From NCBI GenBank assembly GCA_947503785.1, contig CANNFB010000001.1, positions 186,001 through 250,000 of the forward strand: 64,000 bases of DNA. The letters are read 5' to 3'. Under the pieces are notes generated by a model. It did no database searches, was not told the origin of the DNA, and saw only the letters and a program-made list of their open reading frames with translations. Positions 1-64,000 of the stretch are shown piece by piece; position 1 is the first letter of the stretch, and the number at the start of each line of letters is the position of its first letter. Source of the DNA: an uncultured Campylobacterales bacterium. GTDB taxonomy: Bacteria > Campylobacterota > Campylobacteria > Campylobacterales > Arcobacteraceae. The translations under genes were made by a program, and so were the position numbers.

Positions 1-1429
<1,429 letters not shown>

Positions 1430-1467
1430 ATTAAAAATAAACAAATAAATATATTTGTTTTGTTTAG

Positions 1468-1503
1468 AAAAGGTAAGACTTATAAGTCTTGCCTTTTTTT
1501 ATT
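1468..1503 (+). terminator. Rho-independent terminator after icd
   Basis: GGTAAGACT at 1472-1480 pairs with AGTCTTGCC at 1485-1493 (one G-U pair) around a TATA loop, followed at once by seven T. It lies 40 bp after the icd stop and before the mdh promoter region. Confidence 0.9.
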
Positions 1504-1577
1504 TAGAATCAATATGATTTAATTATATTAAATTTAAAATTGATATAATTAAATTATATAATCATTAAGGACACATT

Positions 1578-2522
1578 TTGGTAAATAAAAAAGTTGGTAT
1601 AGTAGGAGTTGGTAATGTTGGCTCAACATTAGCTTATGCCTTAGCAAATAAAGGTATCTGTTCAACTATAGTTTTAAAAGATATTAGAGAAAATATTGTA
1701 CAAGCTATGGCTTTAGATATCTCACAAGCTGCAAATGCTGCAAAATCACATACATTAGTAACTGCTGCTAGTACAGGAAGTGATTTAAAAGGCTGTGATG
1801 TCATTGTTGTAACTGCTGGAATTCCAAGAAAACCAGGTATGAGTAGAGATGATTTACTTCTTACAAATGCAAAAATTATGAAAAGCGTAATTACGGATAT
1901 AAAAGAGAATGCTCCGGATGCTATAATCATCATAGTTTCAAATCCTTTAGATGCAATGGTTTATTCTGCTTTAAAAAGCTCTGGTTTTAAAAGAAATCAA
2001 GTAATTGGAATGGCAGGTATTTTGGATTCTGCAAGAATGTCTCACTTTATACTAGAAAAGTTAGGATATGGAGCAGGACAAATAGAATCATCTGTTATGG
2101 GTGGACATGGTGATGATATGGTACCACTTCCTAATTATTCAACAGTTGCAGGAGTTCCATTAAGTGAGTTATTATCAAATGAAGAGATTCAAGATATAGT
2201 AACTAAGACACGAAATGGTGGTTTACAAATTGTAAAATTACTTGAAATCGGTTCTGCATATTATGCACCCGCTCACGCAACTTCATTAATGGTTGAAGCA
2301 ATACTTCATAATCAAAAGAAAATATATCCATGTGCAGTACTTCTACAAGGAGAATATGGGTATAAAGATATTGTAGGTGGAGTTCCCGTAATGTTAGGAA
2401 GTAATGGTATTGAAAAAGTGATTGAATTAAATTTAAGTAAAGAACAAAAAGCTCAATTTAAAAAATCAGTAAGTTCAGTGCAGGAATTAGTAGATACATT
2501 AGAATCAAAATTTTTCAATTAA
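1578..2522 (+). CDS. mdh: Malate dehydrogenase (LDH/MDH superfamily)
   Basis: Interconverts malate and oxaloacetate with NAD, the TCA step that pairs with icd next door. The 314 residues show the Rossmann motif GVGNVG at 10-15, an Asp at 35 ending the second strand (NAD preference), the mobile loop GIPRKPGMSRDDL at 81-93 carrying the substrate-binding arginines, SNPLDAMVY near 121, Arg153, and the catalytic His177 in GGHGDDMV. The start is TTG, chosen because TAAGGA lies 7 nt upstream and no ATG fits the conserved N-terminus. It has its own upstream AT-rich region after the icd terminator; the next gene follows after 26 bp and is probably cotranscribed. Confidence 0.96.
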   Translation: MVNKKVGIVGVGNVGSTLAYALANKGICSTIVLKDIRENIVQAMALDISQAANAAKSHTLVTAASTGSDLKGCDVIVVTAGIPRKPGMSRDDLLLTNAKIMKSVITDIKENAPDAIIIIVSNPLDAMVYSALKSSGFKRNQVIGMAGILDSARMSHFILEKLGYGAGQIESSVMGGHGDDMVPLPNYSTVAGVPLSELLSNEEIQDIVTKTRNGGLQIVKLLEIGSAYYAPAHATSLMVEAILHNQKKIYPCAVLLQGEYGYKDIVGGVPVMLGSNGIEKVIELNLSKEQKAQFKKSVSSVQELVDTLESKFFN

Positions 2523-2548
2523 GAATTAAATATAATAAAGGAATAAAA

Positions 2549-2827
2549 ATGAAACAAACTTTTGAAGTAGAAAATGTAAAATGTGGTGGATGTGCTAATA
2601 CTTTAATTACATCATTAAAAGGTGAATTTGGAGAAGTTTTAGTGGATTTAGATGTGCACCCACGAAAAATAACATTAGACATAGAAGATGAAAAGAAAGA
2701 AGTATTAAAATTAAAATTAAGAGCCTTAGGATACCCTTTATCTACAGATGAACTATCTGGTTTACAAAAAGCTACAACAACAGCTAAAAGCTTTGTATCA
2801 TGTGCTATAGGAAAAATGAACTCTTAA
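2549..2827 (+). CDS. Small heavy-metal-associated (HMA-like) domain protein
   Basis: A 92-residue cytosolic protein. The first 70 residues look like a ferredoxin-fold HMA domain: a beta strand ending in VKCGGCAN (a CxxC metal-binding loop at residues 12-15), then a helix and strands. The usual copper chaperone loop is MxCxxC; here Met is replaced by Val, so metal specificity is open. The C-terminal tail (about 75-92) has one more Cys and no recognised motif. It sits 26 bp after mdh with its own AAAGGA ribosome site, which suggests cotranscription. No P-type ATPase is adjacent, so a copper-trafficking role is inference only. Confidence 0.7.
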   Translation: MKQTFEVENVKCGGCANTLITSLKGEFGEVLVDLDVHPRKITLDIEDEKKEVLKLKLRALGYPLSTDELSGLQKATTTAKSFVSCAIGKMNS

Positions 2828-2891
2828 TTATTTTATTACACAATTAATAAACTTTTATATTATAAACTATTTTTAATATAAAGGATTATTA

Positions 2892-3146
2892 ATGAAACTA
2901 TTAACATTTATTACAGCTATCTTAATTACAATTTTTGCACTTTTTATAAGTTTACAAACTTCAAGTACTATTGGAGATATTTTAATAACACCCCTTTCAT
3001 TTATTGCAACTTTATTAGAACAAAATTTTTCGTATTTACCCTATGCAGTTCATGCATTACTAATTTTTACAATGGGAATTTTTTACCTATTGTTATTCTT
3101 CTTCTCTTCAAGATTTTTAATGAAAAAACTTTCAAATAAGATATAA
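2892..3146 (+). CDS. Small two-helix membrane protein, unknown
   Basis: I do not recognise this 84-residue protein. It has two strongly hydrophobic helices, about 3-25 and 53-76, separated by a short polar loop, and a basic C-terminus (MKKLSNKI) that should face the cytoplasm. AAAGGATTATTA lies just before the ATG. Size and topology recall LapA-type or other small inner-membrane proteins, but no diagnostic motif is visible. It is encoded 64 bp after the HMA-like gene on the same strand. Confidence 0.6.
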   Translation: MKLLTFITAILITIFALFISLQTSSTIGDILITPLSFIATLLEQNFSYLPYAVHALLIFTMGIFYLLLFFFSSRFLMKKLSNKI

Positions 3147-3247
3147 TTACTAAACCAAAATAGTGATTGTCAGGTTTTGTCGTGTAATTTCGTAACCAAC
3201 AAGCTTAAAAAAATCGTACTATTCATTTATTAATACAAAGGAATATT

Positions 3248-3502
3248 ATGAGTATAAAAGACTTAAGAATTAAAAAAAGTTTATCTCAAGAACAATTAGC
3301 AAATCTTACAAATCTAAGTTCTAGGACTATTCAAAGAATTGAAAAAGAAAATAAAGCAAGTTGTGAATCATTAACAGCTTTAGCAAAAGTCTTTGAAATG
3401 GAAGTTTCTCAACTTGAAAATATTATGAATGAAAATAAAAGTAATAAGATTGAAATAGAAGAAAAGAAAGAAAGCTATCTTTCCTTTTTTTCATTTTTAT
3501 AA
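3248..3502 (+). CDS. XRE-family helix-turn-helix regulator, short
   Basis: Residues 1-57 form a Cro/C1-type DNA-binding domain: MSIKDLRIKKSLSQEQLANL, then the recognition segment LSSRTIQRIEKE, and helices 4-5 to about residue 57. The remaining 27 residues are acidic and lysine-rich and end in hydrophobic SYLSFFSFL. Related short XRE proteins often carry a two-helix membrane segment after the HTH, so the abrupt hydrophobic end may be a remnant; this is inference. The start has AAAGGAAT upstream. It is monocistronic, with a convergent terminator directly after it. Confidence 0.8.
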   Translation: MSIKDLRIKKSLSQEQLANLTNLSSRTIQRIEKENKASCESLTALAKVFEMEVSQLENIMNENKSNKIEIEEKKESYLSFFSFL

Positions 3503-3524
3503 AAGATTTATTGAATATAAGAGA

Positions 3525-3554
3525 TTAAAATAGAGAGAAAGCACTCTATTTTAA
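3525..3554. terminator. Bidirectional terminator between convergent genes
   Basis: TTAAAATAGAG (3525-3535) and CTCTATTTTAA (3544-3554) form a perfect 11-bp stem with an 8-nt loop, with A/T runs on both sides. It overlaps the 3' end of the minus-strand gene ending at 3546. Confidence 0.75.
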
Positions 3555-4127
3555 AAAAGACAATAAATCTGAGATATATTGTCTTGATTCTTCTTCTGTA
3601 ATACCAAACTCTAAAGCACCTTTTTTCACTTCTAATTCTTGAACTTTTACAATTGTGTTATCATCTTGAATTTTAAATATAAAATACTTAGTTTGAGTAT
3701 CGTCATTAATATTTAGTAGTTTAGTAAAACTTCCACTTGTATCATTTATCATAGGTAGTATAGAATTTACATTTAATTCTTCTAGTTTTCCGTTTACTGC
3801 TAGTTTTTTAATAAACCATGGAGTTTTTGAAATATTTGCAACTAAAACTATATCTTTTCTATTTGTAATTTTCAAAGGTTCAACTAACGATAGTGCATCA
3901 TGATTTAACACAACAATATATTTTCTATTAGCATTTTTAAATAAATTGTCTTTTTTCATATATCCACCAACACCAATTACTTCAAAATGACTTGGAAATA
4001 AAGATGTATTTAATTTAATATTCTTATCAATTTTTGCATCATTTGTTGGTTGTTCTGGTGCAGTTAAATATACCAATAAACCAAAACCTATGATTGCTAA
4101 AAAAACTATTTTTAAAATATTTGCCAT
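3546..4127 (-). CDS. Membrane-anchored protein of unknown function
   Basis: 193 residues with one N-terminal hydrophobic segment (about 4-22) and no clear signal-peptidase site, so it is probably anchored to the inner membrane with the rest in the periplasm. The body alternates short strands and turns (FEVIGVGGYMKK, KYIVVLNHDALSLVEPLKI, KYFIFKIQDDNTIVKVQELE) and is probably a small alpha/beta domain; no enzymatic motif or cysteine is seen. SKTPWFIKKLAVNGKLEELN resembles a thioredoxin-fold helix without the Cys pair, which is weak evidence. It lies 33 bp downstream of the MnmC-like gene on the same strand and may be cotranscribed with it. Confidence 0.6.
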   Translation of the reverse strand: MANILKIVFLAIIGFGLLVYLTAPEQPTNDAKIDKNIKLNTSLFPSHFEVIGVGGYMKKDNLFKNANRKYIVVLNHDALSLVEPLKITNRKDIVLVANISKTPWFIKKLAVNGKLEELNVNSILPMINDTSGSFTKLLNINDDTQTKYFIFKIQDDNTIVKVQELEVKKGALEFGITEEESRQYISDLLSFLK

Positions 4128-4160
4128 TATTTGTATTCCTATTATTTTAATTATTTCTAA

Positions 4161-5345
4161 TTATTGATTTTTATTTTTTTGTTTCTTTGCCCATCTTTTA
4201 AATAAGCGATATGTTGAAATAGTATCTTCAATTTTTTTATTATTTATTATATTTTCTACTAATTCATTTGCTAAATAAGGAGATAAAACAAATCCTCTAC
4301 CACCCACACCATTAAGTACATAAAGGTTTTCTATTTTTTCTAACATCTCTTCTTTTATATGAGTTCCATTTACTAAATGAGGAAACTTATCAAAACTTCT
4401 TTTTGAGTCAATTAGTGTTCCTATCATTGGGAAATAATCAGTACTTGAAGCTCTAGCTCCAATTTTAACATCTATAACATTTACATCTTCTAATTTCATA
4501 ATATCATTTGCTTTAGATATCAATTCTAGAGAGTCTTTATCTGTGATGTCTTTTGTATAACACTTAGAGCAATCCTTGTTAAGATTTGCAACTTCAACAC
4601 AATAATTACAAATATTTTTATCACAATCAAATCTATGATGTGTAGCACCTATTGAAACTTTATATAAATCTTTATTCTCCATTTTTGAAGCTTTTGAAAG
4701 TGAACACTCTTTATGGTAGTTAAATTTTACACAAGTACTTGTTGTAATATCTATTTTTTGTCCCCAAACTGCTCTAATATCAAAGTATTTTTCTTTGATT
4801 AATTTTGTATTTGCACCAGTACAAAGTATGAGTTTTTTGGCTTTTATTTCATTGTTTAAAATCCATGACTCATTTTCTTTATCTATTGAAAAGACATCAT
4901 ATCTTAACTTTTTTTTAATATCTTTTGTTAGTAATTCACAAATTTCACTAGGATTAATCCATGAGCCAATATCAAAAAAATATCCATCATCTAACTCCTT
5001 ATATTTAAAATCCATATAAGGTTTATAAGAATTAAACTTCTCTCTATCTTCATTGTTTTTAGGAATCCTACATACACCATCATTGGTAAAAGATTTACTA
5101 TTAACTTCTTTATAGAAAGTTGTAGAGAAGTTTAAAGATTTAGTTATTAAATCTTTAAACTTATTAGGTTTACCTAATAATGGAGATAAAAAAGCACCAG
5201 CAGCTCCACTTGCTCCAAAGGCTACTTTTTCATTTTTATCAATTAATAAAATAGAATCTGAATACTTAGCTAAAAAATATGCAGTAGAACTTCCTGCAAT
5301 TCCAGCACCTATAATTACATAATCATACTGTTCTAGGTTAGACAT
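4161..5345 (-). CDS. mnmC: FAD-dependent oxidoreductase, MnmC C-terminal-domain type, with a Cys-rich insertion
   Basis: Likely oxidative removal of the carboxymethyl group from cmnm5(s2)U34 in tRNA, the FAD half of MnmC; no methyltransferase half is present. The dinucleotide motif IIGAGIAGSS is at 11-20, GASGAAGAFLSPLLGK at 44-59, and the family C-terminal blocks are IGARASSTDYFPMIG (295-309) and YVLNGVGGRGFVLSP (342-356). Residues 241-262 contain five cysteines spaced C-x4-C-x2-C-x9-C-x2-C, like a zinc knuckle inside the FAD domain. The chosen start overlaps the preceding rhodanese-like gene by 8 bp, and a start five codons earlier is possible. Glycine-oxidase-like relatives are the main alternative. 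Confidence 0.8.
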   Translation of the reverse strand: MSNLEQYDYVIIGAGIAGSSTAYFLAKYSDSILLIDKNEKVAFGASGAAGAFLSPLLGKPNKFKDLITKSLNFSTTFYKEVNSKSFTNDGVCRIPKNNEDREKFNSYKPYMDFKYKELDDGYFFDIGSWINPSEICELLTKDIKKKLRYDVFSIDKENESWILNNEIKAKKLILCTGANTKLIKEKYFDIRAVWGQKIDITTSTCVKFNYHKECSLSKASKMENKDLYKVSIGATHHRFDCDKNICNYCVEVANLNKDCSKCYTKDITDKDSLELISKANDIMKLEDVNVIDVKIGARASSTDYFPMIGTLIDSKRSFDKFPHLVNGTHIKEEMLEKIENLYVLNGVGGRGFVLSPYLANELVENIINNKKIEDTISTYRLFKRWAKKQKNKNQ

Positions 5346-5664
5346 TCTTACCCATCTCATCTAACAGTTGATAATTAGGTCTCCAGTACCCTCTTCCACC
5401 TCTTAAGCTAATACATCTATAATCAGGAAATTTCTTTTTGTAATAGTCTAATCTTTCTTTTGTAGTTTTTCCAGTATCACAATAAAAAACAAAAACAGAG
5501 CCTTTTGGCATTAACTTCATCTCATAAGGATTATATGTAATTGTTTCTATTCTATCAAGTGGTTTTAATATAGTATCAATAAGAATAACTTGAATGTTAC
5601 TTTCTTCTAGTTGCTTTGAATATTTATATAATTCTTTTTGCGTCCACTCATCTTTATCAAACAT
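5338..5664 (-). CDS. Rhodanese-like domain protein
   Basis: 108 residues matching a single rhodanese domain. Strand-helix pattern VILIDTIL, then PKGSVFVFYCDTGKTT with Cys62 at the start of a CxxGxTT active-site loop, then YRCISLRGGRGYW, the typical last strand and Trp. Such proteins carry persulfide sulfur or act as sulfurtransferases. It is the first gene of a pair whose second gene, overlapping by 8 bp, is an MnmC-like tRNA wobble-uridine enzyme. A sulfur-relay role in s2U modification is therefore a reasonable inference but unproven. The GKT in the loop is not a P-loop. Confidence 0.75.
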   Translation of the reverse strand: MFDKDEWTQKELYKYSKQLEESNIQVILIDTILKPLDRIETITYNPYEMKLMPKGSVFVFYCDTGKTTKERLDYYKKKFPDYRCISLRGGRGYWRPNYQLLDEMGKNV

Positions 5665-5789
5665 TTATAATACCTATTTCTTTAAATTGATAAAATCCTA
5701 ACTAAATACATAGAAAATAAGGCTTAAACACTAAAGTATTTATATAAAATTATCAATTAACGGCTATAATTGCTATAAATATTTTAAAC

Positions 5790-5823
5790 CTTGATTGACT
5801 TAGACTCAAGTTTTGGATATAAT
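5790..5823 (+). promoter_or_regulatory. HspR operator (HAIR) overlapping a sigma-70 promoter of cbpA-hspR
   Basis: CTTGATT (5790-5796), seven bases, ACTCAAG (5804-5810): this matches the HspR inverted repeat CTTGAGT-N7-ACTCAAG at 13 of 14 positions. TTGACT at 5795-5800 and TATAAT at 5818-5823 are separated by 17 bp, so the -35 box lies inside the operator. HspR, encoded in the same operon, should repress its own synthesis by occluding polymerase and release on heat shock. Confidence 0.92.
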
Positions 5824-5867
5824 TACTTAAAATTTAACAATTATATTAAAATACTATAGGAAAAAAA

Positions 5868-6731
5868 ATGGCAAAAAGTTTATACGAGACATTAGAAGTA
5901 AGTGAAAATGCATCAAAAGATGAAATAAAAAAAGCATATAGAAAACTTGCAAGAAAATATCATCCAGATGTAAATAAAGATAAAGGCGCAGAAGAAAAAT
6001 TCAAAGAACTAAATGCAGCTTATGAAGTTTTAAGTGATGAACAAAAAAAATTACAATATGACCAACACGGTGACTCAATGTTTGGAGATCAAAACTTCCA
6101 TGATTTTGCACAAAGACAAGGGTCAAATGCTGATTTAGATGATATTTTAAGACAGATGTTTGGGCAAGGTGCTGGTGGCTTTGGAGGTGGTGGTTTCTCT
6201 CAAGGTGGATTTGGTGGCTTTAATGAACCAGATTTAGACACAAGTGCACAACTTACTATTGCCTTTGATGTTTCTGTTTTAGGTGGAAAGCAACATGTAA
6301 CTTTAAATAATGACTCATTTGATATTAAGATTCCAGAAGGAATTCAAGATGGGCAAAAGATTAGAGCAAAAGGCAAAGGTAAATCTTATCAAGGTCAAAG
6401 AGGAGATTTAATTTTAAAGATTGTAGTTGCATCTTCACCTGAATATGAAAGAGAAGATGATACTTTAATCAAAAAATTCGATATTCCTTTAAAAATTGCA
6501 TTATTTGGTGGAAAAGTTGAAATTAAAACAATTCATAAAGACATAACTTTAAAAGTTCCACAAAATACAAAACAAAATCAAAAATTTAGAGTTAAAGAAC
6601 TTGGAGTTTTAAATAGAAAAGCTGGTGTTAAAGGTGATTTATATTTAAAAGCAAATATTGTATTACCTAAAGTTGAAGATTTAGATGAAGATTTAATTGA
6701 AGTTCTAAAAGAGAAACTTCCTGAAAATTAA
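5868..6731 (+). CDS. cbpA: CbpA/DnaJ-type co-chaperone without zinc finger
   Basis: Co-chaperone of DnaK that stimulates its ATPase and delivers unfolded substrates. The J domain is residues 4-68 with HPD at 32-34. A Gly/Phe-rich linker runs 96-120 (repeated GGF), and two C-terminal substrate-binding sandwich domains follow (about 125-275). The CxxCxGxG zinc repeats of true DnaJ are absent and the length, 287, fits CbpA. Start ATG has AGGAAA upstream. It is the first gene behind a HAIR-controlled promoter and precedes hspR by 12 bp, as in Helicobacter and Campylobacter. Confidence 0.95.
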
Positions 6732-6743
6732 AAGGATTGATTA

Positions 6744-7136
6744 ATGGAAACAAATAGTTATATTGAACCAGTTTTTTTAATTTCTGCAGTTGCAGAAATT
6801 TTAGATATCCATCCTCAAACACTAAGACAATATGAAAGAGAAGGATTAATTACTCCTTCTAGGACAAATGGTAAAATAAGACTCTATTCTCAAAAAGATA
6901 TAGACCATATTAAATACGTTTTAACACTTACTAGAAAGCTTGGAGTTAATTTAGCAGGGGTTGATGTGATATTACAATTAAATCAAAGAATAGCTTCTTT
7001 AGAAGAAGAAATACAAACATATAAAGTAAAGATAAAAAATATAAATAATTTAGCAGTAGTTCCAGATACAAAAGCATTGGTTGTTCAACAAACTTCTTTT
7101 GATATTGTGATTATAGAAAAAAATGAAGAAGATTAA
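6744..7136 (+). CDS. hspR: HspR, MerR-family heat-shock repressor
   Basis: Represses chaperone operons by binding HAIR repeats. The 130 residues start with a MerR-type winged helix-turn-helix (ISAVAEILDIHPQTLRQYER, about 13-32, then GLITPSRTNGKIRLYSQKDI as the wing) and continue into a coiled coil (about 72-95). The QYEREGL form is typical of HspR. It follows cbpA by 12 bp with AAAGGA at the end of cbpA, so it is translated from the same mRNA and closes an autoregulatory loop with the operator at 5790. Its stop codon lies in the loop of the downstream terminator. Confidence 0.95.
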   Translation: METNSYIEPVFLISAVAEILDIHPQTLRQYEREGLITPSRTNGKIRLYSQKDIDHIKYVLTLTRKLGVNLAGVDVILQLNQRIASLEEEIQTYKVKIKNINNLAVVPDTKALVVQQTSFDIVIIEKNEED

Positions 7137-7150
7137 TTCTTCATTTTTTA
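7121..7150. terminator. Bidirectional terminator between hspR and ftsZ
   Basis: AAATGAAGAA (7121-7130) and TTCTTCATTT (7137-7146) form a perfect 10-bp stem with a 6-nt loop that contains the hspR stop codon. T runs follow on both strands, so it can end both converging transcripts. Confidence 0.85.
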
Positions 7151-7160
7151 TTTAGTAGTT

Positions 7161-8291
7161 TTATAATTGATATTGTACTACGTAGTCTCTCATTAAAGGT
7201 GGTACATCTAAATAATTATCATCAGCAGATGACATAGTATTTTGAGTTCCCTCTTCTGCATTTTCACTAGTTTCTTCATGTTCATCATTTTTAGATTCAA
7301 ATCCAGTAGCTACTATTGTAATTTTAACTTCATCTGTTTCTAGTGTAGAATCAGAAGTAGTTCCAAAGATAATCTCTGCGTTTGAATCCATTCTATCATT
7401 TATCGTTCCCATAACATCATTAATTGCAAATAATGATACCTGAGGATGAATATTAAAATGTATTAAAATACCTTTCGCACCATTTAGTGATACTTTATCA
7501 AGTAAAGGAGAATCAATAGCATCTTCTAATGCTCTTTGAGCTGCATTTTCACCCTTTGCTTTTCCAATTCCCATTAAAGCCATACCACGATGTTGCATAA
7601 TAGTTTTAACGTCAGCAAAGTCAGTATTAATATCTGAATTACCTGGATTTAAAATAACCTCAGACATTCCATTTACTGCTTGGAACAGAATATTATCAAT
7701 GATTTTAAAAGCATCTTTCATTCCAACACTTTCATCAATAATTTCTAATAATCTATCATTAGGAACTACAATAATTGAATCAGATACTTTTTTAAGTTCT
7801 TCAAGTCCTAGGTTTGCTAATCCTGCTCTTTTTTTACCTTCCCAAGTAAATGGTTTTGTAACAACAGAAACAGTTAATGCGCCAATTTCTTTTGCAGCTT
7901 TAGCAATAATTGCAGCAGCTCCAGTTCCTGTACCACCACCAAGACCAGCAGCAATAAAGATAATATCAGCACCTTTAAGAGCTGTTTTAATATCTTCATA
8001 TGATTCAACAGCAGAGTCTCTACCAATTTCTGGTTTCATTCCTGCGCCTAATCCTTTAGTAAGTTTAAGTCCAAGTTGAATTTTCTTTGGTGCTTTTGAA
8101 ATATGTAAAACTTGTAAATCAGTATTAGCTGCTATTAAATCGATTTTATGAGAACCTTCTTTAATCATGTGGTTAATCATATTACAACCACCTCCACCAA
8201 CTCCAATAACTGCAATCTTAGCTACATTATCTGATAAAACTTTATTTGGCATATCCACTTTTATATCATCCACTTTAAATAAGTTATCCAT
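7161..8291 (-). CDS. ftsZ: Cell division protein FtsZ
   Basis: Tubulin-like GTPase that forms the division ring. From the chosen ATG the protein has 376 residues: VGGGGCNMIN at 31-40, the tubulin signature GGGTGTG at 118-124, NDRLLE, and the synergy loop DINTDFADVKTIM. A variable acidic linker precedes the C-terminal peptide DVPPLMRDY, the likely FtsA-binding tail, a divergent form of the usual DIPxFLR. The ATG at 8291 shares its A with the ftsA stop (TAATG) and has GGAG 8 nt upstream. An in-frame GTG nine bases earlier has no well-placed ribosome site. Confidence 0.98.
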   Translation of the reverse strand: MDNLFKVDDIKVDMPNKVLSDNVAKIAVIGVGGGGCNMINHMIKEGSHKIDLIAANTDLQVLHISKAPKKIQLGLKLTKGLGAGMKPEIGRDSAVESYEDIKTALKGADIIFIAAGLGGGTGTGAAAIIAKAAKEIGALTVSVVTKPFTWEGKKRAGLANLGLEELKKVSDSIIVVPNDRLLEIIDESVGMKDAFKIIDNILFQAVNGMSEVILNPGNSDINTDFADVKTIMQHRGMALMGIGKAKGENAAQRALEDAIDSPLLDKVSLNGAKGILIHFNIHPQVSLFAINDVMGTINDRMDSNAEIIFGTTSDSTLETDEVKITIVATGFESKNDEHEETSENAEEGTQNTMSSADDNYLDVPPLMRDYVVQYQL

Positions 8292-9673
8292 TAAAACCAC
8301 TCCGATACTTTACTCCAGAATTTTGAAACACCTTTTTTCTTATCTTTTCGTAAAGGTGTTAAAATTGTAGGATCATCTTTTAAGTTTAAATCTTCTCTAT
8401 GATTATTAGAAGTAGATTTAGTATTAATTGAATTATTGTTTATTGCTTTCTCTTCAGCAATAGCCTGTTTTTTAACTGGTTTCATTAGTTTCTTACTTGA
8501 ATCTAATTCGTAGCTTCTATTAATTCCTAAAGAGTATACTAATAATCCAACAATTGTAGACATTTTAGGATCATCAAAACTCATATAACCATTTTCAATA
8601 TTTTTAGGATTTGATAAAGAAATAGGTATTCCATCATAAATCTTGATAGCAAGAGGTTTAATACCTTCTAAATTACTCATACCACCTGTTATAACAATTC
8701 CTGAACCAACATTATCTAAAATTCCACTTTTCTTCAACTGGTTTTTAACAAGAATTAATATCTCTTCAATTCTTGCATGAATAATTGTTTGTATATGATC
8801 CAATGCAACTTCTGAATGTAATTCTTCATCACCAATTCTAGGTATCTTAACTTTTGTTACACCTAAATCATTTGATGAAGAATAATTTTTTGTTAATGAA
8901 CCATATTCAGTTTTAATTTTTTCAGCAGCTGCTGGTGGAGTGTGAAGCATTACAGATAAGTCATTTGTTATATGGTTTGAACCAACTGGAATAAATCCAT
9001 TATAAATTAATGAGTTACCTTTGTAACATACAAATTCAGTTGTAGTTGAACCTATATTAATAACTGTTGCTCCAAACTTTTTTTGTTGTTCATCTAAAAT
9101 AGAAATTGCAGAGGCATAACCATCTAAAACAAACCTAGTAATATCAACACCAGATATTTTAAGTGCTGATTTTATATTTGTAAGAGCTGTTCTTTTTGCA
9201 GTTACTATATATACAGAAACTTCAAGTCTAGAACCATTCATGTTAAGAGGATTGTCAACATCAACAGAATCATCAACTTTGAAGAAAATAGGCACAACAT
9301 GAACTACTTCATATTCTGGAACTATTGTTGCATTATATAATGCCATTTGCATTACTTGATTAATCTCAGTTTCAGTAATTAAACCATTTGGAACATTTAC
9401 AGAACCTGAGCTTCTAATACTTTTAGTGTAACTTCCTGAAATAGAAACAACAGAAGTATCAATAACTTCTGTTGTACTTCTTTTAGCTATATTAATTGCG
9501 TCTTTAATAGCTTTAGAAGCCTCTTCTATATTTATGATTATACCTTTATTAACACCCTCACTCTTTTGTACAGCAGTACCAAGGATATTAATATTAGACT
9601 CTAAATCATGCTTTGCTATAACTGCTGTTATTGCAGATGAACCAATATCAATTGCTAAAAGAGTATTATTCAA
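8291..9673 (-). CDS. ftsA: Cell division protein FtsA
   Basis: Actin-fold ATPase that tethers FtsZ to the inner membrane. 460 residues, with the N-terminal phosphate loop LAIDIGSSAITAVIA at 5-19, SHS2 domain, second phosphate loop NIGSTTTEFV and the adenosine motif VITGGMSNLEGI. After a Ser/Asn/Lys-rich linker, the last residues GVSKFWSKVSEWF form the amphipathic membrane-targeting helix expected of FtsA. Immediately followed by ftsZ with a one-base overlap, and 3 bp behind the PpiD-like gene, so the three are one operon. Confidence 0.97.
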   Translation of the reverse strand: MNNTLLAIDIGSSAITAVIAKHDLESNINILGTAVQKSEGVNKGIIINIEEASKAIKDAINIAKRSTTEVIDTSVVSISGSYTKSIRSSGSVNVPNGLITETEINQVMQMALYNATIVPEYEVVHVVPIFFKVDDSVDVDNPLNMNGSRLEVSVYIVTAKRTALTNIKSALKISGVDITRFVLDGYASAISILDEQQKKFGATVINIGSTTTEFVCYKGNSLIYNGFIPVGSNHITNDLSVMLHTPPAAAEKIKTEYGSLTKNYSSSNDLGVTKVKIPRIGDEELHSEVALDHIQTIIHARIEEILILVKNQLKKSGILDNVGSGIVITGGMSNLEGIKPLAIKIYDGIPISLSNPKNIENGYMSFDDPKMSTIVGLLVYSLGINRSYELDSSKKLMKPVKKQAIAEEKAINNNSINTKSTSNNHREDLNLKDDPTILTPLRKDKKKGVSKFWSKVSEWF

Positions 9674-9676
9674 TTG

Positions 9677-11140
9677 TTATTCCTTTGTTTGTATAGATGA
9701 CTGTACTTCGTATTTATTCTCTAATCTTTTAACAAGATTATTCATTAATTCTTCACTTTGTAATTGTACAATTGTACTTTTTACAGATTCATCTCTTGCT
9801 TTGTCATAAGTTCCTAATTTAGAATTATCAATTCTAAATAAAACAACTTTGTCATTTATTTTAATTGTTCCAGTTTTTTCTGTAGATACAAATAATTGAC
9901 TTAAAAAATCAGCAGTTTCTTGTGGTTGTAACCCTTCAATTTTTGCAATTGATTGTCTACTTATATTTTTAACTTCTGTTCCAACAAAATTTTCTAATTC
10001 TTTTTTTGCTAATTCATCAAGTTTTTTTGCTTTTGCAACTTGTTCATACGAAACTTTTACATCTTCTAAAGCTTTTTCGTAAGATAAAGGCTTAGATTCA
10101 TTTTTAGCTAAAACTTTTACAATAATAAATTTATCATTTTCTAAAAATGGCTTAAGTAAATCACCCTGCTTTGCATCAATGATTTGTTTATTATTTTCAG
10201 TAGAAAAAGGTAGTTTACTTTGGTCTAAAATACTTGAAGAAGTTAAGGTATCATCACCTTTTTTAATTTTAAGATATTTTTTCAATGCTTCTTTTTTAGT
10301 AAATTTACTGTCTAATTCTCTTATAACTTGTGCTTTAGCTTCATCAAATGATTTGATTTTACCATATTCTTTTTTATAATCAATTTTGAACTTACTATGA
10401 TGCTTTTTAATATCTTCTTCAGAAGAGTTTGCAGATACAACTGGAACTTCAGTAGTTTCAAAAACATATGAAACTTCTGACATATAAGCATTTTTATTTG
10501 CTTCCCAGTATTCTTTTAATTCTTTATCAGTAGCAGATACAGTAATATCTTTCATACTTAAGATTTTATAAGTAATATCATCTTCAACAAATAATAACTT
10601 GTTTAAGTTTTCTACTTCAATACTATTTGGTTTAACTTCAAATAATAATTGTACTTTTTGTAATAAAATATTTCTTTTTAATGATTCTTCAAATTTAACA
10701 GGAGTAGTTCTATTTTGTGATAAGACTTTTACATAAGTAGGTTTATCAAATTTTCCATTTATCATAAAAGCATTGTATTTTAATAACTCTTTTGCAATAT
10801 CTTGGTCAGTTACATCTAAACCTAAAGAGTCAGCATAAGTTAAAATTAAATTCTTTTGAATAACTTGCTTATAAGCAACATCTCTTAAGTTTAATTTATC
10901 AGCCATATCTTTGTTAAAAGTTTCACCAAATAACCTTGCATATTGATCATAAAGATTTGAATACTCTTCTTGATATTCTTCAACAGAAACTTCTCTATCA
11001 GCTACAACTGCTACAGTTCCGCCTTCTTTTCCAAACTCATAAGAACCCCAGCCAACAAAACCTGCTCCTACAAACGCAATAGTACTTATCCAAATTGTAA
11101 TCACAAGCCATCTTTTATGTCTTTGCATCCACGTAATCAT
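9677..11140 (-). CDS. PpiD/SurA-N-type periplasmic chaperone
   Basis: 487 residues: a short basic N-terminus, one membrane anchor (about 11-30), then a periplasmic domain. Residues about 36-170 match the SurA-like N-terminal chaperone domain of PpiD (VAVVADREVSVEEYQEEYSN, LNLRDVAYKQVIQKNLILTY). The middle and C-terminal parts are helical and show no convincing parvulin catalytic residues, so it may be a chaperone rather than an active isomerase. A gene of this type precedes ftsA in Campylobacter as well. It is the first gene of the ftsA-ftsZ operon, and its own upstream gap to recD2 is 58 bp. Confidence 0.85.
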   Translation of the reverse strand: MITWMQRHKRWLVITIWISTIAFVGAGFVGWGSYEFGKEGGTVAVVADREVSVEEYQEEYSNLYDQYARLFGETFNKDMADKLNLRDVAYKQVIQKNLILTYADSLGLDVTDQDIAKELLKYNAFMINGKFDKPTYVKVLSQNRTTPVKFEESLKRNILLQKVQLLFEVKPNSIEVENLNKLLFVEDDITYKILSMKDITVSATDKELKEYWEANKNAYMSEVSYVFETTEVPVVSANSSEEDIKKHHSKFKIDYKKEYGKIKSFDEAKAQVIRELDSKFTKKEALKKYLKIKKGDDTLTSSSILDQSKLPFSTENNKQIIDAKQGDLLKPFLENDKFIIVKVLAKNESKPLSYEKALEDVKVSYEQVAKAKKLDELAKKELENFVGTEVKNISRQSIAKIEGLQPQETADFLSQLFVSTEKTGTIKINDKVVLFRIDNSKLGTYDKARDESVKSTIVQLQSEELMNNLVKRLENKYEVQSSIQTKE

Positions 11141-11198
11141 AAAATATAATCCTCTTAAAATTTTTAGTTATAATACTAAAGATTTGCTTGAATTTTAG

Positions 11199-13517
11199 TT
11201 AAATATCTATTAGTTTATTTTTAATTGCTGCCTTAGATAGTAAATCGTTTATAACCGACTCTCGTATAGTAATCTCAAGTTTCTTACAAGCACTAACAAA
11301 AGCCTCTTCTTCCCCAACTATAAAACACATTCTTTTTGCTCTTGTGATTGCCGTGTAAAGTAGTTTTGTATTATGCATAATATAGTGAGAAAAGCTCATT
11401 GGAATTAAAGCATTTTCATACTCCATTCCTTGTGTTTTATGGATAGTTAAACAGTATGCTAAAGAGAGTAAAGAAGAAATAGTATCAAAGTCATAAAAGA
11501 CTACCATATCGTCATTTGGGTACAATACTATACATTTATTTTCATCAAAATCTAGCTTAATTATAAGTCCTAGTTGACCATTAAAAACTCTTTTTTCTAT
11601 AAAATCACTTGAACCACTTTTATACATACTCATTGTTTGAGAGCGCATATTTTCATTTTTAATATGTATTACTTTATCTGTAATTTTATACTCATAAAGT
11701 TTCGTAGAATATGCTTTACCTTTGGTATGATTGAAAAGTTTTTGAAGCTGCATATTTAAGTTTTCAACACCTAATAATCCACCTTTCATTGGTGTAATTA
11801 CTTGAAATAAAGTTAAGGCTTTATTAATTTTTTTACCTTTAATTAAATCAAAATAATTTTGAATATAAGTAGCTGAAATGTTTAAAATATTGTTTAAAAT
11901 ATGCTCTGAATTTTCACCTCTAATATCAGCAAATTCATTTGAAGAATTGGAATTTTTTTGTGAATAATAGTTTGAGATAGAGACATTTACAAACTTAAAA
12001 TCCTCATAATCTTCATCATACTTAGGAACTTCACCCTTTCTTATGTCATTTGCAATAACTGCTATTGCTTGATTTTCATTTTGACGATATATCTTAGTTA
12101 ATTTGCAAATTGGAGCTAAATCATATTTTATAGAATCAGCTAAAATATTTCCTGCACCAATCGCAGGTAATTGTCCATCATCACCTACAATTATAAATAC
12201 AGTATCATCATCGATTTTGGAAATTATTTGATAAAATGTAACTGAATTAACCATTGAAGCTTCATCAAGTAAGATAACTTTATAAGGAAAAAAATCTTTC
12301 TCTTTATGCTTTACTAAAAGTGATTGTATAGTTGCAGATACGTAACCTGTAGTATCAGAAATCCTCTGTGAAGCTATTCCACTTAATGCAATTGTAATAA
12401 TATCATCATAAGAAACTACTTCTTCAAGTAACTGTAAAATTGCTTTGCTTGATGTTGATTTACCTGTTCCTGCATAACCTATTAGAAAAAGTGTATTATG
12501 ACCTTCGTTTATTAATTCAACTGCTTTTTTTTGCTCAGTACTTAACTCAAAGCCTAAAGTTAATTGTTTTTTTACTAAATAATCATCAAAAGAAGCAATA
12601 ATTTTACGATTTAATTCACCTTCTCTTCTTTGAAAAAATTCTAAAATTCTTTTTTCTGCATAATAAAGAATTGAAGGTGCATAACGATTTTCTTTCGTTA
12701 CAAAAATTTCTTCTTCAACTAGCATTTTAGTAAGGGATTCTTCATATAAATCATTTTTATCACTAAATCGTAAAGAATCATCTAAAAGCTTATATAAATG
12801 AAACTTATCAATAGAAGAGTTACCGTTGTTATCACAATACTCTCTTAATGTATAATTTAAACATGCCATTATTCTAAACTCTGATAAAGGATCTATTCCT
12901 AAGGCTTTTGCAATTTCATCTGCACGCTTAAAACCTATTCCCTTTATATTTATTAGAAGATATGGATTCTTTTTTATTTTCTCAATTAAGTTATCTACTT
13001 CACCTAAGCTTGAATATATTCTAGTAATTAAGTTTGAAGTTACCCCAAATTTTGCTAGAAAAGAACCTAACTCACGCAAGTGCTTAAACTTTTGCCAAGA
13101 AGTGACAATCATATTAAGTTTTTTTTCTTTTATACCTTTAAACTTTAATAGCTCTTCTGGATTTTCATTTAGTATTTTTACTAACTCTTCTTCAGTATAT
13201 TTATCCACTAATTCTTTAGCGAATTTTTTACCAACACCTTTTACTATTTTTGTAAGAAAAAAGAATATTTCAGCTTCTTTAAGCTCTAAAGTATCAAACT
13301 CAAATTGAACTCCATATTTTTTATGAGTAGTCCAGTTTCCTTTTAATACAACTTCTTCACCAACAATTTTTTCAATATCAGTATCAAAATAAGCACCACA
13401 AATTTTTTGATTATTTTCTAAAACAGCAATTACATATTTTGTTTCTTCATTTGTATAAAGAACTTTTTTTATAACTCCAGAGAGTTTGAAACTTTTATAC
13501 TCTTCTTCTTTGGCCAT
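11199..13517 (-). CDS. recD2: RecD2-like SF1B DNA helicase
   Basis: 5'-3' DNA helicase of the RecD2 type, not part of a RecBCD complex. 772 residues: an N-terminal OB-like region (about 10-85), helix-hairpin-helix repeats (about 90-210, including IKGIGFKRADEIAKALG), then the motor core. Walker A GYAGTGKST is at 347-355, Walker B LLDEAS about 60 residues later, QLPAIGAGN, and the late motifs LTIHKTQGME and LYTAITRAK. The start codon shares one base with the stop of the small upstream gene, so the two are translationally coupled. Likely role in DNA repair or fork processing. Confidence 0.9.
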   Translation of the reverse strand: MAKEEEYKSFKLSGVIKKVLYTNEETKYVIAVLENNQKICGAYFDTDIEKIVGEEVVLKGNWTTHKKYGVQFEFDTLELKEAEIFFFLTKIVKGVGKKFAKELVDKYTEEELVKILNENPEELLKFKGIKEKKLNMIVTSWQKFKHLRELGSFLAKFGVTSNLITRIYSSLGEVDNLIEKIKKNPYLLINIKGIGFKRADEIAKALGIDPLSEFRIMACLNYTLREYCDNNGNSSIDKFHLYKLLDDSLRFSDKNDLYEESLTKMLVEEEIFVTKENRYAPSILYYAEKRILEFFQRREGELNRKIIASFDDYLVKKQLTLGFELSTEQKKAVELINEGHNTLFLIGYAGTGKSTSSKAILQLLEEVVSYDDIITIALSGIASQRISDTTGYVSATIQSLLVKHKEKDFFPYKVILLDEASMVNSVTFYQIISKIDDDTVFIIVGDDGQLPAIGAGNILADSIKYDLAPICKLTKIYRQNENQAIAVIANDIRKGEVPKYDEDYEDFKFVNVSISNYYSQKNSNSSNEFADIRGENSEHILNNILNISATYIQNYFDLIKGKKINKALTLFQVITPMKGGLLGVENLNMQLQKLFNHTKGKAYSTKLYEYKITDKVIHIKNENMRSQTMSMYKSGSSDFIEKRVFNGQLGLIIKLDFDENKCIVLYPNDDMVVFYDFDTISSLLSLAYCLTIHKTQGMEYENALIPMSFSHYIMHNTKLLYTAITRAKRMCFIVGEEEAFVSACKKLEITIRESVINDLLSKAAIKNKLIDI

Positions 13518-13879
13518 TAATATTCATCATTAAATTTATTGTTTTTATGTTTATCTTTACTATAGGATTGATTATTCTTCTCTTTTTGTAAAAGATTCGC
13601 ATCTTTTAATAAAATAGCTCTTTCTTCTTCAAAGGTTTTTGAGTGCTCACCTACAAACATCATAGTCTTTTCAATAAAGTTTTTAATATCAGTCATATAA
13701 GAAGAATATAATTCCATTTCTTCAGCTTTTTTAAAATCTTCATAATTCTTTAAAGTTCTAATTTTAAATTTTTCATGGTCAAAATTCTCTAACTTTAATA
13801 AAGATACAGTTCTTGTAAAGAATTTTTCTGAAACTCTTATATATCTAATTCTTAGCTGTTTTACATGTATTTCTTTAAT
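13517..13879 (-). CDS. Conserved-looking small protein upstream of recD2; no canonical start codon
   Basis: I do not recognise this protein. The only canonical start, ATG at 13717, gives 66 residues and has no ribosome site, yet the frame stays open and protein-like for 50 to 60 codons upstream, into the 3' end of arsC. That upstream part reads as a basic, helical sequence (KQLRIRYIRVSEKFF and onward). There is no ATG, GTG or TTG in that stretch. An ATT at 13877-13879 has GGAG exactly 5 nt upstream and would give about 120 residues. A lost start codon is equally possible. The stop overlaps the recD2 start. Confidence 0.55.
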   Translation of the reverse strand: MKEIHVKQLRIRYIRVSEKFFTRTVSLLKLENFDHEKFKIRTLKNYEDFKKAEEMELYSSYMTDIKNFIEKTMMFVGEHSKTFEEERAILLKDANLLQKEKNNQSYSKDKHKNNKFNDEY

Positions 13880-14220
13880 AATAACTCCATATTTTCAATT
13901 GGTCTTGCAATTACTGCTTCATCACCTTTTATAATAATAGGTCGCTCTATTAGTATAGGGTTTTCTACCATTGCATTGATGAGTTTATGTTCATCACTCT
14001 CTTCTTTTAGATTCAACTCTGTATAAACACCTTCACTTTTTCGTAAAAGATCTTTTGCATTTATACTTAATAGTTTTAATATATTTGTGATTTCTTCTTT
14101 TGTAGGCTTAGATTCTAAATAGTTAAAAACTTTTGAATCAATATTTTTTTCTTCTAATAAGTTTAAAGCATTTCTAGATTTTGAACATCTTGGGTTATGC
14201 CAAATTACTACTTCTTCCAT
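13861..14220 (-). CDS. arsC: ArsC/Spx-family arsenate reductase-like protein
   Basis: Glutaredoxin-dependent ArsC type. 119 residues with HNPRCSKSRNAL at 8-19, the catalytic Cys12, and the three arginines expected for arsenate binding (Arg60 in LLRKSE, Arg93 in IERPIII, Arg106 in IARPIE). All are intact, so true arsenate reductase activity is likely, though close homologues act on other substrates. No arsB, acr3 or arsR gene is adjacent. The downstream small gene starts inside or just after the arsC 3' end. Confidence 0.9.
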   Translation of the reverse strand: MEEVVIWHNPRCSKSRNALNLLEEKNIDSKVFNYLESKPTKEEITNILKLLSINAKDLLRKSEGVYTELNLKEESDEHKLINAMVENPILIERPIIIKGDEAVIARPIENMELLLKKYM

Positions 14221-14313
14221 AAGTATAAACCTTTTTTATTATAATTAAAGTGATTATAGCTAAAAGTTTTTTATACTATATGAAATTATTACATTTTGTA
14301 ATATTTTTATGAT

Positions 14314-15270
14314 TTAAAAAGTACTACTTAAACTAATAGTTGGTCCATAGTATTCAAATTTTAAACTATCAAATTCAATAGATCTATTTCTGTAACCAGC
14401 ACTAATTATTAAATCATCATTTTTAAAAATTTTATAACCTAAATTTACATAATAATCATAAGCAAGATTTACAGTACCACTTTTTCCAAGTGATGCACCA
14501 TATTCAACTTGTAATTTATCTTTTTCGTTTTTGAAATGCACTTCTAATGAAGGGAAAGTCCTTTTATTATTTACAGAAAGAGGTACATTAGATACAATAG
14601 GATTCCATTTCATTTTATAACTATTGTAAGCTAATCCAATTTTTATATCTTGATACTTATATAAATAATTTAGCTTATACCATGAAGTTTTAGTATCTAA
14701 ATCGCCCCCACCAATAAGTACACGCTTAAAATGTCCTTTGGTACTCATCACTTCAGCTTTTAATATATGGTTTTTATATGCAAGAGAAATTTCAGGAACT
14801 AATATATTTTCATTATCTTTTAAACCTATTTTACCTGGATAATCCCCATCATGTCTTAAATAACTATATGTAAGCTTTGGAGTTATTGAGAGATCACTAC
14901 TAAAAGGTTTTTCAGTATATTTTACTTCATCATTTAAGATATTATCATTTTTGTATTCATTTACAATTTCTATATTTTTATTTACATCTTTTTTTTGTAT
15001 TATTTGTTCTTCTATATTAGTACTATTTTCAGATATTGGCTTTTCGATTTCTATTTTTTCATTTATTATAATTGGCATTGGTTTCTTATAATTTCTAATT
15101 AAAACTTTTTTAATTTGCTTTGCTTCATCTATTCTTTGAGTATAATCTACTTCAACTTTTTTAAAGTTATATTCTATTTGTTGACTTTGCGAAAACTTGC
15201 TAAAAGGAATATATTCAGAACCTGCATATAAAGTAGCACCAATTGATAATAATAAAAAACCTCTAATCAT
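14314..15270 (-). CDS. Outer-membrane beta-barrel protein of unknown type, sharing its leader with the neighbouring omptin
   Basis: 318 residues from the ATG at 15270 (GGAG 8 nt upstream). A signal peptide (MIRGFLLLSIGATLYAGS) is followed by SEYIPFSKFSQSQQ, a segment nearly repeated in the omptin next door. A charged linker (about 45-120) precedes about 190 residues of alternating strands ending in SLSSTF, whose final Phe is the usual outer-membrane barrel insertion signal. I do not recognise the barrel, and it lacks the omptin catalytic motifs. It lies 75 bp after the omptin stop and is preceded by a copy of the omptin upstream region. Confidence 0.75.
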   Translation of the reverse strand: MIRGFLLLSIGATLYAGSEYIPFSKFSQSQQIEYNFKKVEVDYTQRIDEAKQIKKVLIRNYKKPMPIIINEKIEIEKPISENSTNIEEQIIQKKDVNKNIEIVNEYKNDNILNDEVKYTEKPFSSDLSITPKLTYSYLRHDGDYPGKIGLKDNENILVPEISLAYKNHILKAEVMSTKGHFKRVLIGGGDLDTKTSWYKLNYLYKYQDIKIGLAYNSYKMKWNPIVSNVPLSVNNKRTFPSLEVHFKNEKDKLQVEYGASLGKSGTVNLAYDYYVNLGYKIFKNDDLIISAGYRNRSIEFDSLKFEYYGPTISLSSTF

Positions 15271-15335
15271 AATAATAACTCCATAATAAAAAATCAAATT
15301 ATTTTATCATAAAGAGTAAAAAAAAGATATTAATT
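15249..15335. repeat. Duplicated promoter/leader segment, copy A
   Basis: About 87 bp covering the upstream region, ribosome site and first signal-peptide codons of the barrel gene at 14314-15270. It is nearly identical to 16395-16483 upstream of the omptin; for example TTATTTTATCATAAA and GTAAAAAAAAGATATTAA occur in both. This shows a duplication that included regulatory DNA. Confidence 0.85.
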
Positions 15336-15345
15336 TAAATATTTG

Positions 15346-16419
15346 TTATCTAGTTTGAAAGCTATAAACATACTTTAGAGTAATTAAGTCATTTGAACTT
15401 TCCACTCCCACTGTATTTGGAAGGCTCAAATTATAAGCAGTAACATAAGACCGTACCCTATTTCCTCTAATATTTGAATATTTAGTATAATCATAAGATA
15501 AAGATAAAGTTTGATTAGACGTTATATCATAATCTACTTTTGCTCCTAAGGAATACATTGATGTTTTATCAAAAGATGTATAATCAGTAAACGCAGGCAC
15601 TCTTTTATGATGAGTATCTGTAAATTCTACTTCCATCCAAGGAGTATATTTTGTATTTAAAAAAAACTTTATATTATTGTATTTTTTCTCAAACTCCGCA
15701 CCAAGGTAAAAACCTTTATACTCTTGATTATAAGTAATCCCAATACCTGAAAAAGTACCTTCTAAATCCCTTAAACTCCCAGAAGAAGAATAAATATAAG
15801 AACCATCATAAGCCTCAAAAAGTTGCTTTTCCCACTTGTAACCAAGGTTTGCTTTTAATTTTGTAGTTTTATTAATATAATATTCTTTTTTAATTCCTAA
15901 ATCCAAAATTCGAATATCTTTAACTTGAGTATTTTCATGATGTGACCAGTGAGTCCATGTATCTGGCGCTGAATTAGATAACCAATCATAATCATCCATA
16001 AGACCATTGCCATCTTTTAAATTCATTTTATAATTAGCAAATAATTCAACATCATATTTTTTATACTCTATTCCTAAACCAAATAGCTTTATATTATCCG
16101 CATTCCATGTTAATTGACTAATTTTACGTCCATTATTTAAATTATAAATGTATTGTTCTGATTTTGAATTAAAATTTGATAAAGAAGTACTTATTTTAAA
16201 TGTATTTTTTAATATTGCCTTATTAATATAAGGATGTTCTATATTTTCTTTTATTTTTGTTTTTTGTTCTAAATTCTTAATTTTATAGTTATTATCTTTT
16301 TCAACTTTTATAAATTTATTTTTTACTTGTTGCTTTTTTGAAAACTCACTAAAGGGCATGTACTCTGAATTTGCGTATAAATTTAAACATACTAAAACTA
16401 ATAAAAAACTTCTAATCAT
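15346..16419 (-). CDS. Omptin-family outer-membrane aspartyl protease
   Basis: Surface protease of the OmpT/Pla/PgtE family. The 357 residues have a signal peptide (1-17), an extra 65-residue N-terminal segment (SEYMPFSEFSKKQQ onward), then a ten-strand barrel collinear with OmpT: GRKISQLTWN at 98-107, MDDYDW at 141-146 (Asp143 and Asp145 match OmpT Asp83/Asp85), PDTWTHWSHHENTQV, DGSYIYSSSGSLRD, and DTHH at 268-271 (Asp268/His270 match Asp210/His212). All four catalytic residues are present, so activity is expected. It ends in YSFQTR, four residues beyond the usual terminal Phe. The start has AGGAG upstream. Confidence 0.93.
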   Translation of the reverse strand: MIRSFLLVLVCLNLYANSEYMPFSEFSKKQQVKNKFIKVEKDNNYKIKNLEQKTKIKENIEHPYINKAILKNTFKISTSLSNFNSKSEQYIYNLNNGRKISQLTWNADNIKLFGLGIEYKKYDVELFANYKMNLKDGNGLMDDYDWLSNSAPDTWTHWSHHENTQVKDIRILDLGIKKEYYINKTTKLKANLGYKWEKQLFEAYDGSYIYSSSGSLRDLEGTFSGIGITYNQEYKGFYLGAEFEKKYNNIKFFLNTKYTPWMEVEFTDTHHKRVPAFTDYTSFDKTSMYSLGAKVDYDITSNQTLSLSYDYTKYSNIRGNRVRSYVTAYNLSLPNTVGVESSNDLITLKYVYSFQTR

Positions 16420-16483
16420 AAATAAAAACTCCTAATAAAAAATTATTTTATCATAAAATGTAAAAAAAAGATATTAAATTAAA
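16395..16483. repeat. Duplicated promoter/leader segment, copy B
   Basis: Partner of 15249-15335. It holds the upstream region, ribosome site and first codons of the omptin gene, and its distal end runs into the stop of fliW. Similarity extends into the coding region for the signal peptide and the EYxPFSxFSxxQQ segment. Confidence 0.85.
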
Positions 16484-16853
16484 ATTTAGGAAGTAGTTGG
16501 TCAAAAAGTTCTAAACCTAATATAGAAGAATCTAAATGAATTTGACCCATTTTGAAACTTTTATTATTAAGAATTATTGGAGAGAAGGTATTTAAAGAGT
16601 TTTCAGTATTTGTTCCTTGAAGGACAAATATGTAATATATTGAGATGTCATCAAAGTTTGTGATTTCTAGCTTTTTCATAAATTCATCAGGCAAGGTAAA
16701 TGTTACTTTTTTTAAAGCTCCAAAGTTCATAAGTCTTATTTCTTTTTCACTTTTAACTGCAGTGATTGTAGAAAAAAAATCATCTACTTTTTTATAAATA
16801 AACTCTTTCTCATCTTTAAAACCATCAATTGGTAAAGTAACTTCAAACTTCAT
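16479..16853 (-). CDS. fliW: Flagellar assembly factor FliW
   Basis: Binds flagellin and the regulator CsrA, coupling flagellin export to its translation. 124 residues with the family pattern: an opening strand (MKFEVTLPIDGF), KVDDFFSTI, LMNFGALKKVTFTLP, YYIFVLQG, then the signature FSPIILNNKSFKMGQIHLDSS. Length fits the usual 125-145. It is divergent from the fliK-like gene and heads the minus strand ahead of the omptin gene. No csrA is visible in the window. Confidence 0.85.
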   Translation of the reverse strand: MKFEVTLPIDGFKDEKEFIYKKVDDFFSTITAVKSEKEIRLMNFGALKKVTFTLPDEFMKKLEITNFDDISIYYIFVLQGTNTENSLNTFSPIILNNKSFKMGQIHLDSSILGLELFDQLLPKF

Positions 16854-16969
16854 CTATTTGCCTTAGAATAATTTTGTTTCTTTATTGTATAAAAAATACT
16901 CTTAATATTCTGTAGAAAAGTTTGTAGTTATTTTTTTAATAACTTTTCATTTTATGATATACTTCTTCT

Positions 16970-18943
16970 ATGTTAGTTGCAGATAATCCATTATTAAATA
17001 TACTTTTACCAAAAGAGAATAAAGCTCTTAAAACAGTACTTAAAGAAGCTGATACAAAAATACTTCAACAAATGCCACAAAATAAATCTACATCAGCGAA
17101 CGAAGTATTAAAAAACTTGTTTGACCAGATAAAAGGTGAAAATAAAGCAAGCGCGACAATTGAGAATATGATAAAAAACTCATCTTTATTTAAAGATTTA
17201 GGTTCTTTTTCAAAATCTACTGTAACTCTTTTAAATCAAATAGATTCAAATAGTAATCTTGCAAAATTCAAACCCTTATTAGAAAACTTTTTAAAAGACA
17301 TTAAAAACTTAGATGCAAATTCTTTAAAAGAACAATTAGGAAAATCAGGAATATTTCTTGAATCAAAAATTGCTCAAAATACTCAAAAAAATACAGGTTT
17401 AAACACTGGACTTGATAAACTATTAAATCAAATTCAAAATATTATAAAAGATATAAATTCCCCTCAAGCTAAACAAATTAGTGATTTAATTACAAAAATA
17501 GTAGAACCAAACAGTCAAACATCAAATGCAAATCAAGCATCAAATATCAAAAGTTTAGTTTCACTATTACAAAACCTAAGCACATCCTTAACAGATAAAG
17601 GAATACAGAACTTATCAAACTTAACAAATCAACTAAGTTCACTAATAAATAAAGGTTCACTTCTTGAATCAAAGATTCAAAATAATCAATCACAAAATTC
17701 TCAAATTTTAGAAAATAAAAATACATTAAATACACAAACAAAAGATTTATTAACTCAAATAAAAAGTGAAGTTTTAAGTAATAACCCTCAAAATCAAACA
17801 AAAAACCTTTTATCTCAAATTGATTCTTTGATTAAAACAAATGATTTATTTGCTAAAAATGATAAATTAATTGAACCAAAAATATTACTAAATCAAGTAA
17901 TAAATTTTAATGATATAAAAAATGCAGCAAATGCAAACACTAATATCTCAACACTTGTTTTAAATCTAAAAAATATTTCCAATGAAATTACAAATTTAGA
18001 GCAAAAAGTATTAAATGCGCAAACAATTGTAAATGATAAAAATTCATTAATTGATAACTTAAAACAGAACATAGGACAGTTGAAAACTGAGCTATCAAAT
18101 ATGAGTAATATTGATAATAAAGCTTTGAGTCAAGTAATTTCAAAACTTGAAAACATTCAAACACTTTTTACAAAAGTAGAAAACCCGATTTCTAATTTAC
18201 AAACAAATATTGTAAGCAATACTAATAATCTAAGTACATTTACAAATAATTTTGCATCAAACTTATCAACTTTGTTACTGTCGTTAAAAGAAGATATTAC
18301 AAATTTATCCACAAATCAAAACAACTCTAATACACAGAATCATTTATTAAAAGTTGTTGATAAAATCGAAAATATATTAAGAGAAAATATACCAAGACCT
18401 GAATCAAATCCAATTTCAAATGATATGAAATCTGTTTTATTACAAATGCAAGATGATTTAGCTTCAAAAATTGATCCAAAATCACAAGAGATATTCAAAC
18501 AAGTAGACAAAATGCTAACACAAATAGATTATCATCAACTTCTATCTCATACAGGAAATTCAAACAATGTTTATGTTCCTTTTTTGTGGGATATGTTAGA
18601 AGACGGCTCAATAAATATAAAGAAAATTGATGAAGAAAAATTTTATTGTCAGATTAACTTAACATTAAAAGATTTTGGAAAAGTTGATTTGATGATGGCA
18701 ATATATGACAATAATAAAATTGATTTAACAATTCATGCACAAAGAGAGCATTTTAAAATTGCAGTAAGAGATAATCTAACAAACTTGAAAAAAGCTCTAA
18801 ATGATGTGGATTTAATACCTGTAAATATAAAACTACTTGATTTAAAAGAAGATAATGAAAAAACGCAAGTTGATAAAAAAACTGATGCCTTTGTTAATCC
18901 ATATAATACACAAACTGCAACAAGCGTAGATATAAGAGTTTAA
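16970..18943 (+). CDS. fliK: FliK-like flagellar hook-length control protein
   Basis: Likely the flagellar ruler and specificity-switch protein. 657 residues, dominated by Asn, Gln, Ser and Lys, with a long low-complexity helical middle (about 130-480) made of irregular LLxQIxN/SLxNL units. The C-terminal about 140 residues (FLWDMLEDGSINIKKID to IKLLDL) form an alpha/beta domain like the FliK/Flg_hook C-domain. A FlhB-C gene follows 1 bp later, which supports an export-switch role. No ribosome site precedes the ATG; TATACT at 16958-16963 would place transcription start almost on the ATG, a possible leaderless mRNA. Confidence 0.75.
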   Translation: MLVADNPLLNILLPKENKALKTVLKEADTKILQQMPQNKSTSANEVLKNLFDQIKGENKASATIENMIKNSSLFKDLGSFSKSTVTLLNQIDSNSNLAKFKPLLENFLKDIKNLDANSLKEQLGKSGIFLESKIAQNTQKNTGLNTGLDKLLNQIQNIIKDINSPQAKQISDLITKIVEPNSQTSNANQASNIKSLVSLLQNLSTSLTDKGIQNLSNLTNQLSSLINKGSLLESKIQNNQSQNSQILENKNTLNTQTKDLLTQIKSEVLSNNPQNQTKNLLSQIDSLIKTNDLFAKNDKLIEPKILLNQVINFNDIKNAANANTNISTLVLNLKNISNEITNLEQKVLNAQTIVNDKNSLIDNLKQNIGQLKTELSNMSNIDNKALSQVISKLENIQTLFTKVENPISNLQTNIVSNTNNLSTFTNNFASNLSTLLLSLKEDITNLSTNQNNSNTQNHLLKVVDKIENILRENIPRPESNPISNDMKSVLLQMQDDLASKIDPKSQEIFKQVDKMLTQIDYHQLLSHTGNSNNVYVPFLWDMLEDGSINIKKIDEEKFYCQINLTLKDFGKVDLMMAIYDNNKIDLTIHAQREHFKIAVRDNLTNLKKALNDVDLIPVNIKLLDLKEDNEKTQVDKKTDAFVNPYNTQTATSVDIRV

Positions 18944-18944
18944 G

Positions 18945-19271
18945 ATGGAAAAAAAAAGCATAGAACAAAACCAGAGTCCAATTCCTAAAGCTGTAGCTTT
19001 AAAATATGATATTGAAAAAGACAGTGCTCCTAGTATTATTGCAAAAGGAAAAGGTGAAACTGCCTCAAATATAATAAAACTTGCAAATGAACATGATATA
19101 CCTATAAAAAAAGATGAGGATTTAGTTGAGCTTTTATCTCAAATAGACATTGATAAAGAGATACCAGGAAGTATGTATAAAGCCGTTGCTGAGATATTCT
19201 CTTTTATTTATGATTTATCTAATAAAAATAAAGAGTTTATGAAAGATCATGAAGAGAAAAACCTAAAGTAA
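18945..19271 (+). CDS. Orphan FlhB cytoplasmic-domain homologue (FlhX-like)
   Basis: 108 residues matching only the C-terminal cytoplasmic domain of FlhB/YscU: AVALKYDIEKDSAPSIIAKG (17-36), ANEHDIPIKKDEDLVELL, then EIPGSMYKAVAEIFSFIYDL (51-90 region). The four transmembrane helices of FlhB and the self-cleaving NPTH motif are absent; the protein begins just where the cleaved FlhB C-fragment would. Such proteins can partly substitute for the FlhB fragment in the export-switch. It lies 1 bp after the fliK-like gene, the natural functional partner. Confidence 0.88.
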   Translation: MEKKSIEQNQSPIPKAVALKYDIEKDSAPSIIAKGKGETASNIIKLANEHDIPIKKDEDLVELLSQIDIDKEIPGSMYKAVAEIFSFIYDLSNKNKEFMKDHEEKNLK

Positions 19272-19337
19272 ATTGATATGAATGTAAGACTTTTTATAAT
19301 ATAATCGCGGTAAACTAAAAAAGAAGTATTATATTTT

Positions 19338-19778
19338 ATGATTCGAAACAATTTAGATAATCCTATTTTTCTATTTACTCTATTATTAGTAATTATAACA
19401 ATAAATACGATATCTTCTATACATTTTTTATTGATTATGATTGCTGGTGTTACTTTTATTTCATTTTATGTATGTTTAAAAAGAAAATACCTTTATTCTT
19501 TATTTTTTGTAATTTTGACATTTATTTTTATTGAGATTAACTCAGGGTTAAGGCCTTTATCTTTAACTTTATTATCACTATTTATTTATATATTTATTAT
19601 TCCAAATATTGATAGAATGATGTCCTTTAGTAAGTTAAATGAATATATTTATATTTTAATTTTTTATCTTGGTGTATTTTTAATTTGGGTTATAACAATT
19701 GGAATGTCTGATAGTTTTATTGCTATAATATTTGTAAATATTATTATAGACTTGTTATTTTTTGGAGTATTTATTTGA
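19338..19778 (+). CDS. Small polytopic membrane protein, MreD-like by position
   Basis: 146 residues, almost entirely hydrophobic, with five likely membrane helices and a few charged turns (KRKYLY, SKLNEY). No sequence motif identifies it. It overlaps the mrdA start by 4 bases (TTGA), is the only gene between the flagellar pair and mrdA, and has the size and topology of MreD, which commonly precedes penicillin-binding protein 2. MreD-like function in cell elongation is inference from context. Confidence 0.6.
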   Translation: MIRNNLDNPIFLFTLLLVIITINTISSIHFLLIMIAGVTFISFYVCLKRKYLYSLFFVILTFIFIEINSGLRPLSLTLLSLFIYIFIIPNIDRMMSFSKLNEYIYILIFYLGVFLIWVITIGMSDSFIAIIFVNIIIDLLFFGVFI

Positions 19779-21553
19779 TTAATAGATTAAACATTATATT
19801 TTTATTCATTATTGTAATTATGATTACTCTTCTTTCAAGAGTATACTTTTTAAGTATAAAATCAAATACATATTATGAAGAGCTATCAAAAAGAAATTAT
19901 ATTAGTAGAGTACAAAAAATTCCTGTTAGAGGAATTATAGAAGATAGAAATGGAAAAAAATTAGCTGTAAATCAAATGGGATTTTCAATTCTTATTAAAC
20001 CACATTTAAACTCTAAAAAAAACAAAGCAAAACTTGAAAAAGCACTTGATTTAATAGTTAAGCATTTTCCAGATATAAAAAAGAAAAAACTTCTAAGAGC
20101 ATACAATAGACAAAACTCTGCCTATAATCATGATTTTGTAAAAGTTGTTGAATACATTCCTTATCAAGATTTCTTTCCTAAATATACTCTTTTTTCATCA
20201 AAAGATTCTATGAAAATTGAATCAGCAGTAAAAAGATTTTATCCATATAGAAAAGCAGCTTCTCATGTTATTGGATATGTAGGAAAAGCTTCAAGATTAG
20301 ATATTTTAAAAAATGAGCTTTCTGCACATAATGGTATTATTGGTAAAAATGGTTTAGAAAAATTTTATAATGACAAACTTCAAGGGCAAATTGGTTATAA
20401 AGATATTAAAGTAAATGCTTTAAATAAAGAAATAGCAATAATTGATGAAAAAGAACCTTCTATTGATAATAGTATTAAAATATCATTAGATATTGAATTA
20501 CAAAAATATATACAAGAGATTTTTGGTAAAAGAAGTGGTGCAATTATTGTAATGGATGCTAACAATGGAGAGATATTATCAGCTGCTTCAATGCCAGAGT
20601 TTGATAATAATATTTTTGCTTCTGGTATTTCTGTAAAAGAGTGGAATATTATGAGAAATGACTTAAGTCATCCTTTTACAAATAAACTTATCAATGGATT
20701 GTATCCTCCTGGTTCTATTATAAAAATGGGGGTTGCTTTATCATTTTTAGAACATGGAATTGAAGAAAATTACACTATTAATTGTTCTGGTTCTATTAGA
20801 ATAGGGAATAGAAACTTTAGATGTTGGAAAAGATTTGGACATGGAAAAGTAGACTTTAGAAAAGCGATTAGAGAAAGTTGTGATGATTTCTTTTATAAAG
20901 GAAGTCTTAGAATTGGAATAAATAAAATATCACAAACCTTAGATAAATTTGGTTTTGGTAAACAAACAGGTGTTGATCAAGTTAATGAATTTTTTGGAGT
21001 AAATCCAAATAAATTATGGAAAGAAAAAAAATTCAAGCAACCTTGGTATGTAGGAGAAACAGTTATTACATCTATTGGGCAAGGAAATATGCTAGTAACT
21101 CCAATGCAAATGGCAAGATACACTGCCTTTTTAGCAACAGGTAAACTTCCTAAACCACATTTTTACAAAGCAAACTATGAAGAACCAGAAGATTTAAAAA
21201 TGCCTAAAGCACAATTGAATATGCTAAGACGGGGAATGTATGATGTAACTCATCATATAAAAGGTACGGCTACTAAGCATATTAAATCTAAAATAGCAAT
21301 TGCAGGAAAAACAGGAACAGCACAAGTAGTTAGTATCCCTCAATCTGAAAAAGTAAGAATGAAAGAAAGTGAATTAAAATATTTTCAAAGATCACATGCA
21401 TGGCTTACAACTTATGCTCCATATAAAAACCCTAAATATGTTGTAACAGCCTTAGTTGAACATGGAGGTCATGGAGGGGAAGCTGCAGGTAAGATTGTAA
21501 GTAAGATATTTGACAAGATGTATGATATGGGATATATCAAAAGTAGAAACTAA
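19775..21553 (+). CDS. mrdA: Penicillin-binding protein 2, elongation transpeptidase
   Basis: Peptidoglycan transpeptidase of the elongasome. 592 residues: N-terminal membrane anchor (about 6-26), a pedestal domain (PVRGIIEDRNGKKLAVN near 50-66), then the transpeptidase. Active-site serine motif SIIK at 314-317 (Ser314), SCD at 368-370, KTG at 512-514 in AGKTGTAQVV. Start is TTG, overlapping the stop of the previous gene as TTGA, with GGAG 7 nt upstream. The rod-shape partner RodA is not in the window. Confidence 0.95.
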   Translation: MINRLNIIFLFIIVIMITLLSRVYFLSIKSNTYYEELSKRNYISRVQKIPVRGIIEDRNGKKLAVNQMGFSILIKPHLNSKKNKAKLEKALDLIVKHFPDIKKKKLLRAYNRQNSAYNHDFVKVVEYIPYQDFFPKYTLFSSKDSMKIESAVKRFYPYRKAASHVIGYVGKASRLDILKNELSAHNGIIGKNGLEKFYNDKLQGQIGYKDIKVNALNKEIAIIDEKEPSIDNSIKISLDIELQKYIQEIFGKRSGAIIVMDANNGEILSAASMPEFDNNIFASGISVKEWNIMRNDLSHPFTNKLINGLYPPGSIIKMGVALSFLEHGIEENYTINCSGSIRIGNRNFRCWKRFGHGKVDFRKAIRESCDDFFYKGSLRIGINKISQTLDKFGFGKQTGVDQVNEFFGVNPNKLWKEKKFKQPWYVGETVITSIGQGNMLVTPMQMARYTAFLATGKLPKPHFYKANYEEPEDLKMPKAQLNMLRRGMYDVTHHIKGTATKHIKSKIAIAGKTGTAQVVSIPQSEKVRMKESELKYFQRSHAWLTTYAPYKNPKYVVTALVEHGGHGGEAAGKIVSKIFDKMYDMGYIKSRN

Positions 21554-21598
21554 CTATTTTTTTGATATTATAATTTTACTTTTTACATAGGATTATAT

Positions 21599-22327
21599 TT
21601 GAAACTTTTATTAACACTATTACTTTTTACTGTATACGCATTTGCTGAAGATACAGCTCCTATTGTAAACCTTTCAGTAGCAGGTCTTGATGATCCTGCA
21701 CAGTTTGTTAAAACAATTAACATTGCTATTATTTTAACGCTATTTGTATTAGCTCCAACACTTATTTTAATGGTAACTTCATTTACTAGAATTGTAATTG
21801 TATTCTCTCTTTTACGACAAGCTATGGGACTACAACAAACTCCTCCAACTCAAATTGTGATTTCACTTGCGCTAATTCTAACAGTTTTTATTATGGAACC
21901 TTATGCAAAAAAATCATGGGAAGATGGTGTACAACCATATATGGAAAAAGAAATAGGTTATGAACTTGCTTTTGAGAGAGGGATTAAACCTTTTAAAGAG
22001 TTTATGATAAAAAATACAAGAGAATCAGATATTGCCCTATTTTATCGTATTAAAAAAGAACCAAATCCTAAAAATATTGATGATGTACCTTTAACTTTAT
22101 TAATGCCTGCATTCATTGTAAGTGAGCTTAGAACTGCCTTTGAAATAGGCTTTTTAATTTTCTTACCATTCCTAGTAATAGATATCATTGTAGCCTCCAT
22201 CTTAATGTCATTAGGTATGATGATGCTTCCACCTGTAATGATATCCTTGCCTATTAAAATCATCTTCTTTATTGTAATAGATGGCTGGCAATTAATTATA
22301 GGGAACCTAGCCCAATCCTTTAAGTGA
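21599..22327 (+). CDS. fliP: Flagellar biosynthesis protein FliP
   Basis: Core subunit of the flagellar type III export gate. 242 residues with a cleavable signal peptide (MKLLLTLLLFTVYAFA), then four membrane segments. Family blocks include TSFTRIVIVFSLLRQAMGLQ, PPTQIVISLALILTVFIM, and the C-terminal LIFLPFLVIDIIVASILMSLGMMMLPP region, interrupted here only by normal spacing. Start is TTG with TAGGA upstream; TATAAT lies at 21569-21574, so it may have its own promoter although mrdA ends only 45 bp before. Confidence 0.96.
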   Translation: MKLLLTLLLFTVYAFAEDTAPIVNLSVAGLDDPAQFVKTINIAIILTLFVLAPTLILMVTSFTRIVIVFSLLRQAMGLQQTPPTQIVISLALILTVFIMEPYAKKSWEDGVQPYMEKEIGYELAFERGIKPFKEFMIKNTRESDIALFYRIKKEPNPKNIDDVPLTLLMPAFIVSELRTAFEIGFLIFLPFLVIDIIVASILMSLGMMMLPPVMISLPIKIIFFIVIDGWQLIIGNLAQSFK

Positions 22328-22337
22328 TGGGCTAGGT
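22305..22337. terminator. Terminator hairpin between convergent fliP and slyD
   Basis: ACCTAGCCCA (22305-22314) pairs perfectly with TGGGCTAGGT (22328-22337). The stem begins inside the fliP coding end and its 13-nt loop contains the fliP stop. GC content is unusually high for this DNA. The T tract is weak on both strands. Confidence 0.7.
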
Positions 22338-22352
22338 ATTTAAAATATAACT

Positions 22353-22775
22353 CTAAAGAAGAGAATCAATTTTAACTTTATAATCTAAATCTTTTCCAGC
22401 TAAGGGATGATTAAAATCAACAGTAACCTCTGTTTCATTAATTTCTTTTACAATAATTTGAGTAAGTTCTCCATCATCATCTTCACCTTGAATTTGCATA
22501 CCAACTCTTAAGTTTTCTATACCTGCAAACTCCTCTATTGGTAATACTTGAATAGCTTCAGGATTATATTCTCCATAGGCTTCAGCAGCTGGAACTCTTA
22601 TACTTGCTGCTTCTCCGGCTTTCATATTTATTATTCTTTTTTCAAGTCCTGCAATTACTTGCCCTACTCCAAAATTGAACTCAAAAGGATTATTACTTCT
22701 GCTTCCATCTACTAGTTCTCCATCAACTCTAACTTCAAACATGATTTTAACTGTTTGATTTATTTCCATAGGCAT
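22353..22775 (-). CDS. slyD: SlyD-like FKBP-type peptidyl-prolyl isomerase
   Basis: Cytosolic proline isomerase and chaperone. 140 residues: FKBP half-domain (VKIMFEVRVDGELVDGSR, then FNFGVGQVIAGLEKRIINMKAGEAA), inserted IF domain (about 70-125), and closing VDFNHPLAGKDLDYKVKI, the SlyD signature. The His/Cys-rich metal-binding tail of E. coli SlyD is absent, so a role in nickel delivery is unlikely. The start ATG at 22775 has a perfect AGGAGG 7 nt upstream, one of the strongest ribosome sites in the window. Confidence 0.93.
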   Translation of the reverse strand: MPMEINQTVKIMFEVRVDGELVDGSRSNNPFEFNFGVGQVIAGLEKRIINMKAGEAASIRVPAAEAYGEYNPEAIQVLPIEEFAGIENLRVGMQIQGEDDDGELTQIIVKEINETEVTVDFNHPLAGKDLDYKVKIDSLL

Positions 22776-22861
22776 AAATAGCCTCCTATTTTTAATTTAT
22801 GAACTATATAATATTCATTATGTTAATTAGATAAAATATCTAATAATAAGAATTAAATATC

Positions 22862-25186
22862 TTATAAAGGTAAAATTATCTTAAATTCCGCTCCACTTAA
22901 AATTTTATCACTATTTTCAATTTCAATATTACTAACTGTAATTTGTCCATGAAATTGCTTTGTTATTATTTGATTTGTCATATAAAGTCCTATTCCTGTT
23001 CCAATAGAAGAATGCTTTGTTGTAAAATATGGATCAAATATTTTTTCCATTATATTTAAAGGTATACCCTGTCCTGTATCTTTTATCAAGATTTCTAATT
23101 CTTCATTAATTACTTTAGCTTCAACAAATAAAAATCTATCATCACTATCTTCTTTATTATAAACCATTGCATCTTTAGCATTATTATAAATATTTATTAA
23201 AGCTTGAATAAAAAGGTTTTCATTTAATTTAAAAGTAATATCTTCGATTTTTGTAGTATATTTAATAAAATTGTTATGAAGACTGTCTTTTGTTAGCTGC
23301 TCTAATTTAGAAAATGTATCTTGTAAACTAATTTCTTGAATATCATTAGTATCACCTTTAAAAAAGTTTCTAAAATCATCTATTGTTTTAGATAAGTATT
23401 GCACTTGTTTATTAATATTTTCCATTGAATCAGAAATATCTTCTTTAGATAAAGCACCTTCAATTTCTAACCTTAACTTTAAACCAGTTGAATAAGTACT
23501 AATAATAGATAAAGGCTGCCTCCATTGATGAGAAATATTACCTAGCATTTCACCAACTGCTGCAACTTTTGATTGTATTATAAGCATCTTTTCATCAGAT
23601 TTTTGTTGTGTTATATCACTAAAAATTCCTATATATCCATTTACTTCTTTGTTTATTCCATAAATGGCATTAATAGTTAATAACTCATAATAATTATTTC
23701 CATCTTTCTTTCGATTTATTATTTCACCACTCCAAACACCTTTAGTATTTAGATTACTCCACATTTTTTTATAAAAACTATCTTTATTAAAATCTGTTTT
23801 TAATATATTTGGTTTTTTACTTATAACCTCTTCTAAGGTATAACCTGTTGTATTTTCAAAAGAGTTATTTACATTTATAATATTTGTATTTTTATCTGTA
23901 ATAATGATTCCATCATTTGTATTTTCAAATACCATCATAGCTTGAGAAAGTTTTTCTTCAATCTTTTTTCTTTCATTAATATTTTGTACTGTTCCAAACA
24001 TAACTATCGGCTTATTATTCTTATCTCTAGTTATTTCCCCTAATGCAATAACCCAAGTACTCTCTTTTGTTTTATTATTTATAAATCTATACTCTATTTT
24101 ATAATCTTTACTATTTTTAATGTACTGTGTCCAATAATTAAGAACCCTTTGCCTGTCATCATGATGAATACTTTTTATCCATAAATCAATATTTTTAGGA
24201 GTATTCTCATGCATACCAGTAATCTTATCAATTTCATTGGAAGTAGTGAAACTATCTTCTAAAAAAGAATAAGAATAATGTCCTAACTTCGCAATTTCTT
24301 GAGCATCTTTTAATTTTTTTTCTAGTTTTTTTTGTATTATATGTTCATTTTTTAATTTGTTATTCCAATACATTAAACTTACTAATAAAATAAATGTAAT
24401 AGCTAATATTATAAGAATTTTGAAAAACATTTTTTCTGATATTGTATTAACTTCTTCTTCAGAAAACCATTTTGAGTATATAATTTGAAAGGTACCATCA
24501 ATTTTTAACACACTTAATGCATCATTTAAAACTGGCAGTAAATCAAAGTTATTTTTTGTTACTGCTACTCCTCTTTTTATTTCACTTAAAGGTTTTAAAA
24601 AAGATGTGATTTTATCTTCTAGTTTTAATTCTTTTAATTTTATATTTATATTAGCTTCAGGATAACAAAGAACATCTATCTCACCTGAAAATAAAGCAGA
24701 AATAGCTCTAGATAAATTAGTTAATACAATTTTATTATTCGTGATTTTATTTGAAATTAGTTTATTACAAACATTTGTATTTATAACTCCTACTTTTTTT
24801 ATTTTCAAATGTTTATTTTGTGTAATATCATAAGAGTCTTTTCTTTTGAATAATCTTATTTTTAAAGTATCTGTAGGTTGTGAAAAGTTAAATAATGATT
24901 CTCTGTTTTTTGTAATACCAAGATTTGGAACAATATCTATTTTATTATTTTGAGCTAGTTCAAATATTTCTTGCCATGTATTAACAACTTTATATTTAAA
25001 TTTTAAGTTAGTTTTTTTAGATATCTCTTCAAATAATTCATAGACATAACCATCAAGTTCGCCTTTTTTATTGCTTATATAATAAGGTTTCCAATCTTTT
25101 AAAAAAGCTACAGTATAAACTTTTTCCAAAGAAGAAGAGAACAAAGTTATAAGAAATAAATTAAGAATAAATAATATTTTAATCAT
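22862..25186 (-). CDS. Membrane sensor histidine kinase with periplasmic solute-binding domain and PAS domains
   Basis: 774 residues: signal sequence (1-18), type-3 periplasmic solute-binding domain (about 22-240), membrane helix (254-274), a first PAS/PAC (about 295-410), a second PAS/PAC (about 415-530), histidine kinase core. His553 in NISHQWRQPLS is the phosphorylation site; DTGQGIPLNIMEKIFDPYFT and GTGIGLYM form the ATP lid. It probably senses a small periplasmic ligand and signals to an unlinked response regulator, since none is encoded nearby. It is divergent from the tolC-RND operon, which makes that operon a plausible target, though this is inference. Confidence 0.92.
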   Translation of the reverse strand: MIKILFILNLFLITLFSSSLEKVYTVAFLKDWKPYYISNKKGELDGYVYELFEEISKKTNLKFKYKVVNTWQEIFELAQNNKIDIVPNLGITKNRESLFNFSQPTDTLKIRLFKRKDSYDITQNKHLKIKKVGVINTNVCNKLISNKITNNKIVLTNLSRAISALFSGEIDVLCYPEANINIKLKELKLEDKITSFLKPLSEIKRGVAVTKNNFDLLPVLNDALSVLKIDGTFQIIYSKWFSEEEVNTISEKMFFKILIILAITFILLVSLMYWNNKLKNEHIIQKKLEKKLKDAQEIAKLGHYSYSFLEDSFTTSNEIDKITGMHENTPKNIDLWIKSIHHDDRQRVLNYWTQYIKNSKDYKIEYRFINNKTKESTWVIALGEITRDKNNKPIVMFGTVQNINERKKIEEKLSQAMMVFENTNDGIIITDKNTNIINVNNSFENTTGYTLEEVISKKPNILKTDFNKDSFYKKMWSNLNTKGVWSGEIINRKKDGNNYYELLTINAIYGINKEVNGYIGIFSDITQQKSDEKMLIIQSKVAAVGEMLGNISHQWRQPLSIISTYSTGLKLRLEIEGALSKEDISDSMENINKQVQYLSKTIDDFRNFFKGDTNDIQEISLQDTFSKLEQLTKDSLHNNFIKYTTKIEDITFKLNENLFIQALINIYNNAKDAMVYNKEDSDDRFLFVEAKVINEELEILIKDTGQGIPLNIMEKIFDPYFTTKHSSIGTGIGLYMTNQIITKQFHGQITVSNIEIENSDKILSGAEFKIILPL

Positions 25187-25384
25187 ATAAAATGCTTTGT
25201 AGTAAATTAATTACATTATAGCTATTATTTACTTCAACATAAAACATATTTAAATAAGTTAATTTTATAATAAAAATAAAGAATTTATATATAACTTTTA
25301 TTTATAATAAAAAGTCATATTTGAACGTATATTTTACTTTCTTAATGTATAATCCAATAAAAATATATTTTAGGAAATATCAAT

Positions 25385-26755
25385 ATGCATAAGATATACT
25401 TATTATTACTAACATCATTTACCTATGCTCAAACAATTAATTTTAATGAAGCTTTAAACCTTACATTTGAAAATAATAAGGATTTAAAAAATCAAAAATT
25501 AAATATCGATTTAGCAAAATTAAATATAAAAAAAGTTGATTCTATCTCTTATGGAAAACTATCATTTGAAGAACAAATAAATAGAACAAATCATGCAGGA
25601 TATGTTTTCAATTCTAAACTTTCTTCAAGGGAGGCTAGCTTTAATGACTTTGGGGCAGGAGAATTCAGAGATTCAAGCACTTTAAATGTTCAACCAGAGA
25701 ATCTAAACAATCCAAAAGATAGAAATAACTTCAATACAAAATTAAATTATGATATTCCATTATTTACAGGCTTTAAACTCTCCAATCAAAAAGAGATATT
25801 AAAACTTCAACAAAAAGCAAATGAAGTGAAATATAATCTAAATAAAAGACAAGTATCTTATGAAGTTTTAAAAGCTTACAATAGTGCAGTTGTAGCAAAA
25901 GAGTTTATACAAGCTTCTAAAAAAGCAAAAGAATCAATCTCATTTGTAGAAAAAGCTGCAAATGCTTTTTATAAAGAAGGTTTAGTTACAAAAATCGATG
26001 TTAAACAAGCTAAAGTACATAACTTAAATATAAGTACAAAGTATCTAGAAGCACAAAATAAATTTCAATTAGCCCTAGCTTATCTTAAGTTTCTAACATC
26101 AAAAAGTGAAATAAATGATGTAGAAAACTTAAAATACATAAAACTTGAAGATTCTAATTTTGATAACTTATATAAAAAAGCTTTAGAAAATGCTGATGAA
26201 TTAAAAATGCAAAATATAAGTAATAAAGCTAGAAAGAAAAATATAGAAATCTCAAAAGCTGATTATTATCCTACAATTTATTCACATTTAGAATACGGAT
26301 TTAATGATGACAACTTAACACTTGATGGTGATAAAGATTACTATAATGCAGTAATAGGACTTAAATACACTATTTTTGATAATACAAGAGATATAGAAAA
26401 ACAAAAGAGTCAAATAGACTACAAAAAATCACTTTTAAATTATGAAAAGATACAAGATGCTATTAAATTAGAATTAGAAAAATCTCTTCTTGATTTAAAA
26501 TCAAAAGAAAAGATTTTAAAAGAAAAAAAAGAAACACTTATTTTAGCAAACGATATTTATAGACAATCGCAGCTAATGTATAAAAATCACTTAATAGCAA
26601 TGACAGAGTTATTAATACAAGAAGCAAGTTTGCGAAATACACAAGCACAGCTAATTCTTGCAAAATATGAAAAGTCATTATCACTTGCTAAAATAAATCT
26701 AATAAGTGGCAATAGTTTTATAGAGGATAACACAACTTTAAAGGTAATAAAATGA
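25385..26755 (+). CDS. tolC: TolC-family outer-membrane efflux channel
   Basis: 456 residues with a signal peptide (MHKIYLLLLTSFTYAQT) and two OEP repeats of long amphipathic helices and short strands (INFNEALNLTFENNKDLKNQ near the start, ISKADYYPTIYSHLEYGF at the second repeat). No lipobox. Forms the trimeric exit duct for the pump encoded next. The adaptor gene starts 4 bases before its stop. A TATAAT at 25348-25353 lies 32 bp upstream of the start. Confidence 0.92.
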   Translation: MHKIYLLLLTSFTYAQTINFNEALNLTFENNKDLKNQKLNIDLAKLNIKKVDSISYGKLSFEEQINRTNHAGYVFNSKLSSREASFNDFGAGEFRDSSTLNVQPENLNNPKDRNNFNTKLNYDIPLFTGFKLSNQKEILKLQQKANEVKYNLNKRQVSYEVLKAYNSAVVAKEFIQASKKAKESISFVEKAANAFYKEGLVTKIDVKQAKVHNLNISTKYLEAQNKFQLALAYLKFLTSKSEINDVENLKYIKLEDSNFDNLYKKALENADELKMQNISNKARKKNIEISKADYYPTIYSHLEYGFNDDNLTLDGDKDYYNAVIGLKYTIFDNTRDIEKQKSQIDYKKSLLNYEKIQDAIKLELEKSLLDLKSKEKILKEKKETLILANDIYRQSQLMYKNHLIAMTELLIQEASLRNTQAQLILAKYEKSLSLAKINLISGNSFIEDNTTLKVIK

Positions 26756-27510
26756 TAAAAAGTATATTAATAATTTGTATTTCATCTGTTTTTATTTTTG
26801 CAAATAATATAGAGTTATCAGGTACTGTAATTTCTGATAATGAAAAAGTGATTACAAGTAGAAATATGGGATTTATAAAAGAAGTATATGTAAGTGAAGG
26901 CTCTTTTGTAAAAAAAGGTGAGTTACTTTATGAGATTGATTCTTCAAGTGTTGATTCTTCAAAACAAGAAGCCTTACTAAATCTTAAAATGCAAGAGAAT
27001 AAACTTGATAATATTCAAGTAAACTATAACAGATATAAAAGATTATACAAACAAGATTTAGTTCCTAAATATGATGTGGAGCAATTAGAACTTAATCTTT
27101 TAAATATGAGAAATATGATTCTAATAGCAAAAGCAAAATTAAAAGAATTAAACTTTCAATATAACTATTTGAAAATAAAAGCACCAAATGATGGACTTAT
27201 AATAAAGAAATCAATAAAAGCAGGTGAAATGTCAATGCCAACAGCTCCTGCACTTATTCTTTCAGACCTTTCAAGTTTAAAAATAAAAACTGATATTTCA
27301 GAAAATAACTTAAGTAAAATTAAATTAAACCAAGAAGTAAAAGTTTCTATTCCTTCAATTGCTTTAGAAACGAGTGGAAAAATTGATGCAATAATTCCAA
27401 GTATAAATACAGTAACACACTCTTTTATCTTAAAAATATCATTTGATAAAAAAGAATCTAAAGTTTATCCAGGTATGTATTCTAAACTAATTATTGAACC
27501 CTTAAACTAA
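26752..27510 (+). CDS. RND periplasmic adaptor (membrane fusion protein)
   Basis: 252 residues, signal peptide (1-17), barrel-sandwich halves (VITSRNMGFIKEVYVSEGSF and YLKIKAPNDGLIIKKS), a short coiled-coil hairpin (about 75-130), and a beta-barrel domain (LKIKTDISENNLSKIKLNQE). It lacks the long membrane-proximal tail of AcrA and is short for the family (usually 330-400). Bridges the TolC channel and the inner-membrane pump. ATGA overlap with tolC and 9 bp before the first pump gene indicate one operon. Confidence 0.9.
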   Translation: MIKSILIICISSVFIFANNIELSGTVISDNEKVITSRNMGFIKEVYVSEGSFVKKGELLYEIDSSSVDSSKQEALLNLKMQENKLDNIQVNYNRYKRLYKQDLVPKYDVEQLELNLLNMRNMILIAKAKLKELNFQYNYLKIKAPNDGLIIKKSIKAGEMSMPTAPALILSDLSSLKIKTDISENNLSKIKLNQEVKVSIPSIALETSGKIDAIIPSINTVTHSFILKISFDKKESKVYPGMYSKLIIEPLN

Positions 27511-27519
27511 GGTATATAT

Positions 27520-29088
27520 ATGCAAAATATTGATAAAAATTTAAATATATCAGGAAAGTTATCTCTTTCTTTTATAAATCATCCTTTAACTCTTATATTA
27601 GGAGTATTTATTTTAGCGTTAGGATATATCTCACTTGTTTTTATGCCAAGAGAAGAAAATCCTCAAATAAAAGTAAGTGGTGGAGCTGTAATAGTTGCAC
27701 TTCCAGGTGCAACTCCTAGTGAAATACAAAAAGTAATAATAGAACCCTTAGAAAAGAAGATTAAAGAGATAAAAGGTGTTGAAAACATCTACTCTTTTGC
27801 AAAAGATTCTGTAGGAATTGTACAAGCTCAATACTTTATAGGACAGGATAAAGAAGAATCAAATCTAAAACTTTATGACCAAGTTATGAGAAATATGGAT
27901 TTAATTCCAAGTGGAGCGATGCAACCTATTATAAAAACTATGGATATTGATACAGATATTCCAATTGCTACAATGGCATTTTATTCAATGAAAAAAGATG
28001 GAAAAGATTTAATCAGCCAAACCCAACTTTATAAAGAAGTAAATAAAATTACAAGAGAAGTGAATAAAATAAAAAATGTTGCTCTTGTAGATTTAAAAGG
28101 TGAAAAAAAAGAACAATATAATATTTTAATTGATTCAAATAAAATCTCAGCGTATAACTTATCAATTGCCCAAGTTATGAAGCAAGTACAAGCTCTATCT
28201 TATAAAATGGCTGATATTAAAGGAAATACAAAAACTGGTGATGTGGTTGTTTTTGGAATAAAACAAGCTATTGAATCAGAGAAAGATATAGAAAACATAA
28301 TTATTTCATATCAAAATAATGTTGCAATTTACTTAAAAGATATTGCACGTGTAGAAAGATCTTATGATATTCAAAATAACAAAGAAGCTCAAATTTATCA
28401 AAAAGATGTGAAAGGGAATTTTGAAGAAATAGAACAAGTTACTATGACTATCTCAAAATTAAATGGCTCAAACTCTGTAATTATAAATGAAAAAATATTT
28501 GAATATATGAACTTAATAAAAGAAGATTTGACTAAAAAAGATATTGCCTTTACAATAACAAGAGATGATGGATATACTGCTAATAATGCAGTAAATTCTT
28601 TAGTTCAAAACTTATTGATTTCTATTGTTATTATTGCTATTTTGCTTATTTTTACTTTAGGATTTAAAGAAGCTATGATTGTTTCACTTGCAGTTCCTAT
28701 GATTTTATCTTTAACTTTATTTGCAGGATTTTTATTAGATGAAACAATTAATAGAATCACCCTCTTTGCTCTTTTAGTATCACTTGGAATGCTTGTTGAT
28801 GCTGCTATTATTGTAATTGAAAATATTCATCGGCATAGAAAAGAAAATCCAAATACAGATATTTCAATAATCTCCATAAATGCAACAAATGAAATTGGAA
28901 ATGCTACAAATGTAGCAACATTAGCTATTGTTATGACTTTTATTCCTATGTTTTTTGTAGGTGGAATGATGGGTCAATTTATGCATCCTCTTCCTATTTT
29001 CATATCTATTTCACTTGTTATGTCCTTATTTGTAGCTTATGCTTTTACACCATATTTAATGAAAAAAATTTATAAGGTTAAAAAATGA
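27520..29088 (+). CDS. RND efflux permease, N-terminal half (split gene)
   Basis: 522 residues equal to the first half of a normally 1000-1050 residue RND pump: TM1 (about 22-42), periplasmic porter domain (43-358), and TM2-6 (from about 360). TM4 carries GMLVDAAIIVIEN with Asp427 at the proton-relay position; the second Asp of AcrB-type pumps is Ala, as in CusA-like members. It ends after TM6 in a short basic tail, so the break falls in the cytoplasmic linker. Its TGA overlaps the ATG of the other half within an A6 run. Substrate unknown. Confidence 0.9.
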   Translation: MQNIDKNLNISGKLSLSFINHPLTLILGVFILALGYISLVFMPREENPQIKVSGGAVIVALPGATPSEIQKVIIEPLEKKIKEIKGVENIYSFAKDSVGIVQAQYFIGQDKEESNLKLYDQVMRNMDLIPSGAMQPIIKTMDIDTDIPIATMAFYSMKKDGKDLISQTQLYKEVNKITREVNKIKNVALVDLKGEKKEQYNILIDSNKISAYNLSIAQVMKQVQALSYKMADIKGNTKTGDVVVFGIKQAIESEKDIENIIISYQNNVAIYLKDIARVERSYDIQNNKEAQIYQKDVKGNFEEIEQVTMTISKLNGSNSVIINEKIFEYMNLIKEDLTKKDIAFTITRDDGYTANNAVNSLVQNLLISIVIIAILLIFTLGFKEAMIVSLAVPMILSLTLFAGFLLDETINRITLFALLVSLGMLVDAAIIVIENIHRHRKENPNTDISIISINATNEIGNATNVATLAIVMTFIPMFFVGGMMGQFMHPLPIFISISLVMSLFVAYAFTPYLMKKIYKVKK

Positions 29089-30740
29089 AATTAGAAAACT
29101 TTATATTTAATATTTTAGAAAGCAAAACAAAATCCTTTCTTGTTTACTTAATTGCTTTTATTTTATTTGCATTAAGTATTGCTACCATTCCAAGTGAAAT
29201 TACAAAAGCAAAAATGCTTCCAAGTAAGGATTCAAATACTTTTTCAATTTATGTAGATTTAAAAGATGGCTCAAGTAAATTACAAACAAAAGAAGTAACA
29301 AGATGTATTTCTTCACAGCTTCAAAAAAATGAATTAATTACAAATATCTCAGTATTTATAGGAGAAGGCCAACCTTTAGATTTTGCAGCGATGGTTAAGC
29401 AAAGTGCGCTAAAAGACAAGCAATCCCAAGCTGAAATAATGGTAAATATTAGAAAAGCAGAAAATAGAAATATTACAAGTTATAATCTAATAAGTAATAT
29501 TAGAGAAAATATACAAAACAATTGTTCTTTATATGATGCAAATATAAAATTTATAGAACTGCCTGCTGGACCTCCTGTACTGGCTTCCATAGTTGCAGAA
29601 ATATATGGAGGAAATAGTTTTGAAAAAAGAAGAGATTTCTCAATAAAAATAGCAAAAATATTAAAAGAACAAGCTACTTTAGTAGATATTGATATTATGG
29701 CGGATAAGGATTATATTAAATATCAATTAGAACTTGATAATAATAAAATTATAAAAAGTGGCATTAGTTTAGAGCAAATAAAAAATATTCTTTATTTAGC
29801 ATATGAAGGGATGGAAATTTCAGTTGTAAATGAAGAAAATGCAGAAAATCAAATTCCAATATTTTTAAGATTAGATGATTCTAGACTATTTCAAGATGCA
29901 AGTAAACAAAGTTTAGAAAACAAACTTCAAACATTAAAACTTGTAAATAAGCAAGGTTTTATGATTAATTTAGCTTCATTTATCACTATTAAAAAAGTGA
30001 TAAAAGAACCAACTTTAACATCAAAAAACTTAAATATGATGATAAATGTAATAGCAGAAACAGATAAAGATAGTCAAATATATCCTCTGTTAGATGCAAG
30101 AAATCAAATGCTAAATGATTTAGATCAAGATTATATAATCACAAAAAATAACATGCTAAATCTTTCATTTAAAAATAAAACTACAAATGAGGTATTTGAT
30201 TTAGTTTTTGATGGGGAGTTAAAGGTTACTATTGACACCTTTATAGATTTAGGGGGAGCATTTATCATTGCTTTAGTTTTAATCTTTTTCTTAATGGTAA
30301 TGTATTACAAAAGTTTTGCACTTTCAGGTGGAATTGTACTGGCTAGTTTTATATCAATAGTTGGAGTTATCTTTGCTCATGTTATTATGGATATTCTTAC
30401 AGAAGATACTTTTTATTTAACAGCAACATCATTAATCGGATTTATTGGTTTAATTGGAATAAACTCTAGAAACTCTACTTTAATTATTGATTTTTCAAAG
30501 CAATTAGTACTTGAGAAAAACTTAAGTATTAATCAAGCAATTGCAAGTGCAACTGCAACCCGTTCTAAGCCTATTATCTTAACAGTCCTAACAATGGTAT
30601 TCGCAAGTTCACTTTTAGCTACTGATGCTGTCTTTGGAGGTTTAGGTGTTGCTTTAATAGGTGGAACATTAATATCATATATTGTATCAATGTTCTTTGT
30701 TCCTGTAATTATAAAAAATCAATTACATAAAATCATTTAA
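29085..30740 (+). CDS. RND efflux permease, C-terminal half (split gene)
   Basis: 551 residues equal to the second half of an RND pump: TM7 (about 17-36), a second porter/docking domain (about 37-385), and TM8-12, including the TM10-11 block GLIGINSRNSTLIIDFSKQ, where other pumps keep a Lys/Asn relay partner. Start ATG overlaps the stop of the N-terminal half (ATGA), frame shifted by -1. Both halves look intact, so this is probably a two-subunit pump and not a decayed gene. It converges on the Sel1 gene after 25 bp. Confidence 0.9.
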   Translation: MKLENFIFNILESKTKSFLVYLIAFILFALSIATIPSEITKAKMLPSKDSNTFSIYVDLKDGSSKLQTKEVTRCISSQLQKNELITNISVFIGEGQPLDFAAMVKQSALKDKQSQAEIMVNIRKAENRNITSYNLISNIRENIQNNCSLYDANIKFIELPAGPPVLASIVAEIYGGNSFEKRRDFSIKIAKILKEQATLVDIDIMADKDYIKYQLELDNNKIIKSGISLEQIKNILYLAYEGMEISVVNEENAENQIPIFLRLDDSRLFQDASKQSLENKLQTLKLVNKQGFMINLASFITIKKVIKEPTLTSKNLNMMINVIAETDKDSQIYPLLDARNQMLNDLDQDYIITKNNMLNLSFKNKTTNEVFDLVFDGELKVTIDTFIDLGGAFIIALVLIFFLMVMYYKSFALSGGIVLASFISIVGVIFAHVIMDILTEDTFYLTATSLIGFIGLIGINSRNSTLIIDFSKQLVLEKNLSINQAIASATATRSKPIILTVLTMVFASSLLATDAVFGGLGVALIGGTLISYIVSMFFVPVIIKNQLHKII

Positions 30741-30765
30741 AAGGATTTTATATAAAATAAAAGCC

Positions 30766-31596
30766 TTAGAAGCCTTGATCTTCTAAAGCTTTCGCATAAG
30801 AACAAGCTTTTTTATATCCAAGCTTACAAGCTTTTTTAAATAAAATATTTGCCTTAGTTTTAGATTTCTCTACATTTCTTCCTTCATAATATGAAACACC
30901 TAAATTCATACAAGCACTTGCTATATTATTTTTACAAGCTTTTGCATAAAAGTTATTTGCTATATTATAGTTTTTCTCTACACCATAACCTTTTGAATAT
31001 AATAAACCTAAGTTATAACAAGAAATATCAATTCCTGAATCACAAGCTTTTTCATATAAGTCATGAGCAATTTTATAATCTTGTCTTACCCCTAAGCCTT
31101 GTTTATATAAAACTCCTAAGTTCATACAAGAGTAGTTTACATCATTATCACAAGCTAGTTTAAAATAAATACTCGCTTTTTTATATTCTTGATGCTCTTT
31201 TTTTGTATATAAAGAAGCTAAATTATGACAGCTTCTATAGGCACCACCTTCACAAGATTTTGTATATAACTCAATAGCTTTAAGTTTGTTTTTTACAACA
31301 CCTTTTCCCTTGTCATACAATAAGCCTAAATTATAACAGCCATTAAAAACATTTCCATCACAAGCTTTTTTATAATACTCTGATGCTTTTACATAATCTT
31401 TTTGTTTTGTATGCCCACTTTCATAAGCAAAACCAAGATTATAACAAGCTACATATCTATTTTCTTCGGCACAAGCTTCTTCATAAAATGAATATGCCTT
31501 CTCATAATCAGCTTTTAAATAAGCTTCATTACCCATTGTTAAGTTGCTTGAATTTAAATTCAAGATAAATAAAAACACAAATATTATTATTTTCAT
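30766..31596 (-). CDS. Secreted Sel1-repeat, cysteine-rich protein (Hcp-like)
   Basis: 276 residues with a signal peptide (1-16) and about seven 36-residue Sel1/TPR-like repeats (pattern YxKACDxGxxxxCxNLGxLY). Each repeat carries a Cys pair eight residues apart, expected to form a disulfide in the periplasm, as in Helicobacter Hcp proteins. Members of the family bind peptidoglycan fragments or act as protein scaffolds; enzymatic beta-lactamase activity has been reported for some Hcp proteins but cannot be inferred here. Monocistronic, converging with the RND operon. Confidence 0.92.
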   Translation of the reverse strand: MKIIIFVFLFILNLNSSNLTMGNEAYLKADYEKAYSFYEEACAEENRYVACYNLGFAYESGHTKQKDYVKASEYYKKACDGNVFNGCYNLGLLYDKGKGVVKNKLKAIELYTKSCEGGAYRSCHNLASLYTKKEHQEYKKASIYFKLACDNDVNYSCMNLGVLYKQGLGVRQDYKIAHDLYEKACDSGIDISCYNLGLLYSKGYGVEKNYNIANNFYAKACKNNIASACMNLGVSYYEGRNVEKSKTKANILFKKACKLGYKKACSYAKALEDQGF

Positions 31597-31824
31597 ATCT
31601 ATTTCCTAGCAAAAAATTATTAAATAGCAACTAGCTATTTTTCTTATTTTAGCAAATTATAAATAAGGTTTAAATTTATAAGTATATTATTATATTATTA
31701 GACGATAAAAAGAAAGAAACTATTGTGTTTTATATAAAACAATCTAATGAATTTAATGGATTTAGTACTTGAATTTAATATATTAGTAGGGTAGAAGTTA
31801 TTTTTAAAATTTGTATTAAAAAAG

Positions 31825-31858
31825 ACTAATAATCTATTGTATAAAAAAGATTATTAGT
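31825..31858. terminator. Terminator downstream of the NAGS-type acetyltransferase gene
   Basis: ACTAATAATCT (31825-31835) and AGATTATTAGT (31848-31858) form a perfect 11-bp stem, flanked by A and T runs on both strands. It lies 8 bp after the stop of the minus-strand operon end. The rest of the 31597-31865 gap holds a short inverted repeat (AAATAGC at 31622-31628 with GCTATTT at 31634-31640), and I see nothing else in it. Confidence 0.75.
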
Positions 31859-31865
31859 TTTTAAT

Positions 31866-32327
31866 TTATAAATCGAAGACCATTGCAATTTCATCACACA
31901 CGGGAAAATGTTTACAACGAATACAATCTGCCCAGATTTTATGCTCTGGTATTGCTTCTTTTTCAATTACTCTAAAGCCAGATTTTTCAAAAAAGCTTTG
32001 TGCATAAGTTAAAGATAATATTTGTTCTAATTTATATAATCTCCCTTCTTTAATACACTCTTCTACAAGTTTTTTTCCAAGGTCTAAACCTCTGAATTTT
32101 TTTGATACTACTAAACTTCTAACTTCAGCAAGCCTAGCAGAATGAATATGTAAAGCTGTAAATCCAGCCATTATTCCATCAACTTCTACAACTGTATAAG
32201 ATCTGATTGTATTAGCCATTTCATCTTCAGTTCTTAAAAGGATATTACCATTTTCAACTTCTGCTTTTACAAGCTCTTGCATTAAAGCAATTGAAGTCAC
32301 ATCAGGCTTATAAAACTTAACTTCCAA
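31866..32327 (-). CDS. GNAT acetyltransferase, short N-acetylglutamate synthase type
   Basis: 153 residues of a single GNAT domain: VVEVDGIMAGFTALHIHSARLAEVRSLVV, then the acetyl-CoA loop RGLDLGKKLVEEC. The C-terminus has the cluster WADCIRCKHFPVCDEIAM, which is typical of the short ArgA-like acetyltransferases that make N-acetylglutamate for arginine synthesis. No amino-acid-kinase domain as in classical ArgA. It overlaps engB by 11 bp at the 3' end of an essential-gene operon. A different acetyl acceptor cannot be excluded. Confidence 0.8.
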   Translation of the reverse strand: MEVKFYKPDVTSIALMQELVKAEVENGNILLRTEDEMANTIRSYTVVEVDGIMAGFTALHIHSARLAEVRSLVVSKKFRGLDLGKKLVEECIKEGRLYKLEQILSLTYAQSFFEKSGFRVIEKEAIPEHKIWADCIRCKHFPVCDEIAMVFDL

Positions 32328-32919
32328 ACAAGTACTCCGTAATTCTATTTTGAAGAGCTTCTACACCCTTTTTCTTTAAGTTAGAGATAAATATTCCCTC
32401 AGGGTTTTCTCTTTTTAGTTTTTGTAAATCACTTTGCTTTAATTTATCAATTTTTGTAAAAGCATTGATAATAATTTGATCGCCTCTTTTATTAGCTTTC
32501 AAGAACTCATCAACATTTTTATCAATTGCTAAATCAGTATGTCTAGAATCGATTAAATGCACAAATATTTGTAAACATTGTCTTTGTTCTAAATATCCAG
32601 TTAAATTAGAATTCCAATCTTTTTTCAAACTCTTAGAAACTTTTGCATAACCAAATCCAGGTAAATCTACAAACCTTGCATATAAAAAAGGTACCTCTTC
32701 TTTATCAGTCTTAAACTTAATATTAAAATAGTTAATAAGCTGAGTCTTTCCTGGAGTTGATGAAGACTTTGCTAAACCTTTTCTATGTGTTAAAGTATTT
32801 AATAAAGAGGATTTTCCTACATTAGATCTACCTAAAAAAGCCACTTCTGCTTTATCGGGACTTGGTGAGTCCTGAATACTTTGAGCTGATTCCATGAAGT
32901 TTGCTTCAACTATTCTCAT
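32317..32919 (-). CDS. engB: Ribosome biogenesis GTPase EngB/YsxC
   Basis: Essential GTPase for 50S assembly. 200 residues with the G1 loop GRSNVGKSSLLN near 30, the T-rich switch I region SSTPGKTQLINYF, G3 in VDLPGFGYAKVSK, G4 TKIDK and the helix-rich C-terminus. AGGAAG precedes the ATG. Sits between lptA (12 bp) and the acetyltransferase gene (overlap 11 bp). Confidence 0.96.
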   Translation of the reverse strand: MRIVEANFMESAQSIQDSPSPDKAEVAFLGRSNVGKSSLLNTLTHRKGLAKSSSTPGKTQLINYFNIKFKTDKEEVPFLYARFVDLPGFGYAKVSKSLKKDWNSNLTGYLEQRQCLQIFVHLIDSRHTDLAIDKNVDEFLKANKRGDQIIINAFTKIDKLKQSDLQKLKRENPEGIFISNLKKKGVEALQNRITEYLFGS

Positions 32920-32931
32920 TTAATATCTTCC

Positions 32932-33417
32932 TTATTTTTGTGAGCCACGCTCAATATTTATAATAAATCTTACAGGTTTATTATCACTTCCACTTACTTT
33001 TGCTTCACCAGTTAGTTGATTTACATAAATTTTTTCACCATAAATTTTTTTATCATCATTCTTTTCTTGTAAAAATCCATTTCCAATTACAGTATATTCT
33101 TGTTTTAAAGGAGAATAAATGATTTTATTTCCCTTTCCAATATAATGTTTTGCCTTAGTAACAATTTCAAAATCCACATTTCCACTTGCTATATATTTTG
33201 AAGGAACCTTTCCGCTGCTTCCTTTTTTACTAGTAAAATATATATCTACTTTTTCTGCATTTAGTTTATCTTTTCCCATTTGTATTTTTACATTTCCAGT
33301 GAAAGTTGAAATACCTTTTTTATCATTGGCTTCAAAATTTTGTGCATCAATTATAAGTTGCTCACTTTGAGCTAATAAAAGTGTAGAAAACACTAATAAA
33401 CCTGCTAAAAATTTCAT
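32932..33417 (-). CDS. lptA: LPS transport periplasmic protein LptA
   Basis: 161 residues with a signal peptide (MKFLAGLLVFSTLLLAQS) and a single OstA-type beta-jellyroll domain: LIIDAQNFEANDKKGISTFTG, a repeated strand pattern, and EKIYVNQLTGEAKVSG near the C-terminus. It forms the periplasmic bridge that carries LPS between LptC and the outer-membrane LptD. Lies 9 bp after lptC in the same operon. Confidence 0.9.
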   Translation of the reverse strand: MKFLAGLLVFSTLLLAQSEQLIIDAQNFEANDKKGISTFTGNVKIQMGKDKLNAEKVDIYFTSKKGSSGKVPSKYIASGNVDFEIVTKAKHYIGKGNKIIYSPLKQEYTVIGNGFLQEKNDDKKIYGEKIYVNQLTGEAKVSGSDNKPVRFIINIERGSQK

Positions 33418-33426
33418 TATTTACCT

Positions 33427-33960
33427 TTATTTTTTATTTTTAATTTCTATTTCAAAGTGAACATCTTTAGAAGTCATATAATTTTTTCTTCCATCTAAAT
33501 ATAAGTTCGTACCTTTTATAGAATTATTATAATAATAACCTTCATAAGCTACATTATTTTTTGCTAATCTAGTCTTGATATTGTAATCTAAGGCATCTGT
33601 ATTTAAATTTATAAAGTCATCTCTATTATATTTAACATCTTTTCTTAAATTTAAATCATCACCTTTTTTTATAATAACTTGTGCTTCTAAAGTTTCTACT
33701 TTATAATTTTTTTTCTCTAAGTTATTTCTTAAGAAAATATTTGCATCGTACATTTCATCTCTATTTTTATATTTAATAGCATGGCTTGCTTCAACAATTC
33801 TTGATACATTTTTATCAGTTACTGTATACATCAAAGGTTTTTGAAATACTACTAAGGGAATATCTTTAATATCATTATTCTTTGCTATATTTTCAACAGG
33901 GATAAAATATGCCCCAATTGCTACAAGTAATAATGAATAATTAAAAAGTTTTATATCCAT
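33427..33960 (-). CDS. lptC: LPS export protein LptC
   Basis: 177 residues: one N-terminal membrane anchor (about 6-20) and a periplasmic OstA-like jellyroll (MYDANIFLRNN, VETLEAQVIIKKG, FINLNTDALDYNIKTRLAKN, ending with YMTSKDVHFEIE). Accepts LPS from the LptBFG ABC transporter and passes it to LptA, encoded next. Its start overlaps the end of kdsC by 10 bp. GAGGA within kdsC serves as a rather distant ribosome site. Confidence 0.88.
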   Translation of the reverse strand: MDIKLFNYSLLLVAIGAYFIPVENIAKNNDIKDIPLVVFQKPLMYTVTDKNVSRIVEASHAIKYKNRDEMYDANIFLRNNLEKKNYKVETLEAQVIIKKGDDLNLRKDVKYNRDDFINLNTDALDYNIKTRLAKNNVAYEGYYYNNSIKGTNLYLDGRKNYMTSKDVHFEIEIKNKK

Positions 33961-34448
33961 GCGTTTAAAAAATCCTCTTCAAGTGCATCTTCTTTACAAA
34001 TATATTCAATCATTTCTCTAACAGCTCCACTGCCACCTTTATTTTTACAAACTACATGCACAAAATCTTTTAGATATTGTGTTCCATTTGAAGGTGTGAA
34101 AGAAAGTCCTGCTTTTTTAAGCATTTTATAGTCATTTAAATCATCGCCAATAGCAGCAACTTGATTCCAAGAAAGACCTTCATCATTAAGTATTTTTTGT
34201 AAAACTTCATCTTTATTGTGAATTCCTTGATGCAAATGCTCTATCTTTAAATCTTTTGCTCGTCTTTCAACTATTAAAGAAGTTCTTCCTGTAATAATAG
34301 CCACTTTCTTCCCAAGTTTTTTTGTCCATGTAGCAATAGCCAAACCATCTGCAACATCAAAGGATTTTAATTCATCACCACTATTAGTATATGTGATTTG
34401 TCCATTTGTTAAAGTACCATCAACATCTAATACAATTAGCTCAATCAT
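33951..34448 (-). CDS. kdsC: KDO-8-phosphate phosphatase KdsC
   Basis: HAD-superfamily C0 phosphatase making free KDO for LPS. 165 residues: LDVDGTLTNG at 6-15 (nucleophile and acid Asp), ITGRTS (motif II), Lys in HNKDEVLQ, and IGDDLNDYKMLKKAG (motif III/IV). The start overlaps the hisB stop as ATGA and the end overlaps lptC. The pairing with lptC-lptA forms an LPS cassette. Confidence 0.94.
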   Translation of the reverse strand: MIELIVLDVDGTLTNGQITYTNSGDELKSFDVADGLAIATWTKKLGKKVAIITGRTSLIVERRAKDLKIEHLHQGIHNKDEVLQKILNDEGLSWNQVAAIGDDLNDYKMLKKAGLSFTPSNGTQYLKDFVHVVCKNKGGSGAVREMIEYICKEDALEEDFLNAWI

Positions 34449-35017
34449 AGAATTCCTTTTGTACTAGGAATTCCTAATCTTTCATTTTTAACAAGTGCAC
34501 GACGAAGAGCAACAGCAAAAGCTTTAAAACTAGCTTCTAAAATATGGTGCTTATTTCTTCCTCTATCTTGAATAATATGTACTGTTAATCCTGTATTTCC
34601 AGATACTGCGTGAAAGAACTCTTCTGCCAATTCAACATCAAAATCTCCCACTTTTCCTGAAACATTTACTTCATAAACTAAATAAGGTCTATTCGATAAA
34701 TCTAAAGCACATGTAACTGCTGCTTCATCCATTACAACTGTTGCATTTCCATATCGCTCAACAGCTTCAATAGGAAAGATTTCTTGCTTTAAAGCTTTAC
34801 CTAATACAATCCCACAATCTTCAACTGTATGATGTGCATCAATATGTAAATCTCCATCACAAGATAAATCTATATCAATTCCACTATGCTTCGAGAAAGC
34901 TTCTAACATATGGTCGAAAAAACCAACACCTGTATTAATATTAGATTTACCACTTCCATTAATATCTAATTTACATTTAATATCTGTTTCTTTTGTTTTT
35001 CTATTCTGTTCTACCAT
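34445..35017 (-). CDS. hisB: Imidazoleglycerol-phosphate dehydratase HisB (monofunctional)
   Basis: Sixth step of histidine biosynthesis. 190 residues with the Mn-binding His motifs FFDHMLEAFSKHSG, DLHIDAHHTVEDCGIVLG and the second repeat ELAEEFFHAVSGN and KHHILEASFKAFAVALRRAL. No phosphatase domain, unlike enterobacterial HisB. Linked by a 4-bp ATGA overlap to kdsC and 8 bp after rlpA. It is a lone his gene here, which is common in Campylobacterota. Confidence 0.97.
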   Translation of the reverse strand: MVEQNRKTKETDIKCKLDINGSGKSNINTGVGFFDHMLEAFSKHSGIDIDLSCDGDLHIDAHHTVEDCGIVLGKALKQEIFPIEAVERYGNATVVMDEAAVTCALDLSNRPYLVYEVNVSGKVGDFDVELAEEFFHAVSGNTGLTVHIIQDRGRNKHHILEASFKAFAVALRRALVKNERLGIPSTKGIL

Positions 35018-35025
35018 TTTAAACC

Positions 35026-35925
35026 CTATTTTCTAATTATAATTGCATTATTTAAGCCATTTAAATCTTTAAACATTTGTGCTTGATCTCGTGAGCTAAA
35101 ACCTCTAATTAATACTTTATGTAAAAATCTATCATTTGAAACTACTTTTACTACATCAACATTGTATTCATTGTTTATTATAGATTCATATTTTCTTTTT
35201 GTTTGCATTGCACCTTCAAGTTTACTAAAAGCACCTACTTGTAAATTATAATTATCATAAATTATAGTTTTTTCTTCAATTGCTATTGAACTAACTGGAG
35301 TAATTGCTTTTGCTACTTGAACTACTTTTTTAGGAACAATAGGCTTTCTATATACTTGTTTTACAGGTGCATTATAATTTTGCATTTCGCCATTATATCC
35401 TAAAACAGTTACTTTTACCCTTGCCGTTCCTTTTTTAACCATATCAATTTCATGCGCTGCTGTATTTGATAAGTCAATGATTCTACCATCTACAAAAGGA
35501 CCTCTATCATTAACCCTTACAATTACACTCTTGCCATTTTCAAGATTATCAACTCTTACTACTGTATTCATTGGAAGAGTTTTATGAGCAGCTGTTAATG
35601 CATACATATTGTATGTTTCACCATTTGAAGTTTTTTTAGCATGAAAATTTGGTCCATACCAAGAGGCAATTCCTCTAAACTGGTCATTTATATTTGCAAT
35701 AAAAGGATAGTATTTTTCACCAAATACAGTATATGGCCGTAAAGTTGCTCTATGCATTGCTTTTGAATTTCTAATTTGACTATTTGATGTATTTTTATAT
35801 ATTTTATTTATATCTGAAGACTTAACACTTCTTTTAGATGAACATCCTGTTATTAAAAGTGCTCCGGCTATTAAACTAGTTGTTACTCCATATTTAAAAA
35901 ATTTATTTATATATTGCAATTTCAT
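35026..35925 (-). CDS. rlpA: RlpA-like septal-ring lipoprotein
   Basis: Lytic transglycosylase acting on denuded glycan strands. Lipobox LLITGC gives a lipid-modified Cys near residue 28, a double-psi beta-barrel spans about 85-175 (FRGIASWYGPNFHAKKTSNG, RVNDRGPFVDGRIIDLS with the catalytic-type Asp), and a SPOR domain closes the protein (YNLQVGAFSKLEGAMQTKRK to the end). The gene overlaps the mltD 3' end. Start choice is open: the ATG at 35925 has GGAG directly abutting it, while TTG at 35919 has the same GGAG at an ideal 6 nt; the latter may be used. Confidence 0.93.
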   Translation of the reverse strand: MKLQYINKFFKYGVTTSLIAGALLITGCSSKRSVKSSDINKIYKNTSNSQIRNSKAMHRATLRPYTVFGEKYYPFIANINDQFRGIASWYGPNFHAKKTSNGETYNMYALTAAHKTLPMNTVVRVDNLENGKSVIVRVNDRGPFVDGRIIDLSNTAAHEIDMVKKGTARVKVTVLGYNGEMQNYNAPVKQVYRKPIVPKKVVQVAKAITPVSSIAIEEKTIIYDNYNLQVGAFSKLEGAMQTKRKYESIINNEYNVDVVKVVSNDRFLHKVLIRGFSSRDQAQMFKDLNGLNNAIIIRK

Positions 35926-37471
35926 CTCCAACTTTTATTTTATTCGATTTTATTTTATTATCTCTTTTTAATTTTTTAATATTTACTTTAAATTTATATG
36001 CAATTGTACTTAAAGAATCACCTTTTTTAACTTTATATATTCTTTTATTTACTTTTTTTCTTGAAATATTATTTGTTTTTTTCTTTGGAATAATAAGCTT
36101 TTCATTTAGTCTAATTTTGTTGTTTTTTAATTTATTAGCTTTCTTTAAATCTTTTACAGAAACTTTATACTTATAAGCTATAGAACTTAAACTTTGTCCT
36201 TTTTTTACTATATGAGTATTTTTAGTATATGCATATTTTGTAGTTACTCTTTTTTTACTAGCTTTCTTTTCAATAGGAATAATTAATTTTTGTTTTAACT
36301 TTAATCTATCTGATTTAAGCTCATTAAATTTTCTAATAAAAGAATACTTGACTCTATATTTATGTCCAATACTTGATAAAGTATCACCTTTTTTTACTAT
36401 ATGAACTACAAAAGTGTTATTATTAATCTTATTTTTATTTCTATGATAAAGTTTTAGCTTTTTATACGGAATGTTTACATCATAATATTTAACATCAACA
36501 GGTAAAATATATTGTGTAACATGTCTATTTATAGCTGTAAGTTCTGAAAACTTCATATTTATAATTTTTGATAAGCTTCTTAAGTGAATCCCACCTTTAA
36601 CTTTAATAGTTGTTAAAGAAGAATCCATTTTTCTAATAAATATATTGCTTTTTTGAAAAGTTCTCTCATTTGCAACCATTGCTAAAGCAAGTATTTTACG
36701 TAAATAAATTCTACTTTCTCTAGGTAAGTATTGTCTATCAATCTTACTTTGAATTCTTATTAAATCCGTCGCAGTTAAAGGAATTTTCCATTTTCTTGTA
36801 GCTTTATATATTTTATTAATTTTAAAAAAATCTTTCTTTGTAGCCATATACTCTTTTATAGTTTTTTTATACTTTTTTATTTTAGGTGAGTTTTTTTTAT
36901 TTGGATTGATTAGTAAATATTTATCAATTGTAGCTCTTGTTAGTGCTTCAATAATTCTTCCCTCACCACAGTTATAAGCAAGGATTGCTAAGTACCATTT
37001 TTTAAATCTATCATGATGATAACTAAGATATTTAGAAGCAGCTTTTGTTGATTTAATAAAATCTAATCTCTCATCAACATAATCATCTAGTCTTAAATCA
37101 AAAAGTTGTGCAGTTTTTGGCATAAATTGCCATAAACCCAAAGCTCCTGTATAAGATTTTGCATCAATTTTAAAATTTGATTCTGCCATTGATAAAAATA
37201 AAAAACTCTTTGGTAAGCCTTCTTTTATTAATACCTCTTGTATTTTAGACACATAAGTAGATGATCTTTTTAAAGTTAATTTATAATGATGTAATTGATT
37301 ACGTTTTAATAGCTTGTAATACATTTCTTGTAATGTTTTATCGTTTATAAAAGATTTATCAATATCTAATTCTTTTAAAATTCTATGATTTTTTTTTGTA
37401 TTATAAGATGCGTGTAAGTTGGAGAATAAAAAAGACATAGATAAAAATAAAGCTATTAATATTTTATTCAA
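35903..37471 (-). CDS. mltD: Membrane-bound lytic transglycosylase MltD with three LysM domains
   Basis: 522 residues: signal peptide (1-21), SLT domain (about 75-210) with the catalytic Glu97 in MAESNF, GALGLWQFMPKTA, and AYNCGEGRI. Three LysM repeats follow, each about 44 residues (HIVKKGDTLSSIGHKYRV, HIVKKGQSLSSIAYKYKV, YKVKKGDSLSTIAYKFKV), which bind peptidoglycan. No lipobox is seen. The lysine-rich linker (about 215-245) is extended. It precedes rlpA with a 23-bp overlap, so two glycan-cleaving enzymes are made together. Confidence 0.94.
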   Translation of the reverse strand: MNKILIALFLSMSFLFSNLHASYNTKKNHRILKELDIDKSFINDKTLQEMYYKLLKRNQLHHYKLTLKRSSTYVSKIQEVLIKEGLPKSFLFLSMAESNFKIDAKSYTGALGLWQFMPKTAQLFDLRLDDYVDERLDFIKSTKAASKYLSYHHDRFKKWYLAILAYNCGEGRIIEALTRATIDKYLLINPNKKNSPKIKKYKKTIKEYMATKKDFFKINKIYKATRKWKIPLTATDLIRIQSKIDRQYLPRESRIYLRKILALAMVANERTFQKSNIFIRKMDSSLTTIKVKGGIHLRSLSKIINMKFSELTAINRHVTQYILPVDVKYYDVNIPYKKLKLYHRNKNKINNNTFVVHIVKKGDTLSSIGHKYRVKYSFIRKFNELKSDRLKLKQKLIIPIEKKASKKRVTTKYAYTKNTHIVKKGQSLSSIAYKYKVSVKDLKKANKLKNNKIRLNEKLIIPKKKTNNISRKKVNKRIYKVKKGDSLSTIAYKFKVNIKKLKRDNKIKSNKIKVGDEIAIYK

Positions 37472-37507
37472 ATAAAATCCTATTTTTTAGTATGACTAGA
37501 TATCCTT

Positions 37508-38296
37508 TTAAGATAAACTAGAAAACTCTTTAAATAATTTAATAGCATTATTTGTAGTAAGATTATCAATCTCATCTCTAGACATGTCTAATAATTCCGC
37601 CATTTTATCAGCTACGAAAACAGTATAATATGGTTCATTTCTTTTTCCTCTAAAAGGATGAGGAGTTAAATAAGGACCATCTGTTTCTACGATTAATTTA
37701 TCTTTTGGAATTTTAGGTAAAATTTCTATTAATTTTTTTGCATTTTTAAAAGTAAGAACTCCACCTATTCCAAAATAAAAGTTATGGTCAGCAAGTGGCA
37801 ATAAATGTTCACTTGCATTAAAGCAATGAAGTACTCCACCTACTTGTTTTGCATCATAATCTATTAGTATTTGTCTTGAATCATTTGAAGCTTCTCTTAT
37901 ATGTACAATTAAAGGTTTATTTACTTTTTTTGCAAACTCTATTTGAGCTATAAAAACTTCTTTTTGTTTTGTAATATTAGCTTTTTTTTCTTCCTCATCT
38001 TCAGGAAGTCTAAAATAATCTAATCCACACTCTCCTACTGCTATACATTTAGGATGGTTTATGTATTCTTCCAAAACTTTCTCATCATACATATCAATAT
38101 CATAAGGATGAATTCCCACGGCAAAAAATACTTCATCATATTTTTCAGCTAATTTAATAGCTTGAGGTAAATCACTAAAATCTGCTCCCGGAATTAAAAA
38201 TCCTTTTACATTATGGTCTAAGGCATTTTTAATTACGGCATCAATATCATCATAATATTGTTTGTTGTCTAAATGACAATGAGTATCTATTATTAT
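37508..38296 (-). CDS. tatD: TatD-family metal-dependent DNase; apparent ATA start codon
   Basis: 262 residues if started at 38296. The family N-terminus I-I-D-T-H-C-H-L-D is encoded there, with the metal-binding HxH, but the codon in the Met position is ATA; there is no ATG, GTG or TTG until GTG at 38119, which would delete the HxH and 59 residues. AAAAAAGG lies 8 nt upstream of the ATA, and ATA overlaps the stop of the preceding gene in an ATAA arrangement. Other motifs: VGIHPYD, GECGLDYF, IVHIREA, LHCFNA, ETDGPYLTPHPFRGKRNEP. Confidence 0.9.
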   Translation of the reverse strand: MIIDTHCHLDNKQYYDDIDAVIKNALDHNVKGFLIPGADFSDLPQAIKLAEKYDEVFFAVGIHPYDIDMYDEKVLEEYINHPKCIAVGECGLDYFRLPEDEEEKKANITKQKEVFIAQIEFAKKVNKPLIVHIREASNDSRQILIDYDAKQVGGVLHCFNASEHLLPLADHNFYFGIGGVLTFKNAKKLIEILPKIPKDKLIVETDGPYLTPHPFRGKRNEPYYTVFVADKMAELLDMSRDEIDNLTTNNAIKLFKEFSSLS

Positions 38297-38598
38297 GTTA
38301 AAAACCTTTTTTCTACTAAGTTTAATAATCCATTTACTTTAGCTAAATCTGATGTTTTTATCCAAGCATCAATACCAAAATTTTTAAATGCATCATAATC
38401 TTCTTCATCATCAATCATTGCTACTGAAACATATTTTTCTTTACATACTTCAGATTTATTTTCTTCAAATTCAAAAATTGAATCGATATTTATGATTATT
38501 ATATCTGCTTTTTCACTTATTCCGCTTTGAAAATGTTCAATTTTATGCTCATCATCAAACAACGAATCATCAATTTCACAAAATGTAATTATATTCAT
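38293..38598 (-). CDS. Small receiver-like protein of unknown function
   Basis: I do not recognise this 101-residue protein. Alternating strands and helices (MNIITFCEIDDSLFDD, ADIIIINIDSIFEF, KYVSVAMIDDEEDYDAFKNF, GIDAWIKTSDLAKVNGLLNL) follow a CheY-like fold, and IIIINID places an Asp where the phosphoacceptor lies, but the conserved Thr and Lys are not clear. It precedes tatD with a 4-bp overlap, so tatD translation is probably coupled to it. Confidence 0.65.
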   Translation of the reverse strand: MNIITFCEIDDSLFDDEHKIEHFQSGISEKADIIIINIDSIFEFEENKSEVCKEKYVSVAMIDDEEDYDAFKNFGIDAWIKTSDLAKVNGLLNLVEKRFLT

Positions 38599-38658
38599 AT
38601 AAAATCTCCTAAATTTCTTTAATACTTTATTCTATCTAAAAAATTATTAAATTCAAAG

Positions 38659-39987
38659 CTACAGTATATATCTTGCTGTATCAACGTTATCTACAATCTC
38701 ATCAAGTTTATCTTCAACTAAAGTTTTTGTTATAATTACTTTTTCACCTTTTTTCTCATCAGCATCAAAAGAGATATCTTCAATAACTTTTTCAATAACG
38801 GTATGCAATCTTCTAGCACCTATATCTTCTGTCATTTCATTTGCAGTTACTGAATATTTAGCAAAGGCTCTAATTGCACTATCATCAAACTCTAACTCAA
38901 GCTCTTCAACAGCTAATAAGGCCTGATATTGTTTTAATAAAGAATTCTTAGTATTAGTTAATATTTTATATAAAGCTTCTTCATCTAATGATTCTAATTC
39001 AACTCTTAAAGGAAATCTTCCTTGAAGTTCGGGTAATAAATCACTAGGTTTTGAAACATGGAATGCACCAGCTGCAATAAATAAAATATGGTCAGTTTTA
39101 ACCTGTCCAAATTTAGTCTGAACAGTACTTCCTTCAACAATAGGTAATAAATCTCTTTGAACACCCTCTTTACTTGGGTCTTGATTTTGATTTGTTTTAC
39201 CTGATGCAATTTTATCAATTTCATCTAAGAAGATAATTCCACCATTTTGAGCTCTTTTAACAGCTTCAATTTTAATAGCTTCTTGATCTAGTAAAGATTC
39301 ACTAGCTTCATCTCTTAATAAAATTTTCGCATCTTTAATAGTAACTTCTTTTTTAATTTTATCTTTATTAAGTCCACCAAGCATCTTATTAAGACTTTCT
39401 TGCATAGAACTCATATCCATTGGCATATTAGAATCTAAGATTTCTACATGAGCTTTTTTGGAAACTTCAATTTCAATCTTTTTATCATCTAATGAACCAT
39501 CAAGAAGTTTTTTCTCCATAACATTATATGTTTTGATAAATGATTCTTTTGCATTGTCTGTAGCACTTTGGGGAAGTGGAGGAACTAAAATCTCAATGAT
39601 TTTTCTATGAACTTCACCTTCAATTTTATCTTTGATTTTATCTTCATACTCTTTTGATACAATATTTATTGATTCATATACTAAATCTCTAATCATTGAT
39701 TCAACATCACGTCCAACAAATCCAACTTCTGTATATTTACTAGCTTCCACTTTCACAAATGGTAATGACATCATTTTTGCTAACCGTCTTGCAATTTCAG
39801 TTTTACCAATACCAGTACTTCCAATCATAAGAATATTTTTTGGCATTATTTCTTCTTGAAGTTCTGGTTCGACTTTCATTCTTCTATATCTATTTCTTAA
39901 AGCTAATGCAATCGTTTTTTTAGCATTACCTTGTCCAATAATATAGTCATCTAAGTATGCAACAATTTGCTTAGGTGTTAAATCCAT
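38659..39987 (-). CDS. hslU: HslU, ATPase subunit of the HslUV protease
   Basis: AAA+ unfoldase. 442 residues: IGQGNAKKTIALALRNRYRR near 18, Walker A GSTGIGKTEIARR about 54-66, the pore motif EVGFVGRDVESMIRDL, the inserted I domain (about 110-220), Walker B GGIIFLDEIDKI, sensor regions, and the C-terminal tail TARYIL that docks in HslV. It is encoded 6 bp after hslV. Confidence 0.98.
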   Translation of the reverse strand: MDLTPKQIVAYLDDYIIGQGNAKKTIALALRNRYRRMKVEPELQEEIMPKNILMIGSTGIGKTEIARRLAKMMSLPFVKVEASKYTEVGFVGRDVESMIRDLVYESINIVSKEYEDKIKDKIEGEVHRKIIEILVPPLPQSATDNAKESFIKTYNVMEKKLLDGSLDDKKIEIEVSKKAHVEILDSNMPMDMSSMQESLNKMLGGLNKDKIKKEVTIKDAKILLRDEASESLLDQEAIKIEAVKRAQNGGIIFLDEIDKIASGKTNQNQDPSKEGVQRDLLPIVEGSTVQTKFGQVKTDHILFIAAGAFHVSKPSDLLPELQGRFPLRVELESLDEEALYKILTNTKNSLLKQYQALLAVEELELEFDDSAIRAFAKYSVTANEMTEDIGARRLHTVIEKVIEDISFDADEKKGEKVIITKTLVEDKLDEIVDNVDTARYIL

Positions 39988-39993
39988 ACTTTT

Positions 39994-40530
39994 TTAATCC
40001 TCTATTTTTAATAATTTAATATTTTGATTTGTATAAATACATAGTTCGCCAGCAATCATTAAAGACTCTTTCACGACTGCTTCTTCATCTAAATCAGAGT
40101 GTTTAGCAAGTGCACGTGCAGCAGAAATTGCAAAATTTCCACCAGAACCTATAGATGCAATACATCCATCTTCAGGTTCAACTACATCACCATTTCCACT
40201 TAAAATAAAAATATGTTCTTTATTTAAAACTATCATCATAGCTTCCAATCGTCTAAGAACTTTATCTTTTCTCCACTCTTTAGAAAAAGCAATTACAGCT
40301 TTAAGTAAGTCACCTTTTGTACTTTCAAGATGAGTTTCAAACATATCATAAAGATTAAAGGCATCAGCTGTACTTCCTGCAAAACCAGAAAGAATTTGAT
40401 CTTTATATAATTTTCTAATTTTTGTAGCATTACCTTTTAAAACTGTATCACCAAAAGTAACCTGTCCGTCACCTCCAATTACAGCTTTATTTTTACCCTT
40501 GTAAGCAAGTATCGTTGTAGCATCAAACAT
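39994..40530 (-). CDS. hslV: HslV, peptidase subunit of the HslUV protease
   Basis: Proteasome-like threonine peptidase. 178 residues: the N-terminus [12 protein letters not shown] indicates a short pro-segment before the catalytic Thr (residue 5 or 6) of TTILA; also [41 protein letters not shown] and [15 protein letters not shown]. The longer-than-usual propeptide means processing beyond Met removal is needed. Ribosome site GGAG lies 9 nt before the ATG. Same operon as rplI and hslU. Confidence 0.97.
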
Positions 40531-40534
40531 CTAA

Positions 40535-40981
40535 TTATTCTCCAATGATTATAACTTCTAATGAGGCATGAATACCATGACCTAATTTACAATCAACTTC
40601 AAATGTACCTTCAGCTTTGATTTTTTTATCTAATGATAAATTCTTTTTATCAACATCAATTGAAAATTGTTTTTTTAACTCTTCTGAAATCTCTTTATTC
40701 GTAACAGAACCGATTAAGTGACCATTTGCACCAATTTTGTGTTTAATAGTAAGTTTTGTAGCATTTAATTTTTCTGCTAATTCTTTTGCCGATGCAAGTT
40801 CTTCTGCTTCTTTTGCATCTTTTCTTTTTTGCTCAGCTTTGTATTTTGCTAATACGTCATTTGTCGCATGTAATGCTAAACCTTTACCAATTAGAAAGTT
40901 TTTACCATATCCATCTTTAACTTCTTTAACTTCACCAGCTTTTCCAGTACCTTGTACATCTTTAATTAATAAAACTTTCAT
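40535..40981 (-). CDS. rplI: Ribosomal protein bL9
   Basis: 148 residues starting [21 protein letters not shown], the conserved N-terminal domain, then the long central helix (about 40-75, [20 protein letters not shown]) and the C-terminal domain ending in [11 protein letters not shown]. The ATG at 40981 has GGAG 6 nt upstream; an in-frame ATG four codons earlier would destroy the conserved start. First gene of the rplI-hslV-hslU operon, 4 bp before hslV. Confidence 0.98.
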
Positions 40982-41061
40982 ATTTATCTCCATGTATCTA
41001 AATTGGCAGTATTTTACTATAATTTGTATGAAGTAAGAATAAATCTTGATTTAATCAAAAA

Positions 41062-41295
41062 TTAAATGTCAATTAATGTATCAAATATATCCGTTGTTCT
41101 TCTTCCTGTTTTTTTTTCAACAAAGATTGAAATTCTTTTTATTTCATCACTTTTTTGTTTTTCTTCAATTTCTTCGATATTTTTTTTAATACTATCTTCT
41201 AAATATTCTCTAAAATTTATGTGTTCATTACATTTATGAATTTTATTTTGATTAAGTTTTTCGTATATATTTTCTTTTTGAGTTTCTACTTTCAT
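41062..41295 (-). CDS. Small hydrophilic protein of unknown function
   Basis: 77 residues, strongly charged, with a likely helical stretch (REYLEDSIKKNIEEIEEKQK, about 29-48) and a C-terminal strand-helix (ISIFVEKKTGRRTTDIFDTL). No known motif; one Cys. GGATTAAT precedes the ATG. It lies between the resolvase-like gene and rplI on the same strand. Its size and composition fit a small DNA- or protein-binding factor but this cannot be stated. Confidence 0.5.
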   Translation of the reverse strand: MKVETQKENIYEKLNQNKIHKCNEHINFREYLEDSIKKNIEEIEEKQKSDEIKRISIFVEKKTGRRTTDIFDTLIDI

Positions 41296-41360
41296 ATTAA
41301 TCCTTTGAAATAAAGAATTTAGAATGTATCAATATTTTGTGTAGTGTATATAAATAAGAT

Positions 41361-41394
41361 GAAGAGATTATAATACTTTTTATATAACCTCTTC
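41361..41394. repeat. Imperfect inverted repeat between the resolvase-like gene and the small gene
   Basis: GAAGAGATTATA (41361-41372) can pair with TATAACCTCTTC (41383-41394) with one mismatch and a 10-nt loop. No T tract follows on the minus strand, so it is not an obvious terminator; it could be an operator for the gene starting at 41295. Confidence 0.4.
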
Positions 41395-41422
41395 TTACTC
41401 TTGCTATTTAAGAATAGTTTTA

Positions 41423-42064
41423 CTAACTTGCAATATCAAGAGTATTAGGCAAATTTTGTCTAATATTCCTTTTTTTAACATAATTATTTAAACCAATATG
41501 ATTGTTGTATCCTAAAAGTTTTGCAATTTTTCTAACAGATAAACCAACTGATAATAACTCTTCAATTTTATCTCTTTGCTTATCAAATTTAGATTTTTGA
41601 ATAGTTCCAACAGGTTTACCTAAAGCAACACCTGATAATTTTTTTGCAGATAATGCTTCTTTTGTTCTTAAGCTCATTAGGTCTTTTTCTAAACCAATTG
41701 TCATAGAAATCATTCCTAAAACCATTTGAGTTAACATATCTTTATCATCAACTAAATCAAGGTTTTGTTTAACTACTAAAATTCTAATTTTATTAGATAA
41801 AAGAAATTTAACAATTTCTAAAATCGTTTCAATTGTTCTTCCAAAAACATTTAAATCATAAACAATAATTGTAGTATTTTTTTCACAATTTTTAAGTAGT
41901 TCAAGAATATTTTTTTCATCACTTGGTGTACTAATATTTATCTCTATATTTTTATAAATATCTATATTATGTTTTTTTACATAATTACTTAATATATCTT
42001 TTTGTTCCTCAGTATATTTTTCATTATTTTTGTTTATTCTTGTATATGTGAAAACATTTGACAT
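41423..42064 (-). CDS. Serine-recombinase-like protein lacking the catalytic serine
   Basis: 213 residues with the resolvase/invertase fold (about 1-140) and a C-terminal helix-turn-helix (RDKIEELLSVGLSVRKIAKLL and onward). The usual YxRVST start is here YTRINKN: Arg9 is kept but the nucleophile serine is Asn11. The second active-site patch D/N-R-L-x-R is N-V-F-G-R at 72-76, so one more catalytic Arg is lost while Arg76 remains. Strand transfer is therefore unlikely; a DNA-binding regulator is the better inference. AAGGATTAAATT precedes the ATG, and repeated sites lie in the promoter region at 42075-42153. Confidence 0.85.
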   Translation of the reverse strand: MSNVFTYTRINKNNEKYTEEQKDILSNYVKKHNIDIYKNIEINISTPSDEKNILELLKNCEKNTTIIVYDLNVFGRTIETILEIVKFLLSNKIRILVVKQNLDLVDDKDMLTQMVLGMISMTIGLEKDLMSLRTKEALSAKKLSGVALGKPVGTIQKSKFDKQRDKIEELLSVGLSVRKIAKLLGYNNHIGLNNYVKKRNIRQNLPNTLDIAS

Positions 42065-42074
42065 AATTTAATCC

Positions 42075-42153
42075 TTAACATTAAGTATATTTTTAATATA
42101 TAAAATTACATAATGTTAAATTATATATATTTAAAGTTTATACATAATGTTAA
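42075..42153. promoter_or_regulatory. Three copies of TAATGTTAA in the promoter region of the resolvase-like gene
   Basis: TACATAATGTTAA occurs at 42107-42119 and again at 42141-42153, start to start 34 bp; the core also occurs inverted as TTAACATTAA at 42075-42084, just before the gene start. On the minus strand a TATATATAAT box lies between the two direct copies. The layout, with sites on both sides of a -10 box, is that of an operator, plausibly for the HTH protein encoded directly downstream. Confidence 0.6.
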
Positions 42154-42309
42154 CAAAGCCAATATTAATATAAGCTTAAAAATTATTAATTTAATGCCTA
42201 TTTTAAAGACTTAAAGGAATATGTCTTTACACATATAATTATACAATTTGAATTAAAAGTCTTTTTTTGATATTATCTTTTTAAATATATGTAAAGAGAA
42301 AGGTATCTT

Positions 42310-42864
42310 TTGAAAATTACTGTTGGAATATCAGGGGCAAGTGGATCTAATTTAGGTCTTACTTTTGTTAAAAAACTTCCTAAAAATATTGAAGTTTTTT
42401 TAGTACTTTCTAAAAGTGCAAAGATTGCATTAAAGTTAGAAAATGGAATATCTGTGAAAAAAACTTTTGAAGAGTATCCCAATGTCACGATATTTTTAGA
42501 TACTAATATTGCTGCACCAATTGCTTCTGGTTCATTTAAAGTGGATAAAATGATTATCCTTCCATGTTCTATGAATACCCTTGCAAAGTGTACAGTTGGA
42601 ATTTCTGATTCATTAATCACAAGAGCTTTTACTGTAATGCTAAAAGAAAAAAGAGATATAGTTTTAGCTCCGAGAGAAATGCCTCTTAATTCAATTGCCT
42701 TAGAAAATATGTTAAAATTATCTAATCTTGGAGTAATAATCGCTCCTCCAGTTCTTGGATACTATTCAAGTCAACAAACACTAGAAGAAATGGAAAATTT
42801 TTTAATTGGTAAATGGTTTGATTTACTAAAAATTGACAATAACTTATATGAAAGATGGAAATAA
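42310..42864 (+). CDS. ubiX: Flavin prenyltransferase UbiX
   Basis: Makes prenylated FMN for UbiD-type decarboxylases. 184 residues: GISGASGSNLGLTFVKKLP at 6-24 (FMN-binding loop), the block MIILPCSMNTLAKCTVGISDSLITRA, then VLAPREMPLNSIALENMLKL and GVIIAPPVLGYYSS. Start is TTG with GAAAGG upstream. First gene of a conserved block with coaD-tmk-hisS-speA-cysE. Confidence 0.95.
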   Translation: MKITVGISGASGSNLGLTFVKKLPKNIEVFLVLSKSAKIALKLENGISVKKTFEEYPNVTIFLDTNIAAPIASGSFKVDKMIILPCSMNTLAKCTVGISDSLITRAFTVMLKEKRDIVLAPREMPLNSIALENMLKLSNLGVIIAPPVLGYYSSQQTLEEMENFLIGKWFDLLKIDNNLYERWK

Positions 42865-42866
42865 AA

Positions 42867-43358
42867 ATGGCTAAAAATTTTAACAGTAGAGAATCATATA
42901 GAAAAGCAATATATAGTGGTACATTTGACCCAATTACAAATGGCCATTTAGATATTATTATTCGTGCTGCAAATATATTCGATGAAGTAATAATTGCAGT
43001 TGCTAAAAGTGAAAGAAAAAAACCAATGTTCTCACATGATGAGAGAGTAAAGTTTGCTCATGTTGCGACAGCAAATTTAACAAATGTAAGAGTTGAAGGT
43101 TTTGATACTTTATTAGTTGATTTAGCAACACAATTAAATGTAAATACGATTATTAGAGGGCTTCGTGCCGTTTCAGATTTTGAATTTGAATTACAAATGG
43201 GTTATGCAAATGCATCTATAAATGATAAAATCGAGACTCTTTATCTTATGCCAACGCTAGAAAATGCCTTTGTATCTTCTACAATAGTTCGAGAAATTAT
43301 TAGATTTGATGGTAAGTTTCAGCACTTAGTTCCTCCAGAGGTTTTAGAATGTATGTAG
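42867..43358 (+). CDS. coaD: Pantetheine-phosphate adenylyltransferase CoaD
   Basis: Penultimate step of coenzyme A synthesis. 163 residues: YSGTFDPITNGHLDIIIRA holds the nucleotidyltransferase (T/H)xGH motif, IIRGLRAVSDFEFELQM binds the phosphopantetheine, and VSSTIVREI is the closing ISSTxVR motif. The ATG at 42867 with GGA 7 nt upstream is preferred over an in-frame ATG at 42855 that would overlap ubiX. Tmk begins inside its 3' end. Confidence 0.96.
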   Translation: MAKNFNSRESYRKAIYSGTFDPITNGHLDIIIRAANIFDEVIIAVAKSERKKPMFSHDERVKFAHVATANLTNVRVEGFDTLLVDLATQLNVNTIIRGLRAVSDFEFELQMGYANASINDKIETLYLMPTLENAFVSSTIVREIIRFDGKFQHLVPPEVLECM

Positions 43359-43915
43359 TTGTAGAAGGAATTGATACAGCTGGAAAATCAACTCAATTAG
43401 ATTTATTACAAAAAAAATATCAAGATGCAACCTTTACAAAAGAACCAGGTGGCACTGATATTGGCTTAAAACTTAGAGAAATGGCTTTAAATGGTGAAGC
43501 AAAATCACCAATTGCCGAAATGTTTTTATTTCTAGCAGATAGAGCTGAGCATATTGAAGAAGTTATTGTTACAAATAAAGATAAATTAGTAATTTCAGAT
43601 AGATCAATGGTTTCAGGAATTGCCTATGCTTCAACATTTCCCTTAGATAAAATGATTGAGCTTAATTTACTAGCTACAAATAATATATTACCAAGCCATA
43701 TAATTTTGTTAGAACTGTCTGCTAGTGAGCTTGAATATAGGCTTTCACAGAAAGAAAATGATGCAATTGAGCTACGAGGAATTGAATATTTAATAAATAT
43801 TCAAAATAGAATGAAAGAAACAATAATTAAACTAGGAATTAATCATCTGTTTATAGATGCCAGTTTAAAAATAGAAGAAATAGAAAAACAAATAGAGGAT
43901 TTTTTAAATGAGTAA
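43349..43915 (+). CDS. tmk: Thymidylate kinase
   Basis: dTMP to dTDP. 188 residues: P-loop EGIDTAGKSTQLDLL at 5-19, the DR(Y/S) motif ISDRSMVSGIAYAS, FTKEPGGTDIGLKLREM for dTMP binding, and RxQKENDAIELRG-type lid (LSQKENDAIELRGIEYL). The start overlaps coaD by 10 bp and the end overlaps hisS by 8 bp. Confidence 0.96.
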   Translation: MYVVVEGIDTAGKSTQLDLLQKKYQDATFTKEPGGTDIGLKLREMALNGEAKSPIAEMFLFLADRAEHIEEVIVTNKDKLVISDRSMVSGIAYASTFPLDKMIELNLLATNNILPSHIILLELSASELEYRLSQKENDAIELRGIEYLINIQNRMKETIIKLGINHLFIDASLKIEEIEKQIEDFLNE

Positions 43916-45143
43916 AGTTGAAAAAAAAGCGGTAATACAAAGTCTTAGAGGTATGAAAGATATTGTAAATGATGAAAGTACATTATTTACATATTTTGTT
44001 GATAATGCATCTGCTATTGCTAAAAGATATGGGTTTTCATATATGGAAACTCCAATTTTAGAAGAAACAGCTTTATTTAAAAGATCAGTTGGTGAAAGTT
44101 CAGATATTGTAAACAAAGAAATGTATAACTTTATAGATAAAGGTGAACATGAAGTTTGCTTAAGACCTGAAGGTACGGCTGGTGTTGTTAGACACTTTGT
44201 ACAAAAGAAACTAGATCGTGCTGGTGGAACACAAAGATGGTATTATTATGGTCCTATGTTTAGATATGAAAGACCACAAAAAGGAAGATTAAGAGAGTTT
44301 CATCAATTTGGCTGTGAAGTATTTGGAGTGGATTCTGTAATTGAAGATGCAAATATAATCATGATGATAAAAGAGATTTTAGATTTCTTTGGAATTGGCT
44401 TTAAACTACAATTAAACTCACTTGGTGATGAAAACTGTATGCCTCAATATAAAGAAAATCTTGTAAAACACTTATCTTCTTTTAGAGAAGAATTATGTGA
44501 AGACTGTCAGGTTAGAATTGACAAAAATCCTATTAGAGTATTAGATTGTAAAAATGAAAACTGTCAGTTAAAGTTATCCAATGCACCAAAAATCACTGAT
44601 AATCTATGTGAATCATGTAATACTGACTTTGAAAAACTAAAAGATATTTTAGATTTTAATGATGTTGAATATGAAATTGATACAAATCTAGTTAGAGGTT
44701 TAGACTATTATTCAAAAACTGCATTTGAATTTATTTCAGATGAAATTGGTGCTCAAAGTGCAATTGCTGGTGGTGGAAGATACGATAAACTTGTAGAATT
44801 TTTAGGAGGACGTCCAACTCCTGGTATTGGTTTTGCTATTGGTATTGAAAGATTACTTGAACTAGTTAAGATGAGAGAAAGTAAAGAAGACCTTATATAT
44901 ATGGGTGCTTTAGATGAAGCTTCACTTAATACAGTATTAAAAACTGCAAATGCAAAAAGGAAAACTACAAAAACACTTGTAGAATATACTCCCAGAGCTT
45001 TTGGAAAGCATTTCAAACTTGCAGAAAAAGTAAATGCTAATATTCTTGCATTAATTGGAGAAAAAGAGCTTGAAGATGGAACTATCTATGTTAAAAATAT
45101 AGATACAAAAAAAGAAGAAACTATAAAGCTAGAGGATTTTTAA
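43908..45143 (+). CDS. hisS: Histidyl-tRNA synthetase
   Basis: Class II synthetase. 411 residues: motif 1 region near the start (SLRGMKDIVNDES), motif 2 YYYGPMFRYERPQKGRLREF, the His A motifs LVRGLDYYSKTAFEF and AIAGGGRYDKLV, motif 3 PGIGFAIGIERLL, and the C-terminal anticodon domain. There are several CxxC pairs (residues about 196-247, such as LCEDCQVRID, LDCKNENCQLK, LCESCNTDF), a zinc-binding insertion also seen in relatives. Overlaps tmk. Confidence 0.97.
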   Translation: MSKVEKKAVIQSLRGMKDIVNDESTLFTYFVDNASAIAKRYGFSYMETPILEETALFKRSVGESSDIVNKEMYNFIDKGEHEVCLRPEGTAGVVRHFVQKKLDRAGGTQRWYYYGPMFRYERPQKGRLREFHQFGCEVFGVDSVIEDANIIMMIKEILDFFGIGFKLQLNSLGDENCMPQYKENLVKHLSSFREELCEDCQVRIDKNPIRVLDCKNENCQLKLSNAPKITDNLCESCNTDFEKLKDILDFNDVEYEIDTNLVRGLDYYSKTAFEFISDEIGAQSAIAGGGRYDKLVEFLGGRPTPGIGFAIGIERLLELVKMRESKEDLIYMGALDEASLNTVLKTANAKRKTTKTLVEYTPRAFGKHFKLAEKVNANILALIGEKELEDGTIYVKNIDTKKEETIKLEDF

Positions 45144-45145
45144 TT

Positions 45146-46951
45146 TTGAATAATTATGGAATTGATATATGGAGTGATGATAACTTCATAATAGAAAAAG
45201 GACTTGCTAAAGTAAATTATAAAAGTAAACCTTCATTAATATCTATAGTTAAAGAAGTTCGAGAACAAGACTTTAAAGGACCTTTACTTTTAAGATTTCC
45301 TCATATTACAAAAAAACAAATAAATACACTTTATGATACATTTAATACAAGTATTACTGAATATAATTATAAGGGAACATTCAATGCTGTCTTTCCTTTA
45401 AAGGTAAATCAACTACCAACATTTATTCATCCACTTATACAAAATGGAAAAGAATTTAATTATGGTTTAGAAGCAGGAAGTAAAGCAGAACTCGTAATTG
45501 CAATGACATATAATAATCTTAATTCCCCTATAACAGTTAACGGATTTAAAGATAAAGAAATGATTCATTTAGCTTTTATTGCAAGAAGTAAAGGCCATAA
45601 TATAACACTTATTATTGAAGGCATCAATGAATTAGAAACAATTATAGGGGTTCAAAATGAAACAAGTCTTCCTTGTCCTAATATTGGATTAAGAGTTAGG
45701 CTTCATAGTGGTGGAAGCGGTATTTGGGCAAAGAGTGGTGGAATTAATTCTAAGTTTGGATTAACATCAACAGAGATACTTCAAGCCTATGAAATGATAA
45801 AAGAAAATGAACTGATTGATTATTTAACAATGATTCATTTTCATATTGGTTCTGCTATGAATTCCATAAAACCATTAAAGAAAGCATTAAAAGAATCTGG
45901 TCATATTTATGCTGAACTTAAAAATTTAGGTGCAACAAATTTAAATGCTATTAATATTGGTGGTGGATTAGCAGTTGAATATAGTGCTTATGAAAGAAAT
46001 AGATTTTACTCATTAAGAGAGTTTGCAAGTGATGTAATATTCACATTAAAAGATATTGCCAAACAAAAAGGTGTAGAAGAGCCTAATATTTTTACAGAAT
46101 CAGGAAGATTTATATCTGCTGCATCTACAGTTTTAGTAACTCCTGTTTTAGAACTTTTTTCATCAGAATATGACTTAAGTAATTTAAAATTAAAAGAGAC
46201 AAACCCACCATTAATAGAAGAGTTAAATCTACTTTTTAAAGATATGATTAAAAAAACATCTTATGAATATATGCATGATGCAATGGATCATAATGAGTCA
46301 TTATTAACTCTATTTGACTTAGGATATATTGATTTACAAGATAGATCTAATGCTGAAATATTAACTCATCAAATAATTAAAAAAGCAATTTCACAACTTG
46401 AAGTTGAAGATTACGAAGAATTAAAAAGATTAGATGAAAATATACAAGAAAAATATTTATTAAACTTTTCTATGTTTCAGTCACTCCCTGATTATTGGGG
46501 AATAGATCAAGAATTTCCAATTATGCCTTTAACACATCTTGATAAAAAACCTACAAGGTCTGCTTCATTATGGGATATTACTTGTGATAGTGATGGAGAA
46601 TTACCCTTTGATTCAAAAAAAGCTTTATATTTACATGATATTGATTTAAACAAAGAAGAGTATTTCTTAGGTTTCTTTAATGTAGGAGCTTATCAAGATA
46701 CTTTAGGAATGAAACATAATCTATTTTCACATCCAACTGAAGTTAATGTAGTGTTTAAAGATGGAAAAGTAGTTCTAGAAAAAATTATAGAATCACAAAC
46801 TATTATTGATATTCTTGAAGATATTGATTATAATACTAGTGATATTAAAAATAGACTTAAAGAAAATTTGGATATAAACACATATAAAATATTAGAAAAA
46901 TACTTAAATGAAAACAATTATTTAAAAACAATATGGAGTTATAATGACTAA
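45146..46951 (+). CDS. speA: Biosynthetic arginine decarboxylase
   Basis: PLP enzyme, arginine to agmatine, first step of the spermidine route. 601 residues: the PLP-lysine block FNAVFPLKVNQLPTFI, GLEAGSKAELVIAM, GLRVRLHSGGSGIWAKSGG, MIHFHIGSAM, INIGGGLAVEYSAYE, ESGRFISAASTVLVTPV and the C-terminal DSDGELPFDSKKALYLHD. Start is TTG with AGAGGA upstream, only 2 bp after hisS. Usual family length is about 610-660. Confidence 0.95.
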   Translation: MNNYGIDIWSDDNFIIEKGLAKVNYKSKPSLISIVKEVREQDFKGPLLLRFPHITKKQINTLYDTFNTSITEYNYKGTFNAVFPLKVNQLPTFIHPLIQNGKEFNYGLEAGSKAELVIAMTYNNLNSPITVNGFKDKEMIHLAFIARSKGHNITLIIEGINELETIIGVQNETSLPCPNIGLRVRLHSGGSGIWAKSGGINSKFGLTSTEILQAYEMIKENELIDYLTMIHFHIGSAMNSIKPLKKALKESGHIYAELKNLGATNLNAINIGGGLAVEYSAYERNRFYSLREFASDVIFTLKDIAKQKGVEEPNIFTESGRFISAASTVLVTPVLELFSSEYDLSNLKLKETNPPLIEELNLLFKDMIKKTSYEYMHDAMDHNESLLTLFDLGYIDLQDRSNAEILTHQIIKKAISQLEVEDYEELKRLDENIQEKYLLNFSMFQSLPDYWGIDQEFPIMPLTHLDKKPTRSASLWDITCDSDGELPFDSKKALYLHDIDLNKEEYFLGFFNVGAYQDTLGMKHNLFSHPTEVNVVFKDGKVVLEKIIESQTIIDILEDIDYNTSDIKNRLKENLDINTYKILEKYLNENNYLKTIWSYND

Positions 46952-47702
46952 AGAAAATGAGAAACCAGAAGAAAAAGAAAATAAAATTTCTTTTTGGGCT
47001 CAAATAAAAGAGGACTTTGTTGTCCCTAAACTAAACGATCCAGCACTAGATTCAACAATAGAACTATTTTTTAACTACCCAGGTGTTTGGGCTATTATTA
47101 ATCATAGAATTACAAACAAATTATATGTAAATGGTTGGAAAAGAACGGCTAGAGTATTAGGAGGAATATCTTCTTTATTCACTAAAACAGACATTCATCC
47201 AGCTGCTACTATAGGTAGACGTGTATTTATTGACCATGCAATTGGTGTTGTAATTGGTGCTACAACTATTATTGAAGATGATGTACTTATTTATCAAGGT
47301 GTAACACTAGGTGGAGTTAGTTTAGATAAAGGTAAGCGGCATCCAACTGTAAAATCAAACGCAGTTATTGGAAGTGGTGCAAAAGTACTTGGAAATATTA
47401 CAATTGGTAAAAACTCAAAAGTTGGAGCAAACTCTGTTGTAGTTTGTGATGTTCCTAAAAACTCAACAGCGGTTGGTGTTCCTGCAAAAATTCTTAAAAG
47501 AGATAATAAAGATTGCAGATTTACACATGATGATTTACCTGACATTAATAAAGAAATGTTCAAGTATTTAATTGAAAGAATTCATGTTTTAGAAACTGCA
47601 GTTAAAGAAGAAGAAGGCATTGATGTAAGCCAAAAAGATAAAAAACTTGAAGAAGATTATGATAAGTTCATTAATGCAATGAATTCTATAAAGAAAAAAT
47701 AA
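46944..47702 (+). CDS. cysE: Serine O-acetyltransferase CysE
   Basis: First committed step of cysteine synthesis. 252 residues with an N-terminal helical part, then left-handed beta-helix hexapeptides (HPAATIGRRVFIDHAIGVVI, VTLGGVSLDKGKRHP, AVIGSGAKVLGNITIGKNSK, VGANSVVVCDVP). Catalytic His in the IDHA and KRHP segments. The extra 25-residue charged N-terminus and 50-residue charged C-terminus are longer than in the shortest family members. ATG lies inside the speA 3' end. Confidence 0.94.
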   Translation: MTKENEKPEEKENKISFWAQIKEDFVVPKLNDPALDSTIELFFNYPGVWAIINHRITNKLYVNGWKRTARVLGGISSLFTKTDIHPAATIGRRVFIDHAIGVVIGATTIIEDDVLIYQGVTLGGVSLDKGKRHPTVKSNAVIGSGAKVLGNITIGKNSKVGANSVVVCDVPKNSTAVGVPAKILKRDNKDCRFTHDDLPDINKEMFKYLIERIHVLETAVKEEEGIDVSQKDKKLEEDYDKFINAMNSIKKK

Positions 47703-47708
47703 AAAATT

Positions 47709-48440
47709 ATGTATGATTTAGCTGCTTTTGGAATAGTAACTGGTTTTATATCAGGATTCTTTGGAGTTGGTGGAGGTATGATTTTAGTGCCAATGCTTTT
47801 ACTCTCAGGATTTGTAATGAAAGAAGCAGTTGCTATTTCTATTATGCAAATGGTATTTTCATCAATATATGGTTCTTTTTTAAACTCAAAAAGAGCTACA
47901 AATGTTTTAAAAGATGGAATTATAATAGGTATTGGTGGTTTTGTAGGTGGTCTACAAAGTGGGTATATTGTAACAAATGTATCTAATGAATTTTTACAAT
48001 ATTTATTTATTTTAATATTATTCTACTCAATAATAAAAATATTTATAACACCAGCAGAGCATGATTGTGACAAAAAATCTAAAAATAAACTTACACTTTT
48101 TATAATTGGTTTTTTTACAGGAATTATTGCTATGAGTATTGGAGTTGGTGGTTCTGTAATACTAACACCTATTTTAATCGGTTTTTTAAAATATGATTTA
48201 AAAGCAGCTACTGCATTAGGGCTATTCTTCGTAATGTTTTCTTCAGTTGCTGGATTTACTTCTTTATCATTAAGTGGTCATATGCTTTATACTGAAGGTG
48301 CTATTATTGGTATATCTTCTTTAATAGGTGTTTATTTTGGGATTATTGTTAAACACAAAGTTCATTCAAATTCATACAAAAAATATATTCTAGTTTTAAA
48401 TACTCTTATTTTAGTAACAATGATTTATAAAACATTTTAA
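47709..48440 (+). CDS. TauE/SafE (TSUP) family permease
   Basis: 243 residues with eight likely membrane helices and two internal repeats of the family's glycine-rich loop: ISGFFGVGGGMILVPMLL (16-33) and MSIGVGGSVILTPILIGF. Such proteins move small sulfur or organic anions such as sulfite, sulfoacetate or thiosulfate. It lies 6 bp after cysE, which hints at a role in sulfur supply for cysteine synthesis; this is context-based inference. Confidence 0.88.
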   Translation: MYDLAAFGIVTGFISGFFGVGGGMILVPMLLLSGFVMKEAVAISIMQMVFSSIYGSFLNSKRATNVLKDGIIIGIGGFVGGLQSGYIVTNVSNEFLQYLFILILFYSIIKIFITPAEHDCDKKSKNKLTLFIIGFFTGIIAMSIGVGGSVILTPILIGFLKYDLKAATALGLFFVMFSSVAGFTSLSLSGHMLYTEGAIIGISSLIGVYFGIIVKHKVHSNSYKKYILVLNTLILVTMIYKTF

Positions 48441-48551
48441 ATTCATTTTATTTACCTTTGTAACCATCTTGTAATTAAAACTATCTATACTTTCAGTACA
48501 GACATTAATTTAAATAAAAGAGATTACGCGAACAATTTCTTTTATCTTACC

Positions 48552-48579
48552 TTCAAATACAACTGCAATTGTATTTGAA
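48552..48579. repeat. Perfect 11-bp hairpin at the 3' end of the aconitase-like gene
   Basis: TTCAAATACAA (48552-48562) and TTGTATTTGAA (48569-48579) with loop CTGCAA. It lies 8 bp beyond the stop of the minus-strand gene ending at 48588 and about 110 bp after the TSUP gene. No T tract follows on the minus strand, so it is not a standard terminator for that gene. On the plus strand T-rich sequence follows, so it may stop the cysE-TSUP transcript. Confidence 0.55.
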
Positions 48580-48587
48580 CTTTGTCT

Positions 48588-51041
48588 TTACTCTAAAATA
48601 TCTTTTAATAAATACTCTAATACTCCACCATTTTTATAATACTCTATTTCCATATTAGTATCAATTTTTGATTGCAGTGTAAGTACCCTACTTTGATTGT
48701 TTTTAAAGATTTCTATATTTATTTTATCATTTGCTTTTAATCCCTGTGATTCAATATTTATTATTTCATCACCTTTTAACTTTAAAGACTCAATATCATC
48801 ATCAATAAATTCTAAAGGTAAAATTCCAACTCTTAAAAGATCTTTTTTATATTCTTTTGAAAAAGATTTAGCGATGATAACTTCTACACCTAAAAGCTTC
48901 AATCCTTTTACGGCCCAATCATTTATTTCACCCATTCCAAATCGACTTCCTGCAAAAATCACTAAAGGGACATTATTCTCTTTCATTTTAAGTGAAAAAT
49001 CATATATTGACATAATTTCACTATTTTGAAAATCTTTGGTATATCCACCCTCTTTTGGGCTTACTATTTTATTTTGAAGTTTATTATTTGACAAAATTGA
49101 TCTTATTATTACATATGAACTTGCATATCTATTTTCAAAAGTATCAAACTCATCAGGTCTTAAACCTTTTGATTGAAGAAATAAAGCTGTTGGAGAGTAT
49201 GAAGGTATTTTACCTTTAGCAGAGATATCTTCACTTGTAATATTGTCATCTAAAAGTGCTAATATTCTTGCATTTTTAATATCAATATTCTCTCTATTTT
49301 TTTGATTAAAAATATCTATTTTACAAAGATAAGTAGAGTCTTCATTCCAAGTGTAATTTTCATTTTTTTCAGATACTAGCTCTTGCCAATAGTTGTTGCC
49401 TATAAAAATATCTTTATATAAATCTTTGTAAACTGAATAATCAAGTTTTTCTAAGTATTCATTTACTTCGATCATACTTGGCCAGATATCACTTAAATAA
49501 ATATCTTGAATAATACTCTCTTTTGTAATATCAAAGTTTAAATTACCTTTTAAACAATAGGCAATTAACAATGCAGGTGAGAATATCCACTTTGATTTTG
49601 TAAATCTATTTTTTTTAATTTCTTCAATATCATTTGAAAAAGAAATATATGATACATTTAAATTAAACTTTTCAATATCTAAAGAAACAGTTTCCTTTAA
49701 AGATATATCTTTCTTCTTTATTAAAACAAACCCTAATTTTTCTAAATACTTATATAAATCAAGTTTTTCTAAAAACTCTTTTTGTACTAATGAGCCAAAG
49801 GTAATAAACTTAGAGATATTTTTATTTATACTAATACCTAAGTCACAAGCTTTTTTTGCAACAAGTGAAGCTTGGATTAATAATGAAGGATTGGTTGTAT
49901 TTGAACAAATATCAATAAGAGCTAAAACAATGTCATTGTCTTTTACAAAATTTCCTTTTTTAAAAGTTTTTAATTTACTACTTACTTCATTTACAAAAAA
50001 CTCTTCATCAAGTGTTTTTAAAGCAAGCCCAAGAGGTACAACTTTTGATAAGTCTAGTTCTAAATATTCTTCATATTGAGCATTCTCATTTAATGAATAT
50101 AGTGTTTGTTTTTCATAATATGTTTTAATAAGTGAAGCATCAACACCTCTTGTTTGTTCAATAAAGAATATAGTATTTGTATCAATTGGAAAGTATCCAC
50201 AAACTCCTTTGTATTGCGAAACAAGTTTTGATAATATTGTTCTATCTTCTAAAGATATATTTTTTAAACCTTCACCATAAAACTCAATAATTTTTCCATT
50301 TATATTATTGTTTTTTAACATATTATTTAATGTTAATGATACATCATTAAAACTTGTACCTTGTCCTAATGAACCTTTAACTTTTATACCAATAGTTTTA
50401 GGTAATTCAAAAGAAATCGAAGAAGCTAACATAACAGATTGTATTTCAAGTCTTCCAACAGTTAAAGAAAGAACACCTAACGAATTAAGCATTGAACTAT
50501 GAAAATCTGTTCCTAATATTGCTTCAGGAAAAACAATAGCTTTATCTTCTTGTATTTTCATTGAAAGCATTGTAGATAAGTATTCCAAATTTACTTGATT
50601 TAAAATATTTGTATTGGGAGGAATTATAGATATATTTTCAAAAGTATTTCCAAGATATTTCAAAAAAGTATATCTTTCTTTATTTTTTTGTTCATTTTTA
50701 TCACTGTTATCAACTACAATATCAAGCATTATTTTTGGGCTTACATTTTTACTTGCTGAAATAAAATCAACTAAAGTTGGAACTCCATTGAATTCATTCA
50801 TAATAATTCTATTTGCATAAAACTTTATTTGTTTTAAATGATTTCTATTAAGAAAGATATTTATAATATCATTGACATCATTAGGATTATTTTCATTTGC
50901 ATTTCTAATATTTGATTCTAATAATATTTTCAGTGTTGCTGGCAATTTTTTTAATTTGGGAAAAGATTCAAATACTTTTTCTAAATCACAATAATAATAT
51001 TTTTTTTCATTATATTCAAAACTATTTAAAAATCTTTTCAA
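48588..51041 (-). CDS. Aconitase A-like protein with a lost active site (pseudoenzyme)
   Basis: 817 residues collinear with AcnA/IRP1 (about 890) from the N-terminal LPATLKILLESNIRN to the swivel domain. Scaffold blocks survive: FNGVPTLVDF, NQVNLEYL (148-155), IEFYGEGL, CGYFPIDT, AGSRFGMGEINDWAVKGLKLLGV, GILPLEF. The active site does not: DHS is D111-N-S; the His before QVNLEYL is Asn148; DSH is D179-F-H; of the three cluster cysteines only Cys379 remains and the CTTCIGNSG loop is absent (about 437-452); DHI is EDI; GSSRDW is GEINDW. No Fe-S cluster or catalysis is expected. RNA binding, as in apo-aconitases, is conjecture. Confidence 0.9.
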   Translation of the reverse strand: MKRFLNSFEYNEKKYYYCDLEKVFESFPKLKKLPATLKILLESNIRNANENNPNDVNDIINIFLNRNHLKQIKFYANRIIMNEFNGVPTLVDFISASKNVSPKIMLDIVVDNSDKNEQKNKERYTFLKYLGNTFENISIIPPNTNILNQVNLEYLSTMLSMKIQEDKAIVFPEAILGTDFHSSMLNSLGVLSLTVGRLEIQSVMLASSISFELPKTIGIKVKGSLGQGTSFNDVSLTLNNMLKNNNINGKIIEFYGEGLKNISLEDRTILSKLVSQYKGVCGYFPIDTNTIFFIEQTRGVDASLIKTYYEKQTLYSLNENAQYEEYLELDLSKVVPLGLALKTLDEEFFVNEVSSKLKTFKKGNFVKDNDIVLALIDICSNTTNPSLLIQASLVAKKACDLGISINKNISKFITFGSLVQKEFLEKLDLYKYLEKLGFVLIKKKDISLKETVSLDIEKFNLNVSYISFSNDIEEIKKNRFTKSKWIFSPALLIAYCLKGNLNFDITKESIIQDIYLSDIWPSMIEVNEYLEKLDYSVYKDLYKDIFIGNNYWQELVSEKNENYTWNEDSTYLCKIDIFNQKNRENIDIKNARILALLDDNITSEDISAKGKIPSYSPTALFLQSKGLRPDEFDTFENRYASSYVIIRSILSNNKLQNKIVSPKEGGYTKDFQNSEIMSIYDFSLKMKENNVPLVIFAGSRFGMGEINDWAVKGLKLLGVEVIIAKSFSKEYKKDLLRVGILPLEFIDDDIESLKLKGDEIINIESQGLKANDKINIEIFKNNQSRVLTLQSKIDTNMEIEYYKNGGVLEYLLKDILE

Positions 51042-51232
51042 AGCTCTTTTCCCTCTACTTTTTCTTAATTAAAAAGTATCTAAATTTACTTTAATAATTA
51101 ATTATAAATAATTTAAATTTTACTATTAAAACTTAAGTTTATAATTTGTGTAAAAGCATAGAAAATTTAATCAATAATTAGCTAAGAGTATAATACAATA
51201 TAAGCTTCAAAAATTTAAAGGCTAATATAATT

Positions 51233-54043
51233 ATGACTGATACTATAAAGATTTTTAACGCTAAAGAAAACAACTTAAAAAATATTAATTTAGAAATACC
51301 AAAAAATAAACTAATCGTATTTACAGGACTATCAGGTTCTGGAAAATCTACTCTTGCATTTGATACACTTTATGCAGAGGGTCAAAGAAGATATATAGAA
51401 TCACTATCTGCTTATGCCAGACAATTCTTAGATAAAGTTGGAAAACCAGATGTTGAAAGAATAGAAGGATTAACTCCTGCTATTGCAATTGATCAAAAAA
51501 CAACTTCAAAAAATCCACGTTCAACTGTTGGAACTATTACAGAAGTTTACGATTATTTGAGACTTTTATATGCAAGAATTGGAAAACAACACTGTCACAA
51601 ATGTAGTAAACCAATTTCACAAATGAGTGCCTCTGATGTAATTTCACAAGTTTTAACACTTCCTGAAAATTCAAAAATTGTAATCCTTGCTCCTTTAATA
51701 AATAGAAAAAAAGGTACATTTGCTGATTTACTTGAATCTTTAAGAGGTAAAGGTTATGTTAGAGCAATGATTGATGGTGTTATGGTTAGACTTGATGAAG
51801 AAATAGAACTTGGTAAGTCAAAAATGCATACAATCAAAGTTGTAATTGACAGAGTTGTAGTAAAAGAAGAAAATAAAGAAAGAATTGCACAAGATGTTGA
51901 AAAAGGCTTAAAAGAAAGTTTTGGTGAATTAGAAATTGAAGTACTAAATCATGAAGATGTTGGAGTTGAAAAACATATTCATTATTCTGAGCATATGGCA
52001 TGTTTTGATTGTAAAATATCTTTTGAACCTTTAGAACCTTTATCTTTCTCTTTTAACTCACCAAAAGGTGCTTGTAGCTCTTGTGATGGCTTAGGTATTA
52101 GATACGCACTTGATATGAAAAAAGTAATAAACGAAGAACTTCCAATAGAAGAAGGAGCTGTTAGAGTAATCTATGGTTTCAACAAAGGTTTTTATTTTAA
52201 AATGCTTACTGCTTTTTGTGAAGCTTCGGATATTGATATGACAATTCCATTTAAAGAACTTGAAGAGTATCAAAGAAAAGCTATTTTGCATGGTGGAATA
52301 GAAGAAGCAAAGTTTGTCTGGAAGAAACATACACTTAAAAGAAAATGGGAAGGTGTTGTCAAAATTGCTTATGATATGGTAAAAGATGAAAAAGAGATGG
52401 CTGAATACATGACAGAAAAAGCCTGTGATGATTGTAATGGAAATAGATTAAAACCCTCATCTCAAAATGTGTATGTAGCAGGTAAGACAATATCTGATAT
52501 TTTAAATGTTCCAATTGAAGATTCTCATAAATTCTTCCAAGATGAAGAGAACTTCAAAGAATTGTCAGATCAATTTAAATTAATTGCAAAACCTATTTTA
52601 AAAGAAATTCAAGAAAGAGTTTTCTTTTTATATGATGTGGGTCTGGGATACATAACATTAGGTCGTGATGCTAGAACAATTTCAGGAGGAGAAGCTCAAA
52701 GAATTAGAGTTGCATCTCAAATTGGTTCAGGGCTTACTGGAGTTATGTACGTTTTAGATGAACCGTCTATTGGACTTCATGAACGAGATACAAATAAGCT
52801 TATTAAAACTCTTAGAGCCTTACAGGAAAAAGGTAATACAGTAATTGTAGTTGAGCATGATAAAGAAACTATTGAAGCGGCTGATTATATTGTTGATATT
52901 GGACCTTTCGCAGGAAAGTTTGGTGGAGAAATTGTATTTGATGGAACATTAAAACAAATGTATAAAGCAAAAACTTTAACTGCAAAATACTTAACTGGTG
53001 AAAAGCAGATTTCTTATGTTCATAATAGACCCCAAGAAGAATTTATAAAAATAAAAAATGTAACAATCAATAACATAAAAGATTTAAGTCTTCAAATACC
53101 TCTTAAAAATTTATGTGCAATTACTGGAGTTTCAGGAAGTGGAAAATCATCACTTATTTTACAGACTTTATTACCTGTGGCAAAAGAGTTATTAAACCAT
53201 GCTAGAAAAGTAAAAAAAGTTGATGGTGTTGAAATAGAAGGATTAGAAAAACTTGATAAAGTAATTTATTTAGATCAATCTCCAATAGGAAGAACTCCCC
53301 GATCAAACCCTGCAACATATACAGGATTAATGGATGAATTAAGACTTCTATTTTCTAAAACAAAAGAAGCAGAAATTAGAGGTTATAAAATAGGACGTTT
53401 CTCTTTTAATGTTAAAGGTGGTAGGTGTGAAAAATGTCAAGGTGAAGGTGAAATTAAAATAGAAATGCATTTCTTACCAGATATTATGGTTAAATGTGAT
53501 GATTGTCAAGGTCAACGATATAATGCTCAAACTTTAGAGATATTATATAAAGGTAAAAGTATTTCAGATGTTTTAAATATGAGTGTTGATGAAGCAGTTG
53601 AGTTCTTTGTTAAGATTCCAAAAATTCATGCAAAACTTCAAACACTAAGTGATGTTGGATTAGGGTATATTACTTTAGGACAAAACGCTGTTACTCTTTC
53701 AGGTGGAGAAGCACAAAGAATTAAACTAAGTAAAGAGTTAAGTAAAAAAGATACAGGAAATACTTTATATATTTTAGATGAGCCAACAACAGGACTTCAC
53801 TTTGCCGATGTTGATAGACTTACAAAAGTATTACATCATTTAGTTGACCTAGGAAACTCTGTTATTGTAATTGAACATAATTTAGATGTTGTAAAAAACT
53901 CTGATTGGGTTATTGATATGGGACCTGAAGGTGGAAATAAAGGAGGATTACTTGTAGATGAGGGAACTCCTGAGCAAATTGCAAAAAATCATAAAAAATC
54001 TGGCTCTCACACGGGTTATTATCTAGCAAAAGAAATAAAATAA
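51233..54043 (+). CDS. uvrA: UvrA, damage-recognition subunit of UvrABC excinuclease
   Basis: 936 residues with two ABC-type ATPase modules. First Walker A GLSGSGKSTLAFDTLY at 33-48, first zinc module CHKCSKPIS and CFDCKISFEP, second zinc-finger region CEKCQGEGEIKIEM and CDDCQGQRYN, signature motifs TISGGEAQRIRVASQIG and TLSGGEAQRIKLSKEL, second Walker A GVSGSGKSSLILQTL, and both DEPSIGLH / DEPTTGLH. Complete. A TATAAT at 51189-51194 lies 39 bp upstream; the 51042-51232 gap is the divergent promoter region shared with the aconitase-like gene. Confidence 0.98.
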   Translation: MTDTIKIFNAKENNLKNINLEIPKNKLIVFTGLSGSGKSTLAFDTLYAEGQRRYIESLSAYARQFLDKVGKPDVERIEGLTPAIAIDQKTTSKNPRSTVGTITEVYDYLRLLYARIGKQHCHKCSKPISQMSASDVISQVLTLPENSKIVILAPLINRKKGTFADLLESLRGKGYVRAMIDGVMVRLDEEIELGKSKMHTIKVVIDRVVVKEENKERIAQDVEKGLKESFGELEIEVLNHEDVGVEKHIHYSEHMACFDCKISFEPLEPLSFSFNSPKGACSSCDGLGIRYALDMKKVINEELPIEEGAVRVIYGFNKGFYFKMLTAFCEASDIDMTIPFKELEEYQRKAILHGGIEEAKFVWKKHTLKRKWEGVVKIAYDMVKDEKEMAEYMTEKACDDCNGNRLKPSSQNVYVAGKTISDILNVPIEDSHKFFQDEENFKELSDQFKLIAKPILKEIQERVFFLYDVGLGYITLGRDARTISGGEAQRIRVASQIGSGLTGVMYVLDEPSIGLHERDTNKLIKTLRALQEKGNTVIVVEHDKETIEAADYIVDIGPFAGKFGGEIVFDGTLKQMYKAKTLTAKYLTGEKQISYVHNRPQEEFIKIKNVTINNIKDLSLQIPLKNLCAITGVSGSGKSSLILQTLLPVAKELLNHARKVKKVDGVEIEGLEKLDKVIYLDQSPIGRTPRSNPATYTGLMDELRLLFSKTKEAEIRGYKIGRFSFNVKGGRCEKCQGEGEIKIEMHFLPDIMVKCDDCQGQRYNAQTLEILYKGKSISDVLNMSVDEAVEFFVKIPKIHAKLQTLSDVGLGYITLGQNAVTLSGGEAQRIKLSKELSKKDTGNTLYILDEPTTGLHFADVDRLTKVLHHLVDLGNSVIVIEHNLDVVKNSDWVIDMGPEGGNKGGLLVDEGTPEQIAKNHKKSGSHTGYYLAKEIK

Positions 54044-54387
54044 TGTATGATGAAACAAAATTTACACAAGATTTAGCAATAGATAGGTTTATTTTTGCAG
54101 TTGAAAATAATTTCTTTGTAGAAGCACATGAACTATTAGAAGATGATTGGAATCTATATAAAAAACAAGGTGAAAAAAATAAAGCCCTTGTTTTAAAAGG
54201 TTTAATAAATGGAGCAACCGCATTAGCATTATATTTTGAAAAAAATAGACCAAGTGGATATGAGAAAGTTTGGCCTGTTTTTCATAAATACATACCATTA
54301 TTAGATGAAGTTTTATTAGATAATAAAGATAGATTTTATTATGCAAAAGAATTATTAATCAAAAAGAACACCTTAATAAATAATTAA
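54043..54387 (+). CDS. DUF309 family protein
   Basis: 114 residues, all-helical, with the family signature FFVEAHELLEDDWNLYKKQG (about 24-43), containing HELLExxW, and a second helical pair (LKGLINGATALALYFE). DUF309 proteins have no established function. Its ATG shares a base with the uvrA stop (TAATG), so it is coupled to uvrA, but no repair role is known. Confidence 0.85.
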   Translation: MYDETKFTQDLAIDRFIFAVENNFFVEAHELLEDDWNLYKKQGEKNKALVLKGLINGATALALYFEKNRPSGYEKVWPVFHKYIPLLDEVLLDNKDRFYYAKELLIKKNTLINN

Positions 54388-54439
54388 ATTATTTTAAAAC
54401 TATGATATAATAAAATCTTAAATTTAAAGGTTCAAATAT

Positions 54440-55825
54440 ATGAATAAAATAAAGATTTTATTATTATTTTTTATATTATCAAATTTTGTAATAATAGATG
54501 AAATATCAAGTAATGACATAGTAGATTACGTAAAACTTACACCAAAAGAAGAAGCTTTTTTAAGAAATACAAAAGTAAAAGTTATCACCTCAAATTCATG
54601 GGCTCCAATTAATATGTATAATGATAAAGATCAATTAGCAGGGATTGCAATTGATTTTTGGAATAAACTAAAAAAAAATGCAAATATTGATTCAGAAATT
54701 ATCACAGCAAAAAACTGGAATCATGTTTTAGATTCTATAAAAAATAAAGAAGCTGACATAACAATTGGAACATCTTATGATAGAAATAAATTAGATTATG
54801 CAAACTTTACAAGTTCATACATAGCATTCCCAATTGCCTTTGCAACTTTATTTGATAAAAGATTTATCCCTAATGCTTCATTTTTAGAAGGGAAGAAAGT
54901 TGCAGTAGGAGAAAATTATAGTTCACATAATATTTTAAAAGAGAACTTTCCCAATATAGATTTTGTTTTAGTTAAAAATACCAAAGAAGCACTAGAATTA
55001 TTAAGTGCAGGAAAAGTAGAAGCAGCAGTTGATATTTTACCGACTATTGCTCATTTAATTTCTGTAAATGGTTATTATAATCTTAAAATATCAGGAACTA
55101 GTGAGCATAAAGTTCATGTTTCTTTTATGATTAGAAAAGATTATAAAGAATTACAATCAATTATGAATAAGCATATTGCAATGTTAAGCCCTGAAGACAA
55201 AAATAATATTATTAGACAATGGCTTACTGTTAAATTTGATAAAACATTTGTAGGATACGAATATTTAGTTCAAATATTAGTTTTAGTTTTACTTGCAATT
55301 TTATTTTATTCATTCAAACAAAAAGATTTAAGAAAATATAATAAAAGATTAAAAAAACTTTCAATTACTGATTCTTTAACTAATCTTCATAATAGAAGAA
55401 GATTAGATGAATTATTAAATGAATCAAAAAATCAAAAATACGCACTAATCCTTTTAGATATAGATCACTTTAAAGAAGTAAACGATATTCATGGACATTT
55501 AGAAGGAGATAAAGTTTTAGTTGAACTTTCAAAACTACTAAAAAATAGTCTAAATAAAAATGATGAAATTGGAAGATGGGGTGGAGAAGAGTTCTTAATC
55601 ATTTGTAAAAATACTACAGAAAAAGAAGCTGCAACAATTGCTTTAAGACTTAAAAGTTTAATTGAAGAATATGATTTTAAAATAAGAGAAATTACAGCCT
55701 CATTTGGAGTTTCTGAAGCAAAAAAAGAATTGACTTTAAAAGATATTCTAGCAAATGCAGATAATGCTTTATATAAAGCTAAACAGCAAGGAAGAAATCA
55801 AGTAGTTTTATCTTCTAGTTTATAA
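54440..55825 (+). CDS. Diguanylate cyclase with periplasmic solute-binding domain
   Basis: 461 residues: signal sequence, type-3 solute-binding domain (about 43-265, VKVITSNSWAPINMYN onward), membrane helix (274-291), GGDEF domain (303-461). The catalytic motif GGEEF (381-385) and the metal Asp block ILLDIDHFKEVND are intact, so c-di-GMP synthesis is expected. The inhibitory I-site RxxD is NKND (372-375), so product feedback is probably absent. Its sensor domain type is the same as that of the kinase at 22862, but no partner is adjacent. Start has AAAGG upstream. Confidence 0.93.
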   Translation: MNKIKILLLFFILSNFVIIDEISSNDIVDYVKLTPKEEAFLRNTKVKVITSNSWAPINMYNDKDQLAGIAIDFWNKLKKNANIDSEIITAKNWNHVLDSIKNKEADITIGTSYDRNKLDYANFTSSYIAFPIAFATLFDKRFIPNASFLEGKKVAVGENYSSHNILKENFPNIDFVLVKNTKEALELLSAGKVEAAVDILPTIAHLISVNGYYNLKISGTSEHKVHVSFMIRKDYKELQSIMNKHIAMLSPEDKNNIIRQWLTVKFDKTFVGYEYLVQILVLVLLAILFYSFKQKDLRKYNKRLKKLSITDSLTNLHNRRRLDELLNESKNQKYALILLDIDHFKEVNDIHGHLEGDKVLVELSKLLKNSLNKNDEIGRWGGEEFLIICKNTTEKEAATIALRLKSLIEEYDFKIREITASFGVSEAKKELTLKDILANADNALYKAKQQGRNQVVLSSSL

Positions 55826-55842
55826 GATTAGAAGATAAAAAA

Positions 55843-56187
55843 TTAATCTAATCCTAGTAAATAAGATTTTAATCGCATCATATCTTCAGTAGGATATTGA
55901 TTTTCACTATTTCCTCGAACTGCTTTTACAAAAAAATCTTTTGAAGAATCATTAAACCCAAAGTTAGTATTTGTAAGTACAATTTCATGATGAACTTTTG
56001 TTGCTTCACTAGTAGTTTTTTCAACATTTGATAAAGAGCCAGTATTTAAAAACTCTTCTTTTTCTACTTCTTTAGATTTAAGCTGTTGATCTAATTTTGA
56101 AGATGTATCAAGTGATTGAATTTGCTGTACTTGTAAAAGTTTATTATTGCTAAATTGATCAATATTTGCTGATAAACCATATTCCAT
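55843..56187 (-). CDS. Small soluble protein of unknown function
   Basis: I do not recognise this 114-residue protein. N-terminal half (to about 62) is Ser/Gln/Lys-rich and probably disordered; the C-terminal 45 residues are more ordered: FGFNDSSKDFFVKAVRGNSE, then a helix TEDMMRLKSYLLGLD. No signal peptide, Cys or membrane segment. A strong AAGGAG lies 6 nt before the ATG, indicating good expression. It converges on the diguanylate cyclase gene. The layout (disordered start, ordered hydrophobic end) resembles small flagellar accessory proteins, but I see no match. Confidence 0.6.
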   Translation of the reverse strand: MEYGLSANIDQFSNNKLLQVQQIQSLDTSSKLDQQLKSKEVEKEEFLNTGSLSNVEKTTSEATKVHHEIVLTNTNFGFNDSSKDFFVKAVRGNSENQYPTEDMMRLKSYLLGLD

Positions 56188-56324
56188 AATAATCTCCTTT
56201 ATAAAAAAGAATTTAACTCGTATTGTAATTATACATCATTTTTAAATATTTTGTCAAAAAAAATATTTATTAAGCTTATTTTGATATTATTAGTTATTAA
56301 TTTTCGGATAACAAAGGAGTTTTA

Positions 56325-56384
56325 TTGGAAGATAGTTCCCAGAGGTGTGATTTAATCATAAGTGAGAAAAAATGGATATTTTAA
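56325..56384 (+). CDS. Possible 19-codon leader ORF overlapping the CNNM/CBS gene start
   Basis: TTG at 56325 has AAAGGAG at an ideal 6-nt spacing, the best ribosome site in this leader. The 19-residue ORF (MEDSSQRCDLIISEKKWIF) ends with TAA at 56382-56384, 12 bases beyond the ATG of the next gene, which itself has only a weak site. Translation of the leader could expose or control the downstream start. No family is known for the peptide. Confidence 0.4.
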   Translation: MEDSSQRCDLIISEKKWIF

Positions 56385-57418
56385 TCTTTCTATTTGTTGC
56401 TGTTGTAGGAGTTTCTTTTTTATGTTCAATTTTAGAATCTATTCTACTTTCTACAAACCCAGCATATGTATCTGTACTTGAAAAGAAAAATAAAGTTGCA
56501 GGACAGTTACTAAAAAAGCTAAAAACTGATATAGATGTTTCAATTGCTTCAATTCTAATATTAAACACAATTGCAAATACTTTAGGTGCAACTGCTATTG
56601 GAGTTCAAGCACAAAATGTTTTTGAAGGTGATAAAACTATTGTAATGATAGTTTCTATTGTGTTAACATTTATGATTTTATTTTTTGCAGAAATAATACC
56701 TAAAACTATTGGAGCAGTTTATTGGAAACAATTAGCACCATATGCAGCAAGAATTATTAATTTATTTATATTTATTACATACCCAATTATTTTAATTACT
56801 CAATTTGTAACAAAAAAAATTGGTTCAAATATTACTGATACAATATCAAGAGAAGAATTAATTCACTCTACATTGTTAAGTGAAGAAGAAGGTATTATTG
56901 GAGATTTAGAATCTGATATTATTGAAAATACACTTACTTTAAATAATATGAAAGTAAGAGAAATTTTAACACCTAGATCGGTAATGTATGCAATAGATAA
57001 AAATACACCTATTAAGGATATCATTGAAGATAAAAGAACTTTTAAATTTTCGAGAGTTCCAATTTATGCAGATACTATTGATAATATTATTGGTATTGTA
57101 TTAACAAAAAAATTATTTAAGCAAGCTCTTATTGATAAAAATGTTTTAGTTGAATCTATAATGAAACCAGCTATTCCTATAAATGAGAATATACCTGTAT
57201 CAAAAGCTTTAAACATGTTTATTCAAAAGAAAGAGCATATGTTTGTTGTTTATGATTCATACGATCAAACAGAAGGTATTGTTACACTTGAAGATTGTAT
57301 TGAGACATTATTAGGTTTAGAAATAATGGATGAATCAGATACAACTCCAGATATGAGAATACTTGCTTTAAATAAAATGAAAGCAAAAAGAAAAGAAAAA
57401 GAAAAGGAATATAAATGA
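56372..57418 (+). CDS. CNNM/CBS-domain (HlyC/CorC-type) transporter
   Basis: 348 residues: DUF21/CNNM membrane domain (about 1-165, four helices, with NTIANTLGATAIG and ILFFAEIIPKTIGAVYW), an acidic helix, and a paired CBS module (about 195-330, ILTPRSVMYAIDKNTPIKD and EGIVTLEDCIETLLG). Related proteins move or sense Mg2+ or Na+. No C-terminal CorC domain is present; the protein ends with a lysine-rich tail. Adjacent carbonic anhydrase overlaps its end by 4 bp. Confidence 0.88.
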   Translation: MDILIFLFVAVVGVSFLCSILESILLSTNPAYVSVLEKKNKVAGQLLKKLKTDIDVSIASILILNTIANTLGATAIGVQAQNVFEGDKTIVMIVSIVLTFMILFFAEIIPKTIGAVYWKQLAPYAARIINLFIFITYPIILITQFVTKKIGSNITDTISREELIHSTLLSEEEGIIGDLESDIIENTLTLNNMKVREILTPRSVMYAIDKNTPIKDIIEDKRTFKFSRVPIYADTIDNIIGIVLTKKLFKQALIDKNVLVESIMKPAIPINENIPVSKALNMFIQKKEHMFVVYDSYDQTEGIVTLEDCIETLLGLEIMDESDTTPDMRILALNKMKAKRKEKEKEYK

Positions 57419-58164
57419 GTTTAAAGAACACGATAATTAGTATTTTTATTGTATTTGTTGTTGCCCTTATGTTAAGTAGTACGTCAGAAGACAAAGGTGC
57501 TCACTGGGAGTATACTGAGGATCTAGGACCAAAAGAGTGGGCAAATCTTGATGAAAAGTATAGAATGTGTGAAGATGGGTTAAACCAATCACCAATCAAT
57601 ATTAAAGATGTTATACCTGCAAAATTAAATCCATTAACATTTGAAGGCAGTGCAAAAGCAACTACATTTGAAAACAATGGGCATGGAGTTAAAGTAAACT
57701 TTACAAGTGCAAATTCATTAGCAGTTGAAGGTCAAAAATATTATTTAAAACAAATTCATTTTCATACACCTAGTGAAAACCAAATTGATGGTGTTTCATA
57801 CCCAATGGAAGCTCACTTAGTTCATGCAAATAGTGCAGGAAATTTAGCAGTAGTTGCGGTAATGTTTGAAATTTCTGAAGATAATGTAGTTTTAAATAAA
57901 TTATTAAGAAATATGCCTGAAAATGCAGGTGATAGCCATAAACTTAAGTCTGAAGTTTTAGGATATGATATTTTACCATCAAATCAAGACTACTATAGAT
58001 TTAATGGTTCTTTAACAACTCCTCCATGTTCAGAAGGTGTTAAATGGTTCGTATTAAAAACACCAGTTGGAATTTCAAGAAGTCAATTAGCAGATTTTGA
58101 TGCTGCAATGCCAACGAATAACAGACCTATCCAAGATATTAACTCTAGAATTATTCTAGATTAA
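57415..58164 (+). CDS. Periplasmic alpha-type carbonic anhydrase
   Basis: 249 residues with an N-terminal hydrophobic signal (about 6-22) and the full alpha-CA pattern: HWEYTEDLGPKEWANLDEKY, QSPINIKD, zinc ligands His115, His117 and His134 (in QIHFHTPSEN and MEAHLVHA), FNGSLTTPPCSEGVKW. Cys52 and the Cys in TTPPCSEG can form the usual disulfide. Converts CO2 and bicarbonate in the periplasm. ATGA overlap with the CNNM gene implies cotranscription. Confidence 0.96.
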   Translation: MSLKNTIISIFIVFVVALMLSSTSEDKGAHWEYTEDLGPKEWANLDEKYRMCEDGLNQSPINIKDVIPAKLNPLTFEGSAKATTFENNGHGVKVNFTSANSLAVEGQKYYLKQIHFHTPSENQIDGVSYPMEAHLVHANSAGNLAVVAVMFEISEDNVVLNKLLRNMPENAGDSHKLKSEVLGYDILPSNQDYYRFNGSLTTPPCSEGVKWFVLKTPVGISRSQLADFDAAMPTNNRPIQDINSRIILD

Positions 58165-58172
58165 TCTACTTA

Positions 58173-58205
58173 ATAATACATACAGATTTACTCTGTATGT
58201 ATTAT
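58173..58205 (+). terminator. Perfect 14-bp hairpin after the carbonic anhydrase gene
   Basis: ATAATACATACAGA (58173-58186) and TCTGTATGTATTAT (58192-58205), loop TTTAC. It follows the stop by 9 bp and separates the carbonic anhydrase and kbp transcripts. There is no good T tract, so it may act by mRNA 3'-end stability as much as by termination. Confidence 0.6.
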
Positions 58206-58247
58206 CTTCAAAAAAATACTTAATACACAATTATCATACTATTAATA

Positions 58248-58256
58248 TGTTATAAT
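58248..58256 (+). promoter_or_regulatory. Extended -10 promoter of the kbp-DUF937 pair
   Basis: TGTTATAAT at 58248-58256 (TGnTATAAT) about 36 bp before the kbp start; AGGAG follows at the correct place before the ATG. No clear -35 box is seen, as expected of extended -10 promoters. Confidence 0.6.
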
Positions 58257-58292
58257 CTTTTTAATTATAAATTAAAAAATTAGGAGAATATA

Positions 58293-58709
58293 ATGAGTTT
58301 ACTATCTTTCGCACTAGATGCAGGTAAAAAATTACTTGGTCTTGGTAATGACGAAGAAAATATCAAAAAAGAGATTGAAGAAAACAGTTCAACTATGCCA
58401 ATTGATGGTCTTGATGTAAAAATTGTTGGTGATACAATTGTATTATCAGGAGATGCAGATGCTAATACTAAAGCAAAAGCTGCTTTAATTGCTGGAAATA
58501 TTAAAGGAATTAAAGAAGTAACATTTGAAGGTGTAAATCCTGAAGATCAATACTACGAAATTAAATCAGGTGATAATTTATCAAAAGTTTCTAAAAAGTT
58601 CTATGGTAGTTCAAATCATTATAATGAAATCTTTGAAGCAAATAAAGAAGTAATTAAAGATATGAATTTAATCTATCCTGGTCAAATGATTAGAATTCCA
58701 AAAATATAA
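58293..58709 (+). CDS. kbp: Kbp/YgaU-like BON-LysM protein
   Basis: 138 residues without signal peptide: an N-terminal helix (MSLLSFALDAGKKLLGLGND), a BON domain (about 30-85, LDVKIVGDTIVLSGDADANT), and a LysM domain (about 88-137, YYEIKSGDNLSKVSKKFYGSS to YPGQMIRIPK). The whole matches E. coli Kbp (YgaU), a cytosolic potassium-binding stress protein. Potassium binding is inference from the family. Possibly co-expressed with the DUF937 gene 10 bp downstream. Confidence 0.9.
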   Translation: MSLLSFALDAGKKLLGLGNDEENIKKEIEENSSTMPIDGLDVKIVGDTIVLSGDADANTKAKAALIAGNIKGIKEVTFEGVNPEDQYYEIKSGDNLSKVSKKFYGSSNHYNEIFEANKEVIKDMNLIYPGQMIRIPKI

Positions 58710-58719
58710 AAGGAATAAT

Positions 58720-59250
58720 ATGAATATTTTAGAAACAATTTTAAAAAATGGTTTAGATGAAAATATATTAGGTGCGATTTCTGCAAAAACTGGTATTGAT
58801 ACAAACTCTATTCAAGATATAGTAGCTCAAGTAGCTCCACAGTTAGTTGATGGTGCAAAGCAAAATTTAGCAAGTTCTAATGATTCTGGAAATTTAATTG
58901 ATATGATTTCTAAAACTGATTTAGATTCATTAAAAAACAATCCAGATGCAATTGATAATTCAGATAATTCAAATATGTTAGGTGAGTTATTCTCTTCTTT
59001 AGATAAAAATGAAAGTGAAGTTACAAATGAATTAAGTGCAAAAAATGGAATTGATATATCATCAATTGCGTCACTTTTACCAATGTTAGCACCTCTTGTA
59101 ATGGGAGCTTTAAATCAAAAAACAAATTTAAGTGCAGCTGATACATCAAATACAAACGATATTACATCAATGTTAACAAACTTTATAGACCAAGATAAAG
59201 ATGGTTCTGTAGTTGATGATTTAATGGGAATGGCAAAGAAGTTCTTTTAA
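58720..59250 (+). CDS. DUF937-like protein
   Basis: 176 residues, all-helical, two related halves of LLxxL/ISxxxGIDxxSI type (LGAISAKTGIDTNSIQDIVAQ near 20 and ELSAKNGIDISSIASLLPML near 103). It contains the block LAPLVMGALNQKT and ends in DLMGMAKKFF, typical of DUF937. Function unknown; such genes often accompany YgaU-like proteins. FIDQDKDGSVVDDLM resembles an EF-hand loop (DxDxDGSxxDD), a possible Ca2+ site, unverified. Follows kbp by 10 bp. Confidence 0.8.
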   Translation: MNILETILKNGLDENILGAISAKTGIDTNSIQDIVAQVAPQLVDGAKQNLASSNDSGNLIDMISKTDLDSLKNNPDAIDNSDNSNMLGELFSSLDKNESEVTNELSAKNGIDISSIASLLPMLAPLVMGALNQKTNLSAADTSNTNDITSMLTNFIDQDKDGSVVDDLMGMAKKFF

Positions 59251-59312
59251 ATAAGAAATTTTTAAATTATTTTTAACTAAAATTAAGTATATAAAAATAC
59301 AAGGAAAACAAT

Positions 59313-59639
59313 ATGACTATTAACTTAAGAAAAAGCGATGCAAAAGAACCATTTACATTTATTTATGTAAATGCTGAAGGTAAAACAATTGTAAAGAGTG
59401 AAAATTACGCTCAAAAACCAAGTGCTAAAAATGGTATTGAATCAGTTAGAAAAAACTGTCAAGATGATGCTAGATATGAATTTAAAGAATCTACAAATGG
59501 AAAATTTTTCTTTAATATTAAATCTACAAATGGTCAAGTTGTAGGAACAAGTGCATTATTTGCAACAGAGCAAGAAAGAACAGCTGCTATTGCTGAACTT
59601 AAAGTAGATTCTGCAGATGCAGAGGTTACTGAAGTATAA
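59313..59639 (+). CDS. YegP-like (DUF1508) protein
   Basis: 108 residues with two tandem DUF1508 repeats, here partly diverged: FTFIYVNAEGKTIVKSENYA with the IESVRKNC helix (about 12-50), and FFFNIKSTNGQVVGTSALFA with a following helix (about 65-100). Small soluble protein family of unknown function. It has its own AAGGAAAACA ribosome site and stands 62 bp after the DUF937 gene; a strong terminator follows. Confidence 0.85.
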   Translation: MTINLRKSDAKEPFTFIYVNAEGKTIVKSENYAQKPSAKNGIESVRKNCQDDARYEFKESTNGKFFFNIKSTNGQVVGTSALFATEQERTAAIAELKVDSADAEVTEV

Positions 59640-59666
59640 AATTCTCTTTTCAAACTATATAATAAG

Positions 59667-59703
59667 AGTGAATGTCTAGACTTTAGGCATTCACTTTTTT
59701 TTT
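59667..59703 (+). terminator. Rho-independent terminator after yegP-like gene
   Basis: AGTGAATGTCT (59667-59677) pairs with AGGCATTCACT (59685-59695), one G-U pair, 7-nt loop, then a run of nine T (59695-59703). The next promoter starts right in this T run. Confidence 0.92.
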
Positions 59704-59711
59704 GCTATAAT
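59703..59711 (+). promoter_or_regulatory. Extended -10 promoter of the HerA-like gene
   Basis: TGCTATAAT at 59703-59711 (TGnTATAAT), directly after the terminator T run and 39 bp before the ATG. AAAGG at the ribosome site follows. Confidence 0.6.
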
Positions 59712-59749
59712 ATCAAAAAATTACACTAAAAAACTATAAAAGGTCTATT

Positions 59750-62143
59750 ATGAATAGCACTATTGATTATGAGAAACTAAAACTTTTTTATATTGGAAAA
59801 GAAAAAATTGATGAGCAAACGACTGTTCCTTTAGTTTATAAAAATAAAGACTTAAGAACACACGCTGCAATTATTGGAATGACAGGAAGTGGTAAAACTG
59901 GTCTTGGGATTTCATTATTAGAAGAAGCTGCTATTGATAATATACCTTCAATTATTATAGATCCAAAAGGTGATATGGGAAATTTACTTTTAACTTTTCC
60001 TAACTTACAAGCGAATGATTTTAAGCCATGGATTGAAGAACAAGATGCTATAAATAATGGTTTAACTCTTGATGAACAAGCTGAAAAAACAGCAAGGCTA
60101 TGGGAAAATGGAATTACAAGTGACTTTCAAAACAAAGAAAGAATTGCAAAATTAAAAAATTCTGCTGATTTTACTATTTATACACCAGGAAGTACAGCAG
60201 GTGTTCCGGTATCTATTCTTTCTTCATTTAAAGCACCAGGAAGTGAAGTATTAGAAGACCATGATATTTTGACATCACTTATAACTTCAACTGTTTCTTC
60301 TTTATTATCACTTGTTGATATTAAAAATGATTCCTCATCAAAAGAGAGTATCTTACTATCTTCAATTTTTATGAATTTTTATAGTCAAAATAAAGATTTA
60401 ACTCTTGAAGAATTAATTTCCTTAATTGTAACACCTCCTTTTTCAAAAGTTGGTATTTTTGATTTAGAAACATTTTTTGCACAAGATGATAGATTAAAAT
60501 TAGCATTAAAACTAAATACAATTATTGCAAACCCTTCTTTTAAAAACTGGATTGAAGGTGAAGCTTTAGATATTTCAAATTTACTATATGATGAAAATGG
60601 AAAAGCAAAAGTTTCTATTTTTTCAATTGCACATTTAAATGATTCTCAAAGAATGTTTTTTGTTTCACTACTATTAAATCAAATGGTATCGTGGATGAGA
60701 AGACAGGAAGGAACATCTTCACTTAAAGCCCTACTTTATATGGATGAGATATTTGGATATTTTCCTCCATCTGCTAATCCACCTTCCAAACAACCAATGC
60801 TTACACTTTTAAAACAAGCTAGATCTTTTGGTGTAGGAGTAATACTTTCTACTCAAAATCCTGTTGATATTGATTATAAAGGTTTATCAAACATCGGAAC
60901 TTGGTTCATTGGACGCTTACAGACAAAGCAAGATATTGAAAAAGTAATTGATGGTTTAAGTGGTGCTAATGATGGTGCGATTGATAAAAAAGAGTTAGAA
61001 AAAACTATATCAAATCTTGAAAAAAGAACATTTATTATGAAAAATATAAATGAGGAAGATATAAAGATATTTAAAACTAGATGGGTTTTATCATATTTAA
61101 AAGGTCCTATTTCAAAAGATGATATTAAAAAACTTATGAAAGATAAAATTGAAAAACTAAGAACTAAAGTTAGCTCTATATCATCTTTAAACACAAAAGA
61201 AAAAAAGGTAAATAATCAAAATAAAGCAAGTAATTCTTCAAAAAATTTCACAAAACCAATCTTGCCAAAAACTATTGAAGAGAAATACTTATTTAACTCC
61301 CAAAGTGATGAGTATTCACTTCAACCTTATTTATTATGTTCTTGTAGTATTAACTTTGTAAATACAAGTAAAAACATAGATCAAAATGAAGAATTAAGCT
61401 ATAAAATATACTTAGATGAAAGAATAAATGAAATAGCTTTTGATGAAATTGAAGATACAAAAGGTTTAGTATTTGATACAAAAAGTAGAATTAATTCTAC
61501 TTATTATGAACTTCCAAGTTTTCTACAAAATGAAAGAGAACTTAAAAAAGTACAGAAAGATTTTTCTGATTATATTTATAGAAACAATAAATTAATTTTA
61601 TTTAAAAATACAAATTTAAAATTAACATCAAAGCAAGATGAATCCATAAATGACTTTAAGTTAAGAATACAAGATAGACTAAATGAAAAGATTGATGAAG
61701 AAGTAGAAAAACTACAAGCAAAGTTTGAAAAAACAGAAAATTCTTTAGAAAAAAAACTTGATAAACTTTTAGTTAAGTTAGAAAAAGAAAAAAATCAAGC
61801 AAGCGCAAAAACAACAAATACCCTTATTTCAATAGGAACTTCTATTTTAGGTGCATTTTTTGGTAAATCAATACTAAGTAAAACAAATATAGGAAAAGTT
61901 GCAAGTAGTGCTAGAGGGGCTTCAAGTATTTTAAAAGAAAGATCTGATATAAAGTTTGTAGAAGAAGATATTGAAGGTTTATCTCAAGAAATGGAAGAGT
62001 TGAAAGAAAAACTAGAAGTTCAAATAGAAGAAATAAACGAAGATTATTCAATTAGTAATTATGAAATTGAAGAGTTCAATTTAAACCTAAGACGCAAAGA
62101 TATTTACAATACAAAAATAGAAATTTTATGGGAAGAAATATAA
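59750..62143 (+). CDS. HerA/DUF87-type hexameric ATPase with a coiled-coil, glycine-rich C-terminal part
   Basis: 797 residues. The N-terminal 430 form a HerA/FtsK-like ATPase: AIIGMTGSGKTGLGISL with Walker A GMTGSGKT at 43-50, PSIIIDPKGDMGNLLLTFPN, Walker B LLYMDEIFGYFPPS, and the sensor/arginine-type region ILSTQNPVDIDYKGLSNIGTWFIGRL. The C-terminal part (about 480-797) is unlike HerA: a domain of unknown type, a long charged coiled coil (about 645-690) and a Gly/Ser-rich stretch ISIGTSILGAFFGKSIL that could be a membrane hairpin. Role unknown: DNA translocation and defence-like functions are both possible. The next gene overlaps its stop. Confidence 0.8.
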   Translation: MNSTIDYEKLKLFYIGKEKIDEQTTVPLVYKNKDLRTHAAIIGMTGSGKTGLGISLLEEAAIDNIPSIIIDPKGDMGNLLLTFPNLQANDFKPWIEEQDAINNGLTLDEQAEKTARLWENGITSDFQNKERIAKLKNSADFTIYTPGSTAGVPVSILSSFKAPGSEVLEDHDILTSLITSTVSSLLSLVDIKNDSSSKESILLSSIFMNFYSQNKDLTLEELISLIVTPPFSKVGIFDLETFFAQDDRLKLALKLNTIIANPSFKNWIEGEALDISNLLYDENGKAKVSIFSIAHLNDSQRMFFVSLLLNQMVSWMRRQEGTSSLKALLYMDEIFGYFPPSANPPSKQPMLTLLKQARSFGVGVILSTQNPVDIDYKGLSNIGTWFIGRLQTKQDIEKVIDGLSGANDGAIDKKELEKTISNLEKRTFIMKNINEEDIKIFKTRWVLSYLKGPISKDDIKKLMKDKIEKLRTKVSSISSLNTKEKKVNNQNKASNSSKNFTKPILPKTIEEKYLFNSQSDEYSLQPYLLCSCSINFVNTSKNIDQNEELSYKIYLDERINEIAFDEIEDTKGLVFDTKSRINSTYYELPSFLQNERELKKVQKDFSDYIYRNNKLILFKNTNLKLTSKQDESINDFKLRIQDRLNEKIDEEVEKLQAKFEKTENSLEKKLDKLLVKLEKEKNQASAKTTNTLISIGTSILGAFFGKSILSKTNIGKVASSARGASSILKERSDIKFVEEDIEGLSQEMEELKEKLEVQIEEINEDYSISNYEIEEFNLNLRRKDIYNTKIEILWEEI

Positions 62144-62649
62144 TGGCAAAAAATTTAGACGAGTTTTTAAAAAATTTTCAAAGTTTAACACTATCTACTC
62201 TTGATGAAAAAGGAAATCCTTTTTCATCTTATGCTCCTTTTATAAAAACAGATAATAAATATTATGTTTATATATCCAATATGGCAAAGCATACACAAAA
62301 CTTAAGTAAACATAATAAATGTAGCTTATTTTTTGTAGAAGATGAGCAAACCTGCAAAAATATTTTTGCAAGAAAAAGAGTAATGATTCAATGTAATTCA
62401 GAAAAGATTGAACAAGACTCAAATGATGAAGGATCACTATTAAACGTATTTAAAACTAAATTTGGTGAAGAGATGATTGATATGTTAAAAAACATGAAAG
62501 ATTTTCATGTTTTCGAATTTAAACCTTTTTATGGAGAAGCAGTATTTGGATTTGGAAAAGCTTATAATTTAGGTGGTGAAGAGTTCAATGAATTTGTAAG
62601 TAGAGCTAGTTCAAATTCATCAGGGCATGGGCATGGAAGCAAAAAGTAA
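62143..62649 (+). CDS. HugZ-like haem-binding/PNPOx-fold protein
   Basis: 168 residues of the split-barrel flavin-fold family: LTLSTLDEKGNPFSSYAPF, YVYISNMAKHTQNLSKHNKC, and the HugZ-type tail FEFKPFYGEAVFGFGKAYNL. A histidine-bearing C-terminus (GHGHGSKK) is compatible with haem iron coordination as in HugZ. Haem degradation for iron is likely but a general PNPOx-type flavoprotein is possible. The start ATG overlaps the stop of the ATPase gene (TAATG), coupling the two; no haem uptake genes are nearby. Confidence 0.8.
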   Translation: MAKNLDEFLKNFQSLTLSTLDEKGNPFSSYAPFIKTDNKYYVYISNMAKHTQNLSKHNKCSLFFVEDEQTCKNIFARKRVMIQCNSEKIEQDSNDEGSLLNVFKTKFGEEMIDMLKNMKDFHVFEFKPFYGEAVFGFGKAYNLGGEEFNEFVSRASSNSSGHGHGSKK

Positions 62650-62670
62650 ATTAACTAGTTCTTGAAATAA

Positions 62671-63018
62671 ATGAAAATATCTTATCACAGAAGAAGAAAA
62701 ATAAAAACAAGAAGAATAGCTTTAGATAAACTAATTAAAGAGGGTATTGAAGATCCAAAAGAATTAGCTGTTCTTCTTAAAGTTACACCTCCTACAATAA
62801 AAAGAGATCTTAAAGCCCTACTAACAATGACTAAAGAAGACTTCATGTTCAAGACAAAAGCTACATCTGAAGATATTTTAGAAAAGAAAGATTTGATTTT
62901 AAAAATGCTTGATGACGAAAACTATTATAATGATTCAGGTGAGCTAAATATTAAAGAAATATGCTTAGAGCTTAAAACTAGTAGATCTACAGTTTTAAGC
63001 GTCTTAAATGGCGAATAA
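62671..63018 (+). CDS. Small double-HTH regulator-like protein
   Basis: 115 residues, basic start (MKISYHRRRKIKTRRIALDK), then a helix-turn-helix-like segment (DPKELAVLLKVTPPTIKRDL, about 29-48) and a second one near the C-terminus (LNIKEICLELKTSRSTVLSVL, about 91-111). DNA binding is likely; the family is not recognised. Only a weak ribosome site. It follows the HugZ-like gene by 21 bp and may belong to the same transcript. Confidence 0.65.
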   Translation: MKISYHRRRKIKTRRIALDKLIKEGIEDPKELAVLLKVTPPTIKRDLKALLTMTKEDFMFKTKATSEDILEKKDLILKMLDDENYYNDSGELNIKEICLELKTSRSTVLSVLNGE

Positions 63019-63028
63019 ACTTATAGTC

Positions 63029-64000
63029 CTAGGTATTTGAATATATTTTTCCATCACCTGAAATTAAAATTGCCATTCCTTTTGTATTTTCAAATTGAGA
63101 AAGTATAATTAATAAGATCATCATCAAAGGAACTGATAAAAACATTCCAACCGTACCCCACATAGCTCCCCAAATAACAAGTGACAAAATTACTACAAAT
63201 TGAGATATATTTAATTTGTTTCCCATTAACTTTGGATAAATGATATTTCCAATAACAAACTGAATTGCGGCTAAAGAGATAAGAAAAATTATAACTTCTG
63301 AAAGCTCAGGAAACTGTATAAGTGCAAACAGTGTTGGAATAATTACAGCAATTATACTTCCAATTGTAGGAATAAAATTTAATGTAAAAGCTAAAAATCC
63401 CCAAAGTACAGCACCTTGTAAAGAAAAAAACTCACATATTAAATATGTTAAAAAACCTGTGCTTAAACTAATAATTGTAGTTATTGAAATATACATTCTA
63501 ATTGTTTTTGAAACACTTGATAATACTTCTTTAGCTTTTGCCCTATTTTCATAATTAGGGAAAAGAGCATTTATCTTTGCATTAAAAAATCTTTGATCTA
63601 AAAGTAAAAATAGAACATATAATAATATTTGCATAATATTACTAACAACGGAACTAAAGGCAGCTATTACTTTATTTATCATAGATGCAATACTAAACTG
63701 TTCAAATAACTTCTCAAACTTGTCAGAGAAATCAAAACCTGTTAATAAAGAGAGTTTATCAATTAAGCCATAAAATTTATTATCTAATTGTGCAATTGTA
63801 GAACTTAATTCAACCATACTAGAAGCAATGAAACTTCCTATTTGAAGCATTGAAACAACAATAATTATTAAAGATAAGGGTATTGAAATGAATTCTCCAA
63901 TATTTGAATTCATAAAAGGAAGTCTTTTTATTTGATTTGCTAGTGCGTTAATTAAAAACCAAATAAGAATTGCAATTGCAATTGGTGCTAAAATATTACT
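63029..64000 (-). CDS. AI-2E/PerM-family permease (5' end outside window)
   Basis: Polytopic membrane protein of the AI-2 exporter/PerM family. The frame is open to the window edge; the residues before the first internal Met (SNILAPIAIAILIWFLINAL) match the first helix of the family, so the gene continues upstream. Visible: seven or so helices, the long cytoplasmic or periplasmic segment (about 40-125) with amphipathic helices, ALYLIC-type central helices and the conserved C-terminal GNIIYPKLMGNKLNISQFVV and GTVGMFLSVPLMMI blocks. Substrate (AI-2, ions or other) cannot be told. It converges on the HTH gene. Confidence 0.92.
   Translation of the reverse strand, partial: SNILAPIAIAILIWFLINALANQIKRLPFMNSNIGEFISIPLSLIIIVVSMLQIGSFIASSMVELSSTIAQLDNKFYGLIDKLSLLTGFDFSDKFEKLFEQFSIASMINKVIAAFSSVVSNIMQILLYVLFLLLDQRFFNAKINALFPNYENRAKAKEVLSSVSKTIRMYISITTIISLSTGFLTYLICEFFSLQGAVLWGFLAFTLNFIPTIGSIIAVIIPTLFALIQFPELSEVIIFLISLAAIQFVIGNIIYPKLMGNKLNISQFVVILSLVIWGAMWGTVGMFLSVPLMMILLIILSQFENTKGMAILISGDGKIYSNT

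Follow-up and report, generated by a model that had tools for sequence, protein, structure and literature searches.

Aconitases are textbook moonlighting proteins. Among the closest described systems, vertebrate IRP2 is an aconitase paralogue with active-site substitutions and no aconitase activity (PMC4693282). In bacteria, apo-AcnB of E. coli binds a stem-loop located immediately 3' of its own ORF (PMC4150767), and apo-AcnA of M. tuberculosis binds an IRE-like element (PMC7527780). The residues of IRP1 that contact the IRE have been described (PMC4184891; PMC4693282). The A. butzleri genome paper reports AcnB and AcnD only, and no paper on a bacterial pseudo-aconitase was found in the open-access literature, to which the search was confined.

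Here, we describe such a protein, referred to below as pseudo-aconitase, from an uncultured member of Arcobacteraceae. In the window, that is, the whole analyzed DNA stretch of 64,000 nucleotides, its gene is located between a convergent permease gene and a divergent uvrA gene:

48588..51041, minus strand: pseudo-aconitase gene, 817 aa, TTG start, no internal stop codon
47709..48440, plus strand: TauE-like permease gene, flanking the pseudo-aconitase gene, convergent
51233..54043, plus strand: uvrA, flanking the pseudo-aconitase gene, divergent

The region upstream of the gene (51042-51232) is conserved among the Poseidonibacter-clade copies (AATTATTAAAG..AAATTTAGATAC..TTTTTAATTAA) and is possibly a promoter or operator. 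Further on in the window, the sequence at 54440-55825 reads as a protein whose N-terminal part is similar to periplasmic solute-binding domains and whose C-terminal part contains a GGDEF-like stretch (GRWGGEEF).

Pseudo-aconitase belongs to the AcnA/IRP1 family, as it contains the Pfam domains Aconitase (1.8e-60) and Aconitase_C (3.8e-19) and is collinear with bacterial AcnA and human IRP1 over the same four-domain fold. In a PDB sequence search, human IRP1 aligns with it almost end to end (E 6.7e-110), and IRP2, the second-best match, also aligns over almost the full length. AcnA is its top-ranking NCBIfam family, yet the scores are under the curated cut-offs (619 vs 686 bits for PRK09277 and 602 vs 945 bits for TIGR01341). 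The protein does not qualify as AcnD either, with 330 vs 1420 bits for TIGR02333 and with tauE and uvrA as neighbors instead of a prpC neighborhood. An Rfam search in and around the gene gave no match.

Unlike AcnA and IRP1, pseudo-aconitase lacks most cluster ligands and catalytic residues. Its motif positions were checked by alignment to E. coli AcnA; for the active-site residues we use the numbering of mitochondrial aconitase (mAcn), assigned on the basis of the aconitase literature and motif alignment. Five of the 21 active-site positions are kept (D100, D165, H167, C358, and N446), and the absent ones include Ser642, Arg644, His101, His147, Arg447, and Arg452 of the active enzyme. Among the ligands of the [4Fe-4S] cluster, C358 is present, C421 is replaced by D, and C424 is deleted. 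The diagnostic positions, all assigned by the AcnA alignment, are as follows:

50703..50711, minus strand: DNS (residues 111-113), canonical DHS
50598..50600, minus strand: Asn148, before QVNLEYL, where the active-site His147 (mAcn numbering) is expected
50499..50507, minus strand: DFH (residues 179-181), canonical DSH
49905..49907, minus strand: Cys379 (mAcn C358), the sole cluster-ligand position left of three
49704..49709, minus strand: deletion site of the CTTCIGNSG loop, a gap between D445 and I446
49224..49232, minus strand: EDI (residues 604-606), canonical DHI
48915..48932, minus strand: GEINDW (residues 704-709), canonical GSSRDW with catalytic Ser642 and Arg644

The earlier note had read from the DNA a long uninterrupted ORF collinear with AcnA and IRP1 and had listed these same motif changes, with Cys379 as the only remaining ligand. 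The reading frame and each of the motifs proved correct against E. coli AcnA and the near-full-length IRP1 alignment. Its wording that all recognizable catalytic and cluster residues had been lost holds for most of them and is slightly too strong, given the five that remain. Assembly error or chance as the source of the losses was rejected, because orthologues from sister species have the same pattern and purifying selection acts on the gene.

The 2.76-Mb genome contains four matches to the Pfam Aconitase domain: pseudo-aconitase, AcnB, AcnD, and a 430-aa LeuC-like protein. AcnD, an Fe/S-dependent 2-methylisocitrate dehydratase, is a paralogue with ~31% identity to pseudo-aconitase but has a near-full active site; its gene adjoins a citrate-synthase-family gene, likely prpC. 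Both AcnB and AcnD exceed their curated cut-offs. Therefore, the cell does not depend on pseudo-aconitase for aconitase chemistry, and its role as a functional aconitase standing in for a missing AcnB was rejected. AcnB and AcnD are also encoded in almost all genomes that carry pseudo-aconitase.

Members of the family were found in 33 of 104 Arcobacteraceae genomes from 8 of 20 genera, the gene being missing in about two thirds of the genomes. All but one of the members are intact and near full length (32/33; 783-862 aa). The only broken copy seen (L067 5106-6746, genome G007) lacks residues 552-777 owing to an internal deletion and is disrupted elsewhere as well; this genome also has no AcnD match. 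Among 397 sampled Campylobacterota genomes, members occur in Arcobacteraceae only, and matches from other families are full-length AcnD-like proteins. A contig scan with family-specific patterns detected relatives only in records assigned to Poseidonibacter, Arcobacter, Campylobacteraceae, or Campylobacterales and in one MAG labeled 'bacterium'; the relative from Poseidonibacter lekithochrous is 86% identical to pseudo-aconitase. By such relatives, the window belongs within or next to Poseidonibacter. In the phylogenetic tree, all members form one clade (support 100/100) separate from AcnA and AcnD, and the family has one origin. Almost all sampled members are adjacent to uvrA, and most are convergent with a tauE-like gene; in a few cases another gene is inserted or the neighbor is a different one. 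At these loci, no conserved gene neighbor other than housekeeping genes was observed. In four gene-less genomes (G004 and three others), tauE and uvrA are adjacent, with a short gap and no gene remnant.

One genome, G089, encodes both a family member and a separate AcnA with 20/21 active-site residues, which groups with AcnA in the tree. Immediately upstream of the gene of this AcnA (L053 5429-8077, G089:C5) are nifH, nifD, and nifK-like genes, and downstream of it are genes similar to those of a molybdate transport operon, as judged by gene names read from their sequences. In this one Arcobacteraceae genome, an aconitase is apparently linked to nif genes.

The retention of active-site residues in the orthologues forms a graded series, from 17/21 down to 3/21. 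At its upper end, L041 (1492-4080, G107:C58) has all three cluster cysteines and a Ser642 to Asn replacement and can be regarded as a natural, near-intact intermediate. The three cysteines are also present in the L014 and L016 orthologues, and the total number of cysteines per orthologue is from 3 to 13. The fewest changes on the tree, which are parsimony counts and not ancestral reconstructions, are two each for Ser642 and Arg452, three for His569, four each for Cys424 and His101, six for Cys421, and eight for Cys358. The few changes of Ser642 compared with those of the cysteines suggest that the catalytic serine disappeared near the base of the family, and the cluster cysteines later, in several separate lineages.

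In a pairwise codon model, the omega (dN/dS) values for ten orthologue pairs are 0.03-0.11, and omega=1 is rejected for every pair (likelihood-ratio statistic 208-544). Because several dS values are saturated, the individual omegas at dS above ~2 are only rough; the pairs with dS 0.5-1.2 agree with the rest. These values, along with intact frames in 32 genomes, are not those of a pseudogene. Since the omegas of neighboring genes are 0.009-0.046 and that of AcnD is 0.037, pseudo-aconitase is constrained yet changes faster than its neighbors; between G000 and G003, its dN is 0.25 vs 0.03 for AcnD, i.e. ~8-fold higher. Among 236 columns near-invariant in active enzymes, mean retention is 0.39 for active-site columns vs 0.59 for the others (Mann-Whitney p 0.012; the Fisher test at a 0.5 cut is not significant, p 0.14). 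In addition, 41 columns are conserved in the family that active enzymes either do not conserve or conserve differently; charged residues are frequent among them, and the inter-domain linker is represented as well. When conservation is compared with that of active enzymes, using approximate domain borders, the ratio is lowest for the cluster domain, domain 3 (0.75), and ~1 for domains 1 and 4 and the linker. One segment stands out:

49029..49073, minus strand: NKIVSPKEGGYTKDF (residues 657-671), more conserved in the pseudo-aconitase family than in active aconitases

An AlphaFold2 model based on 32 family sequences (pLDDT 87.6, pTM 0.86) predicts the full aconitase scaffold, with IRP1 as the nearest solved structures and an AcnA model also close. 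The model fits RNA-bound open IRP1 crystals with rmsd 4.2-4.4 Å over ~785 residues vs 8.1 Å for closed IRP1. The open, IRP1:RNA-like conformation is suggestive only and constitutes weak evidence, because the prediction for AcnD, the closed-form control, reached a pLDDT of only 63. The earlier note had argued for a scaffold-conserving, selected, non-enzymatic protein and had named dN/dS, per-site conservation, and structure prediction as checks. The low omegas and the newly conserved positions, together with 32 intact orthologues of one origin, bear it out.

Thus, related bacteria keep under strong selection a protein without the parts for cluster binding and chemistry, and pseudo-aconitase almost certainly has a job other than aconitase catalysis. 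With high confidence, it is an old, selected, lineage-specific protein. Just as confidently, it can be described as an AcnA-type paralogue, ancestral in Arcobacteraceae, that has lost the catalytic serine with its partner residues and, in most lineages, the cluster ligands, and is selected as a full-length four-domain protein with the enzymology left to AcnB and AcnD.

A hint at its target may come from the 3' side of the gene, where two hairpins are located:

48552..48579, minus strand: HP1, 3'UTR hairpin right after the pseudo-aconitase stop codon, with an invariant 22-nt core in six species and one compensatory pair
48512..48547, minus strand: HP2, terminator-like hairpin common to the convergent tauE, kept in gene-less G004

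The joint folding z value of HP1 and HP2 is -3.86. The HP1 core is identical in six Poseidonibacter-clade genomes, in two of which a flanking U-A pair is changed to C-G in a compensatory manner. Outside this clade HP1 was not found, and most other orthologues have no comparable 3' element. Because HP1 is missing both where the gene is deleted (G004) and where it is broken (G007), it goes together with the pseudo-aconitase gene and is a candidate cis element. On the other hand, the HP2 loop is almost as conserved as HP1. In the same genome, stem-loops also follow the stop codons of acnB and acnD; therefore HP1 may be an ordinary stabilizer or terminator. The exact HP1 sequence is unique in the genome. 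A genome-wide HP1 regulon was rejected: all 26 inexact loci inspected (at most three mismatches) are in open frames, leaving HP1 as the sole intergenic one.

Like HP1, the stem-loop of AcnB autoregulation in E. coli (PMC4150767) directly follows an aconitase-family ORF. The differences are that AcnB belongs to a different aconitase family, that a cluster-based iron switch is impossible in pseudo-aconitase, and that hairpin binding here is putative. The switch of IRP1 between enzyme and RNA binder is likewise impossible. Among the IRE-contacting IRP1 residues R269, S371, K379, S681, P682, N685, R713, and R780, only S681 is identical in pseudo-aconitase and R269K is conservative, the other changes including S371L, K379E, R713Y, and R780N. 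Because most of these contacts are changed, and they vary across the family, IRE-type recognition is unlikely and an IRP1-style mode was rejected; RNA binding in another mode is possible. A net positive charge as a hint of RNA binding was not seen in pseudo-aconitase (net charge -8). The gene-specific conserved hairpin and the open model are compatible with RNA binding, which the earlier note had raised as a possibility, but as indirect evidence.

The following scenario may be proposed. An ancestral AcnA-type paralogue of Arcobacteraceae has lost the catalytic serine and its partner residues, by parsimony early, and in most lineages the Fe-S cluster ligands, by parsimony later and separately. 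Purifying selection has kept the four-domain protein, AcnB and AcnD supplying the enzymology. It would serve as a permanently apo-like, cluster-independent binder of macromolecules. Its most likely target would be RNA, making it a post-transcriptional regulator like apo-aconitase that lacks the iron switch; for Poseidonibacter-clade members, a possible target is the stem-loop directly after their own stop codon. Taken as a whole, this is our best explanation, held tentatively and as something short of probable. The regulatory part proper, RNA binding with autoregulation via HP1, is possible, and we would not call it probable.

The dead aconitase could instead be a protein scaffold with no RNA role that tunes the activity or assembly of the proteins it binds, whether AcnD, AcnB, citrate synthase, methylcitrate synthase, or some unrelated protein. 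The newly conserved charged residues and linker are as expected of an interface, the changed IRP1-type contacts agree with it, and 31/32 genomes with an intact member encode AcnD vs 49/72 of the others (Fisher p 0.0008). However, this co-occurrence does no more than hint at a connection with AcnD or its pathway, because the test ignores phylogeny and incompleteness of MAGs, and the conserved gene neighbors are all housekeeping. We consider a scaffold a serious possibility, also below the level of the probable. It is improbable that the cleft was repurposed for cluster-free binding or conversion of another small molecule: some of its residues do persist among the 32 orthologues (D100 in 28, D165 in 26, and the equivalent of IRP1 W782 in 30), but the catalytic positions vary between lineages and form no new invariant set, and active-site columns are the less retained ones.

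An old AcnA in slow decay, with no present function, would account for the fastest rate among the neighboring genes, for the broken copy in G007, and for the clean absence from G004 and the three other tested genomes. This reading is already largely refuted by omegas far below 1, by 32 full-length frames despite large or saturated synonymous divergence, and by the 41 newly conserved positions, and we regard it as quite improbable. Least credible of all, and very improbable, is the reading that the protein still carries a cluster or is still an enzyme, other ligands having replaced the lost cysteines; L014, L016, and L041 with their complete cysteine sets speak for it, but cysteine numbers are scattered among the orthologues and the loop with two ligands is deleted in pseudo-aconitase.

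Like pseudo-aconitase, IRP2 is an aconitase paralogue with active-site substitutions. The 73-aa insertion of IRP2 has no counterpart in pseudo-aconitase, which is shorter than IRP1, has mostly changed RNA-contact residues, and is of separate bacterial origin. A bacterial IRP2 counterpart in the full sense, a regulator that evolved from an aconitase, is dedicated to RNA binding without a cluster, and is autoregulated via its own 3' hairpin, with moonlighting split into a separate gene, is on present evidence rather unlikely.

A family in which enzyme and cluster were given up while the scaffold stayed under selection offers a direct test of the RNA-binding role apart from catalysis; its orthologues grade from L041 to the stripped forms. 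For marine Arcobacteraceae, automatic 'aconitate hydratase' labels on these proteins would misassign Krebs-cycle capacity.
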